From: Simiduia agarivorans SA1 = DSM 21679
GTDB taxonomy: Bacteria; Pseudomonadota; Gammaproteobacteria; Pseudomonadales; Cellvibrionaceae
DNA length: 64,000 nt
Assembly (NCBI RefSeq): GCF_000305785.2
Contig: NC_018868.3
Location: 2,824,001-2,888,000 of the forward strand
Reading direction: 5' to 3'
Shown: piece by piece, positions 1 through 64,000 of the stretch
Layout: the number at the start of each line of letters is the position of its first letter
Numbering within the stretch: the first letter of the stretch is position 1
Notes under the pieces: model-generated
Told to the model about the DNA's origin: nothing
What the model saw: the letters and a program-made list of their open reading frames with translations, nothing else
The model's database searches: none
Translations under genes and position numbers: made by a program

Positions 1-23
1 GCGCCCGGAAAACCACCACCCGG

Positions 24-950
24 GTGACACACAAGGCCGATGCCTGGGCGGCCCACCACCGGCAATCGGCGGTGGACAGCCTTAACCGCTTGCTGGGTCA
101 GCCGGTTCGGGCTGGTCTTACCATGTTGATGCTGGGCATCGCGCTGGCCTTGCCGGCGTTGCTTTATATTGCCCTTGCTAATGTGGGACAGCTGTCGGAT
201 CAGTGGTCCGGTTCACATCAGATGTCGGCCTATTTAAAGCCCGGCGCGCGCGAGGCGGCGGTGACGCCACTGGCCGAATCCTGGCGCCAGCGCGCTGATG
301 TGGCGGCGGTGCAGGTGGTCTCGCCGGATCAGGGGCTGCAGGAATTTGCCCAGGCCACCGGACTGGGTGCGCTGGTGACCGGTATATCGCCCAACCCCCT
401 GCCCTGGACCCTGCTGGTGACGCCTGCCGAGATCGTTATCAAAGACGGCCGTCTGGCGTCGCTGCGCGCAGACCTGGCGCAGGAAACGCTGGTGGAAGAG
501 GTGCGACTGGATTTCGGCTGGGTGCAGCGCTTGCAGCAGATCATGCTGCTGGGCCAGCGCGTGGCGCTGGGACTGGCCAGCCTGCTGGCGCTCGGGATGT
601 TGTTGGCCATCGGCAATACCCTGCGTCTGGCCATCGAAAACCGGCGCGATGAAATACTGGTGGTCAAGCTGGTGGGCGGCACCGATGCCTTTGTGCGCCG
701 GCCGTTCCTGTACATGGGGCTCTGGTACGGCCTGGGTGGCGGGTTGGTGGCGCTATTATTGGTGCTGGTGGGGGTGATGCTCATCGACGGCCCGGTGGCG
801 GCGCTGGCCGCCGCATACGAAAGCCAGTTCCGCCTGCAAGGGCTGGGATTTTCGGGAGTCCTGGTGCTCGTATCCGTCGCCCTTCTGGTGGGTTGGCTGG
901 GTGCCTGGCTGGCCGTGGGCCGGCATTTACGCGATATTCAGCCCCAGTAG
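24..950 (+). CDS. ftsX: Cell division protein FtsX (5' end uncertain)
   Basis: Membrane partner of the ATPase FtsE; in gammaproteobacteria the FtsEX complex couples septum constriction to activation of periplasmic murein amidases through EnvC. The 308-residue reading shows the family layout: a cytoplasmic N-terminus, a first membrane segment near residues 30-50, a periplasmic domain of about 120 residues, then three membrane segments near 175-200, 225-255 and 278-300. The motif ENRRDEILVVKLVGG after TM2 is typical of FtsX. The GTG at 24 is only the first start inside the window; the frame is open to the left edge, so the true start may lie outside. ftsE is expected just upstream, and rpoH follows, the usual ftsYEX-rpoH order. 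Confidence 0.93.
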   Translation: MTHKADAWAAHHRQSAVDSLNRLLGQPVRAGLTMLMLGIALALPALLYIALANVGQLSDQWSGSHQMSAYLKPGAREAAVTPLAESWRQRADVAAVQVVSPDQGLQEFAQATGLGALVTGISPNPLPWTLLVTPAEIVIKDGRLASLRADLAQETLVEEVRLDFGWVQRLQQIMLLGQRVALGLASLLALGMLLAIGNTLRLAIENRRDEILVVKLVGGTDAFVRRPFLYMGLWYGLGGGLVALLLVLVGVMLIDGPVAALAAAYESQFRLQGLGFSGVLVLVSVALLVGWLGAWLAVGRHLRDIQPQ

Positions 951-1015
951 CCGGGTGACCCGAGAGTCGCAAATAACCGTATCTGGGTGTGGTTTTCAGG
1001 GAATTTTTGCCTGAG

Positions 1016-1044
1016 TTGGCAGTCTAACCTGCCGGTGCTACACT
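1016..1044 (+). promoter_or_regulatory. Candidate sigma-70 promoter of rpoH
   Basis: TTGGCA at 1016-1021 and TACACT at 1039-1044 are separated by exactly 17 bases, giving transcription from about 1051, 40 bases before the rpoH start. The spacing is ideal and both boxes match the consensus well. Heat-shock sigma genes usually have several promoters; only this one stands out by eye. Confidence 0.55.
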
Positions 1045-1090
1045 CGCTTGTCCGCGGGCTGTCCCGCGGTCGGTTTGATGGAGGTAATGA

Positions 1091-1945
1091 ATGAGTACAA
1101 GTCTGCAGCCTGTTGGGATTCTGGCACCCGGTGCCAATCTGAATGCCTATATCCAGGCCGTCAATGGCTTTTCTATCCTGTCCGCTGAAGAAGAAAAACA
1201 GCTGGCAGAAGAGCTCTACTACCAGGACAATCTGGAAGCGGCGCGTCGCCTGGTTATGGCGCACCTGCGCTTTGTGGTACATATCGCCAAGTCCTACTCC
1301 GGCTACGGTCTGGCAGAAGCCGACCTGATTCAGGAAGGCAACGTGGGCCTGATGAAAGCGGTCAAGCGCTTCGACCCCACCCGCGGTGTCCGTCTGGTGA
1401 GCTTCGCCGTACATTGGATCAAGGCCGAAATACACGAATTTATCCTGCGCAACTGGCGCATTGTTAAAGTGGCCACCACCAAGGCCCAGCGCAAGCTGTT
1501 CTTTAACCTGCGCGGTGCGAAGAAGAAACTGGCCTGGTTATCCCATGACGAAGCCCAGGCCATCGCCAAAGATCTGGACGTGGACGTCAAGCAGGTGTAC
1601 GAGATGGAAGGCCGTCTCACTGCTTACGATGCCGGCTTTGATGCGGGCGCCGACGATGATGACGATACCGCCTATCAGGCGCCGGCCAACTATCTGGAGG
1701 ACCATCGTTTCGATCCGGCCCGCCAGTTGGAAGCGGCCGATTGGGAAGAATCTAACGTCAACAGCCTGGAGCTGGCCATGGAGCAGCTGGACGAGCGTAG
1801 CCGCGATATTCTGCAGCGCCGCTGGTTGAACGAAGACAAAGCCACCCTGCATGATCTGGCGGCTGTTTATGGTGTTTCCGCTGAGCGCATCCGCCAGCTG
1901 GAGAAAAACGCCATGAAAAAAGTAAAGGCCATGATGGAGGCCTGA
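1091..1945 (+). CDS. rpoH: RNA polymerase heat-shock sigma factor RpoH (sigma-32)
   Basis: Directs RNA polymerase to heat-shock promoters. The 284-residue product has the group-3 sigma layout: region 2 at about 50-120 (core binding and -10 recognition, with [19 protein letters not shown]), the RpoH box QRKLFFNLR at 133-141 that distinguishes sigma-32 from RpoD and RpoS, and a region 4 helix-turn-helix near 252-280. The start is fixed by GGAGG at 1080-1084, six bases before the ATG. An unusual acidic stretch, DADDDDD-like, occurs around residue 190. It follows ftsX with its own promoter and ends just before a 29-bp inverted repeat. Confidence 0.98.
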
Positions 1946-1947
1946 CG

Positions 1948-2037
1948 GGAAAATTGGGGTCAGATAAGCATTTCGGACCCGACTGTGGCAAATTTGCACT
2001 CAGTTATCCCGAAATGCTTATCTGACCCCAATTTTCC
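1948..2037. repeat. Long inverted repeat (REP/MITE-like) behind rpoH
   Basis: Two perfect 29-bp complementary arms, 1948-1976 and 2009-2037, enclose a 32-base spacer. The arms contain AATTGGGGTCAGATAAGC, close to the GGGGTCAG-type ends that accompany REP-associated (RAYT/Y1) transposases in many proteobacteria. It begins two bases after the rpoH stop and precedes a separate rho-independent terminator. No second copy was seen in the window. Confidence 0.8.
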
Positions 2038-2049
2038 TTTGAAAAAACA

Positions 2050-2073
2050 GCCGCGCCGGTCGCGGCTTTTTTA
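2050..2073 (+). terminator. Rho-independent terminator of rpoH
   Basis: GCCGCG (2050-2055) pairs with CGCGGC (2061-2066) around a 5-base loop and is followed by six T residues. It lies after the long inverted repeat. Confidence 0.85.
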
Positions 2074-2088
2074 TTGCCCTTAACTTAT

Positions 2089-2466
2089 ATGATTTCACCT
2101 CGTCTACTGCTTTGCCTCTGTGCCGGCACTGGTGCCCTCGCCGTGATCGCCGGGGCTTTTGGGGCTCATGCGCTGAAGCCGGTATTGTCCGGAACCAGCA
2201 TGGCCACCTGGCAGACAGCAGTGTTCTATCATTTGGTACACGCGAGCCTGGCCACAGCCATTGTCCACACCGGCCGGTTCCGGTGGTCTGTCTATGCCGT
2301 CGTTTGCCTGTTGACCGGATGCCTGTTATTTTCCGGCTCCCTTTATGCCTTGGCCTTGGGCGGTCCGCGCTGGCTGGGCCCGATTACACCCTTGGGTGGC
2401 CTGTGTTTTATTGTCGGTTGGTTGAGCCTGGCCATTGGAGCCTGGCGTCAACCCCATGAAGAGTAG
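2089..2466 (+). CDS. DUF423 family inner-membrane protein (YgdD-like)
   Basis: Small integral membrane protein of about 125 residues with four hydrophobic segments; the opening GALAVIAGAFGAHALK and the phrases WQTAVFYHLVHA and GGPRWLGPITPLGG are hallmarks of DUF423. Function is unknown. The ATG at 2089 is preferred over a TTG at 2074, because the latter lies in the T-tract of the preceding terminator. Its end overlaps or abuts the start of trmB, so the two are probably co-transcribed. Confidence 0.9.
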   Translation: MISPRLLLCLCAGTGALAVIAGAFGAHALKPVLSGTSMATWQTAVFYHLVHASLATAIVHTGRFRWSVYAVVCLLTGCLLFSGSLYALALGGPRWLGPITPLGGLCFIVGWLSLAIGAWRQPHEE

Positions 2467-2470
2467 CTCC

Positions 2471-3211
2471 ATGAGTACAGCAATTAAGCGCCTGCCGGGC
2501 GTGGAAGATGAACAGGGTTTTACCCCGCGACCCGAGTTCAAAAAGAAGTCTATCCGTTCCTACGTGATCCGCGCCGGCCGGATGACGCCGGCCCAGCGCA
2601 ACGCGTTTGAACGCAACTGGGCGACCTACGGTTTGAGCTTGTTCGATGGGCCCGTAGATCTGGTGGCAGAATTTGGTCGGTCTGCACCCTTAGTGGTCGA
2701 AGTGGGTTTTGGCATGGGCGATTCATTACTGGCGCAGGCCCAAGCCGAGCCCGACAAGGATTTTATCGGTATCGAAGTGCACCCGCCGGGTGTGGGCCGG
2801 CTGCTGAATAATGCGGCCGATGCCGGTGTAACCAACCTGCGCGTGTTCATGGCCGATGCCAATGATGTGCTGGCCGATTGCATCCCTGCCAACAGTGCCT
2901 GTCGGTTCCAGTTGTATTTTCCGGACCCCTGGCACAAGAAAAAGCATCAGAAGCGTCGTATCGTGCAGCCCGCATTTGTGGAGGCAGTGCGACATATTCT
3001 GTTGCCGGGCGGCGTGTTCCACCTCGCCACAGACTGGGAGCACTACGCCGATCATATGATGGAGGCGATGAGCCTGGCACCGGGCTTTGGTAATCAGGCG
3101 GGGGAATACCTGTTTGCCGAAAAACCGGACTTCCGTCCGAATACAAAGTTTGAGCGACGTGGCGAAAAGCTTGGTCACGGCGTGTGGGACTTGCTGTTCA
3201 CAAAAAAATAA
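2471..3211 (+). CDS. trmB: tRNA (guanine-N7)-methyltransferase TrmB
   Basis: Uses S-adenosylmethionine to make m7G46 in the variable loop of tRNA. The product (246 residues from this start; E. coli TrmB has 239) has the SAM-binding stretch LVVEVGFGMGDSLLAQA, IGIEVHPPGVGRLL, the diagnostic FPDPWHKKKHQKRR motif, and the C-terminal TKFERRGEKLGHGVWDL segment. The ATG at 2471 is chosen because it comes just after the DUF423 stop; an in-frame ATG at 2456 overlaps that gene and is the alternative. Neither has a strong ribosome-binding site. Confidence 0.95.
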   Translation: MSTAIKRLPGVEDEQGFTPRPEFKKKSIRSYVIRAGRMTPAQRNAFERNWATYGLSLFDGPVDLVAEFGRSAPLVVEVGFGMGDSLLAQAQAEPDKDFIGIEVHPPGVGRLLNNAADAGVTNLRVFMADANDVLADCIPANSACRFQLYFPDPWHKKKHQKRRIVQPAFVEAVRHILLPGGVFHLATDWEHYADHMMEAMSLAPGFGNQAGEYLFAEKPDFRPNTKFERRGEKLGHGVWDLLFTKK

Positions 3212-3531
3212 GGTTTAGCGCCAACAACCTATTGCAATGAGCGATTGTGTTGCCCACAATCGCCGCCAATTGCGTTGATCCGGAAAGGAGAGTGGCAGTT
3301 AGGAAGATGATGACAACTCATCTTTTTTCGCTGAGACAAGGTGTCTATCCAATACCCTCACATTTCAGAAGCACAGTCTTCTGCCCGTTTTCTGCAAGCA
3401 ACGTTCTCTGACGTGCCTCGCTCCCCTAATGCTTTTTTACTAGTTGATGCAAGGACGTCGCAATGGATTTCTACAGCCCGGCGAAAGCTGAATTTTTTCG
3501 CCAGTTTGAGTGCTACAAAAGGAGAAACTCA
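3212..3531. other. Intergenic region trmB-ompA, two hairpins
   Basis: 320 bases without a convincing gene. A perfect 9-bp hairpin GCGATTGTG/CACAATCGC (3241-3263) lacks a T-tract. A weaker terminator-like stem AAGATGA/TCATCTT (3304-3324) is followed by TTTT and may end trmB. The remainder is a plausible long 5' leader for the outer-membrane protein gene, with AGGAG at 3519-3523 as its ribosome-binding site. Confidence 0.5.
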
Positions 3532-4642
3532 ATGAAAAAAGCATGGTTAATGATGCCTTTAGCGATGGCAATCTCTGCAACCGCAGCGGCAGATAACCAC
3601 CCGGGTCTGGAACTGACAGCGGGTTGGAATCAGATGAACTGGGACAACCACCGCGAAATGAAAGCGCACAGCGGTTGGATGGGTGCGATCGGTTACCGTA
3701 TGGATAGCCCATGGGGTGTCGAGTTTGGCATGATCCAGAACAATCCCAGCATGAAAAAACCTGCAGGAAATTGAAACCACGCAGTATTATCTGGACGGCT
3801 TGTATCACTTCAATACTGAAGCCGATATCCAACCGTTTGTAATGGCCGGTGTTGGCTATGGTCACTTTAAAACCGATACCGCCTCTGATCGTGACGAGGC
3901 ACTCAATATCGGTGTGGGCGTTAAAGGTTACCTGACCGATAACTTTCTGTTACGTGCCGATACCCGTGCCATTCGTGGCATTGCCGATGGCGATATCGAT
4001 TACGCGCTCAACCTGGCAGCAACCTACCTGATCGGCACGGGTTCATCCAAGCCTGCGCCCGTTGCCATGGCAGCCGCTCCTTCTGATGCGGATGCTGACG
4101 GCGTGGTGGATACTCAGGATGCCTGTCCCCAGACACCAGCCGGCGTCAAGGTAGACAGCCGTGGTTGCGCATTGGACAGTGATCGCGACGGCGTTGCCGA
4201 CTACAAAGACCAGTGCCCTAATACCGAAGCCGGACTGAAAGTCGATGCCAAAGGTTGTGCGATAGAATTGACTGAAGCGGTTGAAATCAAACTGCATGTT
4301 CGCTTTGACAATAACGCCGCTGTGGTTAAGCCGGAGTACAAATCTGAAATTGGCAATGTGGCCAAATTCATGAACAGCTACGCCAATACTACTGTCGAAG
4401 TGCAGGGCTTTACCGATTCACGTGGTTCGGAAGCGTATAACCAGAATCTGTCCCAGCGTCGTGCCGATGCGGTGCGCTCTGTGTTGATCAGTGAATTTGG
4501 TATCGCGCCTGAGCGTGTGAAAGCCGTAGGTTACGGCGAAGCCAATCCTGTGGCTGATAACAACACCGCTGAAGGACGGGAAGCAAACCGTCGCGTAGTG
4601 GCTTCCATCGAGTCCCAGAAAACCTCTAAAGTACGCAAATAA
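3532..4642 (+). pseudogene. OmpA/OprF-like porin gene with a single-base frameshift
   Basis: Outer-membrane protein with a periplasmic peptidoglycan-binding domain, read in two frames: 3532-3774 and about 3760-4642. The first part has a signal peptide (MKKAWLMMPLAMAISATAAA) and the start of a beta-barrel. The second continues it, then shows two calcium-binding thrombospondin-type-3 repeats (DADADGVVDTQDACP and DSDRDGVADYKDQCP) and an OmpA C-terminal domain (VQGFTDSRGSEAYNQNLSQRRA). Removing one A from the A6 run at 3754-3759 restores one continuous protein of about 369 residues, the OprF size. Either a recent mutation, phase variation, or a base-calling error in a homopolymer; the rest of the gene shows no decay. 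A strong AGGAG precedes the start. Confidence 0.88.
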
Positions 4643-4657
4643 ATTTTAGTGGTTGTG

Positions 4658-4688
4658 AAAAGCCCGGCTATCTGCCGGGCTTTTTTTT
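4658..4688 (+). terminator. Terminator of the OmpA-like gene
   Basis: Stem GCCCGGC/GCCGGGC with a 5-base loop, flanked by AAAA and eight T residues; it can work in both directions and sits between convergent genes. Confidence 0.9.
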
Positions 4689-4707
4689 GCCTGTTTATAA
4701 CGCCTGC

Positions 4708-5568
4708 TCAGCTCACCACCATGACATCGGTGTCCATTGCGTCCAGTACTTTTTCGGCGGTGTTGCCTAGCAAGGTTGCAGCCAGGCCCGTGCGTGCGAC
4801 TGTTCCGATAATCACCACATCAGCATGCAGCGTCTGCGCCATTTCGGTAATGGCGGCCTTCGGGTTGCCAGGTTTAACGTGCATGCGGGAAATGGGTACA
4901 CCGAAACGCTGTGCGGCAATTTCATCCGGCGCTTCTGGTTCATCTTCCAAACTACTGAAAATCGCAGACAGATCGGGCGTGTTTTCCAATGCTGAAACCA
5001 GATGCAATTCACCTTCGGTCGCTTTGGCAAGCCGATGGGCATAGTTCAGAATACGGTTATTTAACACGCCGTGCGCGTCGTCATCGGATGCATCGAGCGA
5101 AACCGCGGCCAGAATAATATTGTTTTGCCAGGCGTCATCGGATTTTACCAACAGCACGGGGCAAGACGCGGTGCGCATCAGGTAGACATCGGATGTACGG
5201 GCGAATCTGCGCGTCATCGCGCTGTGCTGGAAACTGCTTTTCACGATCAAGTGGGCACCGACGCGCGCCGCAGCCTGAACCACCATCACTTCCCATTGCT
5301 GATTCCAGACGGCTTCACAATCCACTTCAAGCCCCTGGGCCTTCAGCGGCGCGGCCAATTCATTCAGCCATGCACTGGTTTCGGCCATATGGCTGTGCTT
5401 GGCATCCTTGCGTGAATTATAACTGGCCATCTCCTCTTCTGTGAGATAGCAACAACAAAACAGTCGGAGGCTGGCATCCAGGTCGGCCGCAAGATGAACC
5501 GCGCGAGTCAGTGCGAGTTGATCGTCCGTCAGCGGATCGATTACCACGAGTATTTGTTTGCTGGCCAT
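4708..5568 (-). CDS. Tandem universal stress protein (UspE-like)
   Basis: Two Usp domains in one 286-residue cytoplasmic protein. The second domain keeps the nucleotide-binding signature GTVARTGLAATLLGNTAEKVL (G-2X-G-9X-G-N-T type), while the first (VKSSFQHSAMTRRF) has lost the glycine pattern, as in UspE. Usp proteins support survival under stress; the exact role of tandem forms is unclear. The start MASKQ at 5568 is chosen for the GGAGGTG six bases upstream; a longer frame to 5592 lacks such a site. It is convergent with the OmpA-like gene. Confidence 0.92.
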   Translation of the reverse strand: MASKQILVVIDPLTDDQLALTRAVHLAADLDASLRLFCCCYLTEEEMASYNSRKDAKHSHMAETSAWLNELAAPLKAQGLEVDCEAVWNQQWEVMVVQAAARVGAHLIVKSSFQHSAMTRRFARTSDVYLMRTASCPVLLVKSDDAWQNNIILAAVSLDASDDDAHGVLNNRILNYAHRLAKATEGELHLVSALENTPDLSAIFSSLEDEPEAPDEIAAQRFGVPISRMHVKPGNPKAAITEMAQTLHADVVIIGTVARTGLAATLLGNTAEKVLDAMDTDVMVVS

Positions 5569-5636
5569 CGGGCACCTCCAGGAATGATGCACCTACCATA
5601 GCCAAAACTGTCCGGCTTTGCATTGCGCTCGCGCAA

Positions 5637-5660
5637 TAAAAAACGGCGCCGAAGCGCCGT
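5637..5660 (-). terminator. Terminator of the autotransporter esterase gene
   Basis: On the minus strand ACGGCGC and GCGCCGT form a 7-bp stem around a TTCG tetraloop, followed by a run of T residues. Confidence 0.88.
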
Positions 5661-5681
5661 TGTGTAACAGGAATACAGAAA

Positions 5682-7625
5682 TCAGAATGCCAGGCTGGCG
5701 CCAATAGCCCACTGATCCTGCATCAGGTCGCCGCTCTCGCGCTGCCAGCTGGCGGTGATGGCGGCGGCGTCAGACAAGTAGTAGCTGGCGCTGATGTTGC
5801 CGTACCAGTTTTCGCCTTTGTCCTGCTGATAGGCGGGCAATTCATAGGGGTTCAGATCCAGCGTCTGGCTCTGCATCTGCAACTGATGGTCTTTACCGGT
5901 GAGCTGGGAGCGAATACCCCACTCGGACGTAACCACCAACTGATCGGCGAGTGCGCGCCAATGGATGAACAGGCCGAGATCGGCGGTATTGGATTTATGG
6001 GTCTGGTCGCCGTAGGTCAACGACGTGGTTTGACCTCCGGCTTCAGCGTAGCCATCCACATTGATCGTACGCGTGGCCAACTCCAGTTTGGGGCCGTACT
6101 CCCAGTTGCTGTGGGGCGACACATTGTAGCCGTACTCGGCGCTGACACCGATGGAGTCACCTGACGTTTCGCCGGATTCCACGCGCTGGCTGATACCCAG
6201 CGGTACCACGCGATTCAGGTTCTCATAATCCTGTTTGCCGTAATGGATGCTGGCGTTGAACCAGTGATTACCCGACACGAAGCCGGTAAACAGGTTGATC
6301 GCCTGGCTGCTGCCTTCGTAGCTGGATGCAGAATCGACAAAACCGAGATCTGCCTGCTGACTGGATAAACCGAGACCAATGCTCCATTGTTCGGATACGC
6401 CGTACTGCAGGCCCAGAAGCGCGCCGCTACCGTCAATTTCACTGGCCGCATAGGCTTCTTTTGCTTCGAACTCGGTGCCGTTGCCGCGCACAAAAATCTG
6501 CCAGCTGCCGGCGTCCAGCTTTTTCGCTGCCAGATTGGCCTGCATTTGCTGACGGGTCTGATGCATGTCGCCATCCACCAGGCTCGCACCCAACACGGGC
6601 AATTGGCCGACTTCCTGCGGCGCGCGAATCAAGCTGAACATGTAATCGGCAACAATTTGCTGCGCCATGGCCGTGGGGTGAACGCCATCGTTAAACAGCA
6701 ATTTGGTGGGATCGCCATTACTCGCCTGCTGCATACCGTATTGGGGGTTTTCCAGACAGCTGCCGCCCGAACCATCGTAACAGGTGCCACGGAGCACATT
6801 GGCATCAGCGACGAAACCGAATTCCGCCGGTGATGCAATGATTTCTTCTACCAAACCGCGCGCGTCAACGGGAATGACGTTGGCATCGCTGTTGCGTAAA
6901 CCGGCGTAAAGGGTGTCGTTGTAGAGCGCGCTCAGGGGTGTCCACAGGGGTTGAGCGCCGGAGCCGATACCGGCAGGTGTTCTGCCCACGTCGGGAAGGT
7001 TTGAAACCATGATGTACTGCGCGCCGGCCGCGTCCAGTGCATTGATACCTTCCACCAGCGTATTGGCTGCTGTGACGATATTGACCGCATTATTCGGATC
7101 GGCCGGGTTGGTAATGCCCAACACATCGTTGCCACCACCGTTGACGTAATAGAGCGTGCTGGCGCGGGCTTCGCCGAATTCTGCCAGATACCCGTCGCGT
7201 ACTTTGGCGGGACCGGCAGCGGGATTAAACACTACCGAGCCGTCAGCATCGGTAATCGAGGCCTTGATCTGAGCTGATGTATAGCCGCCTACCGCATAGT
7301 TTGTGCCGGCGGGATAACCGGTTACCGGGCTGGGTAAGTAGGGCGTTGATGCGGCCAGATAGCCCAGACCCAATTTGGCGCTCAGGCGTTGCACGCCCAC
7401 CAGATCGGTGGCTGAACCGGCGCCATCAAGGCGGTTGGTGAAACGCAGGCCACTGGCTGGCACACCCAGCGTGGGATGAATCGGGCCACCGGCATCGGGA
7501 AATTGTCCGGAATCGGAAAGGCTGTCGCCAAACACGACCATTTCATCAAACGGTGATGCGGCGTAGCTGGCACTGGATGCCAACAGCAGGGCGGCGGCAA
7601 GCGGTTTTAGAGCGCGGTATTTCAT
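5682..7625 (-). CDS. GDSL-family autotransporter esterase/lipase (EstA-like)
   Basis: A 647-residue type V-secreted lipolytic enzyme. A signal peptide (residues 1-22, ending SASYAA) precedes the GDSL hydrolase passenger. Its block I is VFGDSLSDSG (nucleophile serine), block III GGGNDVLG and block V FNDGVHPTAMAQ (catalytic Asp and His). The last 280 or so residues form a 12-strand-type autotransporter barrel ending in phenylalanine (IGASLAF). The family, including Pseudomonas EstA, stays attached to the outer membrane with the hydrolase outside and affects rhamnolipid production and motility there. It is monocistronic with its own terminator. Confidence 0.93.
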   Translation of the reverse strand: MKYRALKPLAAALLLASSASYAASPFDEMVVFGDSLSDSGQFPDAGGPIHPTLGVPASGLRFTNRLDGAGSATDLVGVQRLSAKLGLGYLAASTPYLPSPVTGYPAGTNYAVGGYTSAQIKASITDADGSVVFNPAAGPAKVRDGYLAEFGEARASTLYYVNGGGNDVLGITNPADPNNAVNIVTAANTLVEGINALDAAGAQYIMVSNLPDVGRTPAGIGSGAQPLWTPLSALYNDTLYAGLRNSDANVIPVDARGLVEEIIASPAEFGFVADANVLRGTCYDGSGGSCLENPQYGMQQASNGDPTKLLFNDGVHPTAMAQQIVADYMFSLIRAPQEVGQLPVLGASLVDGDMHQTRQQMQANLAAKKLDAGSWQIFVRGNGTEFEAKEAYAASEIDGSGALLGLQYGVSEQWSIGLGLSSQQADLGFVDSASSYEGSSQAINLFTGFVSGNHWFNASIHYGKQDYENLNRVVPLGISQRVESGETSGDSIGVSAEYGYNVSPHSNWEYGPKLELATRTINVDGYAEAGGQTTSLTYGDQTHKSNTADLGLFIHWRALADQLVVTSEWGIRSQLTGKDHQLQMQSQTLDLNPYELPAYQQDKGENWYGNISASYYLSDAAAITASWQRESGDLMQDQWAIGASLAF

Positions 7626-7788
7626 TGCGTGTCTCCTCAGAGAGTCTGTCCTTAGCGTTATTATTGTTGGCCTGGGGCCTGTTATTTTGCTGCTGAGAAA
7701 AATAGAAACTGTTCAACCGGTTATTGGTTTTGTCTGGTTGATACGCGTTTGATAATAGAGGGGATCAGTCGTGAGCACCAGTCACAGA

Positions 7789-7814
7789 GGTGACCCTCGG
7801 GTCACCCCCGAGGG
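7789..7814. repeat. Overlapping alternative hairpins
   Basis: GGTGACCC/GGGTCACC (7789-7796 with 7799-7806) and CCCTCGG/CCGAGGG (7794-7800 with 7808-7814) share bases and cannot both form. There is no T-tract. It lies between two minus-strand genes, downstream of the ABC-F gene. Confidence 0.5.
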
Positions 7815-7856
7815 CGCGTGATCAGACATAAGCTGCTGTGAGTCGGCTATGGGCTG

Positions 7857-9737
7857 TCAGTGGTGTTCCAGGGCTTCCAGTTGTTCGGACAGTTCAAGCC
7901 AGCGAGCCTCGGTCTCGTCCAGTTGGGCGCGCACGCCGGCTTGCTTCTGGAACAAGGTATTCATCCGGTCTTTGTTTGCTTCGTCGTACAGGCTGTTGTC
8001 GGCCAATGCGGTTTCCAAGGTCTCCAACTCTGACTGCAACTGCTCCATTTCCCGTTCGGCTTTTTTGATCGCGTTGGTGAGCGGTTTGATTTTTTCCCGC
8101 TGAGCTGCAGCCTGTTGGCGCTGGGCTTTTTTGTCGAGTCGTGGCTCGGTGATGGCGGCGGACACCGGCAGCGTTTCCCCGGCTAATTGGGTTTGGGTCC
8201 ACTGGTGGTAGGCGTCAAGATCACCATCAAATGGCTCCACTTTACCGGCGTGCACCAACCAGAAATCTTCCACGGTATTGCGTAACAGGTGGCGGTCGTG
8301 CGATACCAGAATCACTGCGCCGTCAAACGCCTGCAGGGCAACGGTGAGCGCGTGGCGCATTTCCAGATCCAGGTGGTTGGTGGGTTCGTCCATCAGCAGC
8401 AGATTGGGTTTTTGCCAGGCGATAATCGCCAATGCCAAGCGGGCTTTTTCGCCGCCGGAAAACGGCCTGACAATGGCGAGTGCATCGTCGCCGATAAAGC
8501 CAAAACCGCCGAGGAAATTGCGGATTTCCTGCTCGCTGGCTTTCGGGCTCAGGCGTTGCAAATGCAGTGCGGGTGTGGCGTCGAGGTCCAATGCCTGCAA
8601 TTGGTGCTGGGCAAAATAACCGATGCGCAAGTGCTCACCGCGGGTAATGTCGCCCGCGAGCGGCGCCAGTTCACCGGTTAATGCTTTAATCAGCGTGGAT
8701 TTACCCGCGCCATTAAATCCCAGTAAACCAATGCGTGCGCCGGGTAATACCGTCAGGCTGAGTTTTCTGAACAACGGCTTGCCGTAGCCAATGTCGGCTT
8801 GTTGCAAATTAATCAGGGGATTGCTGACTTTATCAAAACACGGAATCGAAAAATGAAATGGCGAGTCAATGTGTGCCGGTGCAATGGATTCCATGCGTTC
8901 CAGTTCTTTTAACCGGCTTTGCGCTTGTTTGGCTTTGGTGGCCTTCGCCCGGAAACGGCGGACAAAGTTTTCAATTTCGGCAATGCGCTCTTGCTGTTTT
9001 TCAAACGCCGCTTGCTGCTGTGCCAGACGCTCGGCTTTCTGACGCTCATAGGCCGAGTAGTTGCCCACGTACAGCACGAGTTTTTGCGCTTCAAGGTTGA
9101 CGATGCGATCCACCACCGCATCGAGGAAATCCCGGTCGTGGGAAATCAACAACAAGGTGCCGGCATAGCGCTTGAGCCATTGTTCCAGCCACAGGGTGGT
9201 ATCCAGATCCAGGTGGTTGGTGGGTTCGTCCAGCAGCAAAAGATCAGACGGACACATGAGCGCCTGCGCAAGGTTGAGCCGGATGCGCCAGCCACCGGAA
9301 AAATCGGCCACTGGCTTTTGCTCCTCGCCGGGCTTGAAGCCGAGGCCCGCCAGCAGCTGCATCGCGCGTGCTTCGGCGGTGTAGCCATCGATGTGTTCCA
9401 TCTGCGCGTAAGCCGCCGCCAGCGCTTCACCTTCGGCGGTCTCAATCTGCCGCTGCACCTGACGCAAAGTCTGGTCGCCATCGAGCACGTGATCCAGTGC
9501 GCTGCGGCCGGTGTGTTCGATTTCCTGCGCCATGTGGGCAATGCGCCACTGGCCGGGAATCTGGGCACTCCCGGTATCGGGTGCGAGCTTGCCGAGCAAC
9601 ATTTGGAACAGGGTGGATTTACCACTACCATTGGCGCCAATCAGGCCCAGATGTTGGCCCGGATGAATGCGCAGATCGGCGTGATCGAGCAGAATTTTAG
9701 GCCCGCGCTGCAGGCTCACTTGGCTGAGTTCTATCAT
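7857..9737 (-). CDS. yheS: ABC-F ATPase, YheS type
   Basis: Soluble protein with two ATPase domains and no membrane part; ABC-F proteins bind the ribosomal E site and influence stalled or difficult translation. In the 626-residue product, Walker A motifs GANGSGKST and GFNGAGKST, signatures DFSGGWRIRLNLA and FSGGEKARLALA, and two LLLDEPTNHLDL/LLMDEPTNHLDL Walker B motifs are intact. The linker between the domains (about residues 240-310) is rich in charged coiled coil, and a C-terminal coiled coil follows (REKIKPLTNAIKKAEREMEQ). The start at 9737 (MIELSQVSLQRG) matches family N-termini; the open frame runs 132 bases further. Divergent from the TIGR02444-type gene. Confidence 0.93.
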   Translation of the reverse strand: MIELSQVSLQRGPKILLDHADLRIHPGQHLGLIGANGSGKSTLFQMLLGKLAPDTGSAQIPGQWRIAHMAQEIEHTGRSALDHVLDGDQTLRQVQRQIETAEGEALAAAYAQMEHIDGYTAEARAMQLLAGLGFKPGEEQKPVADFSGGWRIRLNLAQALMCPSDLLLLDEPTNHLDLDTTLWLEQWLKRYAGTLLLISHDRDFLDAVVDRIVNLEAQKLVLYVGNYSAYERQKAERLAQQQAAFEKQQERIAEIENFVRRFRAKATKAKQAQSRLKELERMESIAPAHIDSPFHFSIPCFDKVSNPLINLQQADIGYGKPLFRKLSLTVLPGARIGLLGFNGAGKSTLIKALTGELAPLAGDITRGEHLRIGYFAQHQLQALDLDATPALHLQRLSPKASEQEIRNFLGGFGFIGDDALAIVRPFSGGEKARLALAIIAWQKPNLLLMDEPTNHLDLEMRHALTVALQAFDGAVILVSHDRHLLRNTVEDFWLVHAGKVEPFDGDLDAYHQWTQTQLAGETLPVSAAITEPRLDKKAQRQQAAAQREKIKPLTNAIKKAEREMEQLQSELETLETALADNSLYDEANKDRMNTLFQKQAGVRAQLDETEARWLELSEQLEALEHH

Positions 9738-9779
9738 GGCGCGCATTGTAGCGAGGGCGGTAACGCGGCGATAGCAAAT

Positions 9780-10253
9780 ATGACTGATCCATCGATGAAA
9801 GCCGGGGTATTGGCCCTGTACCGCGCCCCGGGCGTGGAGCCGGGCCTGTTGCAGTTGCAAGACGCGCACGGCGTCTCGATTCCCTTGTTGCTCTGGGCGG
9901 GCTGGTTGGGTACCCGGTCAGTAACACTGGCACAGTTGCCCGAGGCGGAACTGCGCCACTTGCTGGGGTGGGAAAAACAGACAGTGGGACCCTTGCGATC
10001 CTTGCGTCGCCGGCTCAAGGCCGAACTTGAGGACCAGCCCTCGCTCGCCGCGCTGAGGGAACAGATTAAAGCCTGCGAACAACAAGCGGAATGGTGGTTG
10101 TTGCAGCAGCTGGCCGCGCTGCCCTTGGAAACGGGGGAACTTTGCCCGTTGACGCTGTGTCTCAGATTCGCTGGCATTGATGAATGTGAGCCGATTGGCG
10201 CTTTGCGCGCTGCCATCGGTGCGCGCCTTAACAGCCAGCAGCAAGTAAGCTAG
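9780..10253 (+). CDS. TIGR02444/DUF2390 family protein
   Basis: A 157-residue soluble protein: LYRAPGVEPGLLQLQDAHGVSIPLLLWAGWLG and the WWLLQQLAALPLE segment are characteristic of this uncharacterised proteobacterial family. It starts 42 bases from the divergent ABC-F gene, an arrangement also found in Pseudomonas. The ATG at 9780 is the first that gives the family N-terminus; the much longer open frame upstream is antisense to the ABC-F gene and is not used. No function is known. Confidence 0.85.
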   Translation: MTDPSMKAGVLALYRAPGVEPGLLQLQDAHGVSIPLLLWAGWLGTRSVTLAQLPEAELRHLLGWEKQTVGPLRSLRRRLKAELEDQPSLAALREQIKACEQQAEWWLLQQLAALPLETGELCPLTLCLRFAGIDECEPIGALRAAIGARLNSQQQVS

Positions 10254-10307
10254 TATGGGCCGCTCATTTAAGACCGGGCAGCCCGCCCCCATTAGGAAAC
10301 CACGATA

Positions 10308-11042
10308 ATGATGACCCACAAGAAAGGCCTGGTGACCGGTATCGCCCTGGCCACCGCTCTGCTCGCGGCCTGCGGCGCAGATAAGAAAGAAGAAGCCAAG
10401 CTCGACACCCTGGAAGCCAAAGTGAGCTACATCTTTGGTACCAACATGGCCAATCAGTTCAAACAGGAAGACATCGCGCTGGACGCTGGTGCTCTGGCAT
10501 TGGCTGTACAAGACGTGCAGGCGGGCAAAGAAAGCCGGATCAAGCAGGAAGACATCCAGAAAGTGATGGAAGAATTCCAGGCGGCGGCGCAAGCCAAACA
10601 AGAGCAGCAATACCAGGCAGTGGCAGACGCCAACAAGCTGGAAAGTGACGAGTTCCTGGCCGCCAACAAAGCCAAAGACGGCGTGCAGACCACTGAAACC
10701 GGCCTGCAGTACAAAGTGGTAGCCGAAGGTGAAGGCGCCAAGCCCACCACCGATGACACCGTTAAAGTGCACTATAAAGGCACCCTGATTAACGGCACCG
10801 AATTCGACAGCTCCTACGCCCGAGGCGAGCCGGTATCTTTCCCGGTAACCGGTGTGATTGCCGGTTGGACCGAAGCGCTGCAGCTGATGAGCCCCGGCGC
10901 CAAGTACGAACTCTATATTCCGTCCGAGCTGGCTTACGGTCCCGGCGGCACTGGCCCCATTGGTCCTAACCAGGCGCTGATTTTCGAAGTTGAGCTGCTG
11001 GAAGTGCTGCAGCCTGAAGCGAAAAAAGACGCCGCTAAGTAA
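10308..11042 (+). CDS. FKBP-type peptidyl-prolyl isomerase lipoprotein (FkpA/Mip-like)
   Basis: Periplasmic folding helper that catalyses cis-trans isomerisation of proline bonds. The 244-residue product has a lipoprotein signal with lipobox LLAAC (Cys at 22). An N-terminal all-helical dimerisation domain follows (about 35-125, with VSYIFGTNMANQF), then a complete FKBP domain (about 135-235) with VHYKGTLINGTEFDSSYARG and YELYIPSELAYGPGG. The strong match in both domains separates it from slow SlyD-like forms. It has its own terminator. Confidence 0.94.
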   Translation: MMTHKKGLVTGIALATALLAACGADKKEEAKLDTLEAKVSYIFGTNMANQFKQEDIALDAGALALAVQDVQAGKESRIKQEDIQKVMEEFQAAAQAKQEQQYQAVADANKLESDEFLAANKAKDGVQTTETGLQYKVVAEGEGAKPTTDDTVKVHYKGTLINGTEFDSSYARGEPVSFPVTGVIAGWTEALQLMSPGAKYELYIPSELAYGPGGTGPIGPNQALIFEVELLEVLQPEAKKDAAK

Positions 11043-11063
11043 TACTGCGCCTTTTGCTGATCG

Positions 11064-11093
11064 AAAAGCCCGGCCACAGTGCCGGGCTTTTTA
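11064..11093. terminator. Bidirectional terminator between convergent genes
   Basis: AAAAGCCCGGC pairs with GCCGGGCTTTTT around a short loop; the A- and T-tracts on each side allow use from both strands, serving the isomerase gene and the WD40 lipoprotein gene. Confidence 0.88.
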
Positions 11094-11104
11094 TTGCTCT
11101 GGCC

Positions 11105-12079
11105 CTAGCGCAATTCATGCACAAAGCCATTGGCGGACAACGCCACATAGCCCCGGGTGGCAAAGCCCACTGCCAGTACCGCCGCGCCTGTGGGTTGCAG
11201 TGTGTCGCGCTTGGGCAGACGCCAGATGCCGGCCTGTTCCAGCGTGGCGAGATTCCAGAGCTGCACAGTTTGGTCCGGCCGGCCGGTGAGCAGCTGGCGG
11301 GCGTCGGGTGAGAATTGAGCGGCGGTGAAACGTATGCCGCGTTTGGTCAGACTGCCCGACAAGGGAATATTGCCCAATGCTTTGCCAGTGCGCAGATCCC
11401 AGATAACGGCTTTGTCGTATTTTGCGGCGCTCATGGCGCGACTGCCATCGTCGGCAATGGCCACCATCTGCACTTCTTCATCGTGGGTAAAGGTGTACAG
11501 GGCTTCGCCTTTTTCCAGATCCCACACCACGGCGGTGTAGTCCTCCGACCCGGTAATCGCGGTGCGGCCATCGGCGGTGAGTGCGACTTTCCGGACCCGG
11601 TTTTCATGTCGCAGGGTGCGGCGGACGCCGCCGCGCTTGATATCAAACAGTACCGCCGTGCCATCCACCAGGCCCAGCAGTGCATAATCGGCGTCGGGTG
11701 TGAGGGCCATATCCAGCACCTCGGCCGGCGCATTCCAGAAACGGGCGGCCTGCCCACTGGCCAGATCCCAGAGAACGATGGTGTGCGTGGTGGCTGTGGC
11801 AGCCCATCGGCCATTGGCAGAAAAGGCCGCGCTGTGGATGGTGGAACGCTCGCCTGCCTGGTGGTTCCAGTCGTACAGGCGTTCGTTGTCGGTCAGGCGC
11901 CAAAGACTGCCACCTTCAAAGATCGCGCCCACCAGGGCGTACTGGCCATCCTGGCTGATGACGCCGCTGAGAATGCCTTTATTGGCCACTTCGGTGCTTT
12001 TTTCGGGCGCGGGTACCGAGTCACAGGCGCTGATCAGCAGCAGTGACAGGGCGGCAACCAAGATCCGGATCAGATTCAT
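11105..12079 (-). CDS. WD40-repeat lipoprotein
   Basis: A 324-residue predicted lipoprotein: hydrophobic leader with LLLISAC (Cys near 18), followed by beta-propeller repeats. Repeated elements with the pattern (G)..A.FS.(N/D)G/D..A.(T)....(V/I).(L)WDL are visible at least five times (for example AAFSANGRWAATATTHTIVLWDL and GRTAITGSEDYTAVVWDLEKG). WD40 propellers act as protein-protein platforms; no partner is evident. The ATG at 12079 is chosen for the lipoprotein leader; its ribosome-binding site is weak. Confidence 0.85.
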   Translation of the reverse strand: MNLIRILVAALSLLLISACDSVPAPEKSTEVANKGILSGVISQDGQYALVGAIFEGGSLWRLTDNERLYDWNHQAGERSTIHSAAFSANGRWAATATTHTIVLWDLASGQAARFWNAPAEVLDMALTPDADYALLGLVDGTAVLFDIKRGGVRRTLRHENRVRKVALTADGRTAITGSEDYTAVVWDLEKGEALYTFTHDEEVQMVAIADDGSRAMSAAKYDKAVIWDLRTGKALGNIPLSGSLTKRGIRFTAAQFSPDARQLLTGRPDQTVQLWNLATLEQAGIWRLPKRDTLQPTGAAVLAVGFATRGYVALSANGFVHELR

Positions 12080-12143
12080 AAGAAAGGTGTTTGTTAAAAC
12101 CGAAACACCTTTAAGATAGTGCAGTTTGGGCGCGGTTGCCTGC

Positions 12144-12605
12144 TCAGGACACCAGATCCTTATGGGCATCGTGCAACACGGCGATCATCCGGTCTTCAGC
12201 ACTGAAGCGGGTCTCCAATGCACTGCCCAGACGCGACAGGTCAGCGCGCAAGGCATCGAGATCGTCGATCTCCTGATACTTGTCGTTGAAATCGAGGATG
12301 AGGTCGGTAGTGGGGTCAATCTCGCTGTAGAGTTCAGCCGCCTCGGCAATGGCGTCCTGATCGTCAAACTCTTTGGCTTCTGCCACCAGTTGCTTGTATA
12401 CCTCGAAGTGGCCGGCGGAGCTGTAATCCACCAGCAACTGGCACAGGCTGCGCACGTCGTCGCCGTGGCGCTCGGGTTCGAACTCATCGTGCTCGGACAG
12501 CTTGCAATAGAGAACCAGGGCATCCTGCCGCTCCTGCAGCCAGCGGTCGATAATCTCGCTCACACCGCCCCAACGTTCTTTGGCTGATTTGCAATTCTCC
12601 AGCAT
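12144..12605 (-). CDS. rsd: Anti-sigma-70 regulator Rsd/AlgQ
   Basis: A 153-residue all-helical protein that binds domain 4 of the housekeeping sigma factor and shifts RNA polymerase use in stationary phase; the Pseudomonas homologue AlgQ also affects alginate and virulence. The N-terminus MLENCKSAKERWGGV and the phrase IDRWLQERQ, followed by QLLVDYSSAGHFEVYKQLVAEA, match AlgQ closely. dsbB lies two genes upstream on the same strand, as next to algQ in Pseudomonas. Confidence 0.93.
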   Translation of the reverse strand: MLENCKSAKERWGGVSEIIDRWLQERQDALVLYCKLSEHDEFEPERHGDDVRSLCQLLVDYSSAGHFEVYKQLVAEAKEFDDQDAIAEAAELYSEIDPTTDLILDFNDKYQEIDDLDALRADLSRLGSALETRFSAEDRMIAVLHDAHKDLVS

Positions 12606-12678
12606 GTCGCTAATTCCTTAACACATTCGACAAATGAGTGCTCAATGTAGGTGAATGGCGCGCGCTGGGCAAGCGCTT

Positions 12679-13377
12679 TCAGATTAACCAGGGAATCACA
12701 TAGGGTAGCCAAAGCGCAGTGATCGCGCCCGTTAAACCCATGCCCAGGCCGGCAAAGGCGCCCGTAACCGGGCTGATTTCAAACCCGCGCGCGGTACCGA
12801 CGCCGTGGGCGTTGATACCCAATACAATGCCCTGTAGTCGCGGGTCCGCCAAACCGGCCCAGCGAAACACGGGGCTGGCGATCAGGGCGCCGAACACGCC
12901 GGTGTAAATCACCACACCGGTGGTCACGCTGACGTTGGCGCCGAGGGACTGGCTCAGCCCCAAGGCAATCGGGGTGGTGACAGACTTGGGTGCGAGTGCG
13001 CGCAGCAGATCGGCATCGGCGCCCAGCAACCAGGCCGACACCAGCGCGGTGGTACAGGCGATGGCACTGCCGAAAACCAGTGTGATGGCCACCGGCATCA
13101 CCAGGCCCTTGAGCTGATGCAATTCCCGGTGCAACGGCACGGCCAGCGCCACCGTTGCGAGCCCCAGCAGGAGATAAAACAATTCTGACGCCTGGCGGTA
13201 TTGCGGGTAATCAACACCTGCGAGCCAAAGGCCCAGCGCGATACAGGCCGAACCGGTGGCCAGCGGGTGCAACCAGAGCCGGCGGCCACTGCGTTGGTAC
13301 AACAGATCGCCCAACAGGTAGGCGGCGAGCGTCAGTAGCAGGCAACCGAGCCAGAACAGGTTACTGCTCATCGGCAT
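12679..13377 (-). CDS. lrgB: LrgB/CidB family membrane protein
   Basis: A 232-residue polytopic membrane protein paired with LrgA. The family signature is present as LRALAPKSVTTPIALGLSQSLG and GVFGALIASPVF, with GINAHGVGTARGFE near the C-terminus. LrgAB/CidAB act on murein hydrolase export or, in several bacteria, pyruvate uptake. The start lies inside the end of lrgA (overlap up to 17 bases), so translation is probably coupled; an in-frame ATG at 13371 is an alternative. Confidence 0.92.
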   Translation of the reverse strand: MPMSSNLFWLGCLLLTLAAYLLGDLLYQRSGRRLWLHPLATGSACIALGLWLAGVDYPQYRQASELFYLLLGLATVALAVPLHRELHQLKGLVMPVAITLVFGSAIACTTALVSAWLLGADADLLRALAPKSVTTPIALGLSQSLGANVSVTTGVVIYTGVFGALIASPVFRWAGLADPRLQGIVLGINAHGVGTARGFEISPVTGAFAGLGMGLTGAITALWLPYVIPWLI

Positions 13378-13735
13378 TGGCCAGGCGTTTGAGCAACAGG
13401 CTGCACAGCCACAGGGACGCAGCCGTGCCTACCAGCATCGCCGCCAGAATGGCGGGCCATTGGGCGATCACCTCGGCGGGCAGAAAAAAGATGCCGGCGC
13501 CGGCGGGGAGAAAAAAAAGCGGCAGCCACTGGATCAGCGGCTTGCTGGCGACTTCGGCGGTATCGGCAAGCGGCTTGGCCGGCAGTAGCTGCAGGCTGAG
13601 AAACAGCAGCAACATACCCGTCACCGGGCCCGGGATGCGCCATTGCAGTGCCTGGCTGAGTGCTTCACCGGCAAACAGGTAAAGCACCAGCACCGCCAGG
13701 CCCTTAAGCACTCCGGCGCAAACCCTGCCAGACAT
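13361..13735 (-). CDS. lrgA: LrgA/CidA family holin-like protein
   Basis: A small membrane protein of about 124 residues with four hydrophobic segments; GLAVLVLYLFAGEALSQALQWRIPGPVTGMLLLFLSL is the family N-terminal pattern (IPGPVxGM). It functions with LrgB. The 5' end overlaps the end of dsbB by about 32 bases on the same strand, giving a tight dsbB-lrgA-lrgB unit. Confidence 0.9.
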   Translation of the reverse strand: MSGRVCAGVLKGLAVLVLYLFAGEALSQALQWRIPGPVTGMLLLFLSLQLLPAKPLADTAEVASKPLIQWLPLFFLPAGAGIFFLPAEVIAQWPAILAAMLVGTAASLWLCSLLLKRLANADEQ

Positions 13736-14198
13736 TGATGGCGAGCAGGCCGGCAAAGGCCACCAGGGTCCAGGCGGGAATGCTCAATCCGAGGAAACTC
13801 CACACCACGTCGGCGCAGTTGCCGTCGCCCTGGAACAACAGCGCCAACGCTTCCATGATGGGAAATGTTTCAAACATGTATTCCAGCCCCGGGCCGCAGG
13901 CGGGCACCTGGTCTTCGGGCAGGTTCTGAATCCATACATGGCGGGCGGACACTCCGCCGCCAATAATGGCGAAGAGTCCACCGAGGCTGGCGTAGAGCCG
14001 GCGCCCGGTTTGCGCCGGCATGTGCAGCGCGGCCACCAGTGCCACCAGGCCCACCAGTATCACAAACACCCGCTGGGTGATGCACAGCGGGCACGGGTGC
14101 ATGTCCATCATGTGTTGCATGTAAAGGGCGGTGAGGATCAGGCCGAGGCAGCCAAGGGCGACCCAGATAAAGGTTGCGCGGATTCCGGGCAAAGGCAT
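13704..14198 (-). CDS. dsbB: Disulfide bond formation protein DsbB
   Basis: Inner-membrane quinone reductase that reoxidises DsbA. Both periplasmic cysteine pairs are present: CPLC at about 36-39 and the pair in QVPACGPGLEY...GNCADVVW. Four membrane segments and a length of 164 residues fit the family. It heads the dsbB-lrgAB group; rsd follows further downstream. Confidence 0.95.
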   Translation of the reverse strand: MPLPGIRATFIWVALGCLGLILTALYMQHMMDMHPCPLCITQRVFVILVGLVALVAALHMPAQTGRRLYASLGGLFAIIGGGVSARHVWIQNLPEDQVPACGPGLEYMFETFPIMEALALLFQGDGNCADVVWSFLGLSIPAWTLVAFAGLLAINVWQGLRRSA

Positions 14199-14320
14199 GG
14201 TATTTCATTCCGTAACGTTTGTGGCGGCCACGTTAGGGCAAATTCCCGGCGCTTACAAGGCTGTTCAGAGCGACTATGCTGTAAGCTGATCTCTCCGCAA
14301 GATGACCTATTGGAATGACC

Positions 14321-14752
14321 ATGGCCTGCAAACCTCTGTTGATTACCCCCCTGGCGATTTTCCTGCTGCTGGCGTTTGCTGCCGTGCCTACGGCGCAGGC
14401 GCAGGACGAAGAGGCAGCACCCAAGCCCGAGGCCATGTACATCCCCTTGTTGCCGCCTTTTGTCGTGAATTACGGCGGCGCCGGCCGGCTGAAATACCTG
14501 AAGGCCGAGATGACCGTGCGGGTGCACAGCATCGAAGGTGCTCAGCGGGTGCGCCACCATATGCCGGCCATTCGCGACAAACTGGTGAGCCTGCTGAGTG
14601 CGCAGGAAGAACTGGTGATTGATACCCAGGAAGGCAAGGAACAGTTGCGCAAAGATTCGCTGGTGGCCATTCAGCAGGTCATCGAAATGGAAGAAGGCAG
14701 TGAGTCGGGCGTGGTGGATGTGTTCTTCGATAATCTGGTGGTACAGCGTTAG
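14321..14752 (+). CDS. FliL-like basal-body-associated protein
   Basis: A 143-residue protein with the FliL fold pattern: YIPLLPPFVVNYGGAGRLKYLKAEMTVRV, then HHMPAIRDKLVSLLSAQ and VVDVFFDNLVVQ at the C-terminus. FliL supports stator function in swimming or swarming. This copy stands alone, away from flagellar genes, and its N-terminus looks like a cleavable signal peptide (hydrophobic run then AQA-QD) rather than the usual uncleaved anchor with a long linker. The ATG at 14321 is favoured over 14315, since GGA lies six bases before it. Confidence 0.85.
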   Translation: MACKPLLITPLAIFLLLAFAAVPTAQAQDEEAAPKPEAMYIPLLPPFVVNYGGAGRLKYLKAEMTVRVHSIEGAQRVRHHMPAIRDKLVSLLSAQEELVIDTQEGKEQLRKDSLVAIQQVIEMEEGSESGVVDVFFDNLVVQR

Positions 14753-14807
14753 CAGTTCAATGCCTTTCCCGTTATAGTTCCGCCGCATTTAACGCGGCGG
14801 ACGTCCC

Positions 14808-15581
14808 ATGGAATACCTCGTAGTCACCTTTGTAGCCTTTCTGGCTTCCACACTCACGCTGTTTTCCGGCTTTGGCCTGGGCACGTTATTGATGCCGGCC
14901 ATCGCGGTGTTTTTCTCGGTGGAGCTGGCGGTGGCCATGACCGCCGTTGTGCACCTGGCCAACAATCTGTTCAAGTTGGGTTTGCTGGCCAGACATGCCG
15001 ACCGCCAAGCGGTGCTCCGGTTTGGCCTGCCCGCGCTGGCCACCGCTTTTCTGGGCGCCTGGTGGTTGGGGCAATTGAGCGCCGGTGAACGGTTTGTGGA
15101 ATACGCTTTTGGCGGTTGGGCGTTCTCGGTGGAGGCGGTCAGTTTTATTATCGGCTGTGTGATCCTGGTGTTTGTGGTACTGGAACTGACACCGGCATTT
15201 GGTCGGCTGGCATTTGATCGCCGCTGGCTGCCGCTCGGTGGCGCCTTGAGTGGTTTTTTTGGCGGTTTGTCCGGGCATCAGGGCGCCTTCCGTAGCATGT
15301 TCCTGATCAAAAGCGGCCTCAGCAAAGAAGCGTTTGTGGCCACGGGCGTAGTATTGGCGGTGATGGTGGATGTAGCGCGCATGCTGGTATACGGTGTCAG
15401 CCTGAACGCCTACGCTGCCGACATTAACTGGCTGCTGGTGGCGCTGGCGACCCTGGCCGCATTCCTTGGCGCGTTCATTGGTGCCAGATTGGTTAAGAAA
15501 GTGACTTTGCAGTGGGTGCAGTGGATGGTATCCGCGTGCTTGTTGATGATCGGCCTCGGCATGGTCACCGGCAATATCTGA
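14808..15581 (+). CDS. TSUP (TauE/SafE) family permease
   Basis: A 257-residue membrane protein with about eight hydrophobic segments. Both halves of the family repeat can be seen: SGFGLGTLLMPAIAVFFSVELAVAMTAVVHLANNLFK in the first and GGLSGHQGAFRSMFLIKSGLSKEAFVATG in the second. The family exports or imports sulfite, sulfoacetate or related anions; the substrate here cannot be read from the sequence. It follows the FliL-like gene by 55 bases. Confidence 0.88.
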   Translation: MEYLVVTFVAFLASTLTLFSGFGLGTLLMPAIAVFFSVELAVAMTAVVHLANNLFKLGLLARHADRQAVLRFGLPALATAFLGAWWLGQLSAGERFVEYAFGGWAFSVEAVSFIIGCVILVFVVLELTPAFGRLAFDRRWLPLGGALSGFFGGLSGHQGAFRSMFLIKSGLSKEAFVATGVVLAVMVDVARMLVYGVSLNAYAADINWLLVALATLAAFLGAFIGARLVKKVTLQWVQWMVSACLLMIGLGMVTGNI

Positions 15582-15591
15582 GTGCTGAAAC

Positions 15592-16530
15592 CTACCAGCG
15601 CGTCTGGATGAAACGGACAGCGGGCTCCAGGTCAACGGCTTCTGCCAGTGCGAGAAACTGCGGCAATTTGCTCACATCATCCATGGCGTATTCTTTTGGC
15701 AAGGTGGTTTGCAGCCGTTGATACTGATCGCCCAATAACTGTTGGCATTGGTAATTGGCAATGCCTTCCGAGCCTTCGAATAAAATCGCCAGTAACTTTT
15801 TCGCCCAGCGCAGATAACCCCAATTGGGATTGCGGTCTTCCACCCATTCCAGACTGGTGCCGGTGCCCACAGACAAAATCACCAGGTCGTCCAGCTGTTG
15901 TTTTTCTTCCGGTGCGTTGTGCCGTGAGATGGCTTGCGCCAGTGCCACCATGGCTGGATTATTGGCCACCACACCGCCATCGATAAACCCGTCTTTTGCG
16001 GAAAAAAATGTGGGCGCGGCGCTGGTGTAGCGGGCGATGTCGCGCAGTTTGGTGCTCAGGTTGTGTTCGCCGCGCTTAAAGTTATGGAACATCTTCGCTT
16101 TCCAGTGACGGTCTGAATCGCGCTTCTGTTCAATGTCTTCAATGTTATCCAGATCAAAGGTGGGCACAATCACCTTGTGGGCAAGATCTCCGAGGGTTGT
16201 GTCGCCGAACTCCCGGGCCAACACTGTTTCCAGATTCCGGGCCTTGTAATCGGCGCGAAACCAGCGTCCCATATTGAGAAAATTATCCCATTTGTTATCG
16301 GCAAAAATGGATTTGCCGTCCTGCAGGTAAATCTGCTCCAGCTGGTGCGGCGTTTTGCCAGCGGCGAGCCCGAGTGCGATAAACGCGCCGGTGGAGGTGC
16401 CGGCGTAAAGTTGGGTGTGATCCAGAAAGCCGCGGATGCGGGGTTCATCGTTCAGTTTTTTCAGCAGCCGTGCCGCGATAACGCCGCGCAGCCCTCCGCC
16501 GTCAATACTGAGAATGCGATACCTGGCCAT
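15592..16530 (-). CDS. Patatin-like phospholipase
   Basis: A 312-residue serine hydrolase with a Ser-Asp dyad. The oxyanion-hole motif GGGLRG (residues 11-16), the nucleophile elbow GTSTG (about 45-49) and the catalytic DGG (about 187-189) are intact. There is no signal peptide, so it acts in the cytoplasm or is exported by another route. Patatins of this compact kind occur both as lipid-turnover enzymes and as CBASS effectors; no cyclase or other defence gene is adjacent, so a defence role is not supported. Confidence 0.9.
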   Translation of the reverse strand: MARYRILSIDGGGLRGVIAARLLKKLNDEPRIRGFLDHTQLYAGTSTGAFIALGLAAGKTPHQLEQIYLQDGKSIFADNKWDNFLNMGRWFRADYKARNLETVLAREFGDTTLGDLAHKVIVPTFDLDNIEDIEQKRDSDRHWKAKMFHNFKRGEHNLSTKLRDIARYTSAAPTFFSAKDGFIDGGVVANNPAMVALAQAISRHNAPEEKQQLDDLVILSVGTGTSLEWVEDRNPNWGYLRWAKKLLAILFEGSEGIANYQCQQLLGDQYQRLQTTLPKEYAMDDVSKLPQFLALAEAVDLEPAVRFIQTRW

Positions 16531-16567
16531 AACCCTTCCCTGTTAAAGCGTTAATCGGTGTGCGCGT

Positions 16568-17068
16568 TCAGCCGATAGGCAGTAGCTGTAACGACACGCG
16601 TTTCTTGCCATTCTGTACCGAGTGCCGGCCGGCTTCCACAAAGCCGTGTTTCTGATGAAACGCCAGCGAACCCGGGTTGCTGGGTTCGATATCGATTTCC
16701 GCCGTCAGCCAGCAGAGTTTTTCGCACCGGCATTGCTCAATCAATGAGCGATAACAGCTATCGCCAAAACCGCGCCCGCGATAGGCCTGGTCTATGACAA
16801 TGCGGTCCACATAACGGAAGGCTTTCAGGCGCTGCTGGAACCATTGGTAGTTTACGCTTTCATAACTGCCGTCGGCGCCGTAGCTGATCAGAAATCCGAC
16901 CCGGTGTTCTTTGTTCCACAGAATATTCACACTGCCGCCCTGCTCGGGAATCCGGCGCACCGCGTCGGCGTCGAGCGGCGAAAGGTAGTGCACGTTCTCA
17001 GCATTCTGCGTGAGGATGTAGTCCAGGTCCGTATCGGTGGCTGGCACTATGTCGATGGCGTTTGTCAT
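16568..17068 (-). CDS. GNAT family N-acetyltransferase
   Basis: A 166-residue acetyl-CoA-dependent transferase. Motif A reads VDRIVIDQAYRGRGFGDSCYRSLIEQC, with the R/Q-x-x-G-x-G/A pyrophosphate loop; motif B follows as LTAEIDIEPSNPGSLAFHQKHGFVEAG. The substrate is unknown. It is 9 bases downstream of acpH on the same strand, so it may belong to a gshA-acpH-GNAT operon. Confidence 0.88.
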   Translation of the reverse strand: MTNAIDIVPATDTDLDYILTQNAENVHYLSPLDADAVRRIPEQGGSVNILWNKEHRVGFLISYGADGSYESVNYQWFQQRLKAFRYVDRIVIDQAYRGRGFGDSCYRSLIEQCRCEKLCWLTAEIDIEPSNPGSLAFHQKHGFVEAGRHSVQNGKKRVSLQLLPIG

Positions 17069-17077
17069 GGGGGCAGT

Positions 17078-17668
17078 TTATCGGGGCCTGTGCGTATCGG
17101 CAAATGCTATCAGTCTGGGGTAGACCGCATGGAAGTTGTATTCAAGTTCGCGGTAGCGCTGAGCGAGCGGCGTGCTGATGCCGTCGAGTAGTTCGGGTTT
17201 GGAAATCCGGTGGCGGAGACTGTCGACTACATCAAAAAACGTGTCGCGGTCTGCGTATTGTTCCAGTAGCCGGAATTGGCGTGCGCGCGCAAGAAAACGC
17301 GCAGCACCGGCGGGCATGGCAGCGCGGTGTTGTTCCAGTTGGGTCAGGATCTCGTCGGCAAACGCATCCAGAGGTTGCCGATGATACGCCTGAAAATGCC
17401 GGGCGAGAAAATGATCGTAGGTGATGTCGATCACCGGCGGCGCCAGTCTGCGATATTGGCGGCCCAACAGCTCAATGGACTGGCGCACCTCCGGTTGTTG
17501 ATCAATCCAGCCATCGATTTGCCGGTGCAGTGCCACGCCTTCAATCACCGGCTCGCGCCATTGCTCCCGATGGCGGGTGAGCGGACCTTTCAGCCAGTCA
17601 CCCAGAAATCCGCCCAGTCGCACATCCGGGTGTTCGCCCGAGAGTACCAGATGGGCCAGGTAGTTCAC
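17078..17668 (-). CDS. acpH: Acyl carrier protein phosphodiesterase (AcpH)
   Basis: Hydrolyses the phosphopantetheine arm from holo-ACP. The 196-residue protein begins MNYLAHLVLSGEHPDVRLGGFLGDWLKG, the AcpH signature with metal-binding His and Asp, and contains VALHRQIDGWIDQQPEVR and VIDITYDHFLARHF of the HD-like metal site. The ATG overlaps the gshA stop by 4 bases (ATGA), showing translational coupling. Confidence 0.9.
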   Translation of the reverse strand: MNYLAHLVLSGEHPDVRLGGFLGDWLKGPLTRHREQWREPVIEGVALHRQIDGWIDQQPEVRQSIELLGRQYRRLAPPVIDITYDHFLARHFQAYHRQPLDAFADEILTQLEQHRAAMPAGAARFLARARQFRLLEQYADRDTFFDVVDSLRHRISKPELLDGISTPLAQRYRELEYNFHAVYPRLIAFADTHRPR

Positions 17669-19287
17669 TTCAGGCAGTCGAACTTGGGTTTATCGCAGCA
17701 GGTGTACTGGGCGTAAAAGTCTGCCAGGAATTGTTCAAACGGTTTTTGCTGCGCTTGTTCCAATTCCTGTTGCGCCGCCAGTGACTCCTGCGTTTGCCGC
17801 TCAAACAAAGCCGCTGCATCTTTGGTGAGGCTGCGGCCTTTGAAATACTCGGCGTGCTGGCGGGACAAATCTTGCGCCAACTGAAAAAATGTTTTTTGTT
17901 GGCTTTGCATATCGGCAATCAAGCGCGCCGCGGGTGTTTGTCCGGGTTGGTGAATGCGTGCGCTCACATCGGCCACGGCCTTGGTAAAACTTTTGCGGGC
18001 CGCACCTTTATCCAGCGCCTCGGCACAGCGGGCCAGGCTCGACAGGATCTCGTCAGCCCAGGCGTGCATGCTGATATCTTCGCCACCGCGTCTGAGTGTG
18101 AGCGCCGGATCTCTGCCCTGTTCCACAATGCGACGCTGGTTTTCGCGCATGTCGGCGTATTCAGCAGGGTCGGTTTCCGGGCTTTGTTCCAGCAAACAAA
18201 ACAGCAGGAAGGCGTCCATGAAATGCAATTGTTCGCGCGTGACGCCCAGTGGCTCGTAGGGATTCAGATCCACGCAGCGTACCTCTATGTACTCAACGCC
18301 GCGTGCATGCAATGCATTGAGCGCTGTTTCGCCGCGTTGGCTGGTGCGTTTTGGTCGAATGGTCGAATAAAATTCGTTTTCGATTTGCAGCAGGCTGGTG
18401 TTTAACTGTTTGTAATCACCGGCGGCATCTTTCAGACCAATGCGCTCGTAATCGGCGTGAGGTTTGGTGATGGCGCCGCACAAGGTCTTCAGGTAGCTGT
18501 TCAGGTTGTTGTAGCACACCATCAATTGTTGTTGCGCATCACTCTGATAACCGAGGTTGCCCATGCGCAAGCTGGTGGCATGGGGCAAATGCAAACTGTG
18601 ATCGTCGCTGCCCACCTGCGTTAATTGATGCGGACGGTTTTTGACAAAGCTGCGGCATACCGCGGGTGCGGCGCCATAGACATACACCAGCAGCCAGAAG
18701 TAGCGACGGAAATTGCGGATCAGATCAAAATAGCGCTGGGTTTTGTAATCCTGAAAGCTGAGCTTGCTGCCAGAGCGATCGTGCAGTGCGGCAATCAGCT
18801 CGTCGGAAAACGAAAAGTTGTAATGCACACCGGCAATGGTTTGCATGGCGCGACCATAACGGTGCCCCAGGCCTTCCCGGTAAATGGTTTTCATCCGGCC
18901 GGAATTGGAATTGCCATAGCGGGCCACAGGAATGTCTTTGTCTTCACCTATCATGCAGGGCATGGATGCGCCCCACAGAATTTCATCGCCCAGGTGTCGG
19001 TAAGTAAAGGTGTGGATATCGGCCAACTGACCCAGCAGTGCATCCACGCTGGTGTGCGGTTGGGTAATAAATTCCAGCAAGGCTTCGCTGTAATCGGTGG
19101 TGATGTGCGGGTGGGTCAGCGTGGCGCCGAGCGCGGCCGGATGATCGGTTTGCGCAAGCTTGCCATCGGTGCCCACGCGCAGGCTTTCTTTTTCCAGCCC
19201 GCGCAGTATCACTTTCAGTAGATGGTTGTTGCCCTCGGCCAACCAGGCCAGGTTGTCCTGCAGTGTAGGGGAAAGACTCACGGGCAA
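17665..19287 (-). CDS. gshA: Glutamate-cysteine ligase GshA
   Basis: First enzyme of glutathione synthesis, joining glutamate and cysteine with ATP. The 540-residue product is of the proteobacterial GshA class (E. coli has 518): GLEKESLRVGTDGKLAQTDHP, TTDYSEALLEFIT (metal-binding Glu residues), and GVEYIEVRCVDLNPYEPLG are visible. It probably starts an operon with acpH (4-base overlap) and the GNAT gene. A 131-residue acidic protein gene lies 33 bases upstream on the same strand. Confidence 0.96.
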   Translation of the reverse strand: MPVSLSPTLQDNLAWLAEGNNHLLKVILRGLEKESLRVGTDGKLAQTDHPAALGATLTHPHITTDYSEALLEFITQPHTSVDALLGQLADIHTFTYRHLGDEILWGASMPCMIGEDKDIPVARYGNSNSGRMKTIYREGLGHRYGRAMQTIAGVHYNFSFSDELIAALHDRSGSKLSFQDYKTQRYFDLIRNFRRYFWLLVYVYGAAPAVCRSFVKNRPHQLTQVGSDDHSLHLPHATSLRMGNLGYQSDAQQQLMVCYNNLNSYLKTLCGAITKPHADYERIGLKDAAGDYKQLNTSLLQIENEFYSTIRPKRTSQRGETALNALHARGVEYIEVRCVDLNPYEPLGVTREQLHFMDAFLLFCLLEQSPETDPAEYADMRENQRRIVEQGRDPALTLRRGGEDISMHAWADEILSSLARCAEALDKGAARKSFTKAVADVSARIHQPGQTPAARLIADMQSQQKTFFQLAQDLSRQHAEYFKGRSLTKDAAALFERQTQESLAAQQELEQAQQKPFEQFLADFYAQYTCCDKPKFDCLK

Positions 19288-19320
19288 CTCCTTTGTCGGC
19301 CGGCGGGTATCTGTTGAGGG

Positions 19321-19716
19321 TTAGTCTTCGACGACTTCTTCGTCCAATTCTTCAACCATGTCTTCGGATCGCTCATCGGCTTCGATGTCGTCCACGCCTA
19401 TGCCGTCTGCAACCGAGTCGTCAGAGGCAGCGTCGGCAGTGTTTTCCAACAGAGACGCCTGCGCCTTGGGCTCATCCGGCAGTGGCTCGGGTTTGTGCTC
19501 GTCGGGAATGATGGGCAGCCCTTTTTCGTTCAGGCTGACCTCCAGCAGGTGAATGCGCTGGGTGTAGTCCTTGGCGTTGACCTCGACCTTCTGGTTGATA
19601 GCTTCGTCTTTGTGTTCGGTCTGGAACAGGCTACGCAGATCGCGTGCGTCCACCCATTCGCGGGATTTGGCTAACAGCAGTTTGTTCTGATTCTGCAGCA
19701 CATAAACTTTCTTCAT
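19321..19716 (-). CDS. Acidic conserved hypothetical protein upstream of gshA
   Basis: A 131-residue soluble protein, MKKVYVLQNQNKLLLAKSREWVD at its N-terminus, then a long acidic C-terminal tail (about 20 Asp/Glu among the last 45 residues). Short proteins with the same MKKVxxLQNQ opening occur in related gammaproteobacteria, without known function. The start at 19716 has AGAGGA nearby; an upstream in-frame start at 19743 lacks support. Not recognised beyond that. Confidence 0.7.
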   Translation of the reverse strand: MKKVYVLQNQNKLLLAKSREWVDARDLRSLFQTEHKDEAINQKVEVNAKDYTQRIHLLEVSLNEKGLPIIPDEHKPEPLPDEPKAQASLLENTADAASDDSVADGIGVDDIEADERSEDMVEELDEEVVED

Positions 19717-19793
19717 AGGTACATCCTCTGCATATCCCCCCATAATGGGGGCATTTGCAGAAAATGGAAGGGGTTTTGAGGTGGCGGGTGCCC

Positions 19794-20888
19794 TTAGCTG
19801 TTGGACGCCAGTCCCTCATAGGCGGCGTGCTGCTTGAGAATGTTCACCAGCTGGCCTTCCTGCAGCCGCTCGGCGCCGCGCACCACAATCAGGTCACCTT
19901 CGGCCAGATCGCCCACCACTGAGATGCGATTGCCATAGCCGTGGCCGGTTTTTACCTGCACCTTCACGGCCTTGTCATCGGGGCCGATCTTGAATACATA
20001 CACCTGGTGCTCGCGCAGCACCAGTGCGTCGCGGGGCACGGTCATGGCGCTTTCGGCCAGGCCGTTGGGCAGCTCCACCCGCACCGCTTCGCCAATCAGC
20101 CAATGACTGGCGTCCACGGTGATGCGCAGCTCCATCATGCGCGAGCGGGCGTCGCCCACCGGCACCAGGCTCCGCACCTGCGCGGGTTGGGTCTGTTTCT
20201 GGTTACTGATGGCGACCTGGGTGTCCGGGTGCAGGTGGCGGGCGCTGTCCAGGGGTGCCTGGGCAGAGACCTCGAGGGCCTGGGTATTGGTGAGCCGCAA
20301 CACCGCCTGGCCGGCGCCAATGTGTTCGGCGGGCTGGGCAAAGCGTTCCACCACCACGCCATCAAAGGGCGCTGACAATTGGGCGCGAGTCTGGTCGTAC
20401 TGGCTGCGTTCGAGAGCGATCTCGGCGGCTTTCAGCTGTTGGCGGGTCATCTCCCGCTCCATGGTGAGCCGCTCCAGTTCCGCGCGCGAGGCACTGTTGG
20501 TTTGCGCCAGCCGTTCATTGCGCTCCACCTGTTTTTCCAGAAACGTCAGGTTGGACTGCAGGCGGGCCACATCGGCCTGGTCATCGGCCACCTGTAAGGC
20601 CCAGATGCGGTCGTTCAGGCGCGCGATGGGCTGGCCTTTTTTCACCCGGTCGCCCACCTCGGCCACCCAGGTGAGGGTGCCGGACAGCTCGGCCGACAGG
20701 CGCGAATCCTGCCGGCTGATAACCGAGCCGGGCACCCAGATGGTGGGGGCGATTTCGCGGCTTTGGGCTTCGGCCACTTCCACGGCCGCGGGCGGCATTT
20801 GGGGCGGTTGGGCCCACAGGTGCGGGGCGTAAAGGGCGCCGGCCAACAGACCGAGTGCAAGGGATCTGGTGAATGTTGTGCTGTTCAT
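19794..20888 (-). CDS. RND efflux periplasmic adaptor (membrane fusion protein)
   Basis: Links an inner-membrane RND pump to an outer-membrane channel. The 364-residue protein has a signal peptide (ending LWAQ), a lipoyl-like half motif (LSGTLTWVAEVGDRVKKGQPIARLND), a coiled-coil hairpin about 95-165, the returning lipoyl half (LSAPFDGVVVERFAQPAEHIGAGQ), then beta-barrel and membrane-proximal domains. The pump gene lies 15 bases upstream. No TolC-like gene is in the window. Confidence 0.92.
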   Translation of the reverse strand: MNSTTFTRSLALGLLAGALYAPHLWAQPPQMPPAAVEVAEAQSREIAPTIWVPGSVISRQDSRLSAELSGTLTWVAEVGDRVKKGQPIARLNDRIWALQVADDQADVARLQSNLTFLEKQVERNERLAQTNSASRAELERLTMEREMTRQQLKAAEIALERSQYDQTRAQLSAPFDGVVVERFAQPAEHIGAGQAVLRLTNTQALEVSAQAPLDSARHLHPDTQVAISNQKQTQPAQVRSLVPVGDARSRMMELRITVDASHWLIGEAVRVELPNGLAESAMTVPRDALVLREHQVYVFKIGPDDKAVKVQVKTGHGYGNRISVVGDLAEGDLIVVRGAERLQEGQLVNILKQHAAYEGLASNS

Positions 20889-20903
20889 CTTGGGCCTCTG
20901 TTA

Positions 20904-23900
20904 TCAGGCAACGGATTTCAGCCGGCGCAGTTCACTGTGCGGCGGAATATCGGCGAGTTTGGGTTGGCTTTTGGCGCCCATGCGCAGGAAGCACGGCAGT
21001 AACACCAGCGTGAAAATGGTGGAGACGCACATGCCGCCCACAATCACCGCGGCCAGGCCCCGGTAGATCACACTGCCCGCACCGGGCATGAGCAGCAGTG
21101 GCAACATGCCGAAAATACTGGTGAGGGTGCTCATGAAAATCGGCCGCAGGCGCAGCATCAGCGCTTGCTCTACCGCTAAATGCCGGTTCATGCCCTCGCG
21201 CTCGGCGCTGCGGGTCTGGTGCACCAGCAGGATGGCGTTGTTGACCACCAGCCCCAGCATGATCACAAATCCGATCATGGTGAGCAGGTCCAGCGGCTGG
21301 AAGTTGATCAGGTTCAGGATCTGCATGGCCAGCACACCGCCCACCATGGCCAGTGGCATGGCCAGCAGTACCAGCGCGCTGTCTTTGGGCGAACGGAACA
21401 ACACGCTCATGAGCAGAAACAGAATCAACAGGGCAATCAGGAAATTCTCACCCATGGTGCCGAGCGCCTGTTTCAGGTTATCGGCACTGCCGCCGTACTG
21501 GATGTTGCCATCGCTGGGGAGAGCAGCACGGATTTTCGGCTCCACGTCCGTTTGCAGGGCATGCAGGGCCTTTTCCAGACTCATGGTTTCGGGCGGTACC
21601 ACCACCAGCGTGAGGGTGCGGCGCCGGTCGATGCGGCGGATCTGGTTCGGGCCCACGGTACGATCGAGGGTGACCAGCTGACTCAGCGGCACCATGCCAC
21701 CGGTGGGTGTGGCCAGGGGCAGGTTGATCAGGGCTTCCGGGTCGTCCCAGGCCTGGGCGCGCAGAATTACGTCCATGCGTTTGACCGAATCAAAGTGCTC
21801 GCCCACCCACAGGCCCTTGCCCAGCATGCGCACCACCGCGCCCAGATCGCGTCGGGTCCAGCCCTGCTCCTGCAGGGCGCGATCGTTCGGCAGCAAACGC
21901 AATTCCGGCTCCGCATCGGCGGTGCCCGGGTCTACCCGCGATTGGGCTTCGGGCAGCGCTTCGCGCACCCAACCCACCGCCTGCTCGGCCACGTCTGCCA
22001 GTTGGCGGGCATCGGAGGCTTGAATATGCACGGGAATGGCGCGGTCGCCGCCAAAGCCGCCGAATAAATTCCCTTGCGCAGAGAATGCCATGGTGTCGGG
22101 CAGGTTGACGGTGATTTCTTCGCGCACAATTTTCAGCAGCTCGTCGACGCGCGATTGATCCTGCACGCGCGCGCCCATGGTGCCGCCGCCCGGCCACACC
22201 AACACATAGTAGTTTTTCAGCGCCGGCTCTTTTTCGCCTTTCATGTAGGGCGCCATGCGCTGGTTGATCACGTCCACAATTTCGCGCTCGATGGTGTCGA
22301 TATTGGTGGCGGGCGGAAACCGGAACCAGGTGTCTACCGCATCGCGCTTCACCGGTGGCAGGTAATCCAGTTCGGGCAATAGCAACCAGGTGGCTAACAG
22401 GGGGGCTGTGATCAGGCCGGCGATCAGGCTCCAGCGTTGCTTGGGGGTGTGGGTAATGCGCATGACCAAGGAGGTGATGCGTTGCCAGAGGCCGATATTG
22501 TGATCCGTTAACCCTTCTTCTTTGAGCCAGCGCGAAGCCAACAGTGGCACAATGGTGACCGCCACCAGCAGCGAAATGCTTACCGCAATGGTGATGGTGA
22601 GGGCCAGGTCAGAAAAGAGTTGGCCTTCCACATCTTTCAGAAATACCACCGGCAGGAAAATTGCCACGGTGGTGGCAGTGGAGGCCAGCAGCGCGCCCCA
22701 CACTTCGCCCGTGCCTTTGCGCGCGGCGTCATCGGGTTGGGCTTTTTGTTCTCGCAAGCGCACCACATTTTCCAGTACCACAATAGCCGCATCCAATACC
22801 ATGCCCACGGCAAAGGCGAGGCCGGCGAGTGAAATCACGTTCAGCGTGCGGCCGGTGAACTGCAGCATGATGAACGTGGACAACAGCGAAATGGGAATGG
22901 TGAGGGCGACAATCAGGGTGGCGCGGGCGCGGCGCAAAAACCACCACAAAATTCCCACAGCCAGCAGTACACCCAGAAAAATATTGCTGGTCACCAGATT
23001 GATGGCGCGGTAAATAAACACCGACGCATCAAAAGACTGAACCATGGTGAGGTTGCGTTCCTTGAGCGGACCCGCGCGCAGTTCGTCAATTTTTTCTTTT
23101 ACCGCGTTGAGCGTGGCCAATACATTGGCGCCGCTTTCGCGATCGATTCGGATGCCGATGGCGGGGTTGCCGTTTTGTGTGGCCAGGTTATTGCGATCGG
23201 GCAGGCTGACTTTTACTTCGGCAATATCACCTAACAGAATCGGTTTACCGTCGCGCCATTCAATCACCATCTGGCCCAGTTGCTCCGGCTCCCAGCGTCC
23301 GGCCATACGCAACGTATACTGACGCCGGCCTATGTCCACAAAGCCGCCGGATACATCGTTGGATTGCCCCAGCAGCCCCGCCACCATGGGCAGCTGCACA
23401 CCGAGCTGCGCGGCGCGGTAGGGATCAAAGCGGATCTGCAATTCCTCCATGGGACCGTTGCCGTTGCCGATGCCGGCGCGCGCCACGCCGGGAATGCTTT
23501 CCAGCGCCGGGCTGATCACCTCCTCCACAAAGGTGAAATAGTCTTCCACTTTGTTCGGGTTTTCGGGCAGTACTTGCAGGAAATACCAGGTCAGTGCCGG
23601 TGTGCCGCCATCCCAGCCACCGAGTGTAATCACCGGTTGCATGGCGTCGCGTGGCAGCGGCTTGAGCCGGTTCATGCGCGAGATCACGTCCACCAGTGTT
23701 TTCTGCATGTCGGTGTCCATGCCAAAGGTGAGATTGATCCAGGCGAAACCGGCGTTGGCACCGGCGGCCATTTCTTTCACCCCGGGCAGACCCTGCAAGA
23801 CTTCTTCAATGGGTTCGACAATTTCCGATTCCATTTCCTTCGGACTGGCAGCGCGCCAACCGGTGGAAATATTGATCACCGGGCTTTCGATATCGGGAAA

Positions 23901-24008
23901 CAACTGGATGGGCAGTTTGTTCAGACTGAACAGCCCGAAGGCGACGGCAAAAACAATGGCAACAATCGCTGCGGGCGGATTGCGCAGCGTGGCGGCAGTA
24001 AGATTCAT
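20904..24008 (-). CDS. RND family efflux transporter, inner-membrane subunit
   Basis: Proton-driven pump of 1034 residues with the RND plan: TM1 near residues 12-30, two large periplasmic loops after TM1 and TM7, and twelve membrane segments. Conserved pieces include PDIESPVINISTGWRAASPKEMESEIVEPIEE in the first porter domain, the TM4 stretch GLAFAVGMVLDAAIVVLENVVR carrying the proton-relay Asp pair, and GFVIMLGLVVNNAILLVHQTR in TM10-11. The substrate cannot be inferred. It is the first gene of a pump-adaptor pair; a LytTR two-component system lies upstream on the same strand. Confidence 0.94.
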   Translation of the reverse strand: MNLTAATLRNPPAAIVAIVFAVAFGLFSLNKLPIQLFPDIESPVINISTGWRAASPKEMESEIVEPIEEVLQGLPGVKEMAAGANAGFAWINLTFGMDTDMQKTLVDVISRMNRLKPLPRDAMQPVITLGGWDGGTPALTWYFLQVLPENPNKVEDYFTFVEEVISPALESIPGVARAGIGNGNGPMEELQIRFDPYRAAQLGVQLPMVAGLLGQSNDVSGGFVDIGRRQYTLRMAGRWEPEQLGQMVIEWRDGKPILLGDIAEVKVSLPDRNNLATQNGNPAIGIRIDRESGANVLATLNAVKEKIDELRAGPLKERNLTMVQSFDASVFIYRAINLVTSNIFLGVLLAVGILWWFLRRARATLIVALTIPISLLSTFIMLQFTGRTLNVISLAGLAFAVGMVLDAAIVVLENVVRLREQKAQPDDAARKGTGEVWGALLASTATTVAIFLPVVFLKDVEGQLFSDLALTITIAVSISLLVAVTIVPLLASRWLKEEGLTDHNIGLWQRITSLVMRITHTPKQRWSLIAGLITAPLLATWLLLPELDYLPPVKRDAVDTWFRFPPATNIDTIEREIVDVINQRMAPYMKGEKEPALKNYYVLVWPGGGTMGARVQDQSRVDELLKIVREEITVNLPDTMAFSAQGNLFGGFGGDRAIPVHIQASDARQLADVAEQAVGWVREALPEAQSRVDPGTADAEPELRLLPNDRALQEQGWTRRDLGAVVRMLGKGLWVGEHFDSVKRMDVILRAQAWDDPEALINLPLATPTGGMVPLSQLVTLDRTVGPNQIRRIDRRRTLTLVVVPPETMSLEKALHALQTDVEPKIRAALPSDGNIQYGGSADNLKQALGTMGENFLIALLILFLLMSVLFRSPKDSALVLLAMPLAMVGGVLAMQILNLINFQPLDLLTMIGFVIMLGLVVNNAILLVHQTRSAEREGMNRHLAVEQALMLRLRPIFMSTLTSIFGMLPLLLMPGAGSVIYRGLAAVIVGGMCVSTIFTLVLLPCFLRMGAKSQPKLADIPPHSELRRLKSVA

Positions 24009-24121
24009 GTTGGCCCCTCGGATTGCCCGGATTACATGACACAGGCGTTGAGTTATGTACCTATTCTAGTGGTGCATACAGCCAAACTCAGGCGACTTGA
24101 GGCAGCGGGAGAAACCGGTGC

Positions 24122-24139
24122 GGCCAGCGGAGGCTGGCC
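24122..24139 (-). repeat. Hairpin behind the LytTR regulator gene
   Basis: GGCCAGC/GCTGGCC with a 4-base loop, between the response regulator and RND genes. There is no T-tract, so it may be a processing or weak termination structure. Confidence 0.4.
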
Positions 24140-24164
24140 GGGATGAAAGGAAACGATTCAGCGA

Positions 24165-24971
24165 TTACTGGAGAAACGTTGATACTTTTTCTTTATAAGA
24201 GCGGCTCATTTTCAACTTATCGCCGCTGTTCAGAATCAGGTGGTACTCGCCGTTAATGTGCGAGCTGATCTTTTCAATGCGCTTGATATTCACAATGGTG
24301 GAGCGGTGCACGCGTTGAAACAGGGCGGGGTTGAGTTGCTGCTCCAGCGCCTTCATGGTGACCCGCATCACGTGAATGGTGCCATTCACATGCAGGCACA
24401 TGTAATCGCCGGCAGCATCCACCCAATCGATATCGGCAATGGGCACCAGGGTAATATTGCCGCCGTCTTTCACCGCAATTTTTTCCGGATACTGAGCGCC
24501 GTTGCTGCCCTCTTCCGATAACCATTCCTGCACTTCGGAAGGGTCTTTCTGGGTGATGCGGCCAATAACATCCAGCAGTTGCGCCTTGTCGGTGACAGCG
24601 CTCTTACGCGCATACACTTCCTGCGCGCGCTCCACCGCTTCGCGCAAGCGGGAATCTTCGATCGGCTTCAACAGATAATCCACAGCGTGGATCTTGAACG
24701 CGTCCACGGCGTAGTGATCGAATGCCGTGCAGAAAATAATCAGTGGCAGATCATCGGCCTGCAGGCTTTTGACCACATCAAAACCGTCCATGCCGGGCAT
24801 TTGAATATCGAGAAATACCAGGTCTGGCTGCAGCTCGGGGATGGCCTGCAGTGCCTCATTGCCGTTACTGCACTCGCCGATTACCTCCACGCCGTCGATT
24901 TCCTGTAAGCGGAGCTTCAGGCCCCGGCGCCCCAGGGATTCATCATCGACAATCAGTGCTTTCAAGGTCAT
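24165..24971 (-). CDS. LytTR-type response regulator (LytR/AlgR family)
   Basis: A 268-residue DNA-binding regulator. The receiver domain (1-120) has the acidic pocket DDE at 9-11, the phospho-acceptor Asp in LVFLDIQMPGMDGF, and the lysine in YLLKPIED. The LytTR domain (about 165-265) shows VDAAGDYMCLHVNG and the typical FQRVHRSTIVNIKRIEKI. LytTR proteins bind paired direct repeats and often control envelope functions. The start overlaps the kinase stop by 4 bases. The RND pair downstream on the same strand is a possible target. Confidence 0.94.
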   Translation of the reverse strand: MTLKALIVDDESLGRRGLKLRLQEIDGVEVIGECSNGNEALQAIPELQPDLVFLDIQMPGMDGFDVVKSLQADDLPLIIFCTAFDHYAVDAFKIHAVDYLLKPIEDSRLREAVERAQEVYARKSAVTDKAQLLDVIGRITQKDPSEVQEWLSEEGSNGAQYPEKIAVKDGGNITLVPIADIDWVDAAGDYMCLHVNGTIHVMRVTMKALEQQLNPALFQRVHRSTIVNIKRIEKISSHINGEYHLILNSGDKLKMSRSYKEKVSTFLQ

Positions 24972-26089
24972 GCGGCCTTACTCCTTTCCGTGCTGCTGTA
25001 GGGGATGCGTATGGTAATGCGCAATCCGTGCGGGTGAATGTTTTCCAATTCAAAACCATGGGCCGGCCCGTAGAGCTCCTGCAGGCGTTCGCGGGTATTG
25101 GCCAGGCCTACGCCGCCGTGCTCGCCTTCGCTGCGGGGGCGCAGGGCGGATTGGATATCGGTAATGCCCGGGCCATTGTCGCTCAGCTGGATGGAGAGTT
25201 GGTTATGCAGGACATCGGCATCCAGCCATATGGTGCCGCCGGTGGGGCTTTTGGCGATGGCGTATTTGATGGCGTTTTCAATCAGGGGTTGCATCAGCAG
25301 GTTGGGAATCAACGCGTTGCGGGCGGATTCGCTGATGGTGAACTCCATTTTCAGGCGCTCTTCGAAACGTAGTTTCTCAATACCCAAATACAGCTGCAGG
25401 GTTTCTACCTCCTGCGCCAGAGTGACCTTCTGCATGGGGTTATTGTCGAGTGAATAGCGCAGGAATTTAGATAACTCGGTGACCATGCCGTTGGCGGTTG
25501 CGGTCTGTTTTTCCAGAATCAGGGTGGAAATGGCGTTCAAGGTATTGAACAGGAAATGCGGGTTGAGCTGGTAGCGCAGCATTTTCAGCTGGGCCTCGTG
25601 CGCCATGGCCTGAGCCTTGAGGGTTTTTTCCTTCTCCTGCTGGAGCATGCGGTAGTACTTGAGGCTGAAATACAGCGCCGCCCAGCTGAGGAAAATAAAG
25701 AACGAATAGGTATACCAGCCCAGGTATTCAAACAGTGAGCGCTTGTAATCGATATCCTGATTGAGGGCGAAAAATACCTCCATTTTCAGGAACGACCACA
25801 CCGCCGTGGCAGCGATGACGGCCAATAGCGAATAGATACCGCGAACAATGACGTCTTTCGGCCAGATGCGCTTGTAATAACTGCGCAGCCAGACAGACAG
25901 CAGCATCCCGCTCAACACGCTCATCAGGGTGTAGGCCACCTGCAGACCTAAATGCCTGTCCCAGAAAATGGCAGACAGGGCCACAAAGAAGCCATAGCCG
26001 GTCCAGCCAAACACGTTCAGTGCCCAGAACTGGTAATTGGGCTGGCTCAGGATCTTCTGAACCAATGGCTGCTGATGGAGGGGTTGCAT
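24968..26089 (-). CDS. LytS/YehU-type sensor histidine kinase
   Basis: A 373-residue membrane kinase of the PF06580 class: about four hydrophobic segments in residues 20-150, a short coiled coil, then the phospho-acceptor histidine in LRYQLNPHFLFNTLNAISTLI, and an ATPase domain with QPLIENAIKYAI (N box) and DNGPGI plus GGVGLANTRERL (G boxes). It lacks a large periplasmic sensor, so the signal is probably sensed in the membrane. It is translationally coupled to the LytTR regulator. Confidence 0.93.
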   Translation of the reverse strand: MQPLHQQPLVQKILSQPNYQFWALNVFGWTGYGFFVALSAIFWDRHLGLQVAYTLMSVLSGMLLSVWLRSYYKRIWPKDVIVRGIYSLLAVIAATAVWSFLKMEVFFALNQDIDYKRSLFEYLGWYTYSFFIFLSWAALYFSLKYYRMLQQEKEKTLKAQAMAHEAQLKMLRYQLNPHFLFNTLNAISTLILEKQTATANGMVTELSKFLRYSLDNNPMQKVTLAQEVETLQLYLGIEKLRFEERLKMEFTISESARNALIPNLLMQPLIENAIKYAIAKSPTGGTIWLDADVLHNQLSIQLSDNGPGITDIQSALRPRSEGEHGGVGLANTRERLQELYGPAHGFELENIHPHGLRITIRIPYSSTERSKAA

Positions 26090-26231
26090 GGGAACGACTA
26101 CCGGACTGAATGTTTTTTGTCATTATAAGCGGCGATACCGGTAGTAGAAGCACCTTAGTCGTAAAATTCCGGCGTTGACCGCAGGCTTCGTGCTATAAAC
26201 GGGGCTCAATACTTCGCATAGGGAGATGGAC

Positions 26232-26615
26232 ATGATTGGTTATGCCACCTTGGGCACTAACAACTTTGAGCAGGCCGTGGCCTTTTATGATGCGCTGTTA
26301 GCGCTCATGGGCGGCCAGCGGTTTCTGGAAAGCGACGCCATGGTCGCCTGGGTGAACGACCCGGCGCAGCCAGGCCTGTGTATCTGCAAACCCTATGATG
26401 GCAAGCCCGCCACAGTGGGTAACGGCACCATGCTGGCGCTGGCGGTAGACTCCAATGATCTCGTGGACCAGGTGTACGCCAAGGCCCTGGCGTTGGGTGC
26501 CACCGACGAAGGCGCACCGGGACCGCGCGCAATGCCGGGATTCTACGCGGGCTACTTCCGCGACCTGGATGGCAACAAGCTCAACGTTTTCCACCTCAGT
26601 CAGCCGGCAGGATAA
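26232..26615 (+). CDS. VOC (glyoxalase/bleomycin resistance) family protein
   Basis: A 127-residue single-module VOC protein: IGYATLGTNNFEQAVAFYDALLALMGGQRF opens the first beta-alpha-beta-beta-beta unit, and FYAGYFRDLDGNKLNVFHL closes the second, with the common metal-ligand Glu replaced by Asn/Lys context at NKLN. The substrate is unknown. The start at 26232 is chosen for GGGAG at 26221-26225; an ATG at 26226 is too close to it. Convergent with the SRAP gene, overlapping by 20 bases. Confidence 0.88.
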   Translation: MIGYATLGTNNFEQAVAFYDALLALMGGQRFLESDAMVAWVNDPAQPGLCICKPYDGKPATVGNGTMLALAVDSNDLVDQVYAKALALGATDEGAPGPRAMPGFYAGYFRDLDGNKLNVFHLSQPAG

Positions 26616-27261
26616 ACGCGGGCCCAGTGGGGTTTTTGGTGCTGGATTTATCCACCGGCCGGGCCGTGAGATCGCGCAGCAGCAGGGGCTTCAGTTTGGA
26701 CTCAAACACCGAGGTATCCTGCTGTTGCGGGTCCAGCCACAGCGCCATTTGTTCGGGTTCGTGCTCATTGAAAATCAATGGCAGGGACTTGCGATGAATC
26801 TGCTCCAGTTTGGGGTGTCCGGCCAGGGTGATGATTGAGGCAGACGTGACCGTTTCGCCCGTATGCGCGTGTGTCCATTGCTTGTAAAGACCACCAAAAC
26901 AAAAGGCTTCACCTTCAAACGCCAGTTGATGGGGGTGTTTGCCGTCCTGGCTTTCAATAAAACTGGAGGCGGGAATGAGGCACCGATGCAGGCGGAATTC
27001 GGCTTTTTTCGATAGTTGCTTCCAATTGGTATTAATCGACCAATAGTTTGGATGTGGTTTAAAACCGGTGGTAGAGGGTTGCAGATACAGATGCCAGATG
27101 GCATCGCGTACTACCAGGCCCTCAGCCTCCTGCACCAGAACACTGATGGGATTGCAGGGCGCACAATCGGCATTGAATCGCAGTTGGCTGCTATCAATCC
27201 CGAGCTCGCGCATCAGCCGTTGAACCGCCGGAGACTGAATCAGGTTAAATCGGCCGCACAT
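26596..27261 (-). CDS. SRAP domain protein (YedK/HMCES family)
   Basis: Forms a stable thiazolidine crosslink with abasic sites in single-stranded DNA through Cys2 after Met removal. The 221-residue protein begins MCGRFNL. The active-site residues of the family can be placed: Cys2, the Asn in YWSINTNWKQL, the Glu in IPASSFIESQDGK, and the His in LEQIHRKSLPLIF. The sequence around them differs from the common forms (NARAE and HxRMP), marking a divergent subgroup. Divergent from the GH9 gene with a palindromic operator-like site between. Confidence 0.87.
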   Translation of the reverse strand: MCGRFNLIQSPAVQRLMRELGIDSSQLRFNADCAPCNPISVLVQEAEGLVVRDAIWHLYLQPSTTGFKPHPNYWSINTNWKQLSKKAEFRLHRCLIPASSFIESQDGKHPHQLAFEGEAFCFGGLYKQWTHAHTGETVTSASIITLAGHPKLEQIHRKSLPLIFNEHEPEQMALWLDPQQQDTSVFESKLKPLLLRDLTARPVDKSSTKNPTGPAFILPAD

Positions 27262-27282
27262 GGATGAAATAAACCTCTCTTT

Positions 27283-27297
27283 TGGTCAAATTGACCA
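27283..27297. promoter_or_regulatory. Perfect palindrome between SRAP and GH9 genes
   Basis: TGGTCAA-A-TTGACCA, seven-base arms around one base. It overlaps TTGACC at 27291-27296, which with TTGAAT at 27314-27319 (17-base spacer) could be a promoter for the cellulase gene. This resembles an operator for a dimeric repressor; the regulator is not identified. Confidence 0.5.
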
Positions 27298-27354
27298 CAA
27301 ATCGCCTTTCTGTTTGAATCGCTTACAAACTATAACGTAACGGCCATTCCTTTT

Positions 27355-29016
27355 ATGAAATTCTCCGCCTACAGCGTGTTTGTGTTCACTGCCTTGCTTA
27401 TGGCCTGTCGCCCCGTGCCGCAATCCACACACAGCCATCTCTATCACAACCAGTTGGGTTACCGGATTGCGGGCAGCAAGGGTGTATTGGTTGAGACACC
27501 GATCCCGCGCAACTGGCAGTTAGTTGATGCCAGTGGCAATGGCGTTGCAGAGGGCGAGATTAAGCCGGTGTTTTGGCCGGAAGCGGGTACACAGGTGGCC
27601 TGGCTGGATTTTTCAACGGCGCAGCAAGCGGGTCACTACTCGCTCTCGGTCGAGGGTCTGGCACCAGTGCCGATTGTTATTCAGGAAAATCCCTGGCTCG
27701 CTGTGCACGATGCAGCAATGAAAAGTTTCTATCTCAACAGGGCTGGCCAGGCATTGGAGCGCCGTTACGCGGGCGACTATGCACGCGAAGCCGGGCATCG
27801 GGACACGGAGGTGCTTGTGCATTCAAGCGCTGCCTCAGACTCAAGGCCAGAGGGCACAAAAATCAGCGCGCCGGGCGGATGGTACGATGCCGGCGACTAC
27901 AACAAATATGTGGTCAATGCCGGTATCAGCACCTACACACTGCTGCTGGCGCATCAGCAATACACGCAGTTTTATTCACAACGCCAATGGGCTATTCCCG
28001 AGTCGGGTGGCGCCCTGCCCGATATGCTCGCGGAAATAAAATACAACCTCGATTGGATGCTGGCTATGCAGGATGAGGATGGTGGCGTTTACCATAAACT
28101 CACCTCGCTGCGCTTCAACCCGATGGAAATGCCAGCACAGGATGATGATGCGCGTTACGTGGTGCATAAAAATACTGCCGCCACTTTGAATTTTGCAGCG
28201 GTGATGGCAATGGCGAGTCGGGAATTCAAGCCCTTCGACCCAACACTTAGCGAACACTACCTAAATGCAGCCCGCAACGCATGGCAGTGGTCTGTACAAC
28301 ACCCCGCCCTTCCCTACCAACAACCGGAGGATGTAGTCACTGGCGAGTATGGCGACCAACAGTTGGCCGATGAATGGTTCTGGGCTGGTGCGGAGCTTGC
28401 GATCAGTACGGGCGACAACAGCTATATACAACCACTGCCAGAATCCGCCGCAGCCATACCGGCCTGGTCTGATGTGGCAACACTGGGCCTGATCAGCCTG
28501 GCGAATCACAAACCTAACAGCGAGTGGTTTAACAGGCTGGATGCAATTGCCGCAACACTCTCTGCCCGCGAAAATACCGCGCCGGGTTTTACACTGTCTG
28601 CGCAGGAAAAAGATTTTGTCTGGGGCTCTAACGCCGTTGCGATGAACCAGGCCATGGTACTGATCATTGCCAGTAACCTTTCCGGCAACCAAAAATACCG
28701 CGATCTGGCCGAAAAAATGTTGCACTACGTGCTGGGCGCCAACCCTACCGGTTACAGTTTTGTTTCGGGCTTTGGCTCAAAACAGGCAAAGCACCTGCAT
28801 CATCGCGCCAGTGAAGCCGATGGTATTGAAGTGCCTGTTCCCGGCATGCTGATTGGTGGCCCCAATCCGGATCAACAAGACAACTGCCCGGGCTATCCCA
28901 GTAATTTACCGGCCCTGAGTTATCTGGATCATGTGTGCTCATACAGCACAAACGAGACAGCCATCAACTGGACCGCTCCTTTGGTATTCGCGCTTGCCAC
29001 ATTCAGCCAGGATTAG
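27355..29016 (+). CDS. Glycoside hydrolase family 9 cellulase, lipoprotein
   Basis: Inverting beta-1,4-glucanase, probably tethered to the outer membrane facing substrate or periplasmic oligosaccharides. The 553-residue product has a lipoprotein leader with lipobox LLMAC (Cys 18). An N-terminal immunoglobulin-like domain of CelD_N type covers about 28-115 (LYHNQLGYRIAGSKGVLV). The GH9 (alpha/alpha)6 domain follows, with PGGWYDAGDYNKYVVNAG (catalytic base Asp region), the conserved HHRAS near 480, and YSTNETAINWTAPLVF holding the general acid Glu. It has no carbohydrate-binding module. It borders the cassette array. Confidence 0.95.
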   Translation: MKFSAYSVFVFTALLMACRPVPQSTHSHLYHNQLGYRIAGSKGVLVETPIPRNWQLVDASGNGVAEGEIKPVFWPEAGTQVAWLDFSTAQQAGHYSLSVEGLAPVPIVIQENPWLAVHDAAMKSFYLNRAGQALERRYAGDYAREAGHRDTEVLVHSSAASDSRPEGTKISAPGGWYDAGDYNKYVVNAGISTYTLLLAHQQYTQFYSQRQWAIPESGGALPDMLAEIKYNLDWMLAMQDEDGGVYHKLTSLRFNPMEMPAQDDDARYVVHKNTAATLNFAAVMAMASREFKPFDPTLSEHYLNAARNAWQWSVQHPALPYQQPEDVVTGEYGDQQLADEWFWAGAELAISTGDNSYIQPLPESAAAIPAWSDVATLGLISLANHKPNSEWFNRLDAIAATLSARENTAPGFTLSAQEKDFVWGSNAVAMNQAMVLIIASNLSGNQKYRDLAEKMLHYVLGANPTGYSFVSGFGSKQAKHLHHRASEADGIEVPVPGMLIGGPNPDQQDNCPGYPSNLPALSYLDHVCSYSTNETAINWTAPLVFALATFSQD

Positions 29017-29671
29017 TGAAGAAAGAACGGCAGTGTTCTTGGCTATATCAAAGTATGAGATTTATACAGTATAACGACGGATAGCCCGGATCTTTGGCTC
29101 GTTTTGCATTTTGAACTGGCACGTTTTCACACCGCTACAAAAATTAGAGTCTTTAAAATCAATGGCTTACGATTAAGGGGCCGTGGTTATGGGGGTGGCT
29201 CGAAAAGGTTTTATAGTGCGCGCACGCTTTCTTGGCGTATAGTTCAACCACAATGAAAAACGTTAGATAAATCAATAAATTACAGCCGTTGATTTGCGCG
29301 CCAAATGGCAAAGCGAGCTGGCTCAGTAATTAAATGTTATTGAGCCTTACTTAATTTAGGTCTTGGAAAGAAAGGATTATATTCAATTGCGTGCCATTTT
29401 TCGGCGCGCCGGCATTAGGGAATATGCTGGTATCAGTATCGTAGTTTCGTTCTCAGTGCCAATGCGTAGGCACAATGGCCGGGTCTCGCGGCACTCCGCA
29501 TTGTGGTGTGCCACTAAGTAAATACAAGGTTGGGGCAAGTACGGTATTCTTGCCCCATTGGTGGCCATAAGGTGCTCAACTTACTCTGTAGGTTGGTCAA
29601 ACCAACCGGCCAATAACAAGCAAAACCAACCGACGCGCAAAAAGCGCGCGCGGTTGTTTCGGGCGTTATGT
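29017..29671. other. Non-coding leader of the cassette array
   Basis: About 650 bases with no supported gene. Hairpins: GGCTCAGTAA/TTATTGAGCC (29320-29346, a weak terminator for the cellulase gene); TGGGGCAAG/CTTGCCCCA (29531-29557); and GGTTGGT/ACCAACC (29591-29607). The first attC closes this segment, so at least its right part behaves as an ORF-less or decayed first cassette. No integrase remnant or convincing attI was found. Confidence 0.6.
29613..29669 (+). repeat. attC1
   Basis: ATAACAA at 29613-29619 and GCGTTAT ending 29669; the interior pairs through CCAACCG/CGGTTG and CGCGC/GCGCG. Confidence 0.85.
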
Positions 29672-29989
29672 GTGTTGAGTGCAGATGAATTGGAAACTGA
29701 AGTTTTAACGTTAAAGGTCGAAATAGGCCTGCACGAAAGCTGCATGCAGGGACGTCCTGGATATAGATCCGGTGTTCGGCCTAATCATTGGATGCCCGGA
29801 AAAGACTACACGTTTATGGGGCAAGTTGACTTCATAGGCCGAGATTTGCTTTCTCCGGGTGAGTGTTGCGAGGCGATTGTTAAATGTATTATTCCAGTTC
29901 AGGATTTAGGTTTATTTGAACCGGGCTTCATCTGGCAAATATGTGAAGCGAATAGAATCATGGGCTATGCCAAGGTTTTGTCATGTTAA
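29672..29989 (+). CDS. Cassette 1: stand-alone EF-Tu domain-3-like protein
   Basis: A protein of about 105 residues that looks like the C-terminal beta-barrel of elongation factor Tu on its own: GYRSGVRPNHWMPG (compare the RPQF-type strand), then GQVDFIGRD, LSPGECCEAIVKCIIPV, and FIWQICEANRIMGYAKVLS, which follows the EF-Tu ending EGGRTVGAGVVxKVL. There is no GTPase domain. The start is uncertain: GTG at 29672 or TTG at 29675, both immediately after attC1, without a Shine-Dalgarno site. The role is unknown; it might mimic EF-Tu or be an immunity or decoy protein. Confidence 0.7.
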   Translation: MLSADELETEVLTLKVEIGLHESCMQGRPGYRSGVRPNHWMPGKDYTFMGQVDFIGRDLLSPGECCEAIVKCIIPVQDLGLFEPGFIWQICEANRIMGYAKVLSC

Positions 29990-30089
29990 AAGCACATAAC
30001 AAACGCAACCAAAATGGCCTGGCGGCCGCGACTTAGACTTGCACCACTTTGACGGACAGTAAATTACTGTCAGTCAAAAGAGGTGTGTT

Positions 30090-30455
30090 ATGGGAATAAC
30101 AAAGAAGAAACACTACGACAGCTACACATTGGCCTTTAAGGTCAAAGCGGTCAGAGAAAGTAAAAAACGAGGCGTTAAGGCCATAGATGTGGCGAACGCG
30201 CTTGGTATTCATCCGGTTATGTTGTATAGATGGCGACAGGAGTATAAGGAAGGTCGCCTATCGGAGAACAAGCATATGAAGGTGCCGGAGCCCCCACCTA
30301 AAAAATCTCGCGAAGACAGCGACAAGCTTAAAGTGGCCGAGAGGCGCATTAAGGAGCTTGAGAAACGCTTGGCGGCTAAGGAAGAAGAGGTCGTCATTTT
30401 AAAAAAGGCAAAGCGGTTCTTCTTGGAACAGCGCAAGAAAGATATGCGTTCATAG
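30090..30455 (+). CDS. IS3-family transposase OrfA
   Basis: A 121-residue DNA-binding subunit: helix-turn-helix in YTLAFKVKAVRESKKRGVKAIDVANALGIHPVMLYRWRQEY, then a leucine-zipper-like coiled coil from about residue 75 (ERRIKELEKRLAAKEEEVVILKKA). AGAGG precedes the ATG. The A AAA AAG heptamer at 30401-30407 lies in its last part, where a -1 shift joins the frame of OrfB. Confidence 0.93.
   Translation: MGITKKKHYDSYTLAFKVKAVRESKKRGVKAIDVANALGIHPVMLYRWRQEYKEGRLSENKHMKVPEPPPKKSREDSDKLKVAERRIKELEKRLAAKEEEVVILKKAKRFFLEQRKKDMRS
30401..30407 (+). promoter_or_regulatory. Programmed -1 frameshift site of the IS3 element
   Basis: A AAA AAG in the OrfA frame; a -1 slip continues into OrfB and produces the OrfAB transposase. 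Confidence 0.8.
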
Positions 30456-31279
30456 AGGAGAACCGCGACGTTCATAAAGTCGTGACGATGTGTGAACACC
30501 TTGATGTTTCGACCAGTGGTTACTATGACTGGCGCGAGAGGAAGCCGAGTGAGCGAGCCCAGTACGACGCTATCCTGGTGAGCCAGATATGTCGCATGCA
30601 TGTTGGCCACCAAAAAAACTATGGCGCGATACGGGTGCACCCTTACTTAAGGGCGCGCGATTACGCCTGTAGTCGGCGCCGGATCAATCGCTTGATGAAG
30701 GCACATGGCATACGCTCTATTTATCATGCTCAGCGTCCGCGTCGTTACAAAGGAGCAAATGCTCCAGTATCGGATAACATATTGGCTGCTCGACCAAAAG
30801 CTGCGCAAGTAGGCGAAAGCTGGGCTGGAGACATGACCTATCTGAAGACGGCGGAAGGGGAGCTGTATATGGCTGCGGTCTTGGATCTCTACAATCGCAA
30901 GGTCGTTGGCTGGGGCTTTTCCTCAGCCCATAATAGTGATCTGGTTGAGGGCGCACTACAGATGGCGCTGGCGATGGAGGAGCGGCTTCCAGGTTGCATC
31001 TTCCACAGCGACCAAGGCTCAGAATATCGATCGGATGAGTATCGCAGGCTGCTTCAAGATTCAGATATGGTGAGCAGCATGAGCAGGGCTGGAGTGCCTA
31101 CAGACAATGCGTACGTAGAATCGTTCTTTAAAACGTTGAAAAATGAGCTGGTTCATCATTGGAAATTCAAAAGCAAGATAGAATGCGTTGCCCGAGTTGT
31201 TGATTACGTTGGGTTTTATAATAATAACCGCTTACACTCGGGTTTAGATTATGCAACACCAAATTCATATCAAGGGTGA
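30401..31279 (+). CDS. IS3-family transposase OrfB (expressed as OrfAB by -1 frameshift)
   Basis: The DDE integrase-type catalytic part. The first ATG is at 30482 (265 residues), but the -1 frame is open from the heptamer at 30401 and reads RYAFIEENRDVHKVVTMCEHLDVSTSGYYDW, the conserved OrfB opening, so the fusion is the natural product. The catalytic residues are intact: Asp in GDMTYLKT, Asp in FHSDQGSEYRS, Glu in NAYVESFFKTLKNE. No stop interrupts the frame, which suggests a functional or recently active element. Confidence 0.93.
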   Translation, partial: KKGKAVLLGTAQERYAFIEENRDVHKVVTMCEHLDVSTSGYYDWRERKPSERAQYDAILVSQICRMHVGHQKNYGAIRVHPYLRARDYACSRRRINRLMKAHGIRSIYHAQRPRRYKGANAPVSDNILAARPKAAQVGESWAGDMTYLKTAEGELYMAAVLDLYNRKVVGWGFSSAHNSDLVEGALQMALAMEERLPGCIFHSDQGSEYRSDEYRRLLQDSDMVSSMSRAGVPTDNAYVESFFKTLKNELVHHWKFKSKIECVARVVDYVGFYNNNRLHSGLDYATPNSYQG

Positions 31280-31382
31280 ATCAATAGGTGTCCGTGAAAG
31301 TGGTGCAAGTCCAACTCGCTACGCTCGCCGCTACGCTCGCCTTTGTCGCGGGCGTTATATTTTTTGAGGGAACCGTACGCAG

Positions 31383-31706
31383 ATGGATGTTGCGAGTCTT
31401 ATCTTAGTGCTTTTATGGCCGCTACTTCTGATAGGCTTCTTTAAAAGCAGAAAAAAGATATTCTTGGCTCAAAGCTATTTATCGATAGCGGTGGGCATTG
31501 CAGTTTCATTAATATATGCAATCACCGTATTTCGATCGTATTTAGAATGCATGAATGAAGATCCATATCAACAATGCGCAGCTCTTCCTCAAGCTCTAAT
31601 AGAGTGGTATGGCGAGTGGAGTCTAATTATTAATGTAGTTGTACTTGGTGTATTTGTCGTTGCCCACAACAAAATACAAGTAGCAAAGAATGATAAACAA
31701 ATATAA
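31383..31706 (+). CDS. Cassette 2: small membrane protein
   Basis: A 107-residue protein with three likely membrane segments (about 3-20, 32-50 and 77-95), a short basic loop FKSRKKIF after the first, and two cysteines between segments 2 and 3 (ECMNEDPYQQCAALP) that could form a periplasmic disulfide. GAGGGA lies upstream of the ATG. Its TAA stop is part of the attC3 R'' box. No family is recognised. Confidence 0.75.
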   Translation: MDVASLILVLLWPLLLIGFFKSRKKIFLAQSYLSIAVGIAVSLIYAITVFRSYLECMNEDPYQQCAALPQALIEWYGEWSLIINVVVLGVFVVAHNKIQVAKNDKQI

Positions 31707-31773
31707 CAAGGGTGGGCAGTTTGCGGCTGCCGCCGCGGGACTCGCTAACGCTCGCCCCTGCCACCGGCGTTAA
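31703..31773 (+). repeat. attC3
   Basis: ATAACAA to GCGTTAA, 71 bases; pairs CGGCTGCCGCCG internally and closely resembles attC6 (GGGACTCGCT and GCCACCGGCGTTA shared). Confidence 0.88.
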
Positions 31774-31781
31774 GCATCAAC

Positions 31782-32225
31782 ATGAATACACTGCGCGATG
31801 AACTCAATGAAGTTATACGCTCCGAAAATATAGTGGGGCTTGAATTTCTTCGCATGAATGATTGGCAATGGATAATGGACAAACTGGCCGATAATTTTCT
31901 ATCTCATGGCAAACAAAGCCTCGATAGAATCTGGCTTTGGGACTCCATCAAAGAACCGTATACGAGCTATCAACCAGATGATGGCATTGGAGAACTCAAT
32001 TCACTCCTCAGCCAATCGGGCGCTTACTGGCTTATCGCATCAGATGAAGATGGTAAGTATTGGGTTCTTGAAGGCACGGGAAAGGCAATTGTTAGCGCAT
32101 TGTCCGAAACAAGATATTTTGAGTACTACATTACTAACAAAGAAATATCATGGCTAATTTGTGAAAACCACCATGGTGTAATGGTTCTTAAAGGCTCCAT
32201 TGAGTCCGAGCGAGAAAATGCTTAA
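31782..32225 (+). CDS. Cassette 3: DUF6756-like protein
   Basis: A 147-residue soluble protein. The pattern WQWIMDKLADNF, WLIASDEDGKYWVLEGTGKAI and FEYYITNKEISWLICENHHGVM agrees with my memory of the DUF6756 family, a SMI1/immunity-like group of unknown function; a search should confirm this. The ATG follows attC3 by 8 bases. The TAA stop falls in the attC4 R'' box. Confidence 0.75.
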   Translation: MNTLRDELNEVIRSENIVGLEFLRMNDWQWIMDKLADNFLSHGKQSLDRIWLWDSIKEPYTSYQPDDGIGELNSLLSQSGAYWLIASDEDGKYWVLEGTGKAIVSALSETRYFEYYITNKEISWLICENHHGVMVLKGSIESERENA

Positions 32226-32310
32226 CAAGTCAATTAACTACGCGCCTACGGCGCCGGACAGCTTACACTACGCTTTGCTTCGTTCCAGCTGCCGGTTATT
32301 GAGGCGTTAT
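32222..32310 (+). repeat. attC4
   Basis: TTAACAA at 32222-32228 to GCGTTAT ending 32310, 89 bases, with GGCGCC and CAGCT stems. Confidence 0.83.
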
Positions 32311-32618
32311 GTGCCGAATTGAAAACGATTTTCTTTGAAGTGCCGAATATAGGCAAATACTGTATAAATAAACAGTATTATTATTAGAAGAAAAACTAAG
32401 GAGAAATTTGACGGGGGCTATACTGTTTTTACTTTCCCTTAAGAACATCGACTTGCAGTTGAATGGGTCTTGAGTCATTACAACAGACAAGGCGATGTTC
32501 TTAAGGTTAAGCAATTCCCCGCAAAGCTTCATTTATTTTCGTTTTCACTTCGGTTAACTTTGCCTGCATTAATTTCCACCATTTGAGGAAATGCTGGTGG
32601 CATATGTGAGGCAAGCAC
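32311..32618 (+). ncRNA. Cassette 4: ORF-less cassette with a 70-nt hairpin
   Basis: No gene of normal size on the plus strand. The core is an inverted repeat with perfect 14-bp arms, 32437-32450 and 32493-32506 (CCTTAAGAACATCG and its complement). The 42 bases between can pair further (CTTG/CAAG, TTG/CAA, AATG/CATT), giving one rod of about 25 pairs. A smaller hairpin, AATACTGT/ACAGTATT, lies at 32356-32379. AAGGAG at 32398-32403 precedes a 21-codon TTG-started frame (32408-32473, MTGAILFLLSLKNIDLQLNGS-type peptide, hydrophobic) that runs into the left arm. It could be a structured RNA, a leader peptide with attenuator, or an inserted miniature element. Confidence 0.45.
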
Positions 32619-32716
32619 ATAACAAGACACAACATTTGACCAGTAATAACCTGTCACCTTCGTTGCGTGGCAACAAAGGCGCCAGAACATTCCTGGCAAA
32701 TGTGTTACATCGTTAT
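32619..32716 (+). repeat. attC5
   Basis: ATAACAA at 32619-32625 to CGTTAT at 32711-32716, 98 bases; more divergent inside than its neighbours (TTGCGTGGCAA hairpin at the centre). Confidence 0.78.
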
Positions 32717-32731
32717 GTGTAAGATCAAGCT

Positions 32732-33010
32732 ATGGATAAGCCCGAAGCGATAAGGTTAGTAGAGAAAGAATTAGTAAAACTAAACCCCAGTGTAGATTGC
32801 GTAATTCAGCATGGTGAAACTATTGAAAAGCCTTGGGGATGGGTTTTCTTCTATCAAAGCAAAGCTTTCGTTAGTTCAGGAGACTTCCGAGATATGCTCT
32901 GTGGAAATGCTCCGCTAATTGTAAATCGGTCAAGTGGAGAAGTTGTTTTGACTGGTACGGCGCATGAAATAGAGCATTATATAAAAGAGTATGAAGAGCA
33001 CAGAAAATAA
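32732..33010 (+). CDS. Cassette 5: YrhB/Imm35-type protein
   Basis: A 92-residue protein with the full YrhB-domain pattern: EKPWGWVFFYQSKAF, SGDFRDMLCGNAPLIVNRSSGEV and LTGTAHEIEHYIKEYE. The family includes immunity protein 35, found next to polymorphic toxins, and YrhB of E. coli, reported to act as a chaperone-like factor. No toxin partner is next to it. It follows attC5 by 15 bases. Confidence 0.82.
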   Translation: MDKPEAIRLVEKELVKLNPSVDCVIQHGETIEKPWGWVFFYQSKAFVSSGDFRDMLCGNAPLIVNRSSGEVVLTGTAHEIEHYIKEYEEHRK

Positions 33011-33015
33011 AACAC

Positions 33016-33086
33016 ATAACAAGGGTGGCCAATTCGCGGCTATCGCCGCGGGACTCGCTTTCGCTCGCCCTTGCCACCGGCGTTAT
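33016..33086 (+). repeat. attC6
   Basis: ATAACAA to GCGTTAT, 71 bases; CGCGGCTATCGCCGCG stem; a close relative of attC3. Confidence 0.88.
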
Positions 33087-33107
33087 GCAATGGATAGGTT
33101 AAGATAG

Positions 33108-33452
33108 ATGAATAACAAGTTGTGGCAATGTCCAATCAAAGTTGAGCGTGGTACTTACGAGGCTATGCCCGATACTTGGGCTGGGGCCGCAGTTAATTAC
33201 TATGTTGGAGCTGCTACATACGAAGAAGCATTAACGAAGGCTGTAAAGGTAGTGCAGTCCTTAGGGATGATCTTTGTTGATCTTCTAGACGGAAAGGTAA
33301 TGCAGCTAGATCCTGAAAACTGGTGGGAAGGCTATGTGATGGCAAATTACTCAGATTATTCAGATTATTTCCCGGCTCAGGATGAAGTGCTAAGGATTGT
33401 AAGAGAGGGATTAGTTTTTCATGGGCCATTTGCTGGTTGGGGGCGAGAATAG
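33108..33452 (+). CDS. Cassette 6: hypothetical protein
   Basis: A 114-residue soluble protein with many aromatic and acidic residues (WWEGYVMANYSDYSDYFPAQDEVLRIV). The opening LWQCPIKVERGTYEAMPDTWAGAAVNYYVGAATYEEALTKAVKVVQSLGM may be one alpha/beta unit. No family is recognised. The stop lies six bases before the attC7 R'' box. Confidence 0.7.
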   Translation: MNNKLWQCPIKVERGTYEAMPDTWAGAAVNYYVGAATYEEALTKAVKVVQSLGMIFVDLLDGKVMQLDPENWWEGYVMANYSDYSDYFPAQDEVLRIVREGLVFHGPFAGWGRE

Positions 33453-33456
33453 ATGC

Positions 33457-33515
33457 ATAACAAAGTGCTCAAGAGCCGACGCGCGAAAAGCGCGCGCGTC
33501 TTAGCACGGCGTTAT
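33457..33515 (+). repeat. attC7
   Basis: ATAACAA to GCGTTAT, 59 bases, with GACGCGCG/CGCGCGTC stem. Differs from attC10 at one base only. Confidence 0.9.
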
Positions 33516-33526
33516 ACGGCTGTCTG

Positions 33527-33865
33527 ATGGAAAGCATTGAAAAACTAAAGAACAGCTTAATCTCGTTATTCCCATCTTTTGCAGAAGAGCTGGTGGAGGA
33601 CGAGCCGGGAGAATTCGAGTATCGCGAGGAGCTAAGTCTTCATCATATTTGGCGATGCTTTAGCTATACGGCGTCAAAGGAATTGGTTCAGGCTGAGGTG
33701 AAAGTAATTAAATCTCTCGCTGAATTAGTAAACAAAAGTGTGGCTGCTGGCGGTGTTGAAGAAAATGCAGTATCCACCTGTTTTCTAGAGCACGCATCCC
33801 AAATTGGTGTTAAAAAGGCGCTTAAGCCTCATCTGTCGCAGCTAGCTAGGCAGGAGCTAAGATGA
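33527..33865 (+). CDS. Cassette 7: helical hypothetical protein
   Basis: A 112-residue, probably all-helical protein: LHHIWRCFSYTASKEL, KSLAELVNKSVAAGG, ENAVSTCFLEHASQIGVKKALKPHLS. The arrangement recalls the DUF7674 family, but the match is from memory and weak. Likely role unknown; small helical proteins of this sort are often immunity-like. Confidence 0.7.
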   Translation: MESIEKLKNSLISLFPSFAEELVEDEPGEFEYREELSLHHIWRCFSYTASKELVQAEVKVIKSLAELVNKSVAAGGVEENAVSTCFLEHASQIGVKKALKPHLSQLARQELR

Positions 33866-33874
33866 GAAAATCGT

Positions 33875-33951
33875 ATAACAAGGGCAGGCAAAGTGGGCCG
33901 CAAAAAACGCGGCCCGGACTCGCTATCGCTCGCCTTTGCTGCCGGCGTTAT
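33875..33951 (+). repeat. attC8
   Basis: ATAACAA to GCGTTAT, 77 bases, with GGGCCGC/GCGGCCC stem. Confidence 0.87.
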
Positions 33952-33975
33952 GTGTAAGCAATTGGGTATCAGCAG

Positions 33976-34200
33976 ATGTCATTTGATGAATTCTTAATGA
34001 AGAACGGATGGACGAAAGAAGATACCTCATTTTCTTATCATAAAGATGGATTCCGACTAGTGTTTGATACAAGTTCTTGGCTAGAGGTAGAAACAATGTC
34101 GGGTCAGAGAATATTTGACGTTCCTGTACCAGAAGAGCGTTTATACAAATGGACTGTAAATTTAATTGGGCACCTTTGTGCAACACATACTACTAGATAA
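33976..34200 (+). CDS. Cassette 8: small hypothetical protein
   Basis: A 74-residue protein, MSFDEFLMKNGWTKEDTSFSY then FRLVFDTSSWLEVETM; alternating polar and hydrophobic strands suggest a small beta structure followed by one helix. It has no signal peptide. Not recognised; the short length makes it less certain, but its position between attC8 and attC9 supports it. Confidence 0.62.
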   Translation: MSFDEFLMKNGWTKEDTSFSYHKDGFRLVFDTSSWLEVETMSGQRIFDVPVPEERLYKWTVNLIGHLCATHTTR

Positions 34201-34226
34201 TGAAAAGCAAATCTCAAAGATCACAC

Positions 34227-34339
34227 ATAACAATCAGCTCAACACGAAGCCCAACCTCCGCTTCACTACGCGGCTGGCCTTCGGCCATCTTAGCCGCTAC
34301 GCTCCGCTGACGGTTGTGCTCGTGTTAGCTGGGCGTTAT
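34227..34339 (+). repeat. attC9
   Basis: ATAACAA to GCGTTAT, 113 bases, a long attC with GGCTGGCCTTCGGCCATC and AGCACAACC-type pairing (AGCTCAACACGA with TCGTGTTAGCT). Confidence 0.85.
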
Positions 34340-34354
34340 GAGTAAAGGAATCAC

Positions 34355-34678
34355 GTGATAAAGATCACCTTTTTGATGTTTACTCTATTAAATGTTGCTG
34401 GCTGTGTAGGCACGATGTCTGGAGCATATGAGACATTTGCAGAGGATCTCGGAAGTTTAATTGGCAAAAGTTTCGAATCATCATATGTATACAATATTGG
34501 CTACCTCGCACAATTAAAACCGGATGAAATAAAGCCATTGACCAATGGCAACGAAATAAGGGTTTATGCAATTAATCCTCCAAGAATCCAAAAGTGTAAG
34601 GTACATATCGAGGTGGATATTAATAGCATTGTTGTCGGTGCAACTTCGGAGGGCCCAGAGTGTTGGCGTGCATATTAA
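34355..34678 (+). CDS. Cassette 9: small lipoprotein
   Basis: A 107-residue predicted lipoprotein: leader with lipobox NVAGC (Cys 17), then a stretch with VYNIGYLAQLKPDEIKPLTNGNEIRVYAINPPRIQKCKVHIEVD. Two further cysteines (KC and EC) may form a disulfide. The start is GTG at 34355; there is no other usable start before the leader. Family unknown; likely attached to the outer membrane. Confidence 0.72.
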   Translation: MIKITFLMFTLLNVAGCVGTMSGAYETFAEDLGSLIGKSFESSYVYNIGYLAQLKPDEIKPLTNGNEIRVYAINPPRIQKCKVHIEVDINSIVVGATSEGPECWRAY

Positions 34679-34690
34679 GCATCAATACTC

Positions 34691-34749
34691 ATAACAAAGT
34701 GCTGAAGAGCCGACGCGCGAAAAGCGCGCGCGTCTTAGCACGGCGTTAT
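34691..34749 (+). repeat. attC10
   Basis: 59 bases, identical to attC7 except for one base (GCTGAAGAGC instead of GCTCAAGAGC). Confidence 0.9.
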
Positions 34750-34770
34750 GAGTCCAATAAGCATTAGAGT

Positions 34771-35049
34771 ATGAAACTAGGAAAAATATATAAGGGAGTA
34801 TCCGTAGATGAGTTTCACGTAAAGCGCGAAGGTGGCTCGTTTACGGTAAGGTTTGAATTTAGCAGCTCAAATGAGAGTGTTAGAGCCACGCTTTTTGGGG
34901 TTCGTGATCCAGAAAACCTATGCGAGATTCTAAATGCAGATCGGCTATGGGTAGAAAAAGAAGAAAATAGCCAGGCTGGATTTGGAGTCTACACGTTAGG
35001 TGTATCCCATGAATATTTTACTGAAATAGTCTTCGATGCATTGTCGTAG
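34771..35049 (+). CDS. Cassette 10: hypothetical protein
   Basis: A 92-residue soluble protein: MKLGKIYKGVSVDEFHVKREGGSFTVRFEFSSS-type opening, ATLFGVRDPENLCEIL, then a C-terminal FGVYTLGVSHEYFTEIVFDAL. Strand-rich first half, helix at the end. No family is recognised. Confidence 0.68.
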   Translation: MKLGKIYKGVSVDEFHVKREGGSFTVRFEFSSSNESVRATLFGVRDPENLCEILNADRLWVEKEENSQAGFGVYTLGVSHEYFTEIVFDALS

Positions 35050-35112
35050 TCAAACTCATAACAAGCGACTGTGGTCCCAAGTCAAGCCTACCGCAACGTT
35101 TTCTTTGCTGGG

Positions 35113-36069
<957 letters not shown>

Positions 36070-36095
36070 GACTCACCCTTGCTACATTCGAGCTC

Positions 36096-36229
36096 GAGGC
36101 TCATTCGACTGTTCGAGTTAAAAGTAGGATCAGTGAGGCGCCCCTGCTTGTTAACGGGCTCGATGGTATCGGCGCCTTGCAGCCACCGGGCTACCTCACT
36201 GAATGTCTGTTGCTGCAGACATGAGCCTC
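36096..36229 (-). ncRNA. Candidate bridge RNA in the 5' region of the IS110 element
   Basis: Nested complementary arms: outer GAGGCTCAT (36096-36104) with ATGAGCCTC (36221-36229); inner TCAGTGAGG (36130-36138) with CCTCACTGA (36194-36202); and a hairpin ATGTCTG (36203-36209) with CAGACAT (36216-36222), which competes for two bases with the outer stem. The inner stem encloses a 55-base internal loop, as in known IS110 bridge RNAs. In that loop GCTTGTTA (36146-36153) is the reverse complement of TAACAAGC at the element-attC junction (35059-35066). Inference only. Confidence 0.45.
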
Positions 36230-36365
36230 ACCTTATCGCTTTAATAACAGGAAATGAAATCGTGTTATTTCAACCATACAAACGCAGCCACACCGGCCTA
36301 TCGGCCTCGACTCGCTACGCTCGCGTGTGCTGCGGGCGTTAAGCGGCTTCTACCAAGGAGATGAT

Positions 36366-36677
36366 GTGCCAGTCGGAGAAATTGCGGGGGAGATTATTGG
36401 TGGAACCTTTAGATTTATTGTAAGAGTTTTAGCCGAAATTGTATTTGAAATATGTGTTAAAGGTCCTGGCTATTTGGCCTGTAGGCCGTTTTCGCGTAAT
36501 GTAAATCCTGACAGCGCGCTAGTTGTTTTGGTTGGTTTTATTGGTTGGTCTTTTTTATTGTGTGCGTTCTATTTCGGTTATGAATTTGTTTCTATTCAAA
36601 TTGAAATTGATCGATGCTTAGACTCGGGCGGCAGTTATAATTATGAAATTGGTCAGTGCATTCAGTCTGGCGCTTAA
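36366..36677 (+). CDS. Cassette 11: small membrane protein
   Basis: A 103-residue protein starting at GTG 36366, chosen because AAGGAG (36355-36360) lies five bases before it. An amphipathic N-terminus (GEIAGEIIGGTFRFIVRVLAEIVFEICVKGPGYL) is followed by one strong membrane segment, DSALVVLVGFIGWSFLLCAFYFGYEF, and a short tail with two cysteines. No family is recognised by name. Confidence 0.72.
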   Translation: MPVGEIAGEIIGGTFRFIVRVLAEIVFEICVKGPGYLACRPFSRNVNPDSALVVLVGFIGWSFLLCAFYFGYEFVSIQIEIDRCLDSGGSYNYEIGQCIQSGA

Positions 36678-36759
36678 CAAGTGGCTTTTGGTTGCCACAC
36701 AAAAAACGTGCGGCGGGACGGCTACGCTGTCGCTCCGCCGCCCCAAAGCCAGGCGTTAT
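36674..36759 (+). repeat. attC13 (counting the reconstructed site as attC11 and keeping 12 unused)
   Basis: TTAACAA at 36674-36680 to GCGTTAT ending 36759, 86 bases; GGCGG/CCGCC stem. The TAA stop of cassette 11 is inside the R'' box. Confidence 0.85.
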
Positions 36760-36776
36760 ATTCCGGAGAAAAAGCA

Positions 36777-37361
36777 TTGAGCGAGTTCAAGTTTGAGCCA
36801 AAGCCAGAATCAGACTACCTTCCGTTAACTGCGCTGTGGAGTTCTGAGCTGGGTTTTTTAAAAAATATTAAATTTCTCATTCTAGAGGTTTTTTTTGGGG
36901 TTTCTATTACAGAGTTGCTGGCAGATACGAGCTCAGTCCAGCTCACAAAGGCAGGGCAAATATCTTCTTTAGAAATGTCGAAGTCTGACAATGGCTATAT
37001 TGAGAAAATCAGTAAGTTCATTCCGCCATCTTTGATGACAAAGGTCATGGAGCGGCAGTTGTGTGAAATGTTGTATGAAAAATACTTCAAAACTTATCAG
37101 TTTCTCACGCACCCTGAAGAGAACCTGCTTCCTTCGGGTTCTGAGAGGCCAGAACAAAACCCAGAGTTCTCGGATCCTACGTTATATCGCTTAAATAAGT
37201 TAAAAACTACGCAGCTTTCAGCGTATAGGGGTAAGTTAAATTTCATATGGACCACTACAGAAACATTGGTAGCTACAGTCACCTGGATCTCCACTAATTC
37301 ACTTGAGATAACATTGCTTCTCACGGGGCTTGTAGAGCTCGCGAAGAGGTTCAGAATATAA
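36777..37361 (+). CDS. Cassette 12: hypothetical protein with a C-terminal hydrophobic segment
   Basis: A 194-residue protein from TTG 36777; GGAG at 36765-36768 lies eight bases before it, whereas the open frame further upstream runs through attC13. The N-terminal half is mixed, a basic helical region (IPPSLMTKVMERQLCEMLYEKYFKTYQFL) occurs in the middle, and the last 35 residues (TLVATVTWISTNSLEITLLLTGLVELAKRF) could be membrane-embedded. Not recognised. The stop overlaps the attC14 R'' box. Confidence 0.7.
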   Translation: MSEFKFEPKPESDYLPLTALWSSELGFLKNIKFLILEVFFGVSITELLADTSSVQLTKAGQISSLEMSKSDNGYIEKISKFIPPSLMTKVMERQLCEMLYEKYFKTYQFLTHPEENLLPSGSERPEQNPEFSDPTLYRLNKLKTTQLSAYRGKLNFIWTTTETLVATVTWISTNSLEITLLLTGLVELAKRFRI

Positions 37362-37470
37362 CAATGCGCAGCAGAAGGACGTCTTACTTTATGCACTTTA
37401 TGTGCAGTCGCTTCGCTTCATTTTTGCACATAAAGTGCACAAAGCAAGCCGCCCCTGTGCGCGGCGTTAT
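37358..37470 (+). repeat. attC14
   Basis: ATAACAA to GCGTTAT, 113 bases; a long site with GCACTTTATGTGC and TGCACATAAAGTGCA hairpins and GCGCAGCAG near the 5' side. Confidence 0.85.
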
Positions 37471-37491
37471 GAGTATTAAGTGAGGAGAATC

Positions 37492-38202
37492 ATGAGAATA
37501 ATATACGTAGGAATTGCCTGTTTACTTCTTCAGGCGTGCGCCACTGTCGGATCCGTAGATCGGCCAGGGAGTTACTATCAGGAAGCCTCCGGCAGCTCCA
37601 CTGATGGATTAGTCGAAGGCGCCATCTTTGGGGATGATGATAAGAAGATAAACGAGCTGCTAAATTATCAAGTTAAACTGCCCGAAAAGAATAGAATAGC
37701 AATTCTCAAGCTCAGTGCTGACAATTACTGGCGATTTTACTCAAACGACTTTACTCAATTGAATGATTTATTGGTTGAATCTCTAATTACTAAGCTCAGA
37801 GCATCAAGCCGGGTATATGACGCGTCATTCTTGCCCGCAATGCTGGTTTCTGAAAAGAGAACCGTCCCGGTCTTACGAGAGGCTGCCGCACGCTTCCAGG
37901 CTGATTTATTGCTGGCTTATAGAAGCTCCTGTCAGTCTTACCAAAAATATAGATTCATCGATCCTAATGAAAGTAAGTCATATTGCTCGGTCGAGGCGGT
38001 GTTGCTGGATATTCGTTCTGGAATAATAGTGAAATCTGTCGTGAGCACAGAGGATTTCACCACAAGGAAATCTGCTAACGATACAAATTTCAATGAAACA
38101 ATCAAGAAGGTTGAGCTAGAGGCAGTGGCAAAGGCTCTCGGTAATGTAGCCAATGAAATAGTAGTTTTTATGAACAATGTACCAAGACTCAAAAACTCAT
38201 AA
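37492..38202 (+). CDS. Cassette 13: 236-residue lipoprotein
   Basis: The largest cassette protein. The leader MRIIYVGIACLLLQAC has lipobox LLQAC (Cys 16). The mature part holds an alpha/beta pattern, RIAILKLSADNYWRFYSNDFTQLNDLLVESLITKLRASSRVYDASFLPAMLV then LREAAARFQADLLLAYRSSCQSYQKYR, reminiscent of TolB-N/CsgG-type lipoproteins that collect in the outer membrane. This likeness is tentative. GAGGAG precedes ATG 37492, which is favoured over a start at 37480. Confidence 0.78.
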   Translation: MRIIYVGIACLLLQACATVGSVDRPGSYYQEASGSSTDGLVEGAIFGDDDKKINELLNYQVKLPEKNRIAILKLSADNYWRFYSNDFTQLNDLLVESLITKLRASSRVYDASFLPAMLVSEKRTVPVLREAAARFQADLLLAYRSSCQSYQKYRFIDPNESKSYCSVEAVLLDIRSGIIVKSVVSTEDFTTRKSANDTNFNETIKKVELEAVAKALGNVANEIVVFMNNVPRLKNS

Positions 38203-38269
38203 CAATTCAATCCAGCAAGTGCCCTTCGGGCAGGGGCGCGCTAAAGCGCGCCCCTGTTTGAGGCGTTAA
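38199..38269 (+). repeat. attC15
   Basis: ATAACAA to GCGTTAA, 71 bases, with the strong stem GGGGCGCGCT/AGCGCGCCCC. Confidence 0.88.
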
Positions 38270-38274
38270 CACAT

Positions 38275-38799
38275 ATGAAGCATAAAAAATTTATACCTCT
38301 TCTCTTTGTGGTTTGTACTTTCGCTACAGCGCAAGAGGTATACGACATTCCTGTAGGCTCTTCACTTGAGTACTCGCACTCTGCTTATGGGGGGATGTGG
38401 GATTATTTTTCAGGTGACCACCTTATTTCTTCTAAATATACAATACAGGCGTCGTTTAACTCCTCTGACCAAAGTGGATTGATTGTTATTCTAACCCCTG
38501 ATTCAGAAGAGATTAGCAAGCTACCAATTCCAGTTAAGATCAAGCCAATTCCTGCGAAGAAAATTTCGATCAATAATTCTGGCGAAATAGCCAAAAAACT
38601 AGCAACACAATCAGAGCTAGATAAGGTAATGGTATTACAAGAGGATCCCTATGTAATTGTAGGTGAGGGGCAGTTCTTGATTACCAGTTTTTCAACGGGC
38701 ATTGAGTGTGACTATCGAGAATACAACGCAACGATTATTGCTGTTATTCAGACTCTTGATGTCGCGAAAGGTGTCGGGAAAAAAGTTAATATTTGTTAA
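38275..38799 (+). CDS. Cassette 14: secreted hypothetical protein
   Basis: A 174-residue protein with a signal peptide (MKHKKFIPLLFVVCTFATAQ). The mature part is strand-rich: VYDIPVGSSLEYSHSAYGGMWDYFSGDHLISSKYTIQASF, then VGEGQFLITSFSTGIECDYREYNATIIAVI with two cysteines. No family is recognised. Probably periplasmic. Its TAA stop forms part of the last attC. Confidence 0.73.
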   Translation: MKHKKFIPLLFVVCTFATAQEVYDIPVGSSLEYSHSAYGGMWDYFSGDHLISSKYTIQASFNSSDQSGLIVILTPDSEEISKLPIPVKIKPIPAKKISINNSGEIAKKLATQSELDKVMVLQEDPYVIVGEGQFLITSFSTGIECDYREYNATIIAVIQTLDVAKGVGKKVNIC

Positions 38800-38853
38800 C
38801 AAACGCAACAAAACCGGCCTATCTGCCTCGACTCGCTTTGCTTGCGTTTTATA
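38796..38853 (+). repeat. attC16, decayed right end
   Basis: TTAACAAACGCAAC at the left and GACTCGCTTTGCTTGCG inside are typical, but the right side reads GCGTTTTATAAC in place of GGGCGTTAT. This marks the degenerate end of the array, 40 bases before the rep gene. Confidence 0.75.
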
Positions 38854-38893
38854 ACTCCAAAAACTTAAGGCAGTCGGCGGATTGGCCGGGCCT

Positions 38894-40915
38894 TTATTTC
38901 TTCAACATGTCCAACAAGCTCCCCAGCATGGCGCTGCCCTGTGCGCGGTTGACTTCGGGGTTGTGCTGGCCAAGCCCTTCTGAAACTACGTCTTCTTCCG
39001 GTAGTTCGTCCAGAAAACGTGAATAGGAGGTTTCGATAATTTCGCCGTATTGTTTGCGCTTTGCGGCCCAGGTCATGGTCAGGGTTTTCTGAGCGCGGGT
39101 GATGCCCACGTAAGTGAGTCGGCGCTCTTCTTCGATGTTGTCTTCTTCGATGCTGGTGCGGTGGGGCAGCAGGTCTTCTTCCATGCCCACCATGAACACA
39201 TGGGGGTATTCCAGACCTTTCGACGCGTGCAGTGTCATGAGTTGGACCTGGTCGCCGAGGTCTTCCTCTTCTTGCCGTTCGAGCATATCGCGCAGCATGA
39301 GCTTGGCGATGGCGTCTTCTACGGTGAGTTCGTCGTCATCTGCTTTTTGTAAAATGGCCTTGATGGAGTCCAACAGGTACCAGACGTTTTCCATGCGCCG
39401 CTCGGCCACTTTCGGTGCCGAGGCATTCTGGTGCAGCCAGCCTTCGTAATCGATATCTTCCACCAATTGCTTGAGTGCGCCTACCGGGTCATCGCCCCGG
39501 CAGTTCTCACCCATTTGCAGTACCCAGTGATGAAAGCGACGGATGCGTTCGAGGCTGGCTTCGGGCATGTGTTCGCCCAGCCCGATTTCACCACAGGCAT
39601 TGAACATGGAGATGTGGCGCTCGTTGGCATAGTGGCCAATGGCTTCCAGGGTACTGGGTCCGATTTGCCGGCGCGGTGTGTTAATGATGCGCAGGAAGGC
39701 GTTGTCGTCATCGGGGTTGACGATCAGACGTAAATAGCTCATCACGTCTTTGATTTCGGCGCGGGCGAAAAAACTGGTGCCGCCAGAAATGGTGTAGGGA
39801 ATCTGGTGGGCCTGCAGTTTAATTTCCAGCAGGCGTGCCTGGTGGTTGCCGCGATAGAGAATCGCAAAGTCGGAAAATTTCGCCTGTCGCTTTAATCGCT
39901 GCGACAAAATTTCCATGGCTACCCGTTCGGATTCGGCATCCTCATTAGCGCAGCGGATCACGCGAATGGGCTCGCCCAAACCCATTTCGGACCAGAGCGC
40001 TTTATCAAATTCGTGCGGGTTGTGGGCAATCAGGTGGTTGGCTACGCGCAGAATCCGGCTGGTGGAACGATAGTTTTGTTCCAGCTTGATCAGCGACAGG
40101 GAGGGAAAATCCTTTTTAAGCAGCGAAAGATTTTCGGGACGCGCGCCGCGCCAGGCGTAGATGGACTGATCGTCATCGCCCACCACGGTGAGCCCGCCGC
40201 GGTCGCCCACAATGAGTTTTACCAAAAGGTACTGGCTGGAGTTGGTGTCCTGATATTCGTCTACCAACAGATAGCGGATTTTGCGGCGCCATTTCTCCAG
40301 GACTTCCGGTTGCTCGGAAAAAAGCCGGACCGGGGTAAGGATCAGGTCGTCAAAGTCCACCGCATTGTAGGCGCGCAGGGCCTGGTTGTAGCGGCGGTAG
40401 ATCTCGGCAATCTGAGCTTCGCCCGGGCTCGCAGCTTTACTGGCGGCCATGGCCGGAATCACCAGGTCGTTTTTCCAGTTGGAAATCTGGTTGGCAACCA
40501 GGTCCAGGTGATCGGAGTCGAGGTCGCCGTCTTTGAGCATCAGTTCTTTCAATAACGCGCGTGCGTCTTCTGCATCAAAAATGGAAAAACTGGCTTTCAT
40601 GCCCAGCGCTTTGTGTTCGCGCCGGATGATATTGAGGCCCAGGTTGTGAAAGGTGGACACGGTAAGGCCGCGTGCGGCAGAGCCTTTTACCAGGCCCCCT
40701 ACCCGCTCTTTCATTTCCCGCGAGGCCTTGTTGGTAAAGGTCACCGCGGCGATGTGGCGCGCGGGCATGCCGCACTCTTCAATCAGGTAAGCGATCTTGC
40801 GGGTGATTACGCTGGTTTTGCCTGAACCCGCACCGGCCAGCACCAGGCAGGGGCCGTCGATGTGCAACACCGCCTCTTTCTGGCGAGGGTTGAGTTTGGC
40901 GAGATGGGCCGACAT
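38894..40915 (-). CDS. rep: ATP-dependent DNA helicase Rep
   Basis: Superfamily 1A 3'-5' helicase that clears proteins from DNA ahead of forks. 673 residues, the same length as E. coli Rep. The motifs are complete: Walker A LAGAGSGKTSVI, AVTFTNKASREMKERV (Ia), LLVDEYQDTNSSQY (II), VVGDDDQSIYAWRGA (III), LEQNYRSTSRIL (IV), MTLHASKGLEYPHVF (V), and EEERRLTYVGITRAQ (VI). It reads toward the end of the cassette array. Confidence 0.96.
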   Translation of the reverse strand: MSAHLAKLNPRQKEAVLHIDGPCLVLAGAGSGKTSVITRKIAYLIEECGMPARHIAAVTFTNKASREMKERVGGLVKGSAARGLTVSTFHNLGLNIIRREHKALGMKASFSIFDAEDARALLKELMLKDGDLDSDHLDLVANQISNWKNDLVIPAMAASKAASPGEAQIAEIYRRYNQALRAYNAVDFDDLILTPVRLFSEQPEVLEKWRRKIRYLLVDEYQDTNSSQYLLVKLIVGDRGGLTVVGDDDQSIYAWRGARPENLSLLKKDFPSLSLIKLEQNYRSTSRILRVANHLIAHNPHEFDKALWSEMGLGEPIRVIRCANEDAESERVAMEILSQRLKRQAKFSDFAILYRGNHQARLLEIKLQAHQIPYTISGGTSFFARAEIKDVMSYLRLIVNPDDDNAFLRIINTPRRQIGPSTLEAIGHYANERHISMFNACGEIGLGEHMPEASLERIRRFHHWVLQMGENCRGDDPVGALKQLVEDIDYEGWLHQNASAPKVAERRMENVWYLLDSIKAILQKADDDELTVEDAIAKLMLRDMLERQEEEDLGDQVQLMTLHASKGLEYPHVFMVGMEEDLLPHRTSIEEDNIEEERRLTYVGITRAQKTLTMTWAAKRKQYGEIIETSYSRFLDELPEEDVVSEGLGQHNPEVNRAQGSAMLGSLLDMLKK

Positions 40916-40918
40916 GAC

Positions 40919-42361
40919 TTACCACTGGCACCGGTAAAAATGATAAACGCGCGCAATGCCTTTATTGAGGTAGACAGGCAGACTGTCCACCCAGGTGCAT
41001 TCGGCTGCCTCAGATTGAATCTCGGGTGCTTCGGTCCGTTTGCTGGGGCGCACTAAAAGGCCCCGATCGCCGGGCGCGAAATGACCGAACCATTGGCTGT
41101 ATTGCGAGGTTTCGTGTTTCATGTCACGCACAACCACGGGCCGGCCGTACCAGGCCAGGGGCTCGGCGTGGTGCCAGTTCTGTACCGCCAGGGTCGGTTG
41201 TGGTTCGGTATCGGCAAGTTCTTGTCGCCATTCATTCAACAATTGATTCGCCCGCTCACTGGCCGGTGGCCATCCACTGATCTTACCCAGAGGGTGTTTG
41301 AAGTCTTTAAAGCTCAGCCAGGGTGCGGCGATGAGCAGCGCGAAAACGAGAGACAACAATATGCCCCAGGTGTAAACCGCGCGCCGCAACCAGAGCTTGT
41401 GCCAAAGGGTGCGCAATTGTAAGGCCATGAGTGGTGCGAGCAATAACCAGGCGCTGTAGGTCCAATGCTCAGAGCTGCGGCCTGCACCGGCCTGATAGGC
41501 GAACAACAGTAACAATGGCGCGGCCCAACACCAAAGGCGGGCCCTGGCGTGCTGGTGGCCGGGCTGTTGAACCGGTAAAAAAGCCAGTAATACCAGGGGC
41601 GAATAGGCGATCAATTGGTTCGCCAGTGCTTGCGCCATGTGCGGGAGAGACCACCCGTCTCCGCCCTGGTATTCCATCTGAAAGGTAAAGCTGATCCAGT
41701 CGTGCTGGTAGTTCCACCACAGCACGGGCAGGACGCACAGGCCGCCCACCACGGCCGCCAGCCACAGTTTGGGTTGTGCCAGCCAGCGCAGGTGCCGGTG
41801 CTGGTGCCACAACACCAAAGCCAGGGAAACCACCAGCGTGACCGCCGTGTACTTGGACAGCCCGGCCAACCCGATACACAGGCCCATCAGCAGCCAGTCG
41901 CGCCAGCGCTGTTGCTCCAGGATATTCAGGCAACACCAGAATGTAAGCAGGCTGAACAGCATCAACGGCAGGTCGGGTGCGGCCATAAAGCCGATGTGGG
42001 AGATGGGAATAAGCTGCACCACCCAGGCGGTGGTGCGGTCAATGCCGGGCTGATCCGGGAACAGCCTCAGCGCCAGTAACACAAGCAGGTATTGGGTGCC
42101 GAGGGTGATGCCGATGGGTATCAGGCGCTGTGCCATATCGGCATGGGAGACGAGTTGCACCAACCCTTGCAACCAGCCCATTAAAGGCGGGTGATCCACA
42201 TAGGAGAGCTGCCAGTGCACACCGTAGAGGGCGTAATGGGCCTCAAACAGCGCCAGAGGCAAGCTCGCCGCCAGTATGAGGTGAACCAGGGCAAAGCCCA
42301 GCAGCACTTTGTGGGTTGTGGGGTGTATCACGGCACCTTCGGCTCCAGCAAAACACAGCAT
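40919..42361 (-). CDS. GT39 (ArnT/PMT-like) glycosyltransferase
   Basis: A 480-residue membrane enzyme with about ten hydrophobic segments that transfers sugars from a polyprenyl-phosphate donor. The first periplasmic loop carries the family motif LSYVDHPPLMGWLQ, with the acidic catalytic residue just before HPPL; MAAPDLPLMLF and GLCIGLAGLSKYTAVTLV are also typical. The acceptor is unknown. The ATG at 42361 is used; a GTG at 42331 (VIHPTTHK) with AAGG upstream would remove ten residues. It starts 3 bases upstream of rep on the same strand. Confidence 0.87.
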   Translation of the reverse strand: MLCFAGAEGAVIHPTTHKVLLGFALVHLILAASLPLALFEAHYALYGVHWQLSYVDHPPLMGWLQGLVQLVSHADMAQRLIPIGITLGTQYLLVLLALRLFPDQPGIDRTTAWVVQLIPISHIGFMAAPDLPLMLFSLLTFWCCLNILEQQRWRDWLLMGLCIGLAGLSKYTAVTLVVSLALVLWHQHRHLRWLAQPKLWLAAVVGGLCVLPVLWWNYQHDWISFTFQMEYQGGDGWSLPHMAQALANQLIAYSPLVLLAFLPVQQPGHQHARARLWCWAAPLLLLFAYQAGAGRSSEHWTYSAWLLLAPLMALQLRTLWHKLWLRRAVYTWGILLSLVFALLIAAPWLSFKDFKHPLGKISGWPPASERANQLLNEWRQELADTEPQPTLAVQNWHHAEPLAWYGRPVVVRDMKHETSQYSQWFGHFAPGDRGLLVRPSKRTEAPEIQSEAAECTWVDSLPVYLNKGIARVYHFYRCQW

Positions 42362-42550
42362 GCTATCAGTGTTACCCCACTACATCACCACCTGTACCCT
42401 GCCCTTATAGTAAAAAAGTATGAAATTCCATTTCGTTCCACTAATTCGTCATATCAGCCGAAAAAATTTCTCCCAGACCGCGTCTGTGGGTATAGTTGTG
42501 TCACAAGGCCTACATTTAACAACAATCTCGCCTTGCTTTGATTACGCAGG

Positions 42551-44290
42551 ATGCAGCCTTCGGGCACGTTACAAAACATGGACACGCATATCAGACTATT
42601 ACTCATCGACGATGAACAGGTGGAATACCTGTTGATTGGCAGTCTGTTGTCTGAGGTTTTCCACACCGCCTACGAAATCACCTGGCACGCCGACCTGAAC
42701 GACGCGCTGCCGGAAATCCTGTCCGACAATTACGATGTCATCCTGCTGGATTACGAAGCTGATCGCGAAAATGCCAAAGCGCTGCTGATGGGAGCCCGAA
42801 ACATGGGTGCGCGTGCGCCCATATTGGTAATGACCGATGAGATGGAGGCCGAGGTGGATCGCGAGGCCATCAGCCTCGGTGCAGCCGACTATCTGATCAA
42901 GGGCAAGATCGACGCCCAGTTGCTCGAGCGCACCATGCGCTACGCCATCGAGCGCAAGGCCGCAGAAATCAAATTGGCCGAGCTGGCGCACTACGATTCG
43001 CTCACGGGTGTGGCCAACCGCATTCTGTTTCGCGACCGGCTCAACCACGCGGTTGAGTTGGCGCGCCGGGGCGACCAGACATTTACCCTCATGTACCTGG
43101 ATCTGGACGGCTTCAAACCAGTGAATGACTGTTATGGCCACGACGTGGGCGATGTACTGATCCGTCTGGCGGCCGGCCGGTTGCAGGAATGCGTGCGCCA
43201 GAGCGATACGGTTGCCCGGGTGGGGGGCGATGAATTCACCCTGCTGCTCGATAACATGCGCTCCACCTCCGATATGGCCCACCTGGCGGAAAAGGTGATA
43301 GGCGCGCTGACCACCCCGTTCGTGATCGACGGTATGGAAATCACCGTTGGCGCCAGCCTCGGCATCGCCCCTTATCGTAAAGAAGCCGATGCCGAAGGTC
43401 TGCAACGTCAGGCCGACATGGCCATGTACCGGGCCAAGCAGGCCAGTGGCAATCAATACTGTTTTTATGCCGAAAGCATGGATGCAGAGGCCCGTCGCGC
43501 CATGCAGGTAGAGCAGGAATTCCGGCGCGGCCTGGGGCGAAATGAAATCTGCGTTTATTACCAACCCCGTATCGATACCATCACTGGCGAAATCTGCGCT
43601 CTGGAAGCGCTGGTGCGCTGGCGCCATCCGGCCAAGGGCCTCTTGGCACCGGCCGACTTTCTGCAGGTGGCCGAGGCGACCGGGCTGGTGGTGGAAATGG
43701 GTTATCAGGTGATTGATCAGGTGTGTGCCGATTGCGCCAGGCTCACCGAAGCCGGCCTGCCGGATCTGGTTATGGCCATTAACCTGTCGCGCCGGCAAAT
43801 GCGCGATGAGCACCTGGTGCAACGGGTGATGGATGCGTTGTCTGCTCATCACCTGCGGGGCAGTCAGTTGGAATTTGAATTGGCCGAAGCAGATGTCATG
43901 GGCGATGCGAGTCTGGCGACCGAGTCGCTTGGCACTCTGGCTATTACCGGAGCCAGTTTTGCGCTGGATGACTTTGGCTCCGGCATGTCCTCGCTGCCAC
44001 TGCTGCAGGCGCTGCCCATCAACCGGCTGAAGATCGATCAGGCCCTGATTGCCGGCATTGCCGAAGACCGCAACCGCCATGGTTTGGTGATGGCGGTGGT
44101 GCAATTGGCACACAGCCTGAAGTTGTCCACGGTGGCCGAAGGTGTGGAGACGGCGGAGCAGCTCAAGCGCCTGCGCGAATTGGGTTGTGACGAGGCGCAG
44201 GGGTTTTTCCTGGGGTCGCCCCAGTCCATGGCCGACATTCTGGCCAGTCTTGGACGCACCAGCGGGCACCTGCCGTTGGGCGCATCCTGA
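42551..44290 (+). CDS. Response regulator with GGDEF and EAL domains
   Basis: A 579-residue cytoplasmic c-di-GMP enzyme. The receiver domain (10-135) has DDE, Asp in VILLDYEADR and Lys in YLIKGKID. The GGDEF domain (about 145-310) keeps an intact GGDEF in VARVGGDEFTLLL and the DSLTGVANR start. The EAL domain (about 325-570) has EALVRWRHP, NLSRRQM, DDFGSGMSSL, KIDQALI and EGVETAEQ. The usual ExT of the LExTEs loop is ELAEADV, retaining the Glu. Both activities may be present. A start at 42578 (MDTHIRLLL) is equally likely. Confidence 0.93.
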   Translation: MQPSGTLQNMDTHIRLLLIDDEQVEYLLIGSLLSEVFHTAYEITWHADLNDALPEILSDNYDVILLDYEADRENAKALLMGARNMGARAPILVMTDEMEAEVDREAISLGAADYLIKGKIDAQLLERTMRYAIERKAAEIKLAELAHYDSLTGVANRILFRDRLNHAVELARRGDQTFTLMYLDLDGFKPVNDCYGHDVGDVLIRLAAGRLQECVRQSDTVARVGGDEFTLLLDNMRSTSDMAHLAEKVIGALTTPFVIDGMEITVGASLGIAPYRKEADAEGLQRQADMAMYRAKQASGNQYCFYAESMDAEARRAMQVEQEFRRGLGRNEICVYYQPRIDTITGEICALEALVRWRHPAKGLLAPADFLQVAEATGLVVEMGYQVIDQVCADCARLTEAGLPDLVMAINLSRRQMRDEHLVQRVMDALSAHHLRGSQLEFELAEADVMGDASLATESLGTLAITGASFALDDFGSGMSSLPLLQALPINRLKIDQALIAGIAEDRNRHGLVMAVVQLAHSLKLSTVAEGVETAEQLKRLRELGCDEAQGFFLGSPQSMADILASLGRTSGHLPLGAS

Positions 44291-44311
44291 GTCCGCTGCG
44301 CGCGGGCCGCT

Positions 44312-45799
44312 TCAACCTGCTCTTCTGTCCAGCGTGCGGTATCCCAGTGCTTCGCACAGGTGCTTGTCTTCCAGTTGATCAGTGGCGTCCAGGTCGGCCA
44401 GTGTGCGTGCCACCCGCAGTATCCGGTGCCAGGCGCGCACCGACAGCCCCAACGATTCCGTTGCCTCGCCCAGCAGGCTATGTTGTGCATCGGTCAGGTG
44501 GGCGTGCTGCTCCAGTTCGCCCGGGCTCAGGTATTGATTGGCCTTGCCCTGTCTGGCCTGGGCCCGTTGGCGGGCCTGCAGCACCCGCGCAGCCACGACG
44601 GATGAGCTTTCTTCCTGGCTGGGTCCGCGCAGTTGGGCCGGGTCCAGCGCCCGTACCGGCACGTGCATATCGATACGATCGAGCAGCGGGCCTGACAGCC
44701 GGCCCCGGTAACGGCTGATCTGATCCGGCGTGCAGCGGCAGCGGTTTTCGCCGGCATAGCCGCAGGGGCAGGGATTGAGCGCTGCCACCAGCTGGAATTC
44801 GCACGGAAACACGGCCGTGGTTTGTGCCCGGGCGATGCGCACTTCGCCGTGCTCCAGCGGTTCACGTAATACTTCCAGCACCGAGCGCGGGAACTCGGGC
44901 AATTCATCCAGAAACAACACACCCTTGTGGGCCAGGGAGATTTCGCCGGGCCTTGGCACCGAACCGCCGCCCACCAATGCCGGCGCCGATGCGCTGTGAT
45001 GAGGGTGCCGGAAAGGTCGTTGCCCCAGAGGTGGTTGGCTGGACACCAGAGAATGGATCAGCGCGACTTCCAGTGCTTCATCGCGGGTCAGCGGCGGCAG
45101 GATGCTGGTCAAACGACTGGCCAGCAGGGTCTTACCCGTACCCGGCGGGCCGTAAAACAGCAGGTTATGGTTGCCCGCGGCGGCAATTTCCAGCGCGCGC
45201 CGGGCCAGCGGTTGGCCACGCACATCGGCCAGTTCCGCCTGTGGCGCGGGGTGGGTATCTGCAGCGGTACCGCAGGCACGCGGCCAATCGCTGCGGGCCT
45301 GCAGACAGGCACATACCTGCAAAAGGTTGCATGCCACGTAGGTGGGGGTATCGGCCAACGCCGCTTCGGGCCCGTTTCCGGCCGGCACCACACTGGTGCG
45401 ACCGGCCTTGTGCGCGGCCATGACGGCTGCCAGGCAGCCAGGCACCGCGCGCAGGTCACCGGACAGGGCGAGCTCGCCAACAAATTCCAGCGTGTCCAGC
45501 GCTTTGGCCGGCAATTGCCCGGAGGCCACCAGAATGCCGATGGCAATGGGCAGGTCAAAACGTCCGCCTTCCTTGGGTAAGTCGGCCGGCGCCAGGTTGA
45601 TGGTGATGCGGCGGGCGGGAAACTCGAAATGGCTGTTGATGAGCGCGCTGCGCACGCGGTCTTTGCTTTCCCGCACGGCGGTTTCCGGCATGCCCACAAT
45701 GGCGAGACCAGGCAGGCCATTCGAAAGGTGGACTTCCACCGAGACCAACGGGGCGTCGATTCCGACCCGGGCGCGGGTGTGTACGATGGCGAGTGACAT
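44312..45799 (-). CDS. yifB: YifB/ComM family Mg-chelatase-like AAA+ ATPase
   Basis: A 495-residue hexameric ATPase; ComM is a helicase that promotes branch migration during integration of transformed DNA. Order: N-terminal ChlI-like fold (SLAIVHTRARVGIDAPLVSVEVHLSNGLPG), Walker A LLFYGPPGTGKTLLASRL, Walker B GVLFLDELPEF, sensor region RIARAQTTAVFPC, a zinc-like CPCGYAGENRCRC cluster, arginine finger region ISRYRGRLSGPLLDRID, and the C-terminal lid. MSLAI at 45799 is the conserved start; the upstream extension has no family support. Confidence 0.93.
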   Translation of the reverse strand: MSLAIVHTRARVGIDAPLVSVEVHLSNGLPGLAIVGMPETAVRESKDRVRSALINSHFEFPARRITINLAPADLPKEGGRFDLPIAIGILVASGQLPAKALDTLEFVGELALSGDLRAVPGCLAAVMAAHKAGRTSVVPAGNGPEAALADTPTYVACNLLQVCACLQARSDWPRACGTAADTHPAPQAELADVRGQPLARRALEIAAAGNHNLLFYGPPGTGKTLLASRLTSILPPLTRDEALEVALIHSLVSSQPPLGQRPFRHPHHSASAPALVGGGSVPRPGEISLAHKGVLFLDELPEFPRSVLEVLREPLEHGEVRIARAQTTAVFPCEFQLVAALNPCPCGYAGENRCRCTPDQISRYRGRLSGPLLDRIDMHVPVRALDPAQLRGPSQEESSSVVAARVLQARQRAQARQGKANQYLSPGELEQHAHLTDAQHSLLGEATESLGLSVRAWHRILRVARTLADLDATDQLEDKHLCEALGYRTLDRRAG

Positions 45800-45833
45800 A
45801 GACGTTCCTTGTCTGTCGGTTGTGGGGGTGTCG

Positions 45834-46049
45834 CTATTCGGGTTTGCGTTGCAGCTGTGCGAGCTGCGCTTCCAGCGCTTCCAGTTTTGCCCGTGTGCGG
45901 GCCAGCACGGCGGCCTGTGCATCAAACTCTTCGCGGCTGACCAGATCCATCTTGGCCAGCGCGGCGGCCACCAAGCTGCGCAGGTGCGGGCTCAGTGATT
46001 CCGGCGGCCTCAGGCGGCTCAGCTGTTCAAATAATTTATCGCTTGGCAT
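45834..46049 (-). CDS. ubiK: Ubiquinone biosynthesis accessory factor UbiK
   Basis: A 71-residue coiled-coil protein that helps assemble the soluble Ubi complex and binds UbiJ. The pattern LRSLVAAALAKMDLVSREEFDAQAAVLARTRAKLEALEAQLAQLQ is the whole family signature. It lies 34 bases upstream of yifB on the same strand, the same order as in Pseudomonas. Confidence 0.9.
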   Translation of the reverse strand: MPSDKLFEQLSRLRPPESLSPHLRSLVAAALAKMDLVSREEFDAQAAVLARTRAKLEALEAQLAQLQRKPE

Positions 46050-46152
46050 GGGGAAAGTGTACCTCTGTGTAGCGCCATTGTGCCAAAGCTGGCACGCCAG
46101 TCATACAAATAAATCATTGCATGTATTGTTTCGGTGCGTGACCGAAGTACAG

Positions 46153-46169
46153 TGCGCGATTGTGGTGCA
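46153..46169 (+). promoter_or_regulatory. Candidate NtrC binding site
   Basis: TGCGCGA-TTG-TGGTGCA against the consensus TGCACCA-N3-TGGTGCA: the right half is perfect and the left half matches five of seven. It is 86 bases upstream of a sigma-54-like promoter, an enhancer-like distance. Confidence 0.55.
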
Positions 46170-46254
46170 TTACTGTGGGTGCCGGCCGACCTGTGTTTGG
46201 AACGAGACAGGATTTTGGCGCATAACTCATTGTTTTGATTGTAAAAACCACATG

Positions 46255-46270
46255 TTGGCAAGGGTTTTGT
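46255..46270 (+). promoter_or_regulatory. Candidate sigma-54 promoter of torF-glnK-amtB
   Basis: TTGGCAAGGGTTTTGT: GG at 46257-46258, ten bases, then GT at 46269-46270, compared with the consensus TTGGCACG-N4-TTGC. The only departure in the key dinucleotides is T for C at -12. The gene starts 78 bases downstream. Confidence 0.5.
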
Positions 46271-46347
46271 ATAAGACGCCCTACCTGCATTTAAGGTCGC
46301 CCGGAAAAAAGCCGGGTAGAACAAAAAAATTCCTGAGGAGGAAAAAC

Positions 46348-47004
46348 ATGAAACTGGTTGCAAAAACTTTCCTGGCCGGCGCTGTACTGGCCGCCGCTAC
46401 CGTCACTTCCACCGCGCAGGCCGCAGACTGGTCCGCCAACATCGGCTTTAACTCCGAGTACTACTACCGCGGTATTCTGCAGGCGCCTTCTTCTGCCAAT
46501 GGCGGTGTGGACGTTGAAGCGGGTGGTTTCTACGCCGGCGTATGGGGTGCTGACGTCAGCGACGGTCTGGAGATCGACCTGTACGCGGGTTACAACTTCG
46601 AAGTGAATGACGACCTGTCTTTCACTGTGGGCTTCACCGACTATGAGTACACCGGTGAATTCGACACTTACTATCGCGAAATCAACCTGGCAGCCAGCTT
46701 CGGCTTCCTGAGCGTGGGTTACTCCGACGGTATCCACGGTGTTGACGGTGGCGACGACAATGAATACGGCTTCTGGGAAGTCACCGCCGAGCACAACGGC
46801 TTTTACGGCAAAGTGGCTGGTTACACCAAAGACTTTGAAGGCGAGTACCTGGAGTTTGGTTACGGCACCACGGTTTCCGATATCGATCTGGGCGCTGCCC
46901 TGATCTTCAATAGCAAAGAATTGTCTGATCAGACTGGCGGCAACGGCCAGCCAACCGAAGGTCAGGCCTTCGTGTTCTCCATCAGCAAGTCTTTCGATCT
47001 GTAA
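46348..47004 (+). CDS. TorF family putative outer-membrane porin (TIGR02001)
   Basis: A 218-residue outer-membrane barrel: signal peptide (ending TAQAA), then WSANIGFNSEYYYRGILQAPSSANGGVDVEAGGFYAGVWGADV, the diagnostic opening of this family, and a closing strand FVFSISKSFDL with terminal hydrophobic residue. It is very acidic and rich in Tyr and Gly. It heads the glnK-amtB block, so it may admit ammonium or small nitrogen compounds. GAGGAGG at 46336-46342 fixes the ATG. Confidence 0.88.
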   Translation: MKLVAKTFLAGAVLAAATVTSTAQAADWSANIGFNSEYYYRGILQAPSSANGGVDVEAGGFYAGVWGADVSDGLEIDLYAGYNFEVNDDLSFTVGFTDYEYTGEFDTYYREINLAASFGFLSVGYSDGIHGVDGGDDNEYGFWEVTAEHNGFYGKVAGYTKDFEGEYLEFGYGTTVSDIDLGAALIFNSKELSDQTGGNGQPTEGQAFVFSISKSFDL

Positions 47005-47013
47005 TAACGATTC

Positions 47014-47038
47014 GCGCCCGTCCATCGGCGGGCGCTTT
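47014..47038 (+). terminator. Hairpin between torF and glnK
   Basis: GCGCCCG/CGGGCGC stem (47014-47020 with 47029-47035), followed by only TTT. It probably weakens read-through, so that the porin is made in excess over PII and AmtB. Confidence 0.6.
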
Positions 47039-47048
47039 CCCCCCCTAG

Positions 47049-47402
<354 letters not shown>

Positions 47403-47438
47403 ATCGCATAACAATTACTGATCCTCGCGGAGATTCTC

Positions 47439-48671
47439 ATGGAAAATGATATTTTTCAGTTGCAGTACGCACTCGACACCTTCTATTTTTTGGTGTGCGG
47501 CGCACTGGTAATGTGGATGGCGGCTGGTTTCGCCATGCTGGAAGCGGGTCTGGTCCGCTCTAAAAACACCACCGAAATTCTCACCAAAAACGTGGCGCTG
47601 TTTGCCATTTCCTGCACCATGTACATGGTGTGTGGTTACGCCATTATGTACGGCGGCGACTACCTGTTGTCTGGCATTACCGGTAACGGTGTGGAAGGCG
47701 CAGAAGAGCCTGCTACATACGCACCGTCGGCAGACTTCTTCTTCCAGGTGGTATTCGTGGCCACCGCTATGTCTATCGTATCTGGTGCCGTAGCCGAGCG
47801 TATGAAGCTGTGGGCCTTCCTGGCGTTTGCCGTGGTCATGACCGGTTTCATCTACCCCATGGAAGGCAGCTGGACCTGGGGTGGTAACCCTGTGTTTGGT
47901 TTGTACACTCTGGGAGATCTGGGCTTCCTGGACTTCGCCGGTTCCGGCATCGTTCACATGGCCGGTGCGGCTGCTGCGCTGGCAGGTGTTCTGCTCCTGG
48001 GCGCACGTAAGGGCAAATACACTGCCGACGGCAAAGCCGTGGCCATCCCCGGTGCTAACCTGCCACTGGCGACACTGGGTACCTTCATCCTGTGGTTGGG
48101 CTGGTTTGGCTTCAACGGTGGTTCGGTATTGGCCACTGCGTCAGTGGACAGCGCCAACTCTGTTGCCGTGGTATTCATGAATACCAACGCCGCCGCCGCC
48201 GGTGGTTTGATTGGTGCCTTGTTGCTGGCTCAGATTCTGTTCGGTAAAGCCGACCTGACCATGGCACTGAACGGTGCACTGGCCGGCCTGGTGGCTATTA
48301 CTGCAGGTCCTGATACGCCGTCTGCACTGGAAGCGACTGTCATCGGTGCAATTGGTGGTGCGCTGGTTGTGGGTTCTATCCTGACCCTGGACAAGCTGAA
48401 AATCGACGACCCGGTGGGTGCGATTTCCGTGCACGGTGTCGTGGGTCTGTTCGGCCTGCTGGTTGTGCCTTACACCAATGCCGACGCCAAACTCACTGGC
48501 CAGCTGATTGGCGCACTGACCATCTTTGGTTGGGTATTCGTTACCAGCTTTGCTGCCTGGTTTGTGCTGAAACTGGTGATCGGTATCCGCGTATCCGACG
48601 AAGACGAGTACAACGGTGTTGACCTGTCTGAGTGCGGTATGGAAGCCTACCCCGAGTTTACTAACAAGTAA
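47439..48671 (+). CDS. amtB: Ammonium transporter AmtB
   Basis: A trimeric eleven-helix channel for ammonium; 410 residues without a cleavable signal. The twin histidines of the pore are in GSGIVHMAGA and ISVHGVVGLFG. The phenylalanine gate and the recruitment site lie in VVFVATAMSIVSGAVAERM and the GSWTWGG segment. The C-terminal tail RVSDEDEYNGVDLSECGMEAY is the GlnK-binding tail. Flanked on both sides by PII genes. Confidence 0.96.
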   Translation: MENDIFQLQYALDTFYFLVCGALVMWMAAGFAMLEAGLVRSKNTTEILTKNVALFAISCTMYMVCGYAIMYGGDYLLSGITGNGVEGAEEPATYAPSADFFFQVVFVATAMSIVSGAVAERMKLWAFLAFAVVMTGFIYPMEGSWTWGGNPVFGLYTLGDLGFLDFAGSGIVHMAGAAAALAGVLLLGARKGKYTADGKAVAIPGANLPLATLGTFILWLGWFGFNGGSVLATASVDSANSVAVVFMNTNAAAAGGLIGALLLAQILFGKADLTMALNGALAGLVAITAGPDTPSALEATVIGAIGGALVVGSILTLDKLKIDDPVGAISVHGVVGLFGLLVVPYTNADAKLTGQLIGALTIFGWVFVTSFAAWFVLKLVIGIRVSDEDEYNGVDLSECGMEAYPEFTNK

Positions 48672-48694
48672 GTTCGCCAACGGGTTTCAAAGGA

Positions 48695-48727
48695 ACCGGC
48701 GTGCCGCAGGGCACGCCGGTTTTTTTA
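48695..48727 (+). terminator. Terminator of amtB
   Basis: An 11-bp stem ACCGGCGTGCC/GGCACGCCGGT with loop GCAG, followed by TTTTTT. It separates amtB from the second PII gene. Confidence 0.92.
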
Positions 48728-48828
48728 TGCGGATTCCCGGAAAATGCCCCGTTTTTGTGCATTGGCCCGGCAAGGGTGATATTGCGTCGAATGCGTGCTA
48801 TGTTTCGCCCAACCAAAATTCCAGCTAA

Positions 48829-49179
<351 letters not shown>

Positions 49180-49188
49180 TCCTGCTGT

Positions 49189-49213
49189 GACCACTTACCC
49201 GGGGTGAGTGGTC
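49189..49213. terminator. Hairpin between convergent PII and DUF523 genes
   Basis: GACCACTTACCC pairs with GGGTGAGTGGTC (one T-G pair). There is no clear T-tract; possibly a weak bidirectional terminator. Confidence 0.5.
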
Positions 49214-49231
49214 CTTCCCTGCCCTTTTGCG

Positions 49232-49744
49232 TTAGTCTGCCTCTCCTATGCCTCGCATCACCGAGCGATAAAAAGCCTGTCGCTGTGCTTGCGTGTGCAG
49301 CTGCTCTTCGTCGACGATCGCAAGCCCCTCAAAGCGCGCTTTCAGCGCCTGTACAAAAACGCCATCGCCATGGCCGATCAACCGGTTGTGCGGGTCGAAC
49401 AGGGGCGAGTTGCCGGCGCCACAGCTTGGCGATCGGGCTTTGAGAATGGCCCCTGCAGGCACCGGTTGCTGGCGCACCAGCGTCTGGCAGGCGTCTGGCA
49501 GCGCTGCGGCCGTCGGTTCCCCGGTCTCTGCCAGCACCAAACGATCGCCCTGCGCCGTTTGTTGGCGCTGTATGGGCGGCCGTGGCGTGCCCAGGCCGGC
49601 AAACACCTCGGGACAGAGCGGCACAATATGGGCCCAGCTGTTGAGCCAGTTTTCCAGCCCGGCCTGGTGTTTGTGGCCGCCGTCGTAGCGCACGGGCTTG
49701 CCCAGTAAGCAGGCGCTTACCCAAAGCGTGGGACGCGTGGCCAT
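49232..49744 (-). CDS. DUF523 family protein
   Basis: A 170-residue protein with the three conserved blocks of DUF523: VSACLLGKPVRYDGGHK, VPLCPEVFAGLGTPRPPIQ and AILKARSPSCGAG. The invariant cysteines in each block suggest a metal or cluster site. Function is not established; some members are fused to DUF1722 (YbgA). It reads convergently with the PII gene. Confidence 0.9.
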   Translation of the reverse strand: MATRPTLWVSACLLGKPVRYDGGHKHQAGLENWLNSWAHIVPLCPEVFAGLGTPRPPIQRQQTAQGDRLVLAETGEPTAAALPDACQTLVRQQPVPAGAILKARSPSCGAGNSPLFDPHNRLIGHGDGVFVQALKARFEGLAIVDEEQLHTQAQRQAFYRSVMRGIGEAD

Positions 49745-50142
49745 AAATAACCTCCGGTTTTAATTGAGCCAACAAACAAAGCAAATCTTACTAAAAAACC
49801 CGCCATAAAGAATTTGATCCCTTCGCCGAATAGTCTATATGTATACCCAAGGGTGGATTGTCGGTGCGGCATTTGCCCGCCCCATCCGTGGCCGCCGTGC
49901 GTTTCGGTTACTTCCCGTAACACTCTGTCCGGTGTCGATTTACGGTAGAAAAAATCCGATTAAAGGCTCTTGCGGAATCGGTAAAAAGTGATTAAAAATC
50001 GCAAAAAATGGCGGTGAGAAGAAGGCGCATCTTTGGCGCTACATTCCCCGCCGGAAATTGAACTGCCCGGGCTGACATTCAGCAGGGTGCTTGCGTAATC
50101 TGCGTCACCGACGCAACTAGGTAAATGCGACAGGTTGATCCT
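49745..50142. other. Intergenic region DUF523-sutA
   Basis: About 400 bases between divergent genes. It is AT-rich in the middle (49940-50010). TTGCGG with TAAAAA 17 bases later, near 49970-49998, is a weak promoter candidate for sutA. No RNA gene or repeat was recognised. Confidence 0.4.
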
Positions 50143-50490
50143 ATGGCAAGAAAAGCAAAAAAAACCGACACCGCGGTCAAGGAACCGGACGAGCTGTTGG
50201 ATAACGATACCGTTGAAGCTGCGGATGATGACAGCGACGATGATGATTCTTATTCGGCGTCGTCTTCTTCCGATTATGATGGTGATTCAGATGACGACAG
50301 CAGCAGTGCCAGCTCTGATGACCACCTGGTGGACTATTCGGTAAAATCCCGTGAAACCGCACGGGCGGCGTTGAACTCGCAGATCGAAGAGTTTCTGGCC
50401 CGCGGTGGCAAAATCAACCTCATTGAAAACAACGTGACGGCAGATCCGCCCCGCAAGCCCACCAGTAATTATGGGTCTCGACCTATCTGA
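50143..50490 (+). CDS. sutA: RNA polymerase-associated regulator SutA
   Basis: A 115-residue, mostly disordered protein. Pseudomonas SutA binds RNA polymerase and raises rRNA and housekeeping transcription in slow growth. It has the family's acidic N-terminal tail (about 20 Asp/Glu and many Ser in residues 20-60) and the conserved C-terminal part IEEFLARGGKINLIENNV then DPPRKPTSNYGSRPI, with the invariant GSRPI ending. MARKAKK at 50143 is the preferred start; ATG 50125 is possible. Located near glnK-amtB as in Pseudomonas. Confidence 0.87.
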   Translation: MARKAKKTDTAVKEPDELLDNDTVEAADDDSDDDDSYSASSSSDYDGDSDDDSSSASSDDHLVDYSVKSRETARAALNSQIEEFLARGGKINLIENNVTADPPRKPTSNYGSRPI

Positions 50491-50505
50491 CCGACCCGCA
50501 CTGAT

Positions 50506-50535
50506 AAAAAAGCCCGGACATGTCCGGGCTTTTTT
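50506..50535. terminator. Terminator of sutA
   Basis: AAAAAAGCCCGGACA and its exact complement TGTCCGGGCTTTTTT form a fully symmetrical terminator between convergent genes. Confidence 0.93.
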
Positions 50536-50616
50536 ATTAGCGAGAGGTTGCGGTTGATGGGTGCCGGCAAGGTGGAATGCGCTGCGCTTATTCCACCCTA
50601 CCCCAATGTCGGGGAA

Positions 50617-52935
50617 TTACAGCCGGCCTTTTTTGTTTTTGCTGGCTTGAGCAAATAAGGCGGCCATGGTGCCCTGTGCGGCAGGTGCCTGTTGGCCGCG
50701 CGGGGATGATTGGCGGGGCTGGTTGCGGCGCCCGCGTGGTTCATTGCCCGCCACCTTCTCGCCTGGCTGGTCGTCCATGCGCATGGACAGGCCGATGCGT
50801 TTGCGCGGAATGTCCACTTCCATCACTTTGACCTTGACGATGTCGCCGGCCTTGACCACTTCACGCGGGTCTTTCACAAAGGTATTGGACAGCGCGGAAA
50901 TGTGCACCAGGCCGTCCTGGTGTACGCCGATATCCACGAATGCGCCAAAGGCAGTGACATTGGTGACGGTGCCTTCAAGGATCATGCCCGGTTCCAGGTC
51001 TTTGATTTCTTCCACGCCGTCGGTCAGCTTGGCGGTTTTGAATTCAGGACGCGGGTCGCGGCCGGGCTTGTCCAGTTCTTTCAGAATGTCGGTGATGGTG
51101 GGCAGACCAAACTGCTCATCGACAAAATCCTTGGCGTTGACCGAACGCAGGAAATTGGTGTCGCCGATAATGCCCTTCAGCTCGCGCTTCTGGCTGCCGG
51201 CAATGCGTTCCACCACGGCGTAGGTCTCCGGGTGAACGCCGGACGCATCGAGCGGGTTTTCACCATCGCGGATGCGCAGGAATCCGGCGGCTTGTTCAAA
51301 GGTTTTTTCGCCCAGGCGCGGTACGGCTTTGAGTTGTGCGCGACTGGTGAACGCGCCATTGGCATTGCGGTATTCGACAATGTTGTTGGCCAGCGTCTGG
51401 TTCAGTCCGGACACCCGTGCCAGCAGCGCAGAGGACGCGGTGTTCACTTCAACGCCCACCGCGTTCACACAGTCTTCGACGACTGCGTCCAGGGAGCGCG
51501 CCAATTGCACCTGCGATACATCGTGCTGGTATTGACCCACGCCGATGGACTTGGGATCAATTTTCACCAGCTCTGCCAGCGGGTCCTGCAGACGGCGGGC
51601 GATGGAAATGGCGCCGCGGATGGTGACGTCCAGATCGGGGAATTCTTTGGCGGCATATTCACTGGCGGAATAGATAGAAGCGCCGGCTTCATTCACGATA
51701 ACGCGCTGAGCCTGAATATCTTTGTGTGCTTTCAGCACATCGCCGACAAATTTATCGGTTTCGCGCGAAGCGGTGCCGTTACCAATGGCAATCAGACCGA
51801 CGTTGTGTTTCTTACACAAGGCCACCAATACGGCCTCGGCCTCGCGGATTTTGTTTTGCGGTGGATTGGGGAAAATGGCACCGTGATCCAGCACCTTACC
51901 CGTGGCATCTACTACGGCAACTTTCACGCCGGTACGCAAACCCGGGTCCAGACCGATGGTGGCCTTCTGTCCGGCCGGGGCCGCCAGCAACAAATCTTTC
52001 AGGTTGGAGGCGAATACGGTGATCGCGCCCTCTTCCGCGCGCTCGCGCACTTCCGCAAACAAATCCGTTTCCAGGTGGGTGAGCAGTTTGACGCGCCAGG
52101 TCCAGCGCACACATTCGGCCAGCCATTTATCGGCCGGGCGGCCCTGGTCTTTGATGTCCCAGTGTTGTGCCACCATCGGCTCGCACGGGTGCGATAGCCG
52201 GTTGGCCTCTTCATCGCCCACGGTCATGTTCAGGCTCAGAATGCCTTCATTGCGGCCGCGGAACAACGCCAGTGCGCGGTGTGACGGAATAGCGCTGAGT
52301 TTTTCGCTGTGCTCGAAATAATCGCGGAACTTTGCGCCTTCGGTTTCTTTGCCTTCAATCACTTTGGCGGTGATGTCGGCTTCGGCTTTCAGGAAGTCGC
52401 GCAATTTGCCCAGCAATTGCGCGTCTTCGGAAAATTTCTCCATCAGGATTTGTTTGGCACCATCGAGCGCGGCTTTGGTGTCGTCAATCTTGTGCTCGGG
52501 ATTCAGGTACTTGGCGGCTTCGGATTCCGGGTCCAGCATGGGATCGGCTAACAGACCTTCGGCCAGCGGCTCAAGGCCGGCCTCGCGCGCGATCATCGCC
52601 TTGGTGCGGCGCTTGGGCTTGTAGGGAAGGTAAAGATCTTCGAGCGTGGTTTTGGTGTCGGCGCTGTTGATCTGGCCGGCCAGTTCATCCGTAAGTTTGC
52701 CCTGCTCCTCAATGCTTTTCAGAATTGCGGCGCGGCGGTCTTCCAGCTCGCGCAGGTAGCGCAGACGCTCCTCCAGGTTGCGCATCTGGGTGTCGTCCAG
52801 ACCGCCGGTGACCTCCTTCCGGTAACGCGAAATAAACGGCACCGTGGCGCCTTCGTCCAACAGGCCCACCGCGGCGGTGACCTGGGCTTCGTTAACAGAC
52901 AATTCCTCGGCGATACGGAGGGAGATACTCTTCAT
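50617..52935 (-). CDS. tex: Tex family S1 RNA-binding transcription accessory protein
   Basis: A 772-residue multidomain protein (homologous to eukaryotic Spt6). Order: N-terminal helical domain ([14 protein letters not shown]), YqgF/RuvC-like fold around 325-450 ([21 protein letters not shown]), two HhH motifs around 495-560 ([25 protein letters not shown]), and an S1 domain around 645-715 ([31 protein letters not shown]). The C-terminal tail is Gln/Arg/Pro-rich. Involved in transcription under stress; exact chemistry uncertain. Confidence 0.95.
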
Positions 52936-53134
52936 GCAAACCTCTTATTCGTTCTCTGGGCGCGCGCCCGCGTAGCGCAGGCATTATGCGCAAATCATGG
53001 GCTAAAAACAGCCTTGCCAAGGCACCCAGTTTGTGAATTACGGCCGGGTCCGGGCGGAAAGTTTGGTAAAGATCAATCGAACTTCCGACGCCGGACACTA
53101 GAATGGGTAAAACGGAAAAAACGGGAAACTGCAC

Positions 53135-54268
53135 GTGATCAAAAAACCGCCACTCTGGACGCTGGCTCTGCTGGCCGGCATCACTGTTTCTGTCATGCTC
53201 TGGTGGGCCAAGCCGACACCCCGGCCGATGGCGGCGCCGGCGCCGAAACCGTTGCAGGTGCGCACAGTGGCCTATACACCGGAAGCCCTCGCTTTACCGG
53301 CATACAGCCAGGGCACGCTGACACCTTTGCGCGAGATTGATCTGGTGGCGCAGGTGGGCGGTGAAGTGCGCTGGGTGGCGCCGCATTTCGCCGCCGGCGG
53401 CGCCTTTGACGCCGGCACGCCTCTGATACAGATAGAGCAAGCGGACTACCGCATTGCCGAGATCCGCGCCCGGGCGCAAGTGGAAGAGGCGCGCCAACTG
53501 CTCGCCACCGAAAAAGGCCGGGTGCGCCAGGCGCAACGCGAATGGCGCGACCTGGGCAATGAAGAAGCCAATGCGTTGTTTTTGCGCAAACCCCAACTGG
53601 CCGCCGCACAGGCGCAATTGGCGGCAGCTGAAGCCGCTCTTGAGCAGGCCCGGCTCGACCTCGCCCGCACCCGGGTGCAAGCGCCGTTCACCGGCAGAAT
53701 CCGTGAAACCTACGTCAATCTCGGTCAGTACCTGACCCCGGGCAATCGCATTGCGCGGTTATTCGACAGCCAGGTGGCACAGGTCCGATTGCCGTTGACG
53801 GACAGCCAGGTGGCATTGTTGGATCTGCCGCTGGGGCCGGTTGAGGGCGAGGGTCCTGCTGTGACATTGACGGCCACCGTGGCCGGTCGGCCGGTGCAAT
53901 GGCGGGGTTCGATAACCCGCACCGAGGCGAGCCTGGACGAAAAAACCCGTCTGTATCACGCAGTGGCGGAGATCCTGGCCAGCGAAAATCCCGACAAGCC
54001 GATGATCATGGGGTTGTTTGTGAATGCCCGCATTGAAGGCCGGCAGCAATCCGGTGTGGCGGCATTGCCTCGTGGTGCGCTCTATCAAACCGATCAGTTG
54101 TGGTACCGGGACGCGGGGGGGCTGGCGCAACGCGCGCGCGCAGACGTGCTGGCCAGCGATGGCCAGACTGTTTGGGTGCGCGCAGACCTGCCGGCGGGCA
54201 CACAGGTGGTGGTTGCCCGACAAGGGTATCTCAAACCCGGTCTGGCGATTGAGGGCATTGCGCAGTGA
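53135..54268 (+). CDS. RND efflux periplasmic adaptor (second)
   Basis: A 377-residue membrane fusion protein anchored by an N-terminal hydrophobic segment (LWTLALLAGITVSVMLWWA). Barrel-sandwich halves LVAQVGGEVRWVAPHF and VQAPFTGRIRETYVNLGQYLTPG surround a coiled-coil hairpin rich in Ala/Arg/Glu (about 105-185). The start codon is GTG with CGGGAAA upstream. Its stop overlaps the pump start (GTGA), so the two are coupled. Confidence 0.92.
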   Translation: MIKKPPLWTLALLAGITVSVMLWWAKPTPRPMAAPAPKPLQVRTVAYTPEALALPAYSQGTLTPLREIDLVAQVGGEVRWVAPHFAAGGAFDAGTPLIQIEQADYRIAEIRARAQVEEARQLLATEKGRVRQAQREWRDLGNEEANALFLRKPQLAAAQAQLAAAEAALEQARLDLARTRVQAPFTGRIRETYVNLGQYLTPGNRIARLFDSQVAQVRLPLTDSQVALLDLPLGPVEGEGPAVTLTATVAGRPVQWRGSITRTEASLDEKTRLYHAVAEILASENPDKPMIMGLFVNARIEGRQQSGVAALPRGALYQTDQLWYRDAGGLAQRARADVLASDGQTVWVRADLPAGTQVVVARQGYLKPGLAIEGIAQ

Positions 54269-57200
54269 ACAGCCTGATCAAGTGGTTTTCGGCCAACCCC
54301 ATTGCCGCCAATCTGCTCATGATACTGGTGTTGATTGCCGGCGCCATGTCGCTGAACGGCACCGACAAAGAAGTATTCCCGGGTGCGTTGGTCAATCAGA
54401 TTGAAATTTCCATGGCCTATCCGGGTGCCGGGCCGCGTGAAGTGGAAGAACAAATCTGCATCCGCATCGAGGAAGCGGTAGCGTCGTTGGACGGCATAAA
54501 AGAAATCACCAGTGTGGCGCGTCAGGGCACGGGCAGTGTGGTGATTGAAGTAGCCAGTGGCTATGACACACAACGGTTGTTGAACAATGTCAAAACCAAG
54601 ATCGATGCCATTAATACGTTTCCGGTTGATGCAGAACGCCCGTTGGTCAACGAAAGGTTGTTCACCAGTGAGTTGATGAGTCTGGCAATGTACGGCGATG
54701 TGGATGAGCGCCTGCTGAAAGATACCAGCCAGTGGGTGCGCGATGAAATCAGTGTTTTGCCGGGCGTTTCACTGGTGGAGGTAGACGCGACCCGCACGGA
54801 TGAAGTGGCGGTTGAAATACGGGAAAACGCCTTGCGCCGCTATGGCCTTACCTTCGAACAGGTGGTCTCGGCGATTCAGAAAACGTCGGTCAACCTGCCG
54901 GCGGGTGTGATTAAGTCCTCGCACGGGGATATACAGATTCAGGCGCGTGGGCAGGCTTACGATGGCGACGCCTTCGGCCAGACCGTAGTGCTCTCGCGGC
55001 CCGACGGCGCGGCGGTATTGCTGCGGGATGTGGCAACCATTACCGATGGTTTCAGTGAAACCGATGTGATTGCCCGTTACAACGGCTTGCCGGCGGTGTT
55101 TGTTGAACTATATGTCACGGAAAATCCCAACGTGTTGCAGACCTCCGAGTCGGTGCGGCAATACCTGACGGGTTTGCCCCAGCGATTGCCCCAGGGAATT
55201 TCGGTGGATATCAGCCGCGATTGGTCGGAAGTGTTTTCTGCGCGCTTGAAGCTGCTGAGTTCCAATGCGGTATCCGGCTTGTTGCTGGTGTTTGTGGTGT
55301 TGATGCTGTTTCTCCGTCCGGCGCTGGCGATTTGGGTGTGTGCGGGCATTACCGTTGCATTTGCCGGGGCCATGTGGCTGATGCCAGCGTTGGGTGTCAG
55401 TTTCAACATGCTGTCGCTGTTCGCCTTTCTGTTGATTCTGGGCATCGTGGTGGACGATGCCATTATCGTGTCTGAAAGCATTTATACCCGCCAGCAAAAA
55501 GGCGCCACCGGCATTGCCAGTGCGCAAGACGGTGCGCTGAAAGTGGCCGGCCCGGTTTTCTTTGCGGTGGTTTCCACCATGATCTTTTTTGTGCCCATGC
55601 TGTTCATTCCGAATACCTTGGGCGATATCGTTTACCCGATTCCGGTGATAGTGATCAGCTGTCTGCTGTTTTCACTGGTGGAATCCATGTTGATTCTGCC
55701 CTCGCACCTGGCCCACCTGAAACCTGAACGCGCACCCGGGTCGAAACCGGCGTTGTGGCTTTCACTCGCGCGCCAACGCTGTGCAGAGGGTTTGCAGCAT
55801 GCAGCCAGTCACTGGTATGGGCCTTTTATCCGCCGCTGTTTGCACGATGTGCGTTTGCCCATTGCGGGTTTTTTTGCCTTGTTTCTGGTGGCGATGTCCA
55901 TCTACGGTGCGGGCTGGATCCGGCAATCATTCATGCCCCAGGTGCCGTCCGATTTTTTGCATGCGCGCATCCAATTGGAAGAGGGTGTGCCGTTTTCCCG
56001 CGCGCAGGCGTTGCTGGAAAAAGTGGAGCAGGCGGCTGCGGCGTTGAAAACCGATGCAACACTGATTGCGGCGATTGATGGTAATCCGGCCTTTATCCGC
56101 AGTGTGGAATCCTGGGCCAGCCCGCAAAATGTGCGCGTGCGGTTGGCGCTGATGGACGCAGAAACCCGCGCGGTAGGCTCACCCCAGGTGGCGCGGCGCT
56201 GGCGGGAATTGATCGGCGAGCTGCCGGAAGCCAAAGAATTCGATGTGGGCTTTACCATTAATGCACGGGATAAAGCGATCCGGTTGCGCGTGGGTATCAA
56301 TGAAAATACGTTGGAACGCCAGCGTCAGGCGTTGGATGCGGTGAAGGCCGCGCTGGCGGCGTATCCGGGTGTCAACGAGGTCAAAGACAGCCTGCAATCC
56401 GCGCGCGATGAAATTGAACTGACCTTGTTGCCAAACGCAGAACTGTTAGGGCTTGGCCTGCAGGATGTGGCGCGCCAGGTGCGTCAGGGTTTTTATGGCG
56501 CCGAAGCGCAACGGGTGCCGCGGGGTAAAGAAGACGTGCGGGTGATGGTGCGCTACCCGCGTGCGGAGCGCGAGTCGGTAGACAGTTTGTACGACATGCG
56601 TATCCGCACCCAGTCTGGCGACGAAGTGCCGTTTGAAACCGTGGCGCAAGGCGAATACGTCGCGGGTTACACCGTGATCAACCGGGTGGACCGACAGCGC
56701 GCTAATTCTGTCACGGCTGAACTGGATTCCTCCGACAGTGGTCAGGCCTTTGCCATCGTCAACGCGGTGTTGGCAGAACACGGCGATACCTGGCGCAGGG
56801 AGTTTCCGGGGTTTCGTCTGGAAGTGGCGGGCGATATGAAAGCGCAGAATGAATTCATGCAGGAATTGGTGCGGGATTTTTTCCTGTCGTTACTGGTCAT
56901 CTATGCACTCATGGCCATCGCGTTCAGATCCTATGGCCAGCCGTTATTGATTATGTCGGCGATTCCGTTCGGTTTTATGGGTGCGGTATTCGGTCACCTG
57001 CTGTTGGGGCGCGAAATCAGCATGTTGTCCATGTTGGGTTTCCTGGCCTGTGCCGGCGTGGTGGTCAATGACAATCTGGTATTGATTGACCGCATCAACC
57101 AGCTGCGAGCCCGGGGCATGGCGGTATTGGAGGCAGTGGCTCAGGCGGGCAGGGACCGTTTCCGCGCAATTGTGCTGACCTCGCTGACCACCTTTATCGG

Positions 57201-57375
57201 TCTGGTGCCGATCATGGCGGAAACCAGTGTGCAAGCACGTTTTCTCATTCCCATGGTGATATCGCTGGCGTTTGGCGTTTTACTGGCGTCCACGGTGACG
57301 CTGGTGTTGGTGCCGTGTCTTTACGTTGCCGGTGTAAACCTTAAGCGTCGGGCTCAGGCGCTTCTGGCTCGGTAA
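54265..57375 (+). CDS. RND efflux transporter, inner-membrane subunit (second)
   Basis: A 1036-residue pump. TM1 covers residues 10-27; SLNGTDKEVFPGALVNQIEISMAYPGAGPREVEEQICIRIEEAV opens the porter domain; the TM4 segment LILGIVVDDAIIVSESIYTRQQKGATG has the two relay aspartates; and GFLACAGVVVNDNLVLIDRINQLRARG corresponds to TM10-11. It resembles AcrB-like exporters of unknown substrate rather than metal CusA types. GTG start. Its last 35 bases overlap the convergent response regulator gene. Confidence 0.93.
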   Translation: MNSLIKWFSANPIAANLLMILVLIAGAMSLNGTDKEVFPGALVNQIEISMAYPGAGPREVEEQICIRIEEAVASLDGIKEITSVARQGTGSVVIEVASGYDTQRLLNNVKTKIDAINTFPVDAERPLVNERLFTSELMSLAMYGDVDERLLKDTSQWVRDEISVLPGVSLVEVDATRTDEVAVEIRENALRRYGLTFEQVVSAIQKTSVNLPAGVIKSSHGDIQIQARGQAYDGDAFGQTVVLSRPDGAAVLLRDVATITDGFSETDVIARYNGLPAVFVELYVTENPNVLQTSESVRQYLTGLPQRLPQGISVDISRDWSEVFSARLKLLSSNAVSGLLLVFVVLMLFLRPALAIWVCAGITVAFAGAMWLMPALGVSFNMLSLFAFLLILGIVVDDAIIVSESIYTRQQKGATGIASAQDGALKVAGPVFFAVVSTMIFFVPMLFIPNTLGDIVYPIPVIVISCLLFSLVESMLILPSHLAHLKPERAPGSKPALWLSLARQRCAEGLQHAASHWYGPFIRRCLHDVRLPIAGFFALFLVAMSIYGAGWIRQSFMPQVPSDFLHARIQLEEGVPFSRAQALLEKVEQAAAALKTDATLIAAIDGNPAFIRSVESWASPQNVRVRLALMDAETRAVGSPQVARRWRELIGELPEAKEFDVGFTINARDKAIRLRVGINENTLERQRQALDAVKAALAAYPGVNEVKDSLQSARDEIELTLLPNAELLGLGLQDVARQVRQGFYGAEAQRVPRGKEDVRVMVRYPRAERESVDSLYDMRIRTQSGDEVPFETVAQGEYVAGYTVINRVDRQRANSVTAELDSSDSGQAFAIVNAVLAEHGDTWRREFPGFRLEVAGDMKAQNEFMQELVRDFFLSLLVIYALMAIAFRSYGQPLLIMSAIPFGFMGAVFGHLLLGREISMLSMLGFLACAGVVVNDNLVLIDRINQLRARGMAVLEAVAQAGRDRFRAIVLTSLTTFIGLVPIMAETSVQARFLIPMVISLAFGVLLASTVTLVLVPCLYVAGVNLKRRAQALLAR

Positions 57376-58630
57376 ATTCAATGGCCAGGCGCAGGGAGAC
57401 AGCCGAATTTTCCTGCAGCTGGCGCAGGTGGTCGATGGTGTCCTGATCCAGGCTGTGGCCGGTGGGCAGCAGCAATACGCCATAGTCGGACATCAGGTCG
57501 TCGGCCAATCGCATGCCCGGACGCAATTGCCCGACGCCGTAAAATGCGTAGCCACCGGCTTGCTGTGACAGCTGCTCAACCACCTGCGCCAGTGCGTTGA
57601 TAACGGCTTCGCTGTACCAGCGTTTGCTCGGCCCCGCCAATTGCTCCCAGGCCTCCCGCAAGGTATAGCTGGTGCCGTCAATACGGCCGCAGGCCATGTC
57701 GGTCAGGGCCGTGGCCGCCGCCAGAATCTGCCCGGTAAGGGAAATCTGGTGCAATTGCAGCTGCAGTGGATAGCCACTGCCGTCGCCCTTCTCGGATTGC
57801 ATTTTGATCAGCCGGGCGGGTTCCTGCAGCGGCGGTATCAATGACAGTGTGGACGCTGCGATCAACGGGTGCTGACAAAAAGCATCGCGCTGGGAACTGG
57901 TCAGTTTTTGGTAAGGTGTCTGGAGCAGACTGTCGGGCAGGGTAATCTTGCCCAGGTTGCGCAATCGCGCGGCCATTTGCAGGTAAGCGCGGTTGACATC
58001 GTTTATATCGAGCAACGTACAAAGGTGATTGACCAGTTGTCTCAACAGCTTTTGCGCGGGAGCTGCATCGGCAAAGCGTTTTTCCACCAGAGAACAAAAT
58101 ACCTCGAGCGTGGCGGTGTAGGCTTTTTTCAGTTTTTCCGTGCGCTTTTCTACTCTCGCCTCCAGCGACGCGTTTATCTGGGTCAGCTGGGTGTTCTGCA
58201 TGGCGAGGATGGCTTCGAGATGCAGATTTCTGCGCCGGGTCTGTGTCAGTGCGACACCTTTCTGGATAACACTTTTCAGGCGTTCACTGTCCCAGGGTTT
58301 CTCCAGAAAGTAGTGTACATGGCCCTTGTTGATGGCTTGAATGACCGCCTGCGTATCGGCGAATCCGGTGATCAGTATGCGTTCGCACAAAGGGTGCAAT
58401 GCCGCGGCCTGCGTCATCAGTTCCACGCCGTCCATATCCGGCATGCGCACGTCCGACAGCAGGACATCCGGCCGCATCTGTTGCATGGCAGCCAGGGCAT
58501 CGTGCGCACGTCCGAAACACTGGAGCTGCATGGGCAGGCGGCCAAGCTCGCGGCGCAATGCGCGCAGTATATCTGCCTCGTCATCGACGATGAAAACAAT
58601 GGCATCCTGTACCTGGGTATCCGCGCTCAT
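57341..58630 (-). CDS. Response regulator with degenerate HD-GYP domain (HnoD-like)
   Basis: A 429-residue protein: receiver domain (8-125) with intact DDE, phospho-acceptor Asp in LLSDVRMPDMDG and Lys in YFLEKPWD; a coiled coil (about 140-170, INASLEARVEKRTEKLKKAY); then an HD-GYP-type domain. The catalytic HD is replaced (ARLRNLGKITLPD where HDIGKIxIPD is normal) and the HHE ligands are missing (KMQSEKGDGSGYP), leaving only the GYP-like loop, so c-di-GMP hydrolysis is not expected. Shewanella HnoD has the same design and acts as an allosteric regulator in NO signalling. Divergent from the H-NOX gene, 61 bases apart. Confidence 0.88.
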   Translation of the reverse strand: MSADTQVQDAIVFIVDDEADILRALRRELGRLPMQLQCFGRAHDALAAMQQMRPDVLLSDVRMPDMDGVELMTQAAALHPLCERILITGFADTQAVIQAINKGHVHYFLEKPWDSERLKSVIQKGVALTQTRRRNLHLEAILAMQNTQLTQINASLEARVEKRTEKLKKAYTATLEVFCSLVEKRFADAAPAQKLLRQLVNHLCTLLDINDVNRAYLQMAARLRNLGKITLPDSLLQTPYQKLTSSQRDAFCQHPLIAASTLSLIPPLQEPARLIKMQSEKGDGSGYPLQLQLHQISLTGQILAAATALTDMACGRIDGTSYTLREAWEQLAGPSKRWYSEAVINALAQVVEQLSQQAGGYAFYGVGQLRPGMRLADDLMSDYGVLLLPTGHSLDQDTIDHLRQLQENSAVSLRLAIEFTEPEAPEPDA

Positions 58631-58691
58631 GGGGGGCTATTCACATCTATACTGGTTCAGATAGTCAGTGTAGCCGAAGGAGCCCGAGCCG

Positions 58692-59240
58692 ATGAAAGGT
58701 GCTGTTTTTATCTCGTTGCAAAAGCTGGTGGAACCCCTGATCGGGATTGCAGGCTGGCAGCAGCTGCTGGACAGCTGTCACCTCGCCAGCGAGGGTGCTT
58801 ACACCAGTGGCGGTAAATACGAAGATGCGGAGATGGTGGCATTGGTCTCGGCATTGGTTACCCGGTTGGACATGCCGGTGGATGAGCTGTTGCGGCTGTT
58901 CGGCCGACACCTGTTCAAGGACCTCACGCCGGGCCATACCCGCTTGCTGGATGATTGTGGTAATCCGTGCCGGTTCATGAAAGCGGTGGATCAACGCATT
59001 CATGTGGAAATTGAAAAGCTGCACCCGGGCTCTTCGCTGCCATTTATGACTGTGACCGATCTGTCCGAGCACGCTGTGCGGCTGGATTACCGGTCGCCGC
59101 GCAAATTGTGTTTTTTGGCCGAGGGTCTGGCCGCCGGTGTGGCTGACTATTACGACACCCATTTTTCACTCAAGCATCCGGTGTGCATGCACCAGGGTGC
59201 CGATCATTGTGAGCTGGAGTTGACATTTGAACCCAAGTGA
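58692..59240 (+). CDS. H-NOX haem nitric-oxide sensor
   Basis: A 182-residue haem protein that binds NO and controls a partner kinase. MKGAVFISLQKLVEPLIG opens the HNOB domain, YTSGGKYEDAEMVALVSAL and LLRLFGRHLF follow. The proximal haem ligand His lies in FMKAVDQRIHVEIEKLHP and the haem propionate-binding Y-x-S-x-R motif is LDYRSPRKLC. CMHQGADHCELEL at the end holds the cysteine pattern seen in zinc-containing bacterial H-NOX proteins. GAAGGAG precedes ATG by eight bases. Confidence 0.95.
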   Translation: MKGAVFISLQKLVEPLIGIAGWQQLLDSCHLASEGAYTSGGKYEDAEMVALVSALVTRLDMPVDELLRLFGRHLFKDLTPGHTRLLDDCGNPCRFMKAVDQRIHVEIEKLHPGSSLPFMTVTDLSEHAVRLDYRSPRKLCFLAEGLAAGVADYYDTHFSLKHPVCMHQGADHCELELTFEPK

Positions 59241-60192
59241 ACAGCTGGCGCTATTGGAAAAATCGATCCGGCGCGAACAAAAAGCACGGGCAGAGGCTGA
59301 ATTTCTTCTCGAACAGAAAACCAGTGAGTTGATTGAAATCAACCAGCAACTGTCCAAGATGCATGCGGATCTCGTTGCGCACCAGCGACAATTGATTTCG
59401 ACTGAAAAGCTGGCTGCCCTGGGTGAGCTGGCAGCGGGCATCATGCACGAAGTCAACAATCCGCTTGCCTTCGTCAGCTCCAATATCGGCACGTTAAAGG
59501 AATATTGCCAGTTGTTTATGAACGTCACCGAGGCAGTGCACAAACTGGATAAAACCGATGGGCTATCGGGGTTGGGCGAGACTGACGCGATAGCGCAGCT
59601 GCGTAAAGAAGATGTGGCGTTTGTGTTGCAAGACGCAAATTCCATTTTCACGGAAGTGAAAGACGGACTGGAGCGCATCCGCGATATCGTTGCACACCTG
59701 AAGGACTTTACTCGTACCAAACCCGGCGATCGCTCAGAGATCGATGTCAATGAAGTGATCGACGGTGCATTAAAAATTGCTCACAACAAACTCAAGTACA
59801 ATTTTGATGTGCAGGTATGCTTTGGCGAATTGCCGCCAATTTATGGTAATAAAAACGAGCTGTCACAGGTGATTCTTAATTTGGTGATTAATGCATCACA
59901 GGCGGTGGATTCGGGCCGTGGCACCATAAAAGTGAATAGCCAGTGTAAAGACGGTGATATACTCATCGCCGTCAGTGATAATGGCAAAGGTATCAGCCAG
60001 GAGCACATTGACCGCATTTTTAACCCCTTCTATACCACTAAACCCGTGGGGGAAGGTACGGGCCTCGGTTTGTCGGTGTCAGCTAAAATCATCGACAGTC
60101 TGGGTGGGGAAATCAGGGTTGAGAGCGAAGTGGGCAAAGGCTCTTGCTTTACCGTGGTGCTTCCGGTGGAGCAGCGTTTGGAAGAGCGATGA
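59227..60192 (+). CDS. H-NOX-associated soluble histidine kinase
   Basis: A 321-residue cytoplasmic kinase: N-terminal coiled coil (residues 1-60, rich in Glu/Arg/Gln), phospho-acceptor His in LGELAAGIMHEVNNPLAFVSSNI, and HATPase with NLVINASQAV (N), DNGKGI (G1), FNPFYTTKPVGEGTGLGLSV (F/G2). There are no membrane segments, in line with control by a soluble sensor. The start is TTG 59227 with GGAG seven bases upstream, and the first 14 bases overlap the H-NOX gene, so the two are made together. Confidence 0.93.
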   Translation: MNPSEQLALLEKSIRREQKARAEAEFLLEQKTSELIEINQQLSKMHADLVAHQRQLISTEKLAALGELAAGIMHEVNNPLAFVSSNIGTLKEYCQLFMNVTEAVHKLDKTDGLSGLGETDAIAQLRKEDVAFVLQDANSIFTEVKDGLERIRDIVAHLKDFTRTKPGDRSEIDVNEVIDGALKIAHNKLKYNFDVQVCFGELPPIYGNKNELSQVILNLVINASQAVDSGRGTIKVNSQCKDGDILIAVSDNGKGISQEHIDRIFNPFYTTKPVGEGTGLGLSVSAKIIDSLGGEIRVESEVGKGSCFTVVLPVEQRLEER

Positions 60193-60926
60193 AACGATTT
60201 TTAACAGCGATAGCGCTGGCAGCGTGTGTCTCGGTGCAGGCGCAAGATGCGGCTCAGTTTTCGGCGCCCCGGGTGCCTGTTCACCTGGAGGCAGATCATT
60301 CGGGATTTCTGGTGGAGTTGCATCAGTGGTTAATGCAGCGCGCCGGTATCGATGCCGGATTGACCGTGGTGCCGATTCAGCGCGCCACGCATTTGTTGGA
60401 AACCGGTGCGGTCGATGGCCTGTATCCATCCTGGGTGCCCGCAAAATATCACGCCAATGTGTTGTTCAGTTCTCCCCTGATGCAGATAGATCATTACCTT
60501 TTCAGCGCTCCGGGCAAGCCCGTTTATTCCAGTCTGGCGCAAATGAGCGGCAAGCGCCTGGGCGTGGTGCAGGGCTATGAAATCGGCCTGGACTACACGG
60601 TGCCGGATCTCTGGGTGGCCTATGCTGCCAATAGCGAGGCGCTGGTGACAATGTTGCTCAGCGGGCGAATAGACGCCATGCTGCTGAGCCTGAACGAGGT
60701 CAAGCTGCTGCAATTGCAACAGGCCGCGCCGGCCTTTGGCTACGACAGTAAAGCAACGCTTGCGCGCCGGTATTTGGGCTACTGCATCCTGAATAATGAA
60801 AAAGGCCTGCAACTACAACGCAAAATCAATCATGCCATTTATGCGGGACAACGCAGCGGTGAACTCTACCAACGATTCCCCCAGCTCACGCCTATTGATG
60901 CCATTAAACGCGATACCGGTTCGTGA
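60189..60926 (+). CDS. Periplasmic solute-binding protein, family 3-like
   Basis: A 245-residue protein with a signal peptide (ending VSVQAQ). It resembles amino-acid-type binding proteins: a first lobe with GFLVELHQWLMQRAGIDAGLTVVPIQRATHLLETGAVDGLYP, then AQMSGKRLGVVQGYEIG and LLSGRIDAMLLSLNEV. No ABC permease or ATPase is nearby, so it may be a stand-alone sensor partner. The ATG overlaps the kinase stop by 4 bases. Confidence 0.86.
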   Translation: MKRFLTAIALAACVSVQAQDAAQFSAPRVPVHLEADHSGFLVELHQWLMQRAGIDAGLTVVPIQRATHLLETGAVDGLYPSWVPAKYHANVLFSSPLMQIDHYLFSAPGKPVYSSLAQMSGKRLGVVQGYEIGLDYTVPDLWVAYAANSEALVTMLLSGRIDAMLLSLNEVKLLQLQQAAPAFGYDSKATLARRYLGYCILNNEKGLQLQRKINHAIYAGQRSGELYQRFPQLTPIDAIKRDTGS

Positions 60927-61807
60927 GTACTGATTTATCCCGTGCGGTACTGCTTGCCCTGGCAACGTCGTTCGTGGCCAGTCTCGTTGCCGCCGGTTCA
61001 AAATGGGCGGCGGAATATGTATCCATTCATCAATTGGTTGCGAGCCAGTATTTTGTGGGTTTTTGTCTCTATTTACCCTTGTTGGTTCGCGGTGGTAAAG
61101 CAGCAGTAAAAACCGAGCGTGCCGGTCTCCACTGCTTGCGTGGTCTGGCGGGTCTGGGCGCGTTTTACGCCTACTATGCCGCGATCCAACACATTCCATT
61201 GCTGGAGGCCACGTTGCTGCGCAACAGTGCACCCTTGTTGGTGCCGTTGATTGCACTGTGGTTTTTGCGCATCCGGATTCCGGCGGCGCGCTGGTGGCCA
61301 TTGCTGATCGGGTTTGCGGGTGTGCTGATTATTCTGCGCCCCTTGCCTGCGTTGTTGTCGGTCTGGCATCTGGTGGGTTTTGCCGCTGCCTGGATGATGG
61401 CCGCATCAATGATTACCACCCGGCTACTGACTTATACCGAATCCAATCAGGTTGTGCTGTTTTACTATTTTTCCGTGGCGCTGCTGGTCTCCACACCCTT
61501 AGCCTTGTGGACCTGGCGCACGGCACCCTGGTGGGTTTACGGCCTGTTGCTGGTGTTGGGCCTTGGGCTTGCGTTGGCGCTTTGGCTGTACACCCTCGCG
61601 TATCGCGCAGCTAAACCTTCGGTTCTGGCGCCGGTGTCATACATGAGCGTGGTCTTTGCAGGACTCTGGGGCTGGCTGTTCTGGCGCGAAACACCCGATA
61701 CGGTTGCCGGCATTGGCACCTTATTGGTGGTGATCAGCGCAGTGATGATCTTGTGGCAGGATAAAACCTCACCGCCTCTGCCAGCGGCACCCAGACCGCC
61801 GGCATAA
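60923..61807 (+). CDS. EamA/DMT family transporter
   Basis: A 294-residue permease with ten membrane segments in two EamA repeats: ALLALATSFVASLVAAGSKWAAEYVS and LLRNSAPLLVPLIALWFLRIRIP in the first, GLWGWLFWRETPDTVAGIGTLLVVISAVMIL in the second. The substrate is unknown. GTG start overlapping the previous stop (GTGA). It is the last gene of the H-NOX - kinase - binding protein - permease run, in which every junction overlaps. Confidence 0.9.
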   Translation: MSTDLSRAVLLALATSFVASLVAAGSKWAAEYVSIHQLVASQYFVGFCLYLPLLVRGGKAAVKTERAGLHCLRGLAGLGAFYAYYAAIQHIPLLEATLLRNSAPLLVPLIALWFLRIRIPAARWWPLLIGFAGVLIILRPLPALLSVWHLVGFAAAWMMAASMITTRLLTYTESNQVVLFYYFSVALLVSTPLALWTWRTAPWWVYGLLLVLGLGLALALWLYTLAYRAAKPSVLAPVSYMSVVFAGLWGWLFWRETPDTVAGIGTLLVVISAVMILWQDKTSPPLPAAPRPPA

Positions 61808-61822
61808 GTGGGCCCTGTGGGC

Positions 61823-62059
61823 TCAGTAATTGGATTCCTTTGGCAGGCCGTTTAACAGTTGCTGGCGGCAGGCAATCATTTCTTTGTAGGTTTGCAGCAT
61901 GGAAAAGTCCACCGGGCCGGACTGCAGGCGCAACGCTTCCAGTTGCCGTTGAAAGCCGGTGATTTCCCGTATCAGCTTTTCTTTCAGTTTTTGTGTGCGG
62001 TTGTACCGCACGCCAATGTGGCACTCTTTGGGCAGCTTCGCGACTATTGCTTTGGCCAT
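61823..62059 (-). CDS. Small basic hypothetical protein
   Basis: A 78-residue helical protein, MAKAIVAKLPKECHIGVRYNRTQKLKEKLIREITGFQRQLEALRLQ with a probable coiled coil and a C-terminal LLNGLPKESNY. Not recognised. It stands alone between the convergent permease gene and cysQ, with a weak ribosome-binding site. Confidence 0.6.
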   Translation of the reverse strand: MAKAIVAKLPKECHIGVRYNRTQKLKEKLIREITGFQRQLEALRLQSGPVDFSMLQTYKEMIACRQQLLNGLPKESNY

Positions 62060-62145
62060 AAATCCATCCGCTCGGTGTGTCAGGAGTGATTAAGAAGTTC
62101 CTTAAGCATAGTCAATGATGGCGTTGGGCAAAGACCATTTGGTTA

Positions 62146-62988
62146 TTAGAGGTAGCGTTGCCACGGGAAGCCTATGTCGCCGATGACATAGAAGAACGGG
62201 TTCAGAATATCGGCCTTTTGATTGTACCGTAGCACCCGGAAATCCGTGTCGACAACCGCGCCGCCTGCGGCCTCCACAATGGCCTGTGCGGCGGCGGTAT
62301 CCCACTCGCTGGTGAGTGCCAGGCGCGGGTAGAGATCGGCGCTGCCGTCGGCCACCAGGCACAGCTTGAGCGACGAGCCCATGTTGTCAGTGGCCACCGG
62401 CCGCTGGGTTGCGCGACTGAGTTTATCCATCAGGCTTTGCACAGCGTCCGCGCCATGGTTGCGAGACGCCACCAGGGTAATAGGCTCACCTTGTGAAAGT
62501 GCTGCGTCGACTTTGCGGGTGCTGATAGTGGCCAATTCGCCGTCGCGCAAACGGTAACTGCCGTGACCATTGGCACCATAGTAAAGCCAGTTTTTGACCG
62601 GCACATAAACCATGCCCAGTACCGGCGCCCCTTCATCAATCAAGGCAATGTTGACCGTGAATTCGCCATTGCGATTGATGAATTCCTTGGTACCATCGAG
62701 CGGGTCGATCAGCCAGTAGCGGTGCCATTGGCCACGGGTTTCGTAATCGGGAATGTGCGATTCTTCCGACAGTACCGGGACGCCCGGCAACAAGGGTGTG
62801 AGGCCTGCCACCAGAATATCGTGCGCTGCGAGGTCCGCCTGGGTAATGGGTGACTGATCGGCCTTATGATCCACCGCAACTGATTCCGGGGCATTGTAGA
62901 CAGCCAGAATGGCATCGCCTGCGTCGCGCGCGATGGCTTCCAATGCCTGAAAAAGTGACTGGATTTGTTCGGAATTGAATACTGACAC
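62146..62988 (-). CDS. cysQ: 3'(2'),5'-bisphosphate nucleotidase CysQ
   Basis: Removes the 3'-phosphate of PAP, a by-product of sulfate assimilation. The 280-residue inositol-monophosphatase-fold enzyme keeps the metal sites: LSEESH (Glu), WLIDPLDGTKEFI (the DPxDGT motif), and SEWDTAAAQAIVEAAGGAV. SPITQADLAAHDIL provides the further Asp. Start at MSVFN with a GGAG-like site upstream. Confidence 0.95.
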   Translation of the reverse strand: MSVFNSEQIQSLFQALEAIARDAGDAILAVYNAPESVAVDHKADQSPITQADLAAHDILVAGLTPLLPGVPVLSEESHIPDYETRGQWHRYWLIDPLDGTKEFINRNGEFTVNIALIDEGAPVLGMVYVPVKNWLYYGANGHGSYRLRDGELATISTRKVDAALSQGEPITLVASRNHGADAVQSLMDKLSRATQRPVATDNMGSSLKLCLVADGSADLYPRLALTSEWDTAAAQAIVEAAGGAVVDTDFRVLRYNQKADILNPFFYVIGDIGFPWQRYL

Positions 62989-63047
62989 GGCGGGCTCCTT
63001 AGCTTTGTCGTCTATTCTAAAGCAAAGCTCCGTTGCTGAAGAAAAAA

Positions 63048-64000
63048 ATGATCGAATGGTTTGCCGGGTTGCCGGTGCGCACCAAACTCAAAGCCCTGGT
63101 GGCGGGAACCCTGGCACTGGCATTGTTGATGTCCGGGGTGGTGTTTGTGTCCTACGATCGCGCCCGCCAGCTGGACGATACCGTCTCTGCAATGGAGGCT
63201 CTGGCGCAGGTGACGGCCCAGCGCTCACAGGCGGCGCTGGCATTCAACGACAGCCGGCGCGCGCTGGAAAACCTCCAGGGTCTGACGCCGGTTCGGGATA
63301 TTGTGTCTGCCTGTGCCTATAGCGAACGGATTGCCGAGCCGCTGGCCCAGTGGACCAGAAATGACACCAGTGTGTCCGTTTGCTTAAGCGCGCCCGGGCA
63401 AGAGATCAGTGTAGATGGCTTTGTGGTCGCGGTGGCTGTGCAATCGCCCACCGGTGTGTTGGGCGTCCTGACACTGGCGGGGAGCTATCAGTCGCTGGAC
63501 CAGCGGCTGCGCTATCTGGTGCTGAGTTTGCTGGCCATCGGCAGTGCCTGCGTGGTGCTGGCGCTGTGGATGACCCGGCCGTTCCAGCGGATGCTGTATC
63601 GGCCCATTGTCGAACTGGCCTCGGTTGCCCGGCAGGTGGAAAAGGGAGCCGATTTTCAGGTCAGGGCGGTCAAGCTCAGTACCGATGAAGTGGGCGAGGC
63701 CGTCGATGCGTTCAACGCCATGTTGTTGCGGTTGGAAGAAGACAAGCAGGCGCTGGAAAAACTGGCCTATTACGACACCCTGACGGGGTTGCCCAACCGC
63801 CGCCTGTTCATGGAAAAACTGGCGCGCGCCATCGCCCACAGTCGCATGCATGATCTCGCGTTCGGGTTGATTTTCATCGATCTCGACAATTTCAAATGGG
63901 TCAACGATACCCTCGGTCACGACCGCGGCGACTGGCTGCTGAAAGTGGTGGCAGAACGCACGCGCAGCGCGGTGCGCGATATGGATACGGTGGCCCGTTT
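63048..64000 (+). CDS. CHASE8-HAMP-GGDEF diguanylate cyclase, truncated by the window end
   Basis: The frame opens at ATG 63048 and runs off the right edge (317 codons visible). Visible parts: TM1 about 18-36 (ALVAGTLALALLMSGVVFVSY), a periplasmic region with the CHASE8-like phrase TAQRSQAALAFNDSRRALENL, TM2 about 155-177 (LLAIGSACVVLALWM), HAMP, then the start of GGDEF with YYDTLTGLPNRRLFMEKL and FGLIFIDLDNFKWVNDTLGHDRGD. The GGEEF/GGDEF motif itself lies beyond the edge. Closest architecture: YfiN/TpbB. Confidence 0.9.
   Translation, partial: MIEWFAGLPVRTKLKALVAGTLALALLMSGVVFVSYDRARQLDDTVSAMEALAQVTAQRSQAALAFNDSRRALENLQGLTPVRDIVSACAYSERIAEPLAQWTRNDTSVSVCLSAPGQEISVDGFVVAVAVQSPTGVLGVLTLAGSYQSLDQRLRYLVLSLLAIGSACVVLALWMTRPFQRMLYRPIVELASVARQVEKGADFQVRAVKLSTDEVGEAVDAFNAMLLRLEEDKQALEKLAYYDTLTGLPNRRLFMEKLARAIAHSRMHDLAFGLIFIDLDNFKWVNDTLGHDRGDWLLKVVAERTRSAVRDMDTVAR

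Follow-up and report, generated by a model that had tools for sequence, protein, structure and literature searches.

A probable satellite integron array in Simiduia agarivorans: fifteen cassettes behind an attI site without an integrase gene, the first cassette gene-less

Clusters of integron cassettes that lack an integrase gene are usually read either as relics of complete integrons or as insertions of cassettes at genomic sites. A small RNA of Xanthomonas, sRNA-Xcc1, is reportedly encoded by an integron, and Rfam contains this family. An attI-headed cluster of attC sites lacking an integrase (CALIN) is described in the Shewanella prophage M16-3 (PMC9892861), gene-less (ORF-less) cassettes acting as promoters are described in Vibrio (PMC11014356) and Treponema (PMC6557892), and sRNA-Xcc1 is cited (PMC8876359; PMC12444791). 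Integrase-less arrays, one attI-headed prophage case, gene-less cassettes and one cassette-borne small RNA are already known. What appears to be new, as far as the literature search shows, are attI satellites which recur through a genus and a conserved non-coding cassette family which extends across bacterial families; the search found nothing on either.

In this work a 64-kb stretch (the window) of the single-contig genome of S. agarivorans (4,300,227 bases) was analyzed. With 15 attC sites in one orientation and no adjacent intI it qualifies as a CALIN, for which two attC sites without a neighbouring intI suffice, but it differs in having at its head a copy of the attI that belongs to a chromosomal integron of the same genome. 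The CALIN of M16-3 lies in a prophage, whereas the Simiduia satellites are chromosomal, number several per genome and occur in all four genomes of the genus. The first cassette shares the absence of a protein gene with those reported from Vibrio and Treponema; it differs in being a member of a single sequence family, which has conserved blocks and helices and extends over several bacterial families. With sRNA-Xcc1 it has in common a non-coding RNA on an integron cassette, here a predicted one, and it differs in that neither the window stretch nor a copy from another family (genome G254) matched any Rfam family at E <= 1. We consider it probable that the locus is an attI-headed satellite array served in trans, with its gene-less first cassette acting as an RNA or as a leader/promoter element.

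Extent and composition of the array

A covariance model of attC (R3) was trained on 34 attC sites of the same genome, all taken from outside the window in order to avoid circularity; its stem contains 65 both-side changes compared to 18.4 in shuffles. The 13 matches of R3 in the window, with E values between 2.4e-18 and 0.21, all lie on the + strand between 29614 and 38849, and the remaining ~54 kb is free of matches. Two further sites which R3 left unscored were recovered by the exact attC pattern (36675-36758) or recognised by eye and by cassette ends (32620-32715), bringing the total to 15 attC sites and 15 cassettes. The own 5' and 3' ends are complementary over 7-10 bases in 15/15 of these cassettes, against at least 7 complementary bases in 22/210 of the control pairings between non-own ends. 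Across five arrays of the genome the own ends are complementary over a mean of 8.4 bases, with 7 or more in 41/43 cassettes. Such complementarity is as expected for units which would be intact and excisable and, together with an attC fold whose stem covaries, identifies these units as integron gene cassettes. It should be mentioned that the mean of 8.4 bases is slightly above the 7-base core. The initial annotation had proposed an integron-derived array of sixteen attC sites in a single orientation and fourteen cassettes; the array and its orientation were borne out by the externally trained model and the end test, while both counts had to be corrected to 15.

The left edge of the array, earlier placed at 29613, is formed by the attI site at 29183, as both this site and the first cassette (29336-29668) had been overlooked; the gene-less nature and the family of cassette 1, a second gene-less cassette and two insertion sequences inside attC sites had likewise escaped notice. 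The array is flanked by a GH9 glycosidase gene on one side and a rep/UvrD helicase gene on the other, and its G+C content without the IS elements is 43.8% compared to 57.5-57.7% in the flanks, in agreement with the AT-richness first noted. All features are listed in Table 1.

Table 1. Features of the array and the evidence on which each was assigned (positions within the window).
Feature	Position	Strand	Evidence
Diverged remnant of the intI promoter side, no intI	29040..29182	+	Alignment of three copies
Orphan (satellite) attI, crossover G at 29336	29183..29339	+	157-158 bp similarity to two other attI copies
Cassette 1, gene-less, likely structured (NCC); body 29336-29613, attC 29614-29668	29336..29668	+	BLAST, models, R3
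Conserved core of cassette 1 with predicted helices P1 and P2	29382..29463	+	R1/R2, 84-87 bits
Cassette 2 body, ORF within 29669-29989	29665..30000	+	Own ends; attC interrupted by IS3-family element
IS3-family element, 1276 bp, orfA + orfB (rve)	30036..31311	+	Terminal inverted repeat 22/23 bases
Cassette 3, 107 aa, no family over cut-off	31354..31772	+	Pfam, R3, own ends
Cassette 4, DUF6756, 147 aa	31769..32309	+	Pfam, R3, own ends
Cassette 5, gene-less, CCTTAAGAACATCG ... CGATGTTCTTAAGG	32306..32715	+	Own ends; attC unscored by R3
Cassette 6, Imm35-family, 92 aa	32712..33085	+	Pfam, R3, own ends
Cassette 7, 114 aa, no family	33082..33514	+	Pfam, R3, own ends
Cassette 8, DUF7674, 112 aa	33511..33950	+	Pfam, R3, own ends
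Cassette 9, 74 aa, no family	33947..34338	+	Pfam, R3, own ends
Cassette 10, 107 aa, no family	34335..34748	+	Pfam, R3, own ends
Cassette 11 body, 92 aa, no family	34745..35062	+	Pfam, own ends; attC interrupted by IS110-type element
IS110-type (DEDD transposase) element, frame broken	35065..36276	-	PF01548 below cut-off; ends approximate, by eye
Cassette 12, 116 aa, no family	36338..36758	+	Exact attC pattern, Pfam, own ends
Cassette 13, 194-226 aa, no family over cut-off	36755..37469	+	R3, own ends
Cassette 14, 240 aa, no family	37466..38268	+	R3, own ends
Cassette 15, 174 aa, DUF6705 below cut-off	38265..38849	+	Weak terminal attC (R3 14.4 bits), own ends

For the families checked the cassette genes are, as had been stated, mostly unrecognised. 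The earlier assignments to Imm35 (32732-33010) and DUF6756 (31782-32225) both score above the curated Pfam cut-offs, the match to DUF7674 (33527-33865) lies only just above its own, and that of 38275-38799 to DUF6705 falls below. An EF-Tu-like protein had also been suggested for 29669-29989; this homology is not supported, with no matches in Pfam, NCBIfam or PDB sequences. The gene-less cassette 5 (32306-32623) contains a 14-base inverted repeat, the two arms of which are given in Table 1, and also the LexA-like CTGTATAAATAAACAG.

Two attC sites are split by insertion sequences. Of the site interrupted by the IS3-family element the 3' part is still matched by R3 at 31268-31357 (20 bits), and of that interrupted by the IS110-type element, which matches a transposase on a P. 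aeruginosa plasmid at 77.9%, the 3' part was found at 36277-36341. Insertion sequences of the IS1111-attC group target attC sites. That the terminal attC is weak and that two attC sites have been split by insertion sequences points to a partly static array.

The attI site, its satellites and the integrases

The window attI is 96% identical to C1:3225149-3225305, a copy without intI, and 94% identical to C1:3033360-3033517, which adjoins intI1 and is the only one of these three copies with an integrase gene beside it. By position and by sequence (it resembles the attI beside intI and ends in GTT) it is an attI site at which recombination is predicted. Within attI, 138-143 of 149 columns are identical among the three copies, compared to 76-98 of 147-148 columns in the DNA just upstream. 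The upstream remnant contains TTTATACAGTAT, half of a LexA-like box.

No intI was seen in the window, as previously reported, and a genome-wide TIGR02249 search placed none there; the nearest match lies about 179 kb away, so that the locus is not a complete integron with intI adjacent to attI. This match, IntI1 (C1:3032256-3033194), and a second integrase about 545 kb from the array (C1:3398679-3399626) are both intact, without internal stops, with scores of 389.9 and 433.8 bits compared to a cut-off of 265, and are 46% identical to each other. In both, the catalytic Arg/His/Arg/His/Tyr region is visible. In the whole genome the exact attC pattern gave 48 matches on the + and 7 on the - strand, compared to five and five for the reversed pattern, and R3 applied to the retrieved stretches of the genome found 81 attC sites in seven clusters, the 34 training sites included.

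Satellites of attI without intI were identified in all four Simiduia genomes and in one genome of another family: nine cases are clear, a further one follows a relic intI, and stretch L039 of G003 matches only in part. In G003 the attI next to the C3 intI has three counterparts on C1 (at 63, 342 and 348 kb), each about 92% identical to it over ~160 bp; in all three the similarity starts at nearly the same base and the preceding DNA is unrelated. G002 has two copies, with 83% and 74% identity to the attI of that genome. The copy in G001 (C4:515 kb) resembles attI sites from other species but none of those in G001 itself. Beyond the genus, G254 carries an intI-less attI with 85% identity over 48 bp to the attI that adjoins a broken intI. 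The contrast between attI and upstream DNA in our genome, and the nearly identical starting base of the G003 satellites, indicate that the functional attI site has been preserved and the DNA upstream of it has not. A second attI type (L071 11800-11860, and relatives) has the near-perfect palindrome TGCCTCGGAGGCGTAATATATTACGCCTCCGAGGCA just before the crossover.

The preferred reading is that 15 cassettes of one orientation follow an attI that lacks an intI, and that an integrase encoded elsewhere on the chromosome would insert cassettes at this attI; IntI1 would be the most likely server, as its own attI is 94% identical to that of the window, and the same enzyme would excise array cassettes in trans. 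Recombination in trans, like the transcription and RNA function discussed below, is inferred from sequence. The similarity of the attI copies could alternatively have arisen through recent duplication or gene conversion without any use of the site. It is also conceivable, although in our judgement unlikely, that a complete integron lost its intI by a deletion reaching up to the region of the LexA box and that the array is now decaying. The half LexA-like box and the diverged promoter side which persist upstream of attI fit such a history, as do the two interrupted attC sites and a locus of G001 (C6:1052234-1052577) where an attI is preceded by a relic intI, frame-broken and in two pieces, as expected of an intermediate in such a loss. 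Against it, attI is kept at 94-96% and the promoter side is not, all 15 cassettes have matched ends, two intact integrases are present in the same cell, and the rep locus of three congeners (L104-L106) is without attC. Either the array is confined to this species or the other three have lost it, although left-flank synteny at their loci is partial, and weak in G002. Of the two options offered initially, mobilisation by an integrase located elsewhere or a relic, the first appears favoured by the two intact integrases and by the copy of the intI1-associated attI at the head of the array. Insertion at a non-integron genomic site (attG type) without attI, a route by which CALINs can form according to PMC12444791, is extremely improbable here given the 157-bp attI copy before cassette 1.

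A family of gene-less cassettes

Gene-less cassettes are defined in PMC11014356 by having no reading frame above 70 codons. With a longest stop-to-stop distance of 65 codons the body of cassette 1 is gene-less, while some other copies of its family reach 89. Among 26 copies the distances range from 42 to 89 codons compared to 64 +/- 15 in shuffled sequences, and none has a frame beyond chance. A BLAST search of 58 related genomes with the window cassette found relatives in the four Simiduia genomes only. A model was then built from 26 copies over 82 positions (R1) and rebuilt from 54 members (R2). Searched with R1 at E <= 0.01, the four Simiduia genomes yielded 9, 9, 11 and 15 matches, of which 34/44 exceed 70 bits; nine family matches belong to the source genome, where L024:14706 is weak (E 0.16). 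In the main subfamily 26/28 copies span the interval from the previous crossover to the attC, the others being one at a locus end and one truncated.

Sampling of 244 genomes at the order level gave matches in G254, G132 and G159, and a coding-looking one in G121; with R2 seven of 390 order-level genomes were positive (our own, G132, G159, G254, G676, G730 and G740), and of 369 class-level genomes searched under stricter filters only our own. The family beyond the genus comprises five genomes of four genera in three other families. The model placed attC sites around the copies of G254, G676 and G730, and the attC behind the G132 copy was recognised by eye only. Alignment of 18 full-length members showed conserved blocks along the whole body and across families. 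Several candidates were set aside: G740 (L093), a 45-bit core match outside any recognised integron with no attC near; G121 (L055), matched by R1 only, and L040:6557, both of which look coding; the truncated copy L038:8187; and G159 (L067), with no attC recognised behind the copy. No copy was found in viral contigs with the exact pattern; in plasmids the window cassette matched two records through its attC only, and the G676 copy matched none. According to a hand-made list a gene-less cassette of this family occupies the first position at 7/19 attI loci (P = 0.10 if ~22% of the cassettes at the sampled loci is taken as the expected share, a rough value as these loci are biased to members; P = 0.005 against 12%, or 10/81 attC sites of the genome), and on these figures we do not claim a preference for that position. 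Another repeated gene-less cassette type, starting with GTTATGCGGAAA, occurs in L071 (G003) and L072 (G002), and in G132 (L076, C6) the first cassette behind intI seems gene-less by eye and has no R2 match.

RNA structure or DNA signal in cassette 1

The structure-fitted alignment comprises 53 distinct rows, among them the doubtful one of G740, and 1005 cells in helices P1 and P2. Of these cells 90.9% are paired, compared to 28-60% in slid controls; both-side cells number 46, with 18.6 in shuffles, and the score is above all 500 shuffles, while the count of pairs changed on both sides stays within the shuffled range (153/500). The unfitted genus alignment A3 (26 rows, 23 distinct) showed no excess covariation: of the five measures, four were equalled or exceeded by 490/500 shuffles and the remaining one by 480. 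An excess was found in model-fitted alignments only. For this reason an RNA structure of the gene-less cassette is regarded as likely and not as proven. G-U pairs make up 236 of the 1005 paired cells on the + strand and would read A-C on the other, which favours the array-sense strand as the putative transcript; folding z-scores are modest and alike on both strands (means -1.95 and -1.72). A closing stem formed by both ends of the RNA was ruled out as a candidate: coding cassettes show the same own-end complementarity, which must therefore be attributed to the att core.

In the proposed mechanism the transcript of cassette 1, in array sense, would fold into conserved hairpins and would most likely serve as an RNA or as a leader/promoter element for the neighbouring cassettes. 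As gene-less cassettes with promoters are known (PMC11014356), cassette 1 may be an RNA leader, a small RNA or a promoter which drives or tunes the cassettes behind it. That it is a mere promoter cassette, conserved for its DNA signals and not as RNA, is a serious possibility which we nevertheless rather doubt. The same paper reports promoter activity of gene-less Vibrio cassettes, and the lack of covariation within the genus is in line with such a role. Promoter-like patterns between 29020 and 29720, however, are at chance (one found, on the - strand, with 1.1 expected), although promoters of gene-less cassettes are described there as not predictable in silico; in addition, P1 and P2 persist across four families and the G-U pairs point to one strand. 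Descent from decayed gene cassettes, for which the decayed frames that PMC11014356 mentions for some Vibrio gene-less cassettes offer a precedent, is very unlikely, since the 26 copies contain no frame beyond shuffled sequence and yet have blocks conserved across families.

Returning to the reading of an attI-headed satellite with an RNA or leader/promoter element in first position, a wider scheme can be put forward tentatively, in which one or two integrases would serve several attI sites across a Simiduia chromosome and a cassette-borne structured non-coding RNA, common to at least four families, would have multiplied in these arrays, where it would regulate the expression or the movement of cassettes. 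If many integrase-less clusters carry an attI of their own, they would be docking sites for integrases acting in trans, and the study of cassette dynamics would have to extend from the intI locus to the whole genome. With 8-15 strong copies in every Simiduia genome, the conserved gene-less cassette would represent a rare type of non-protein integron cargo, and one whose structure can be tested.
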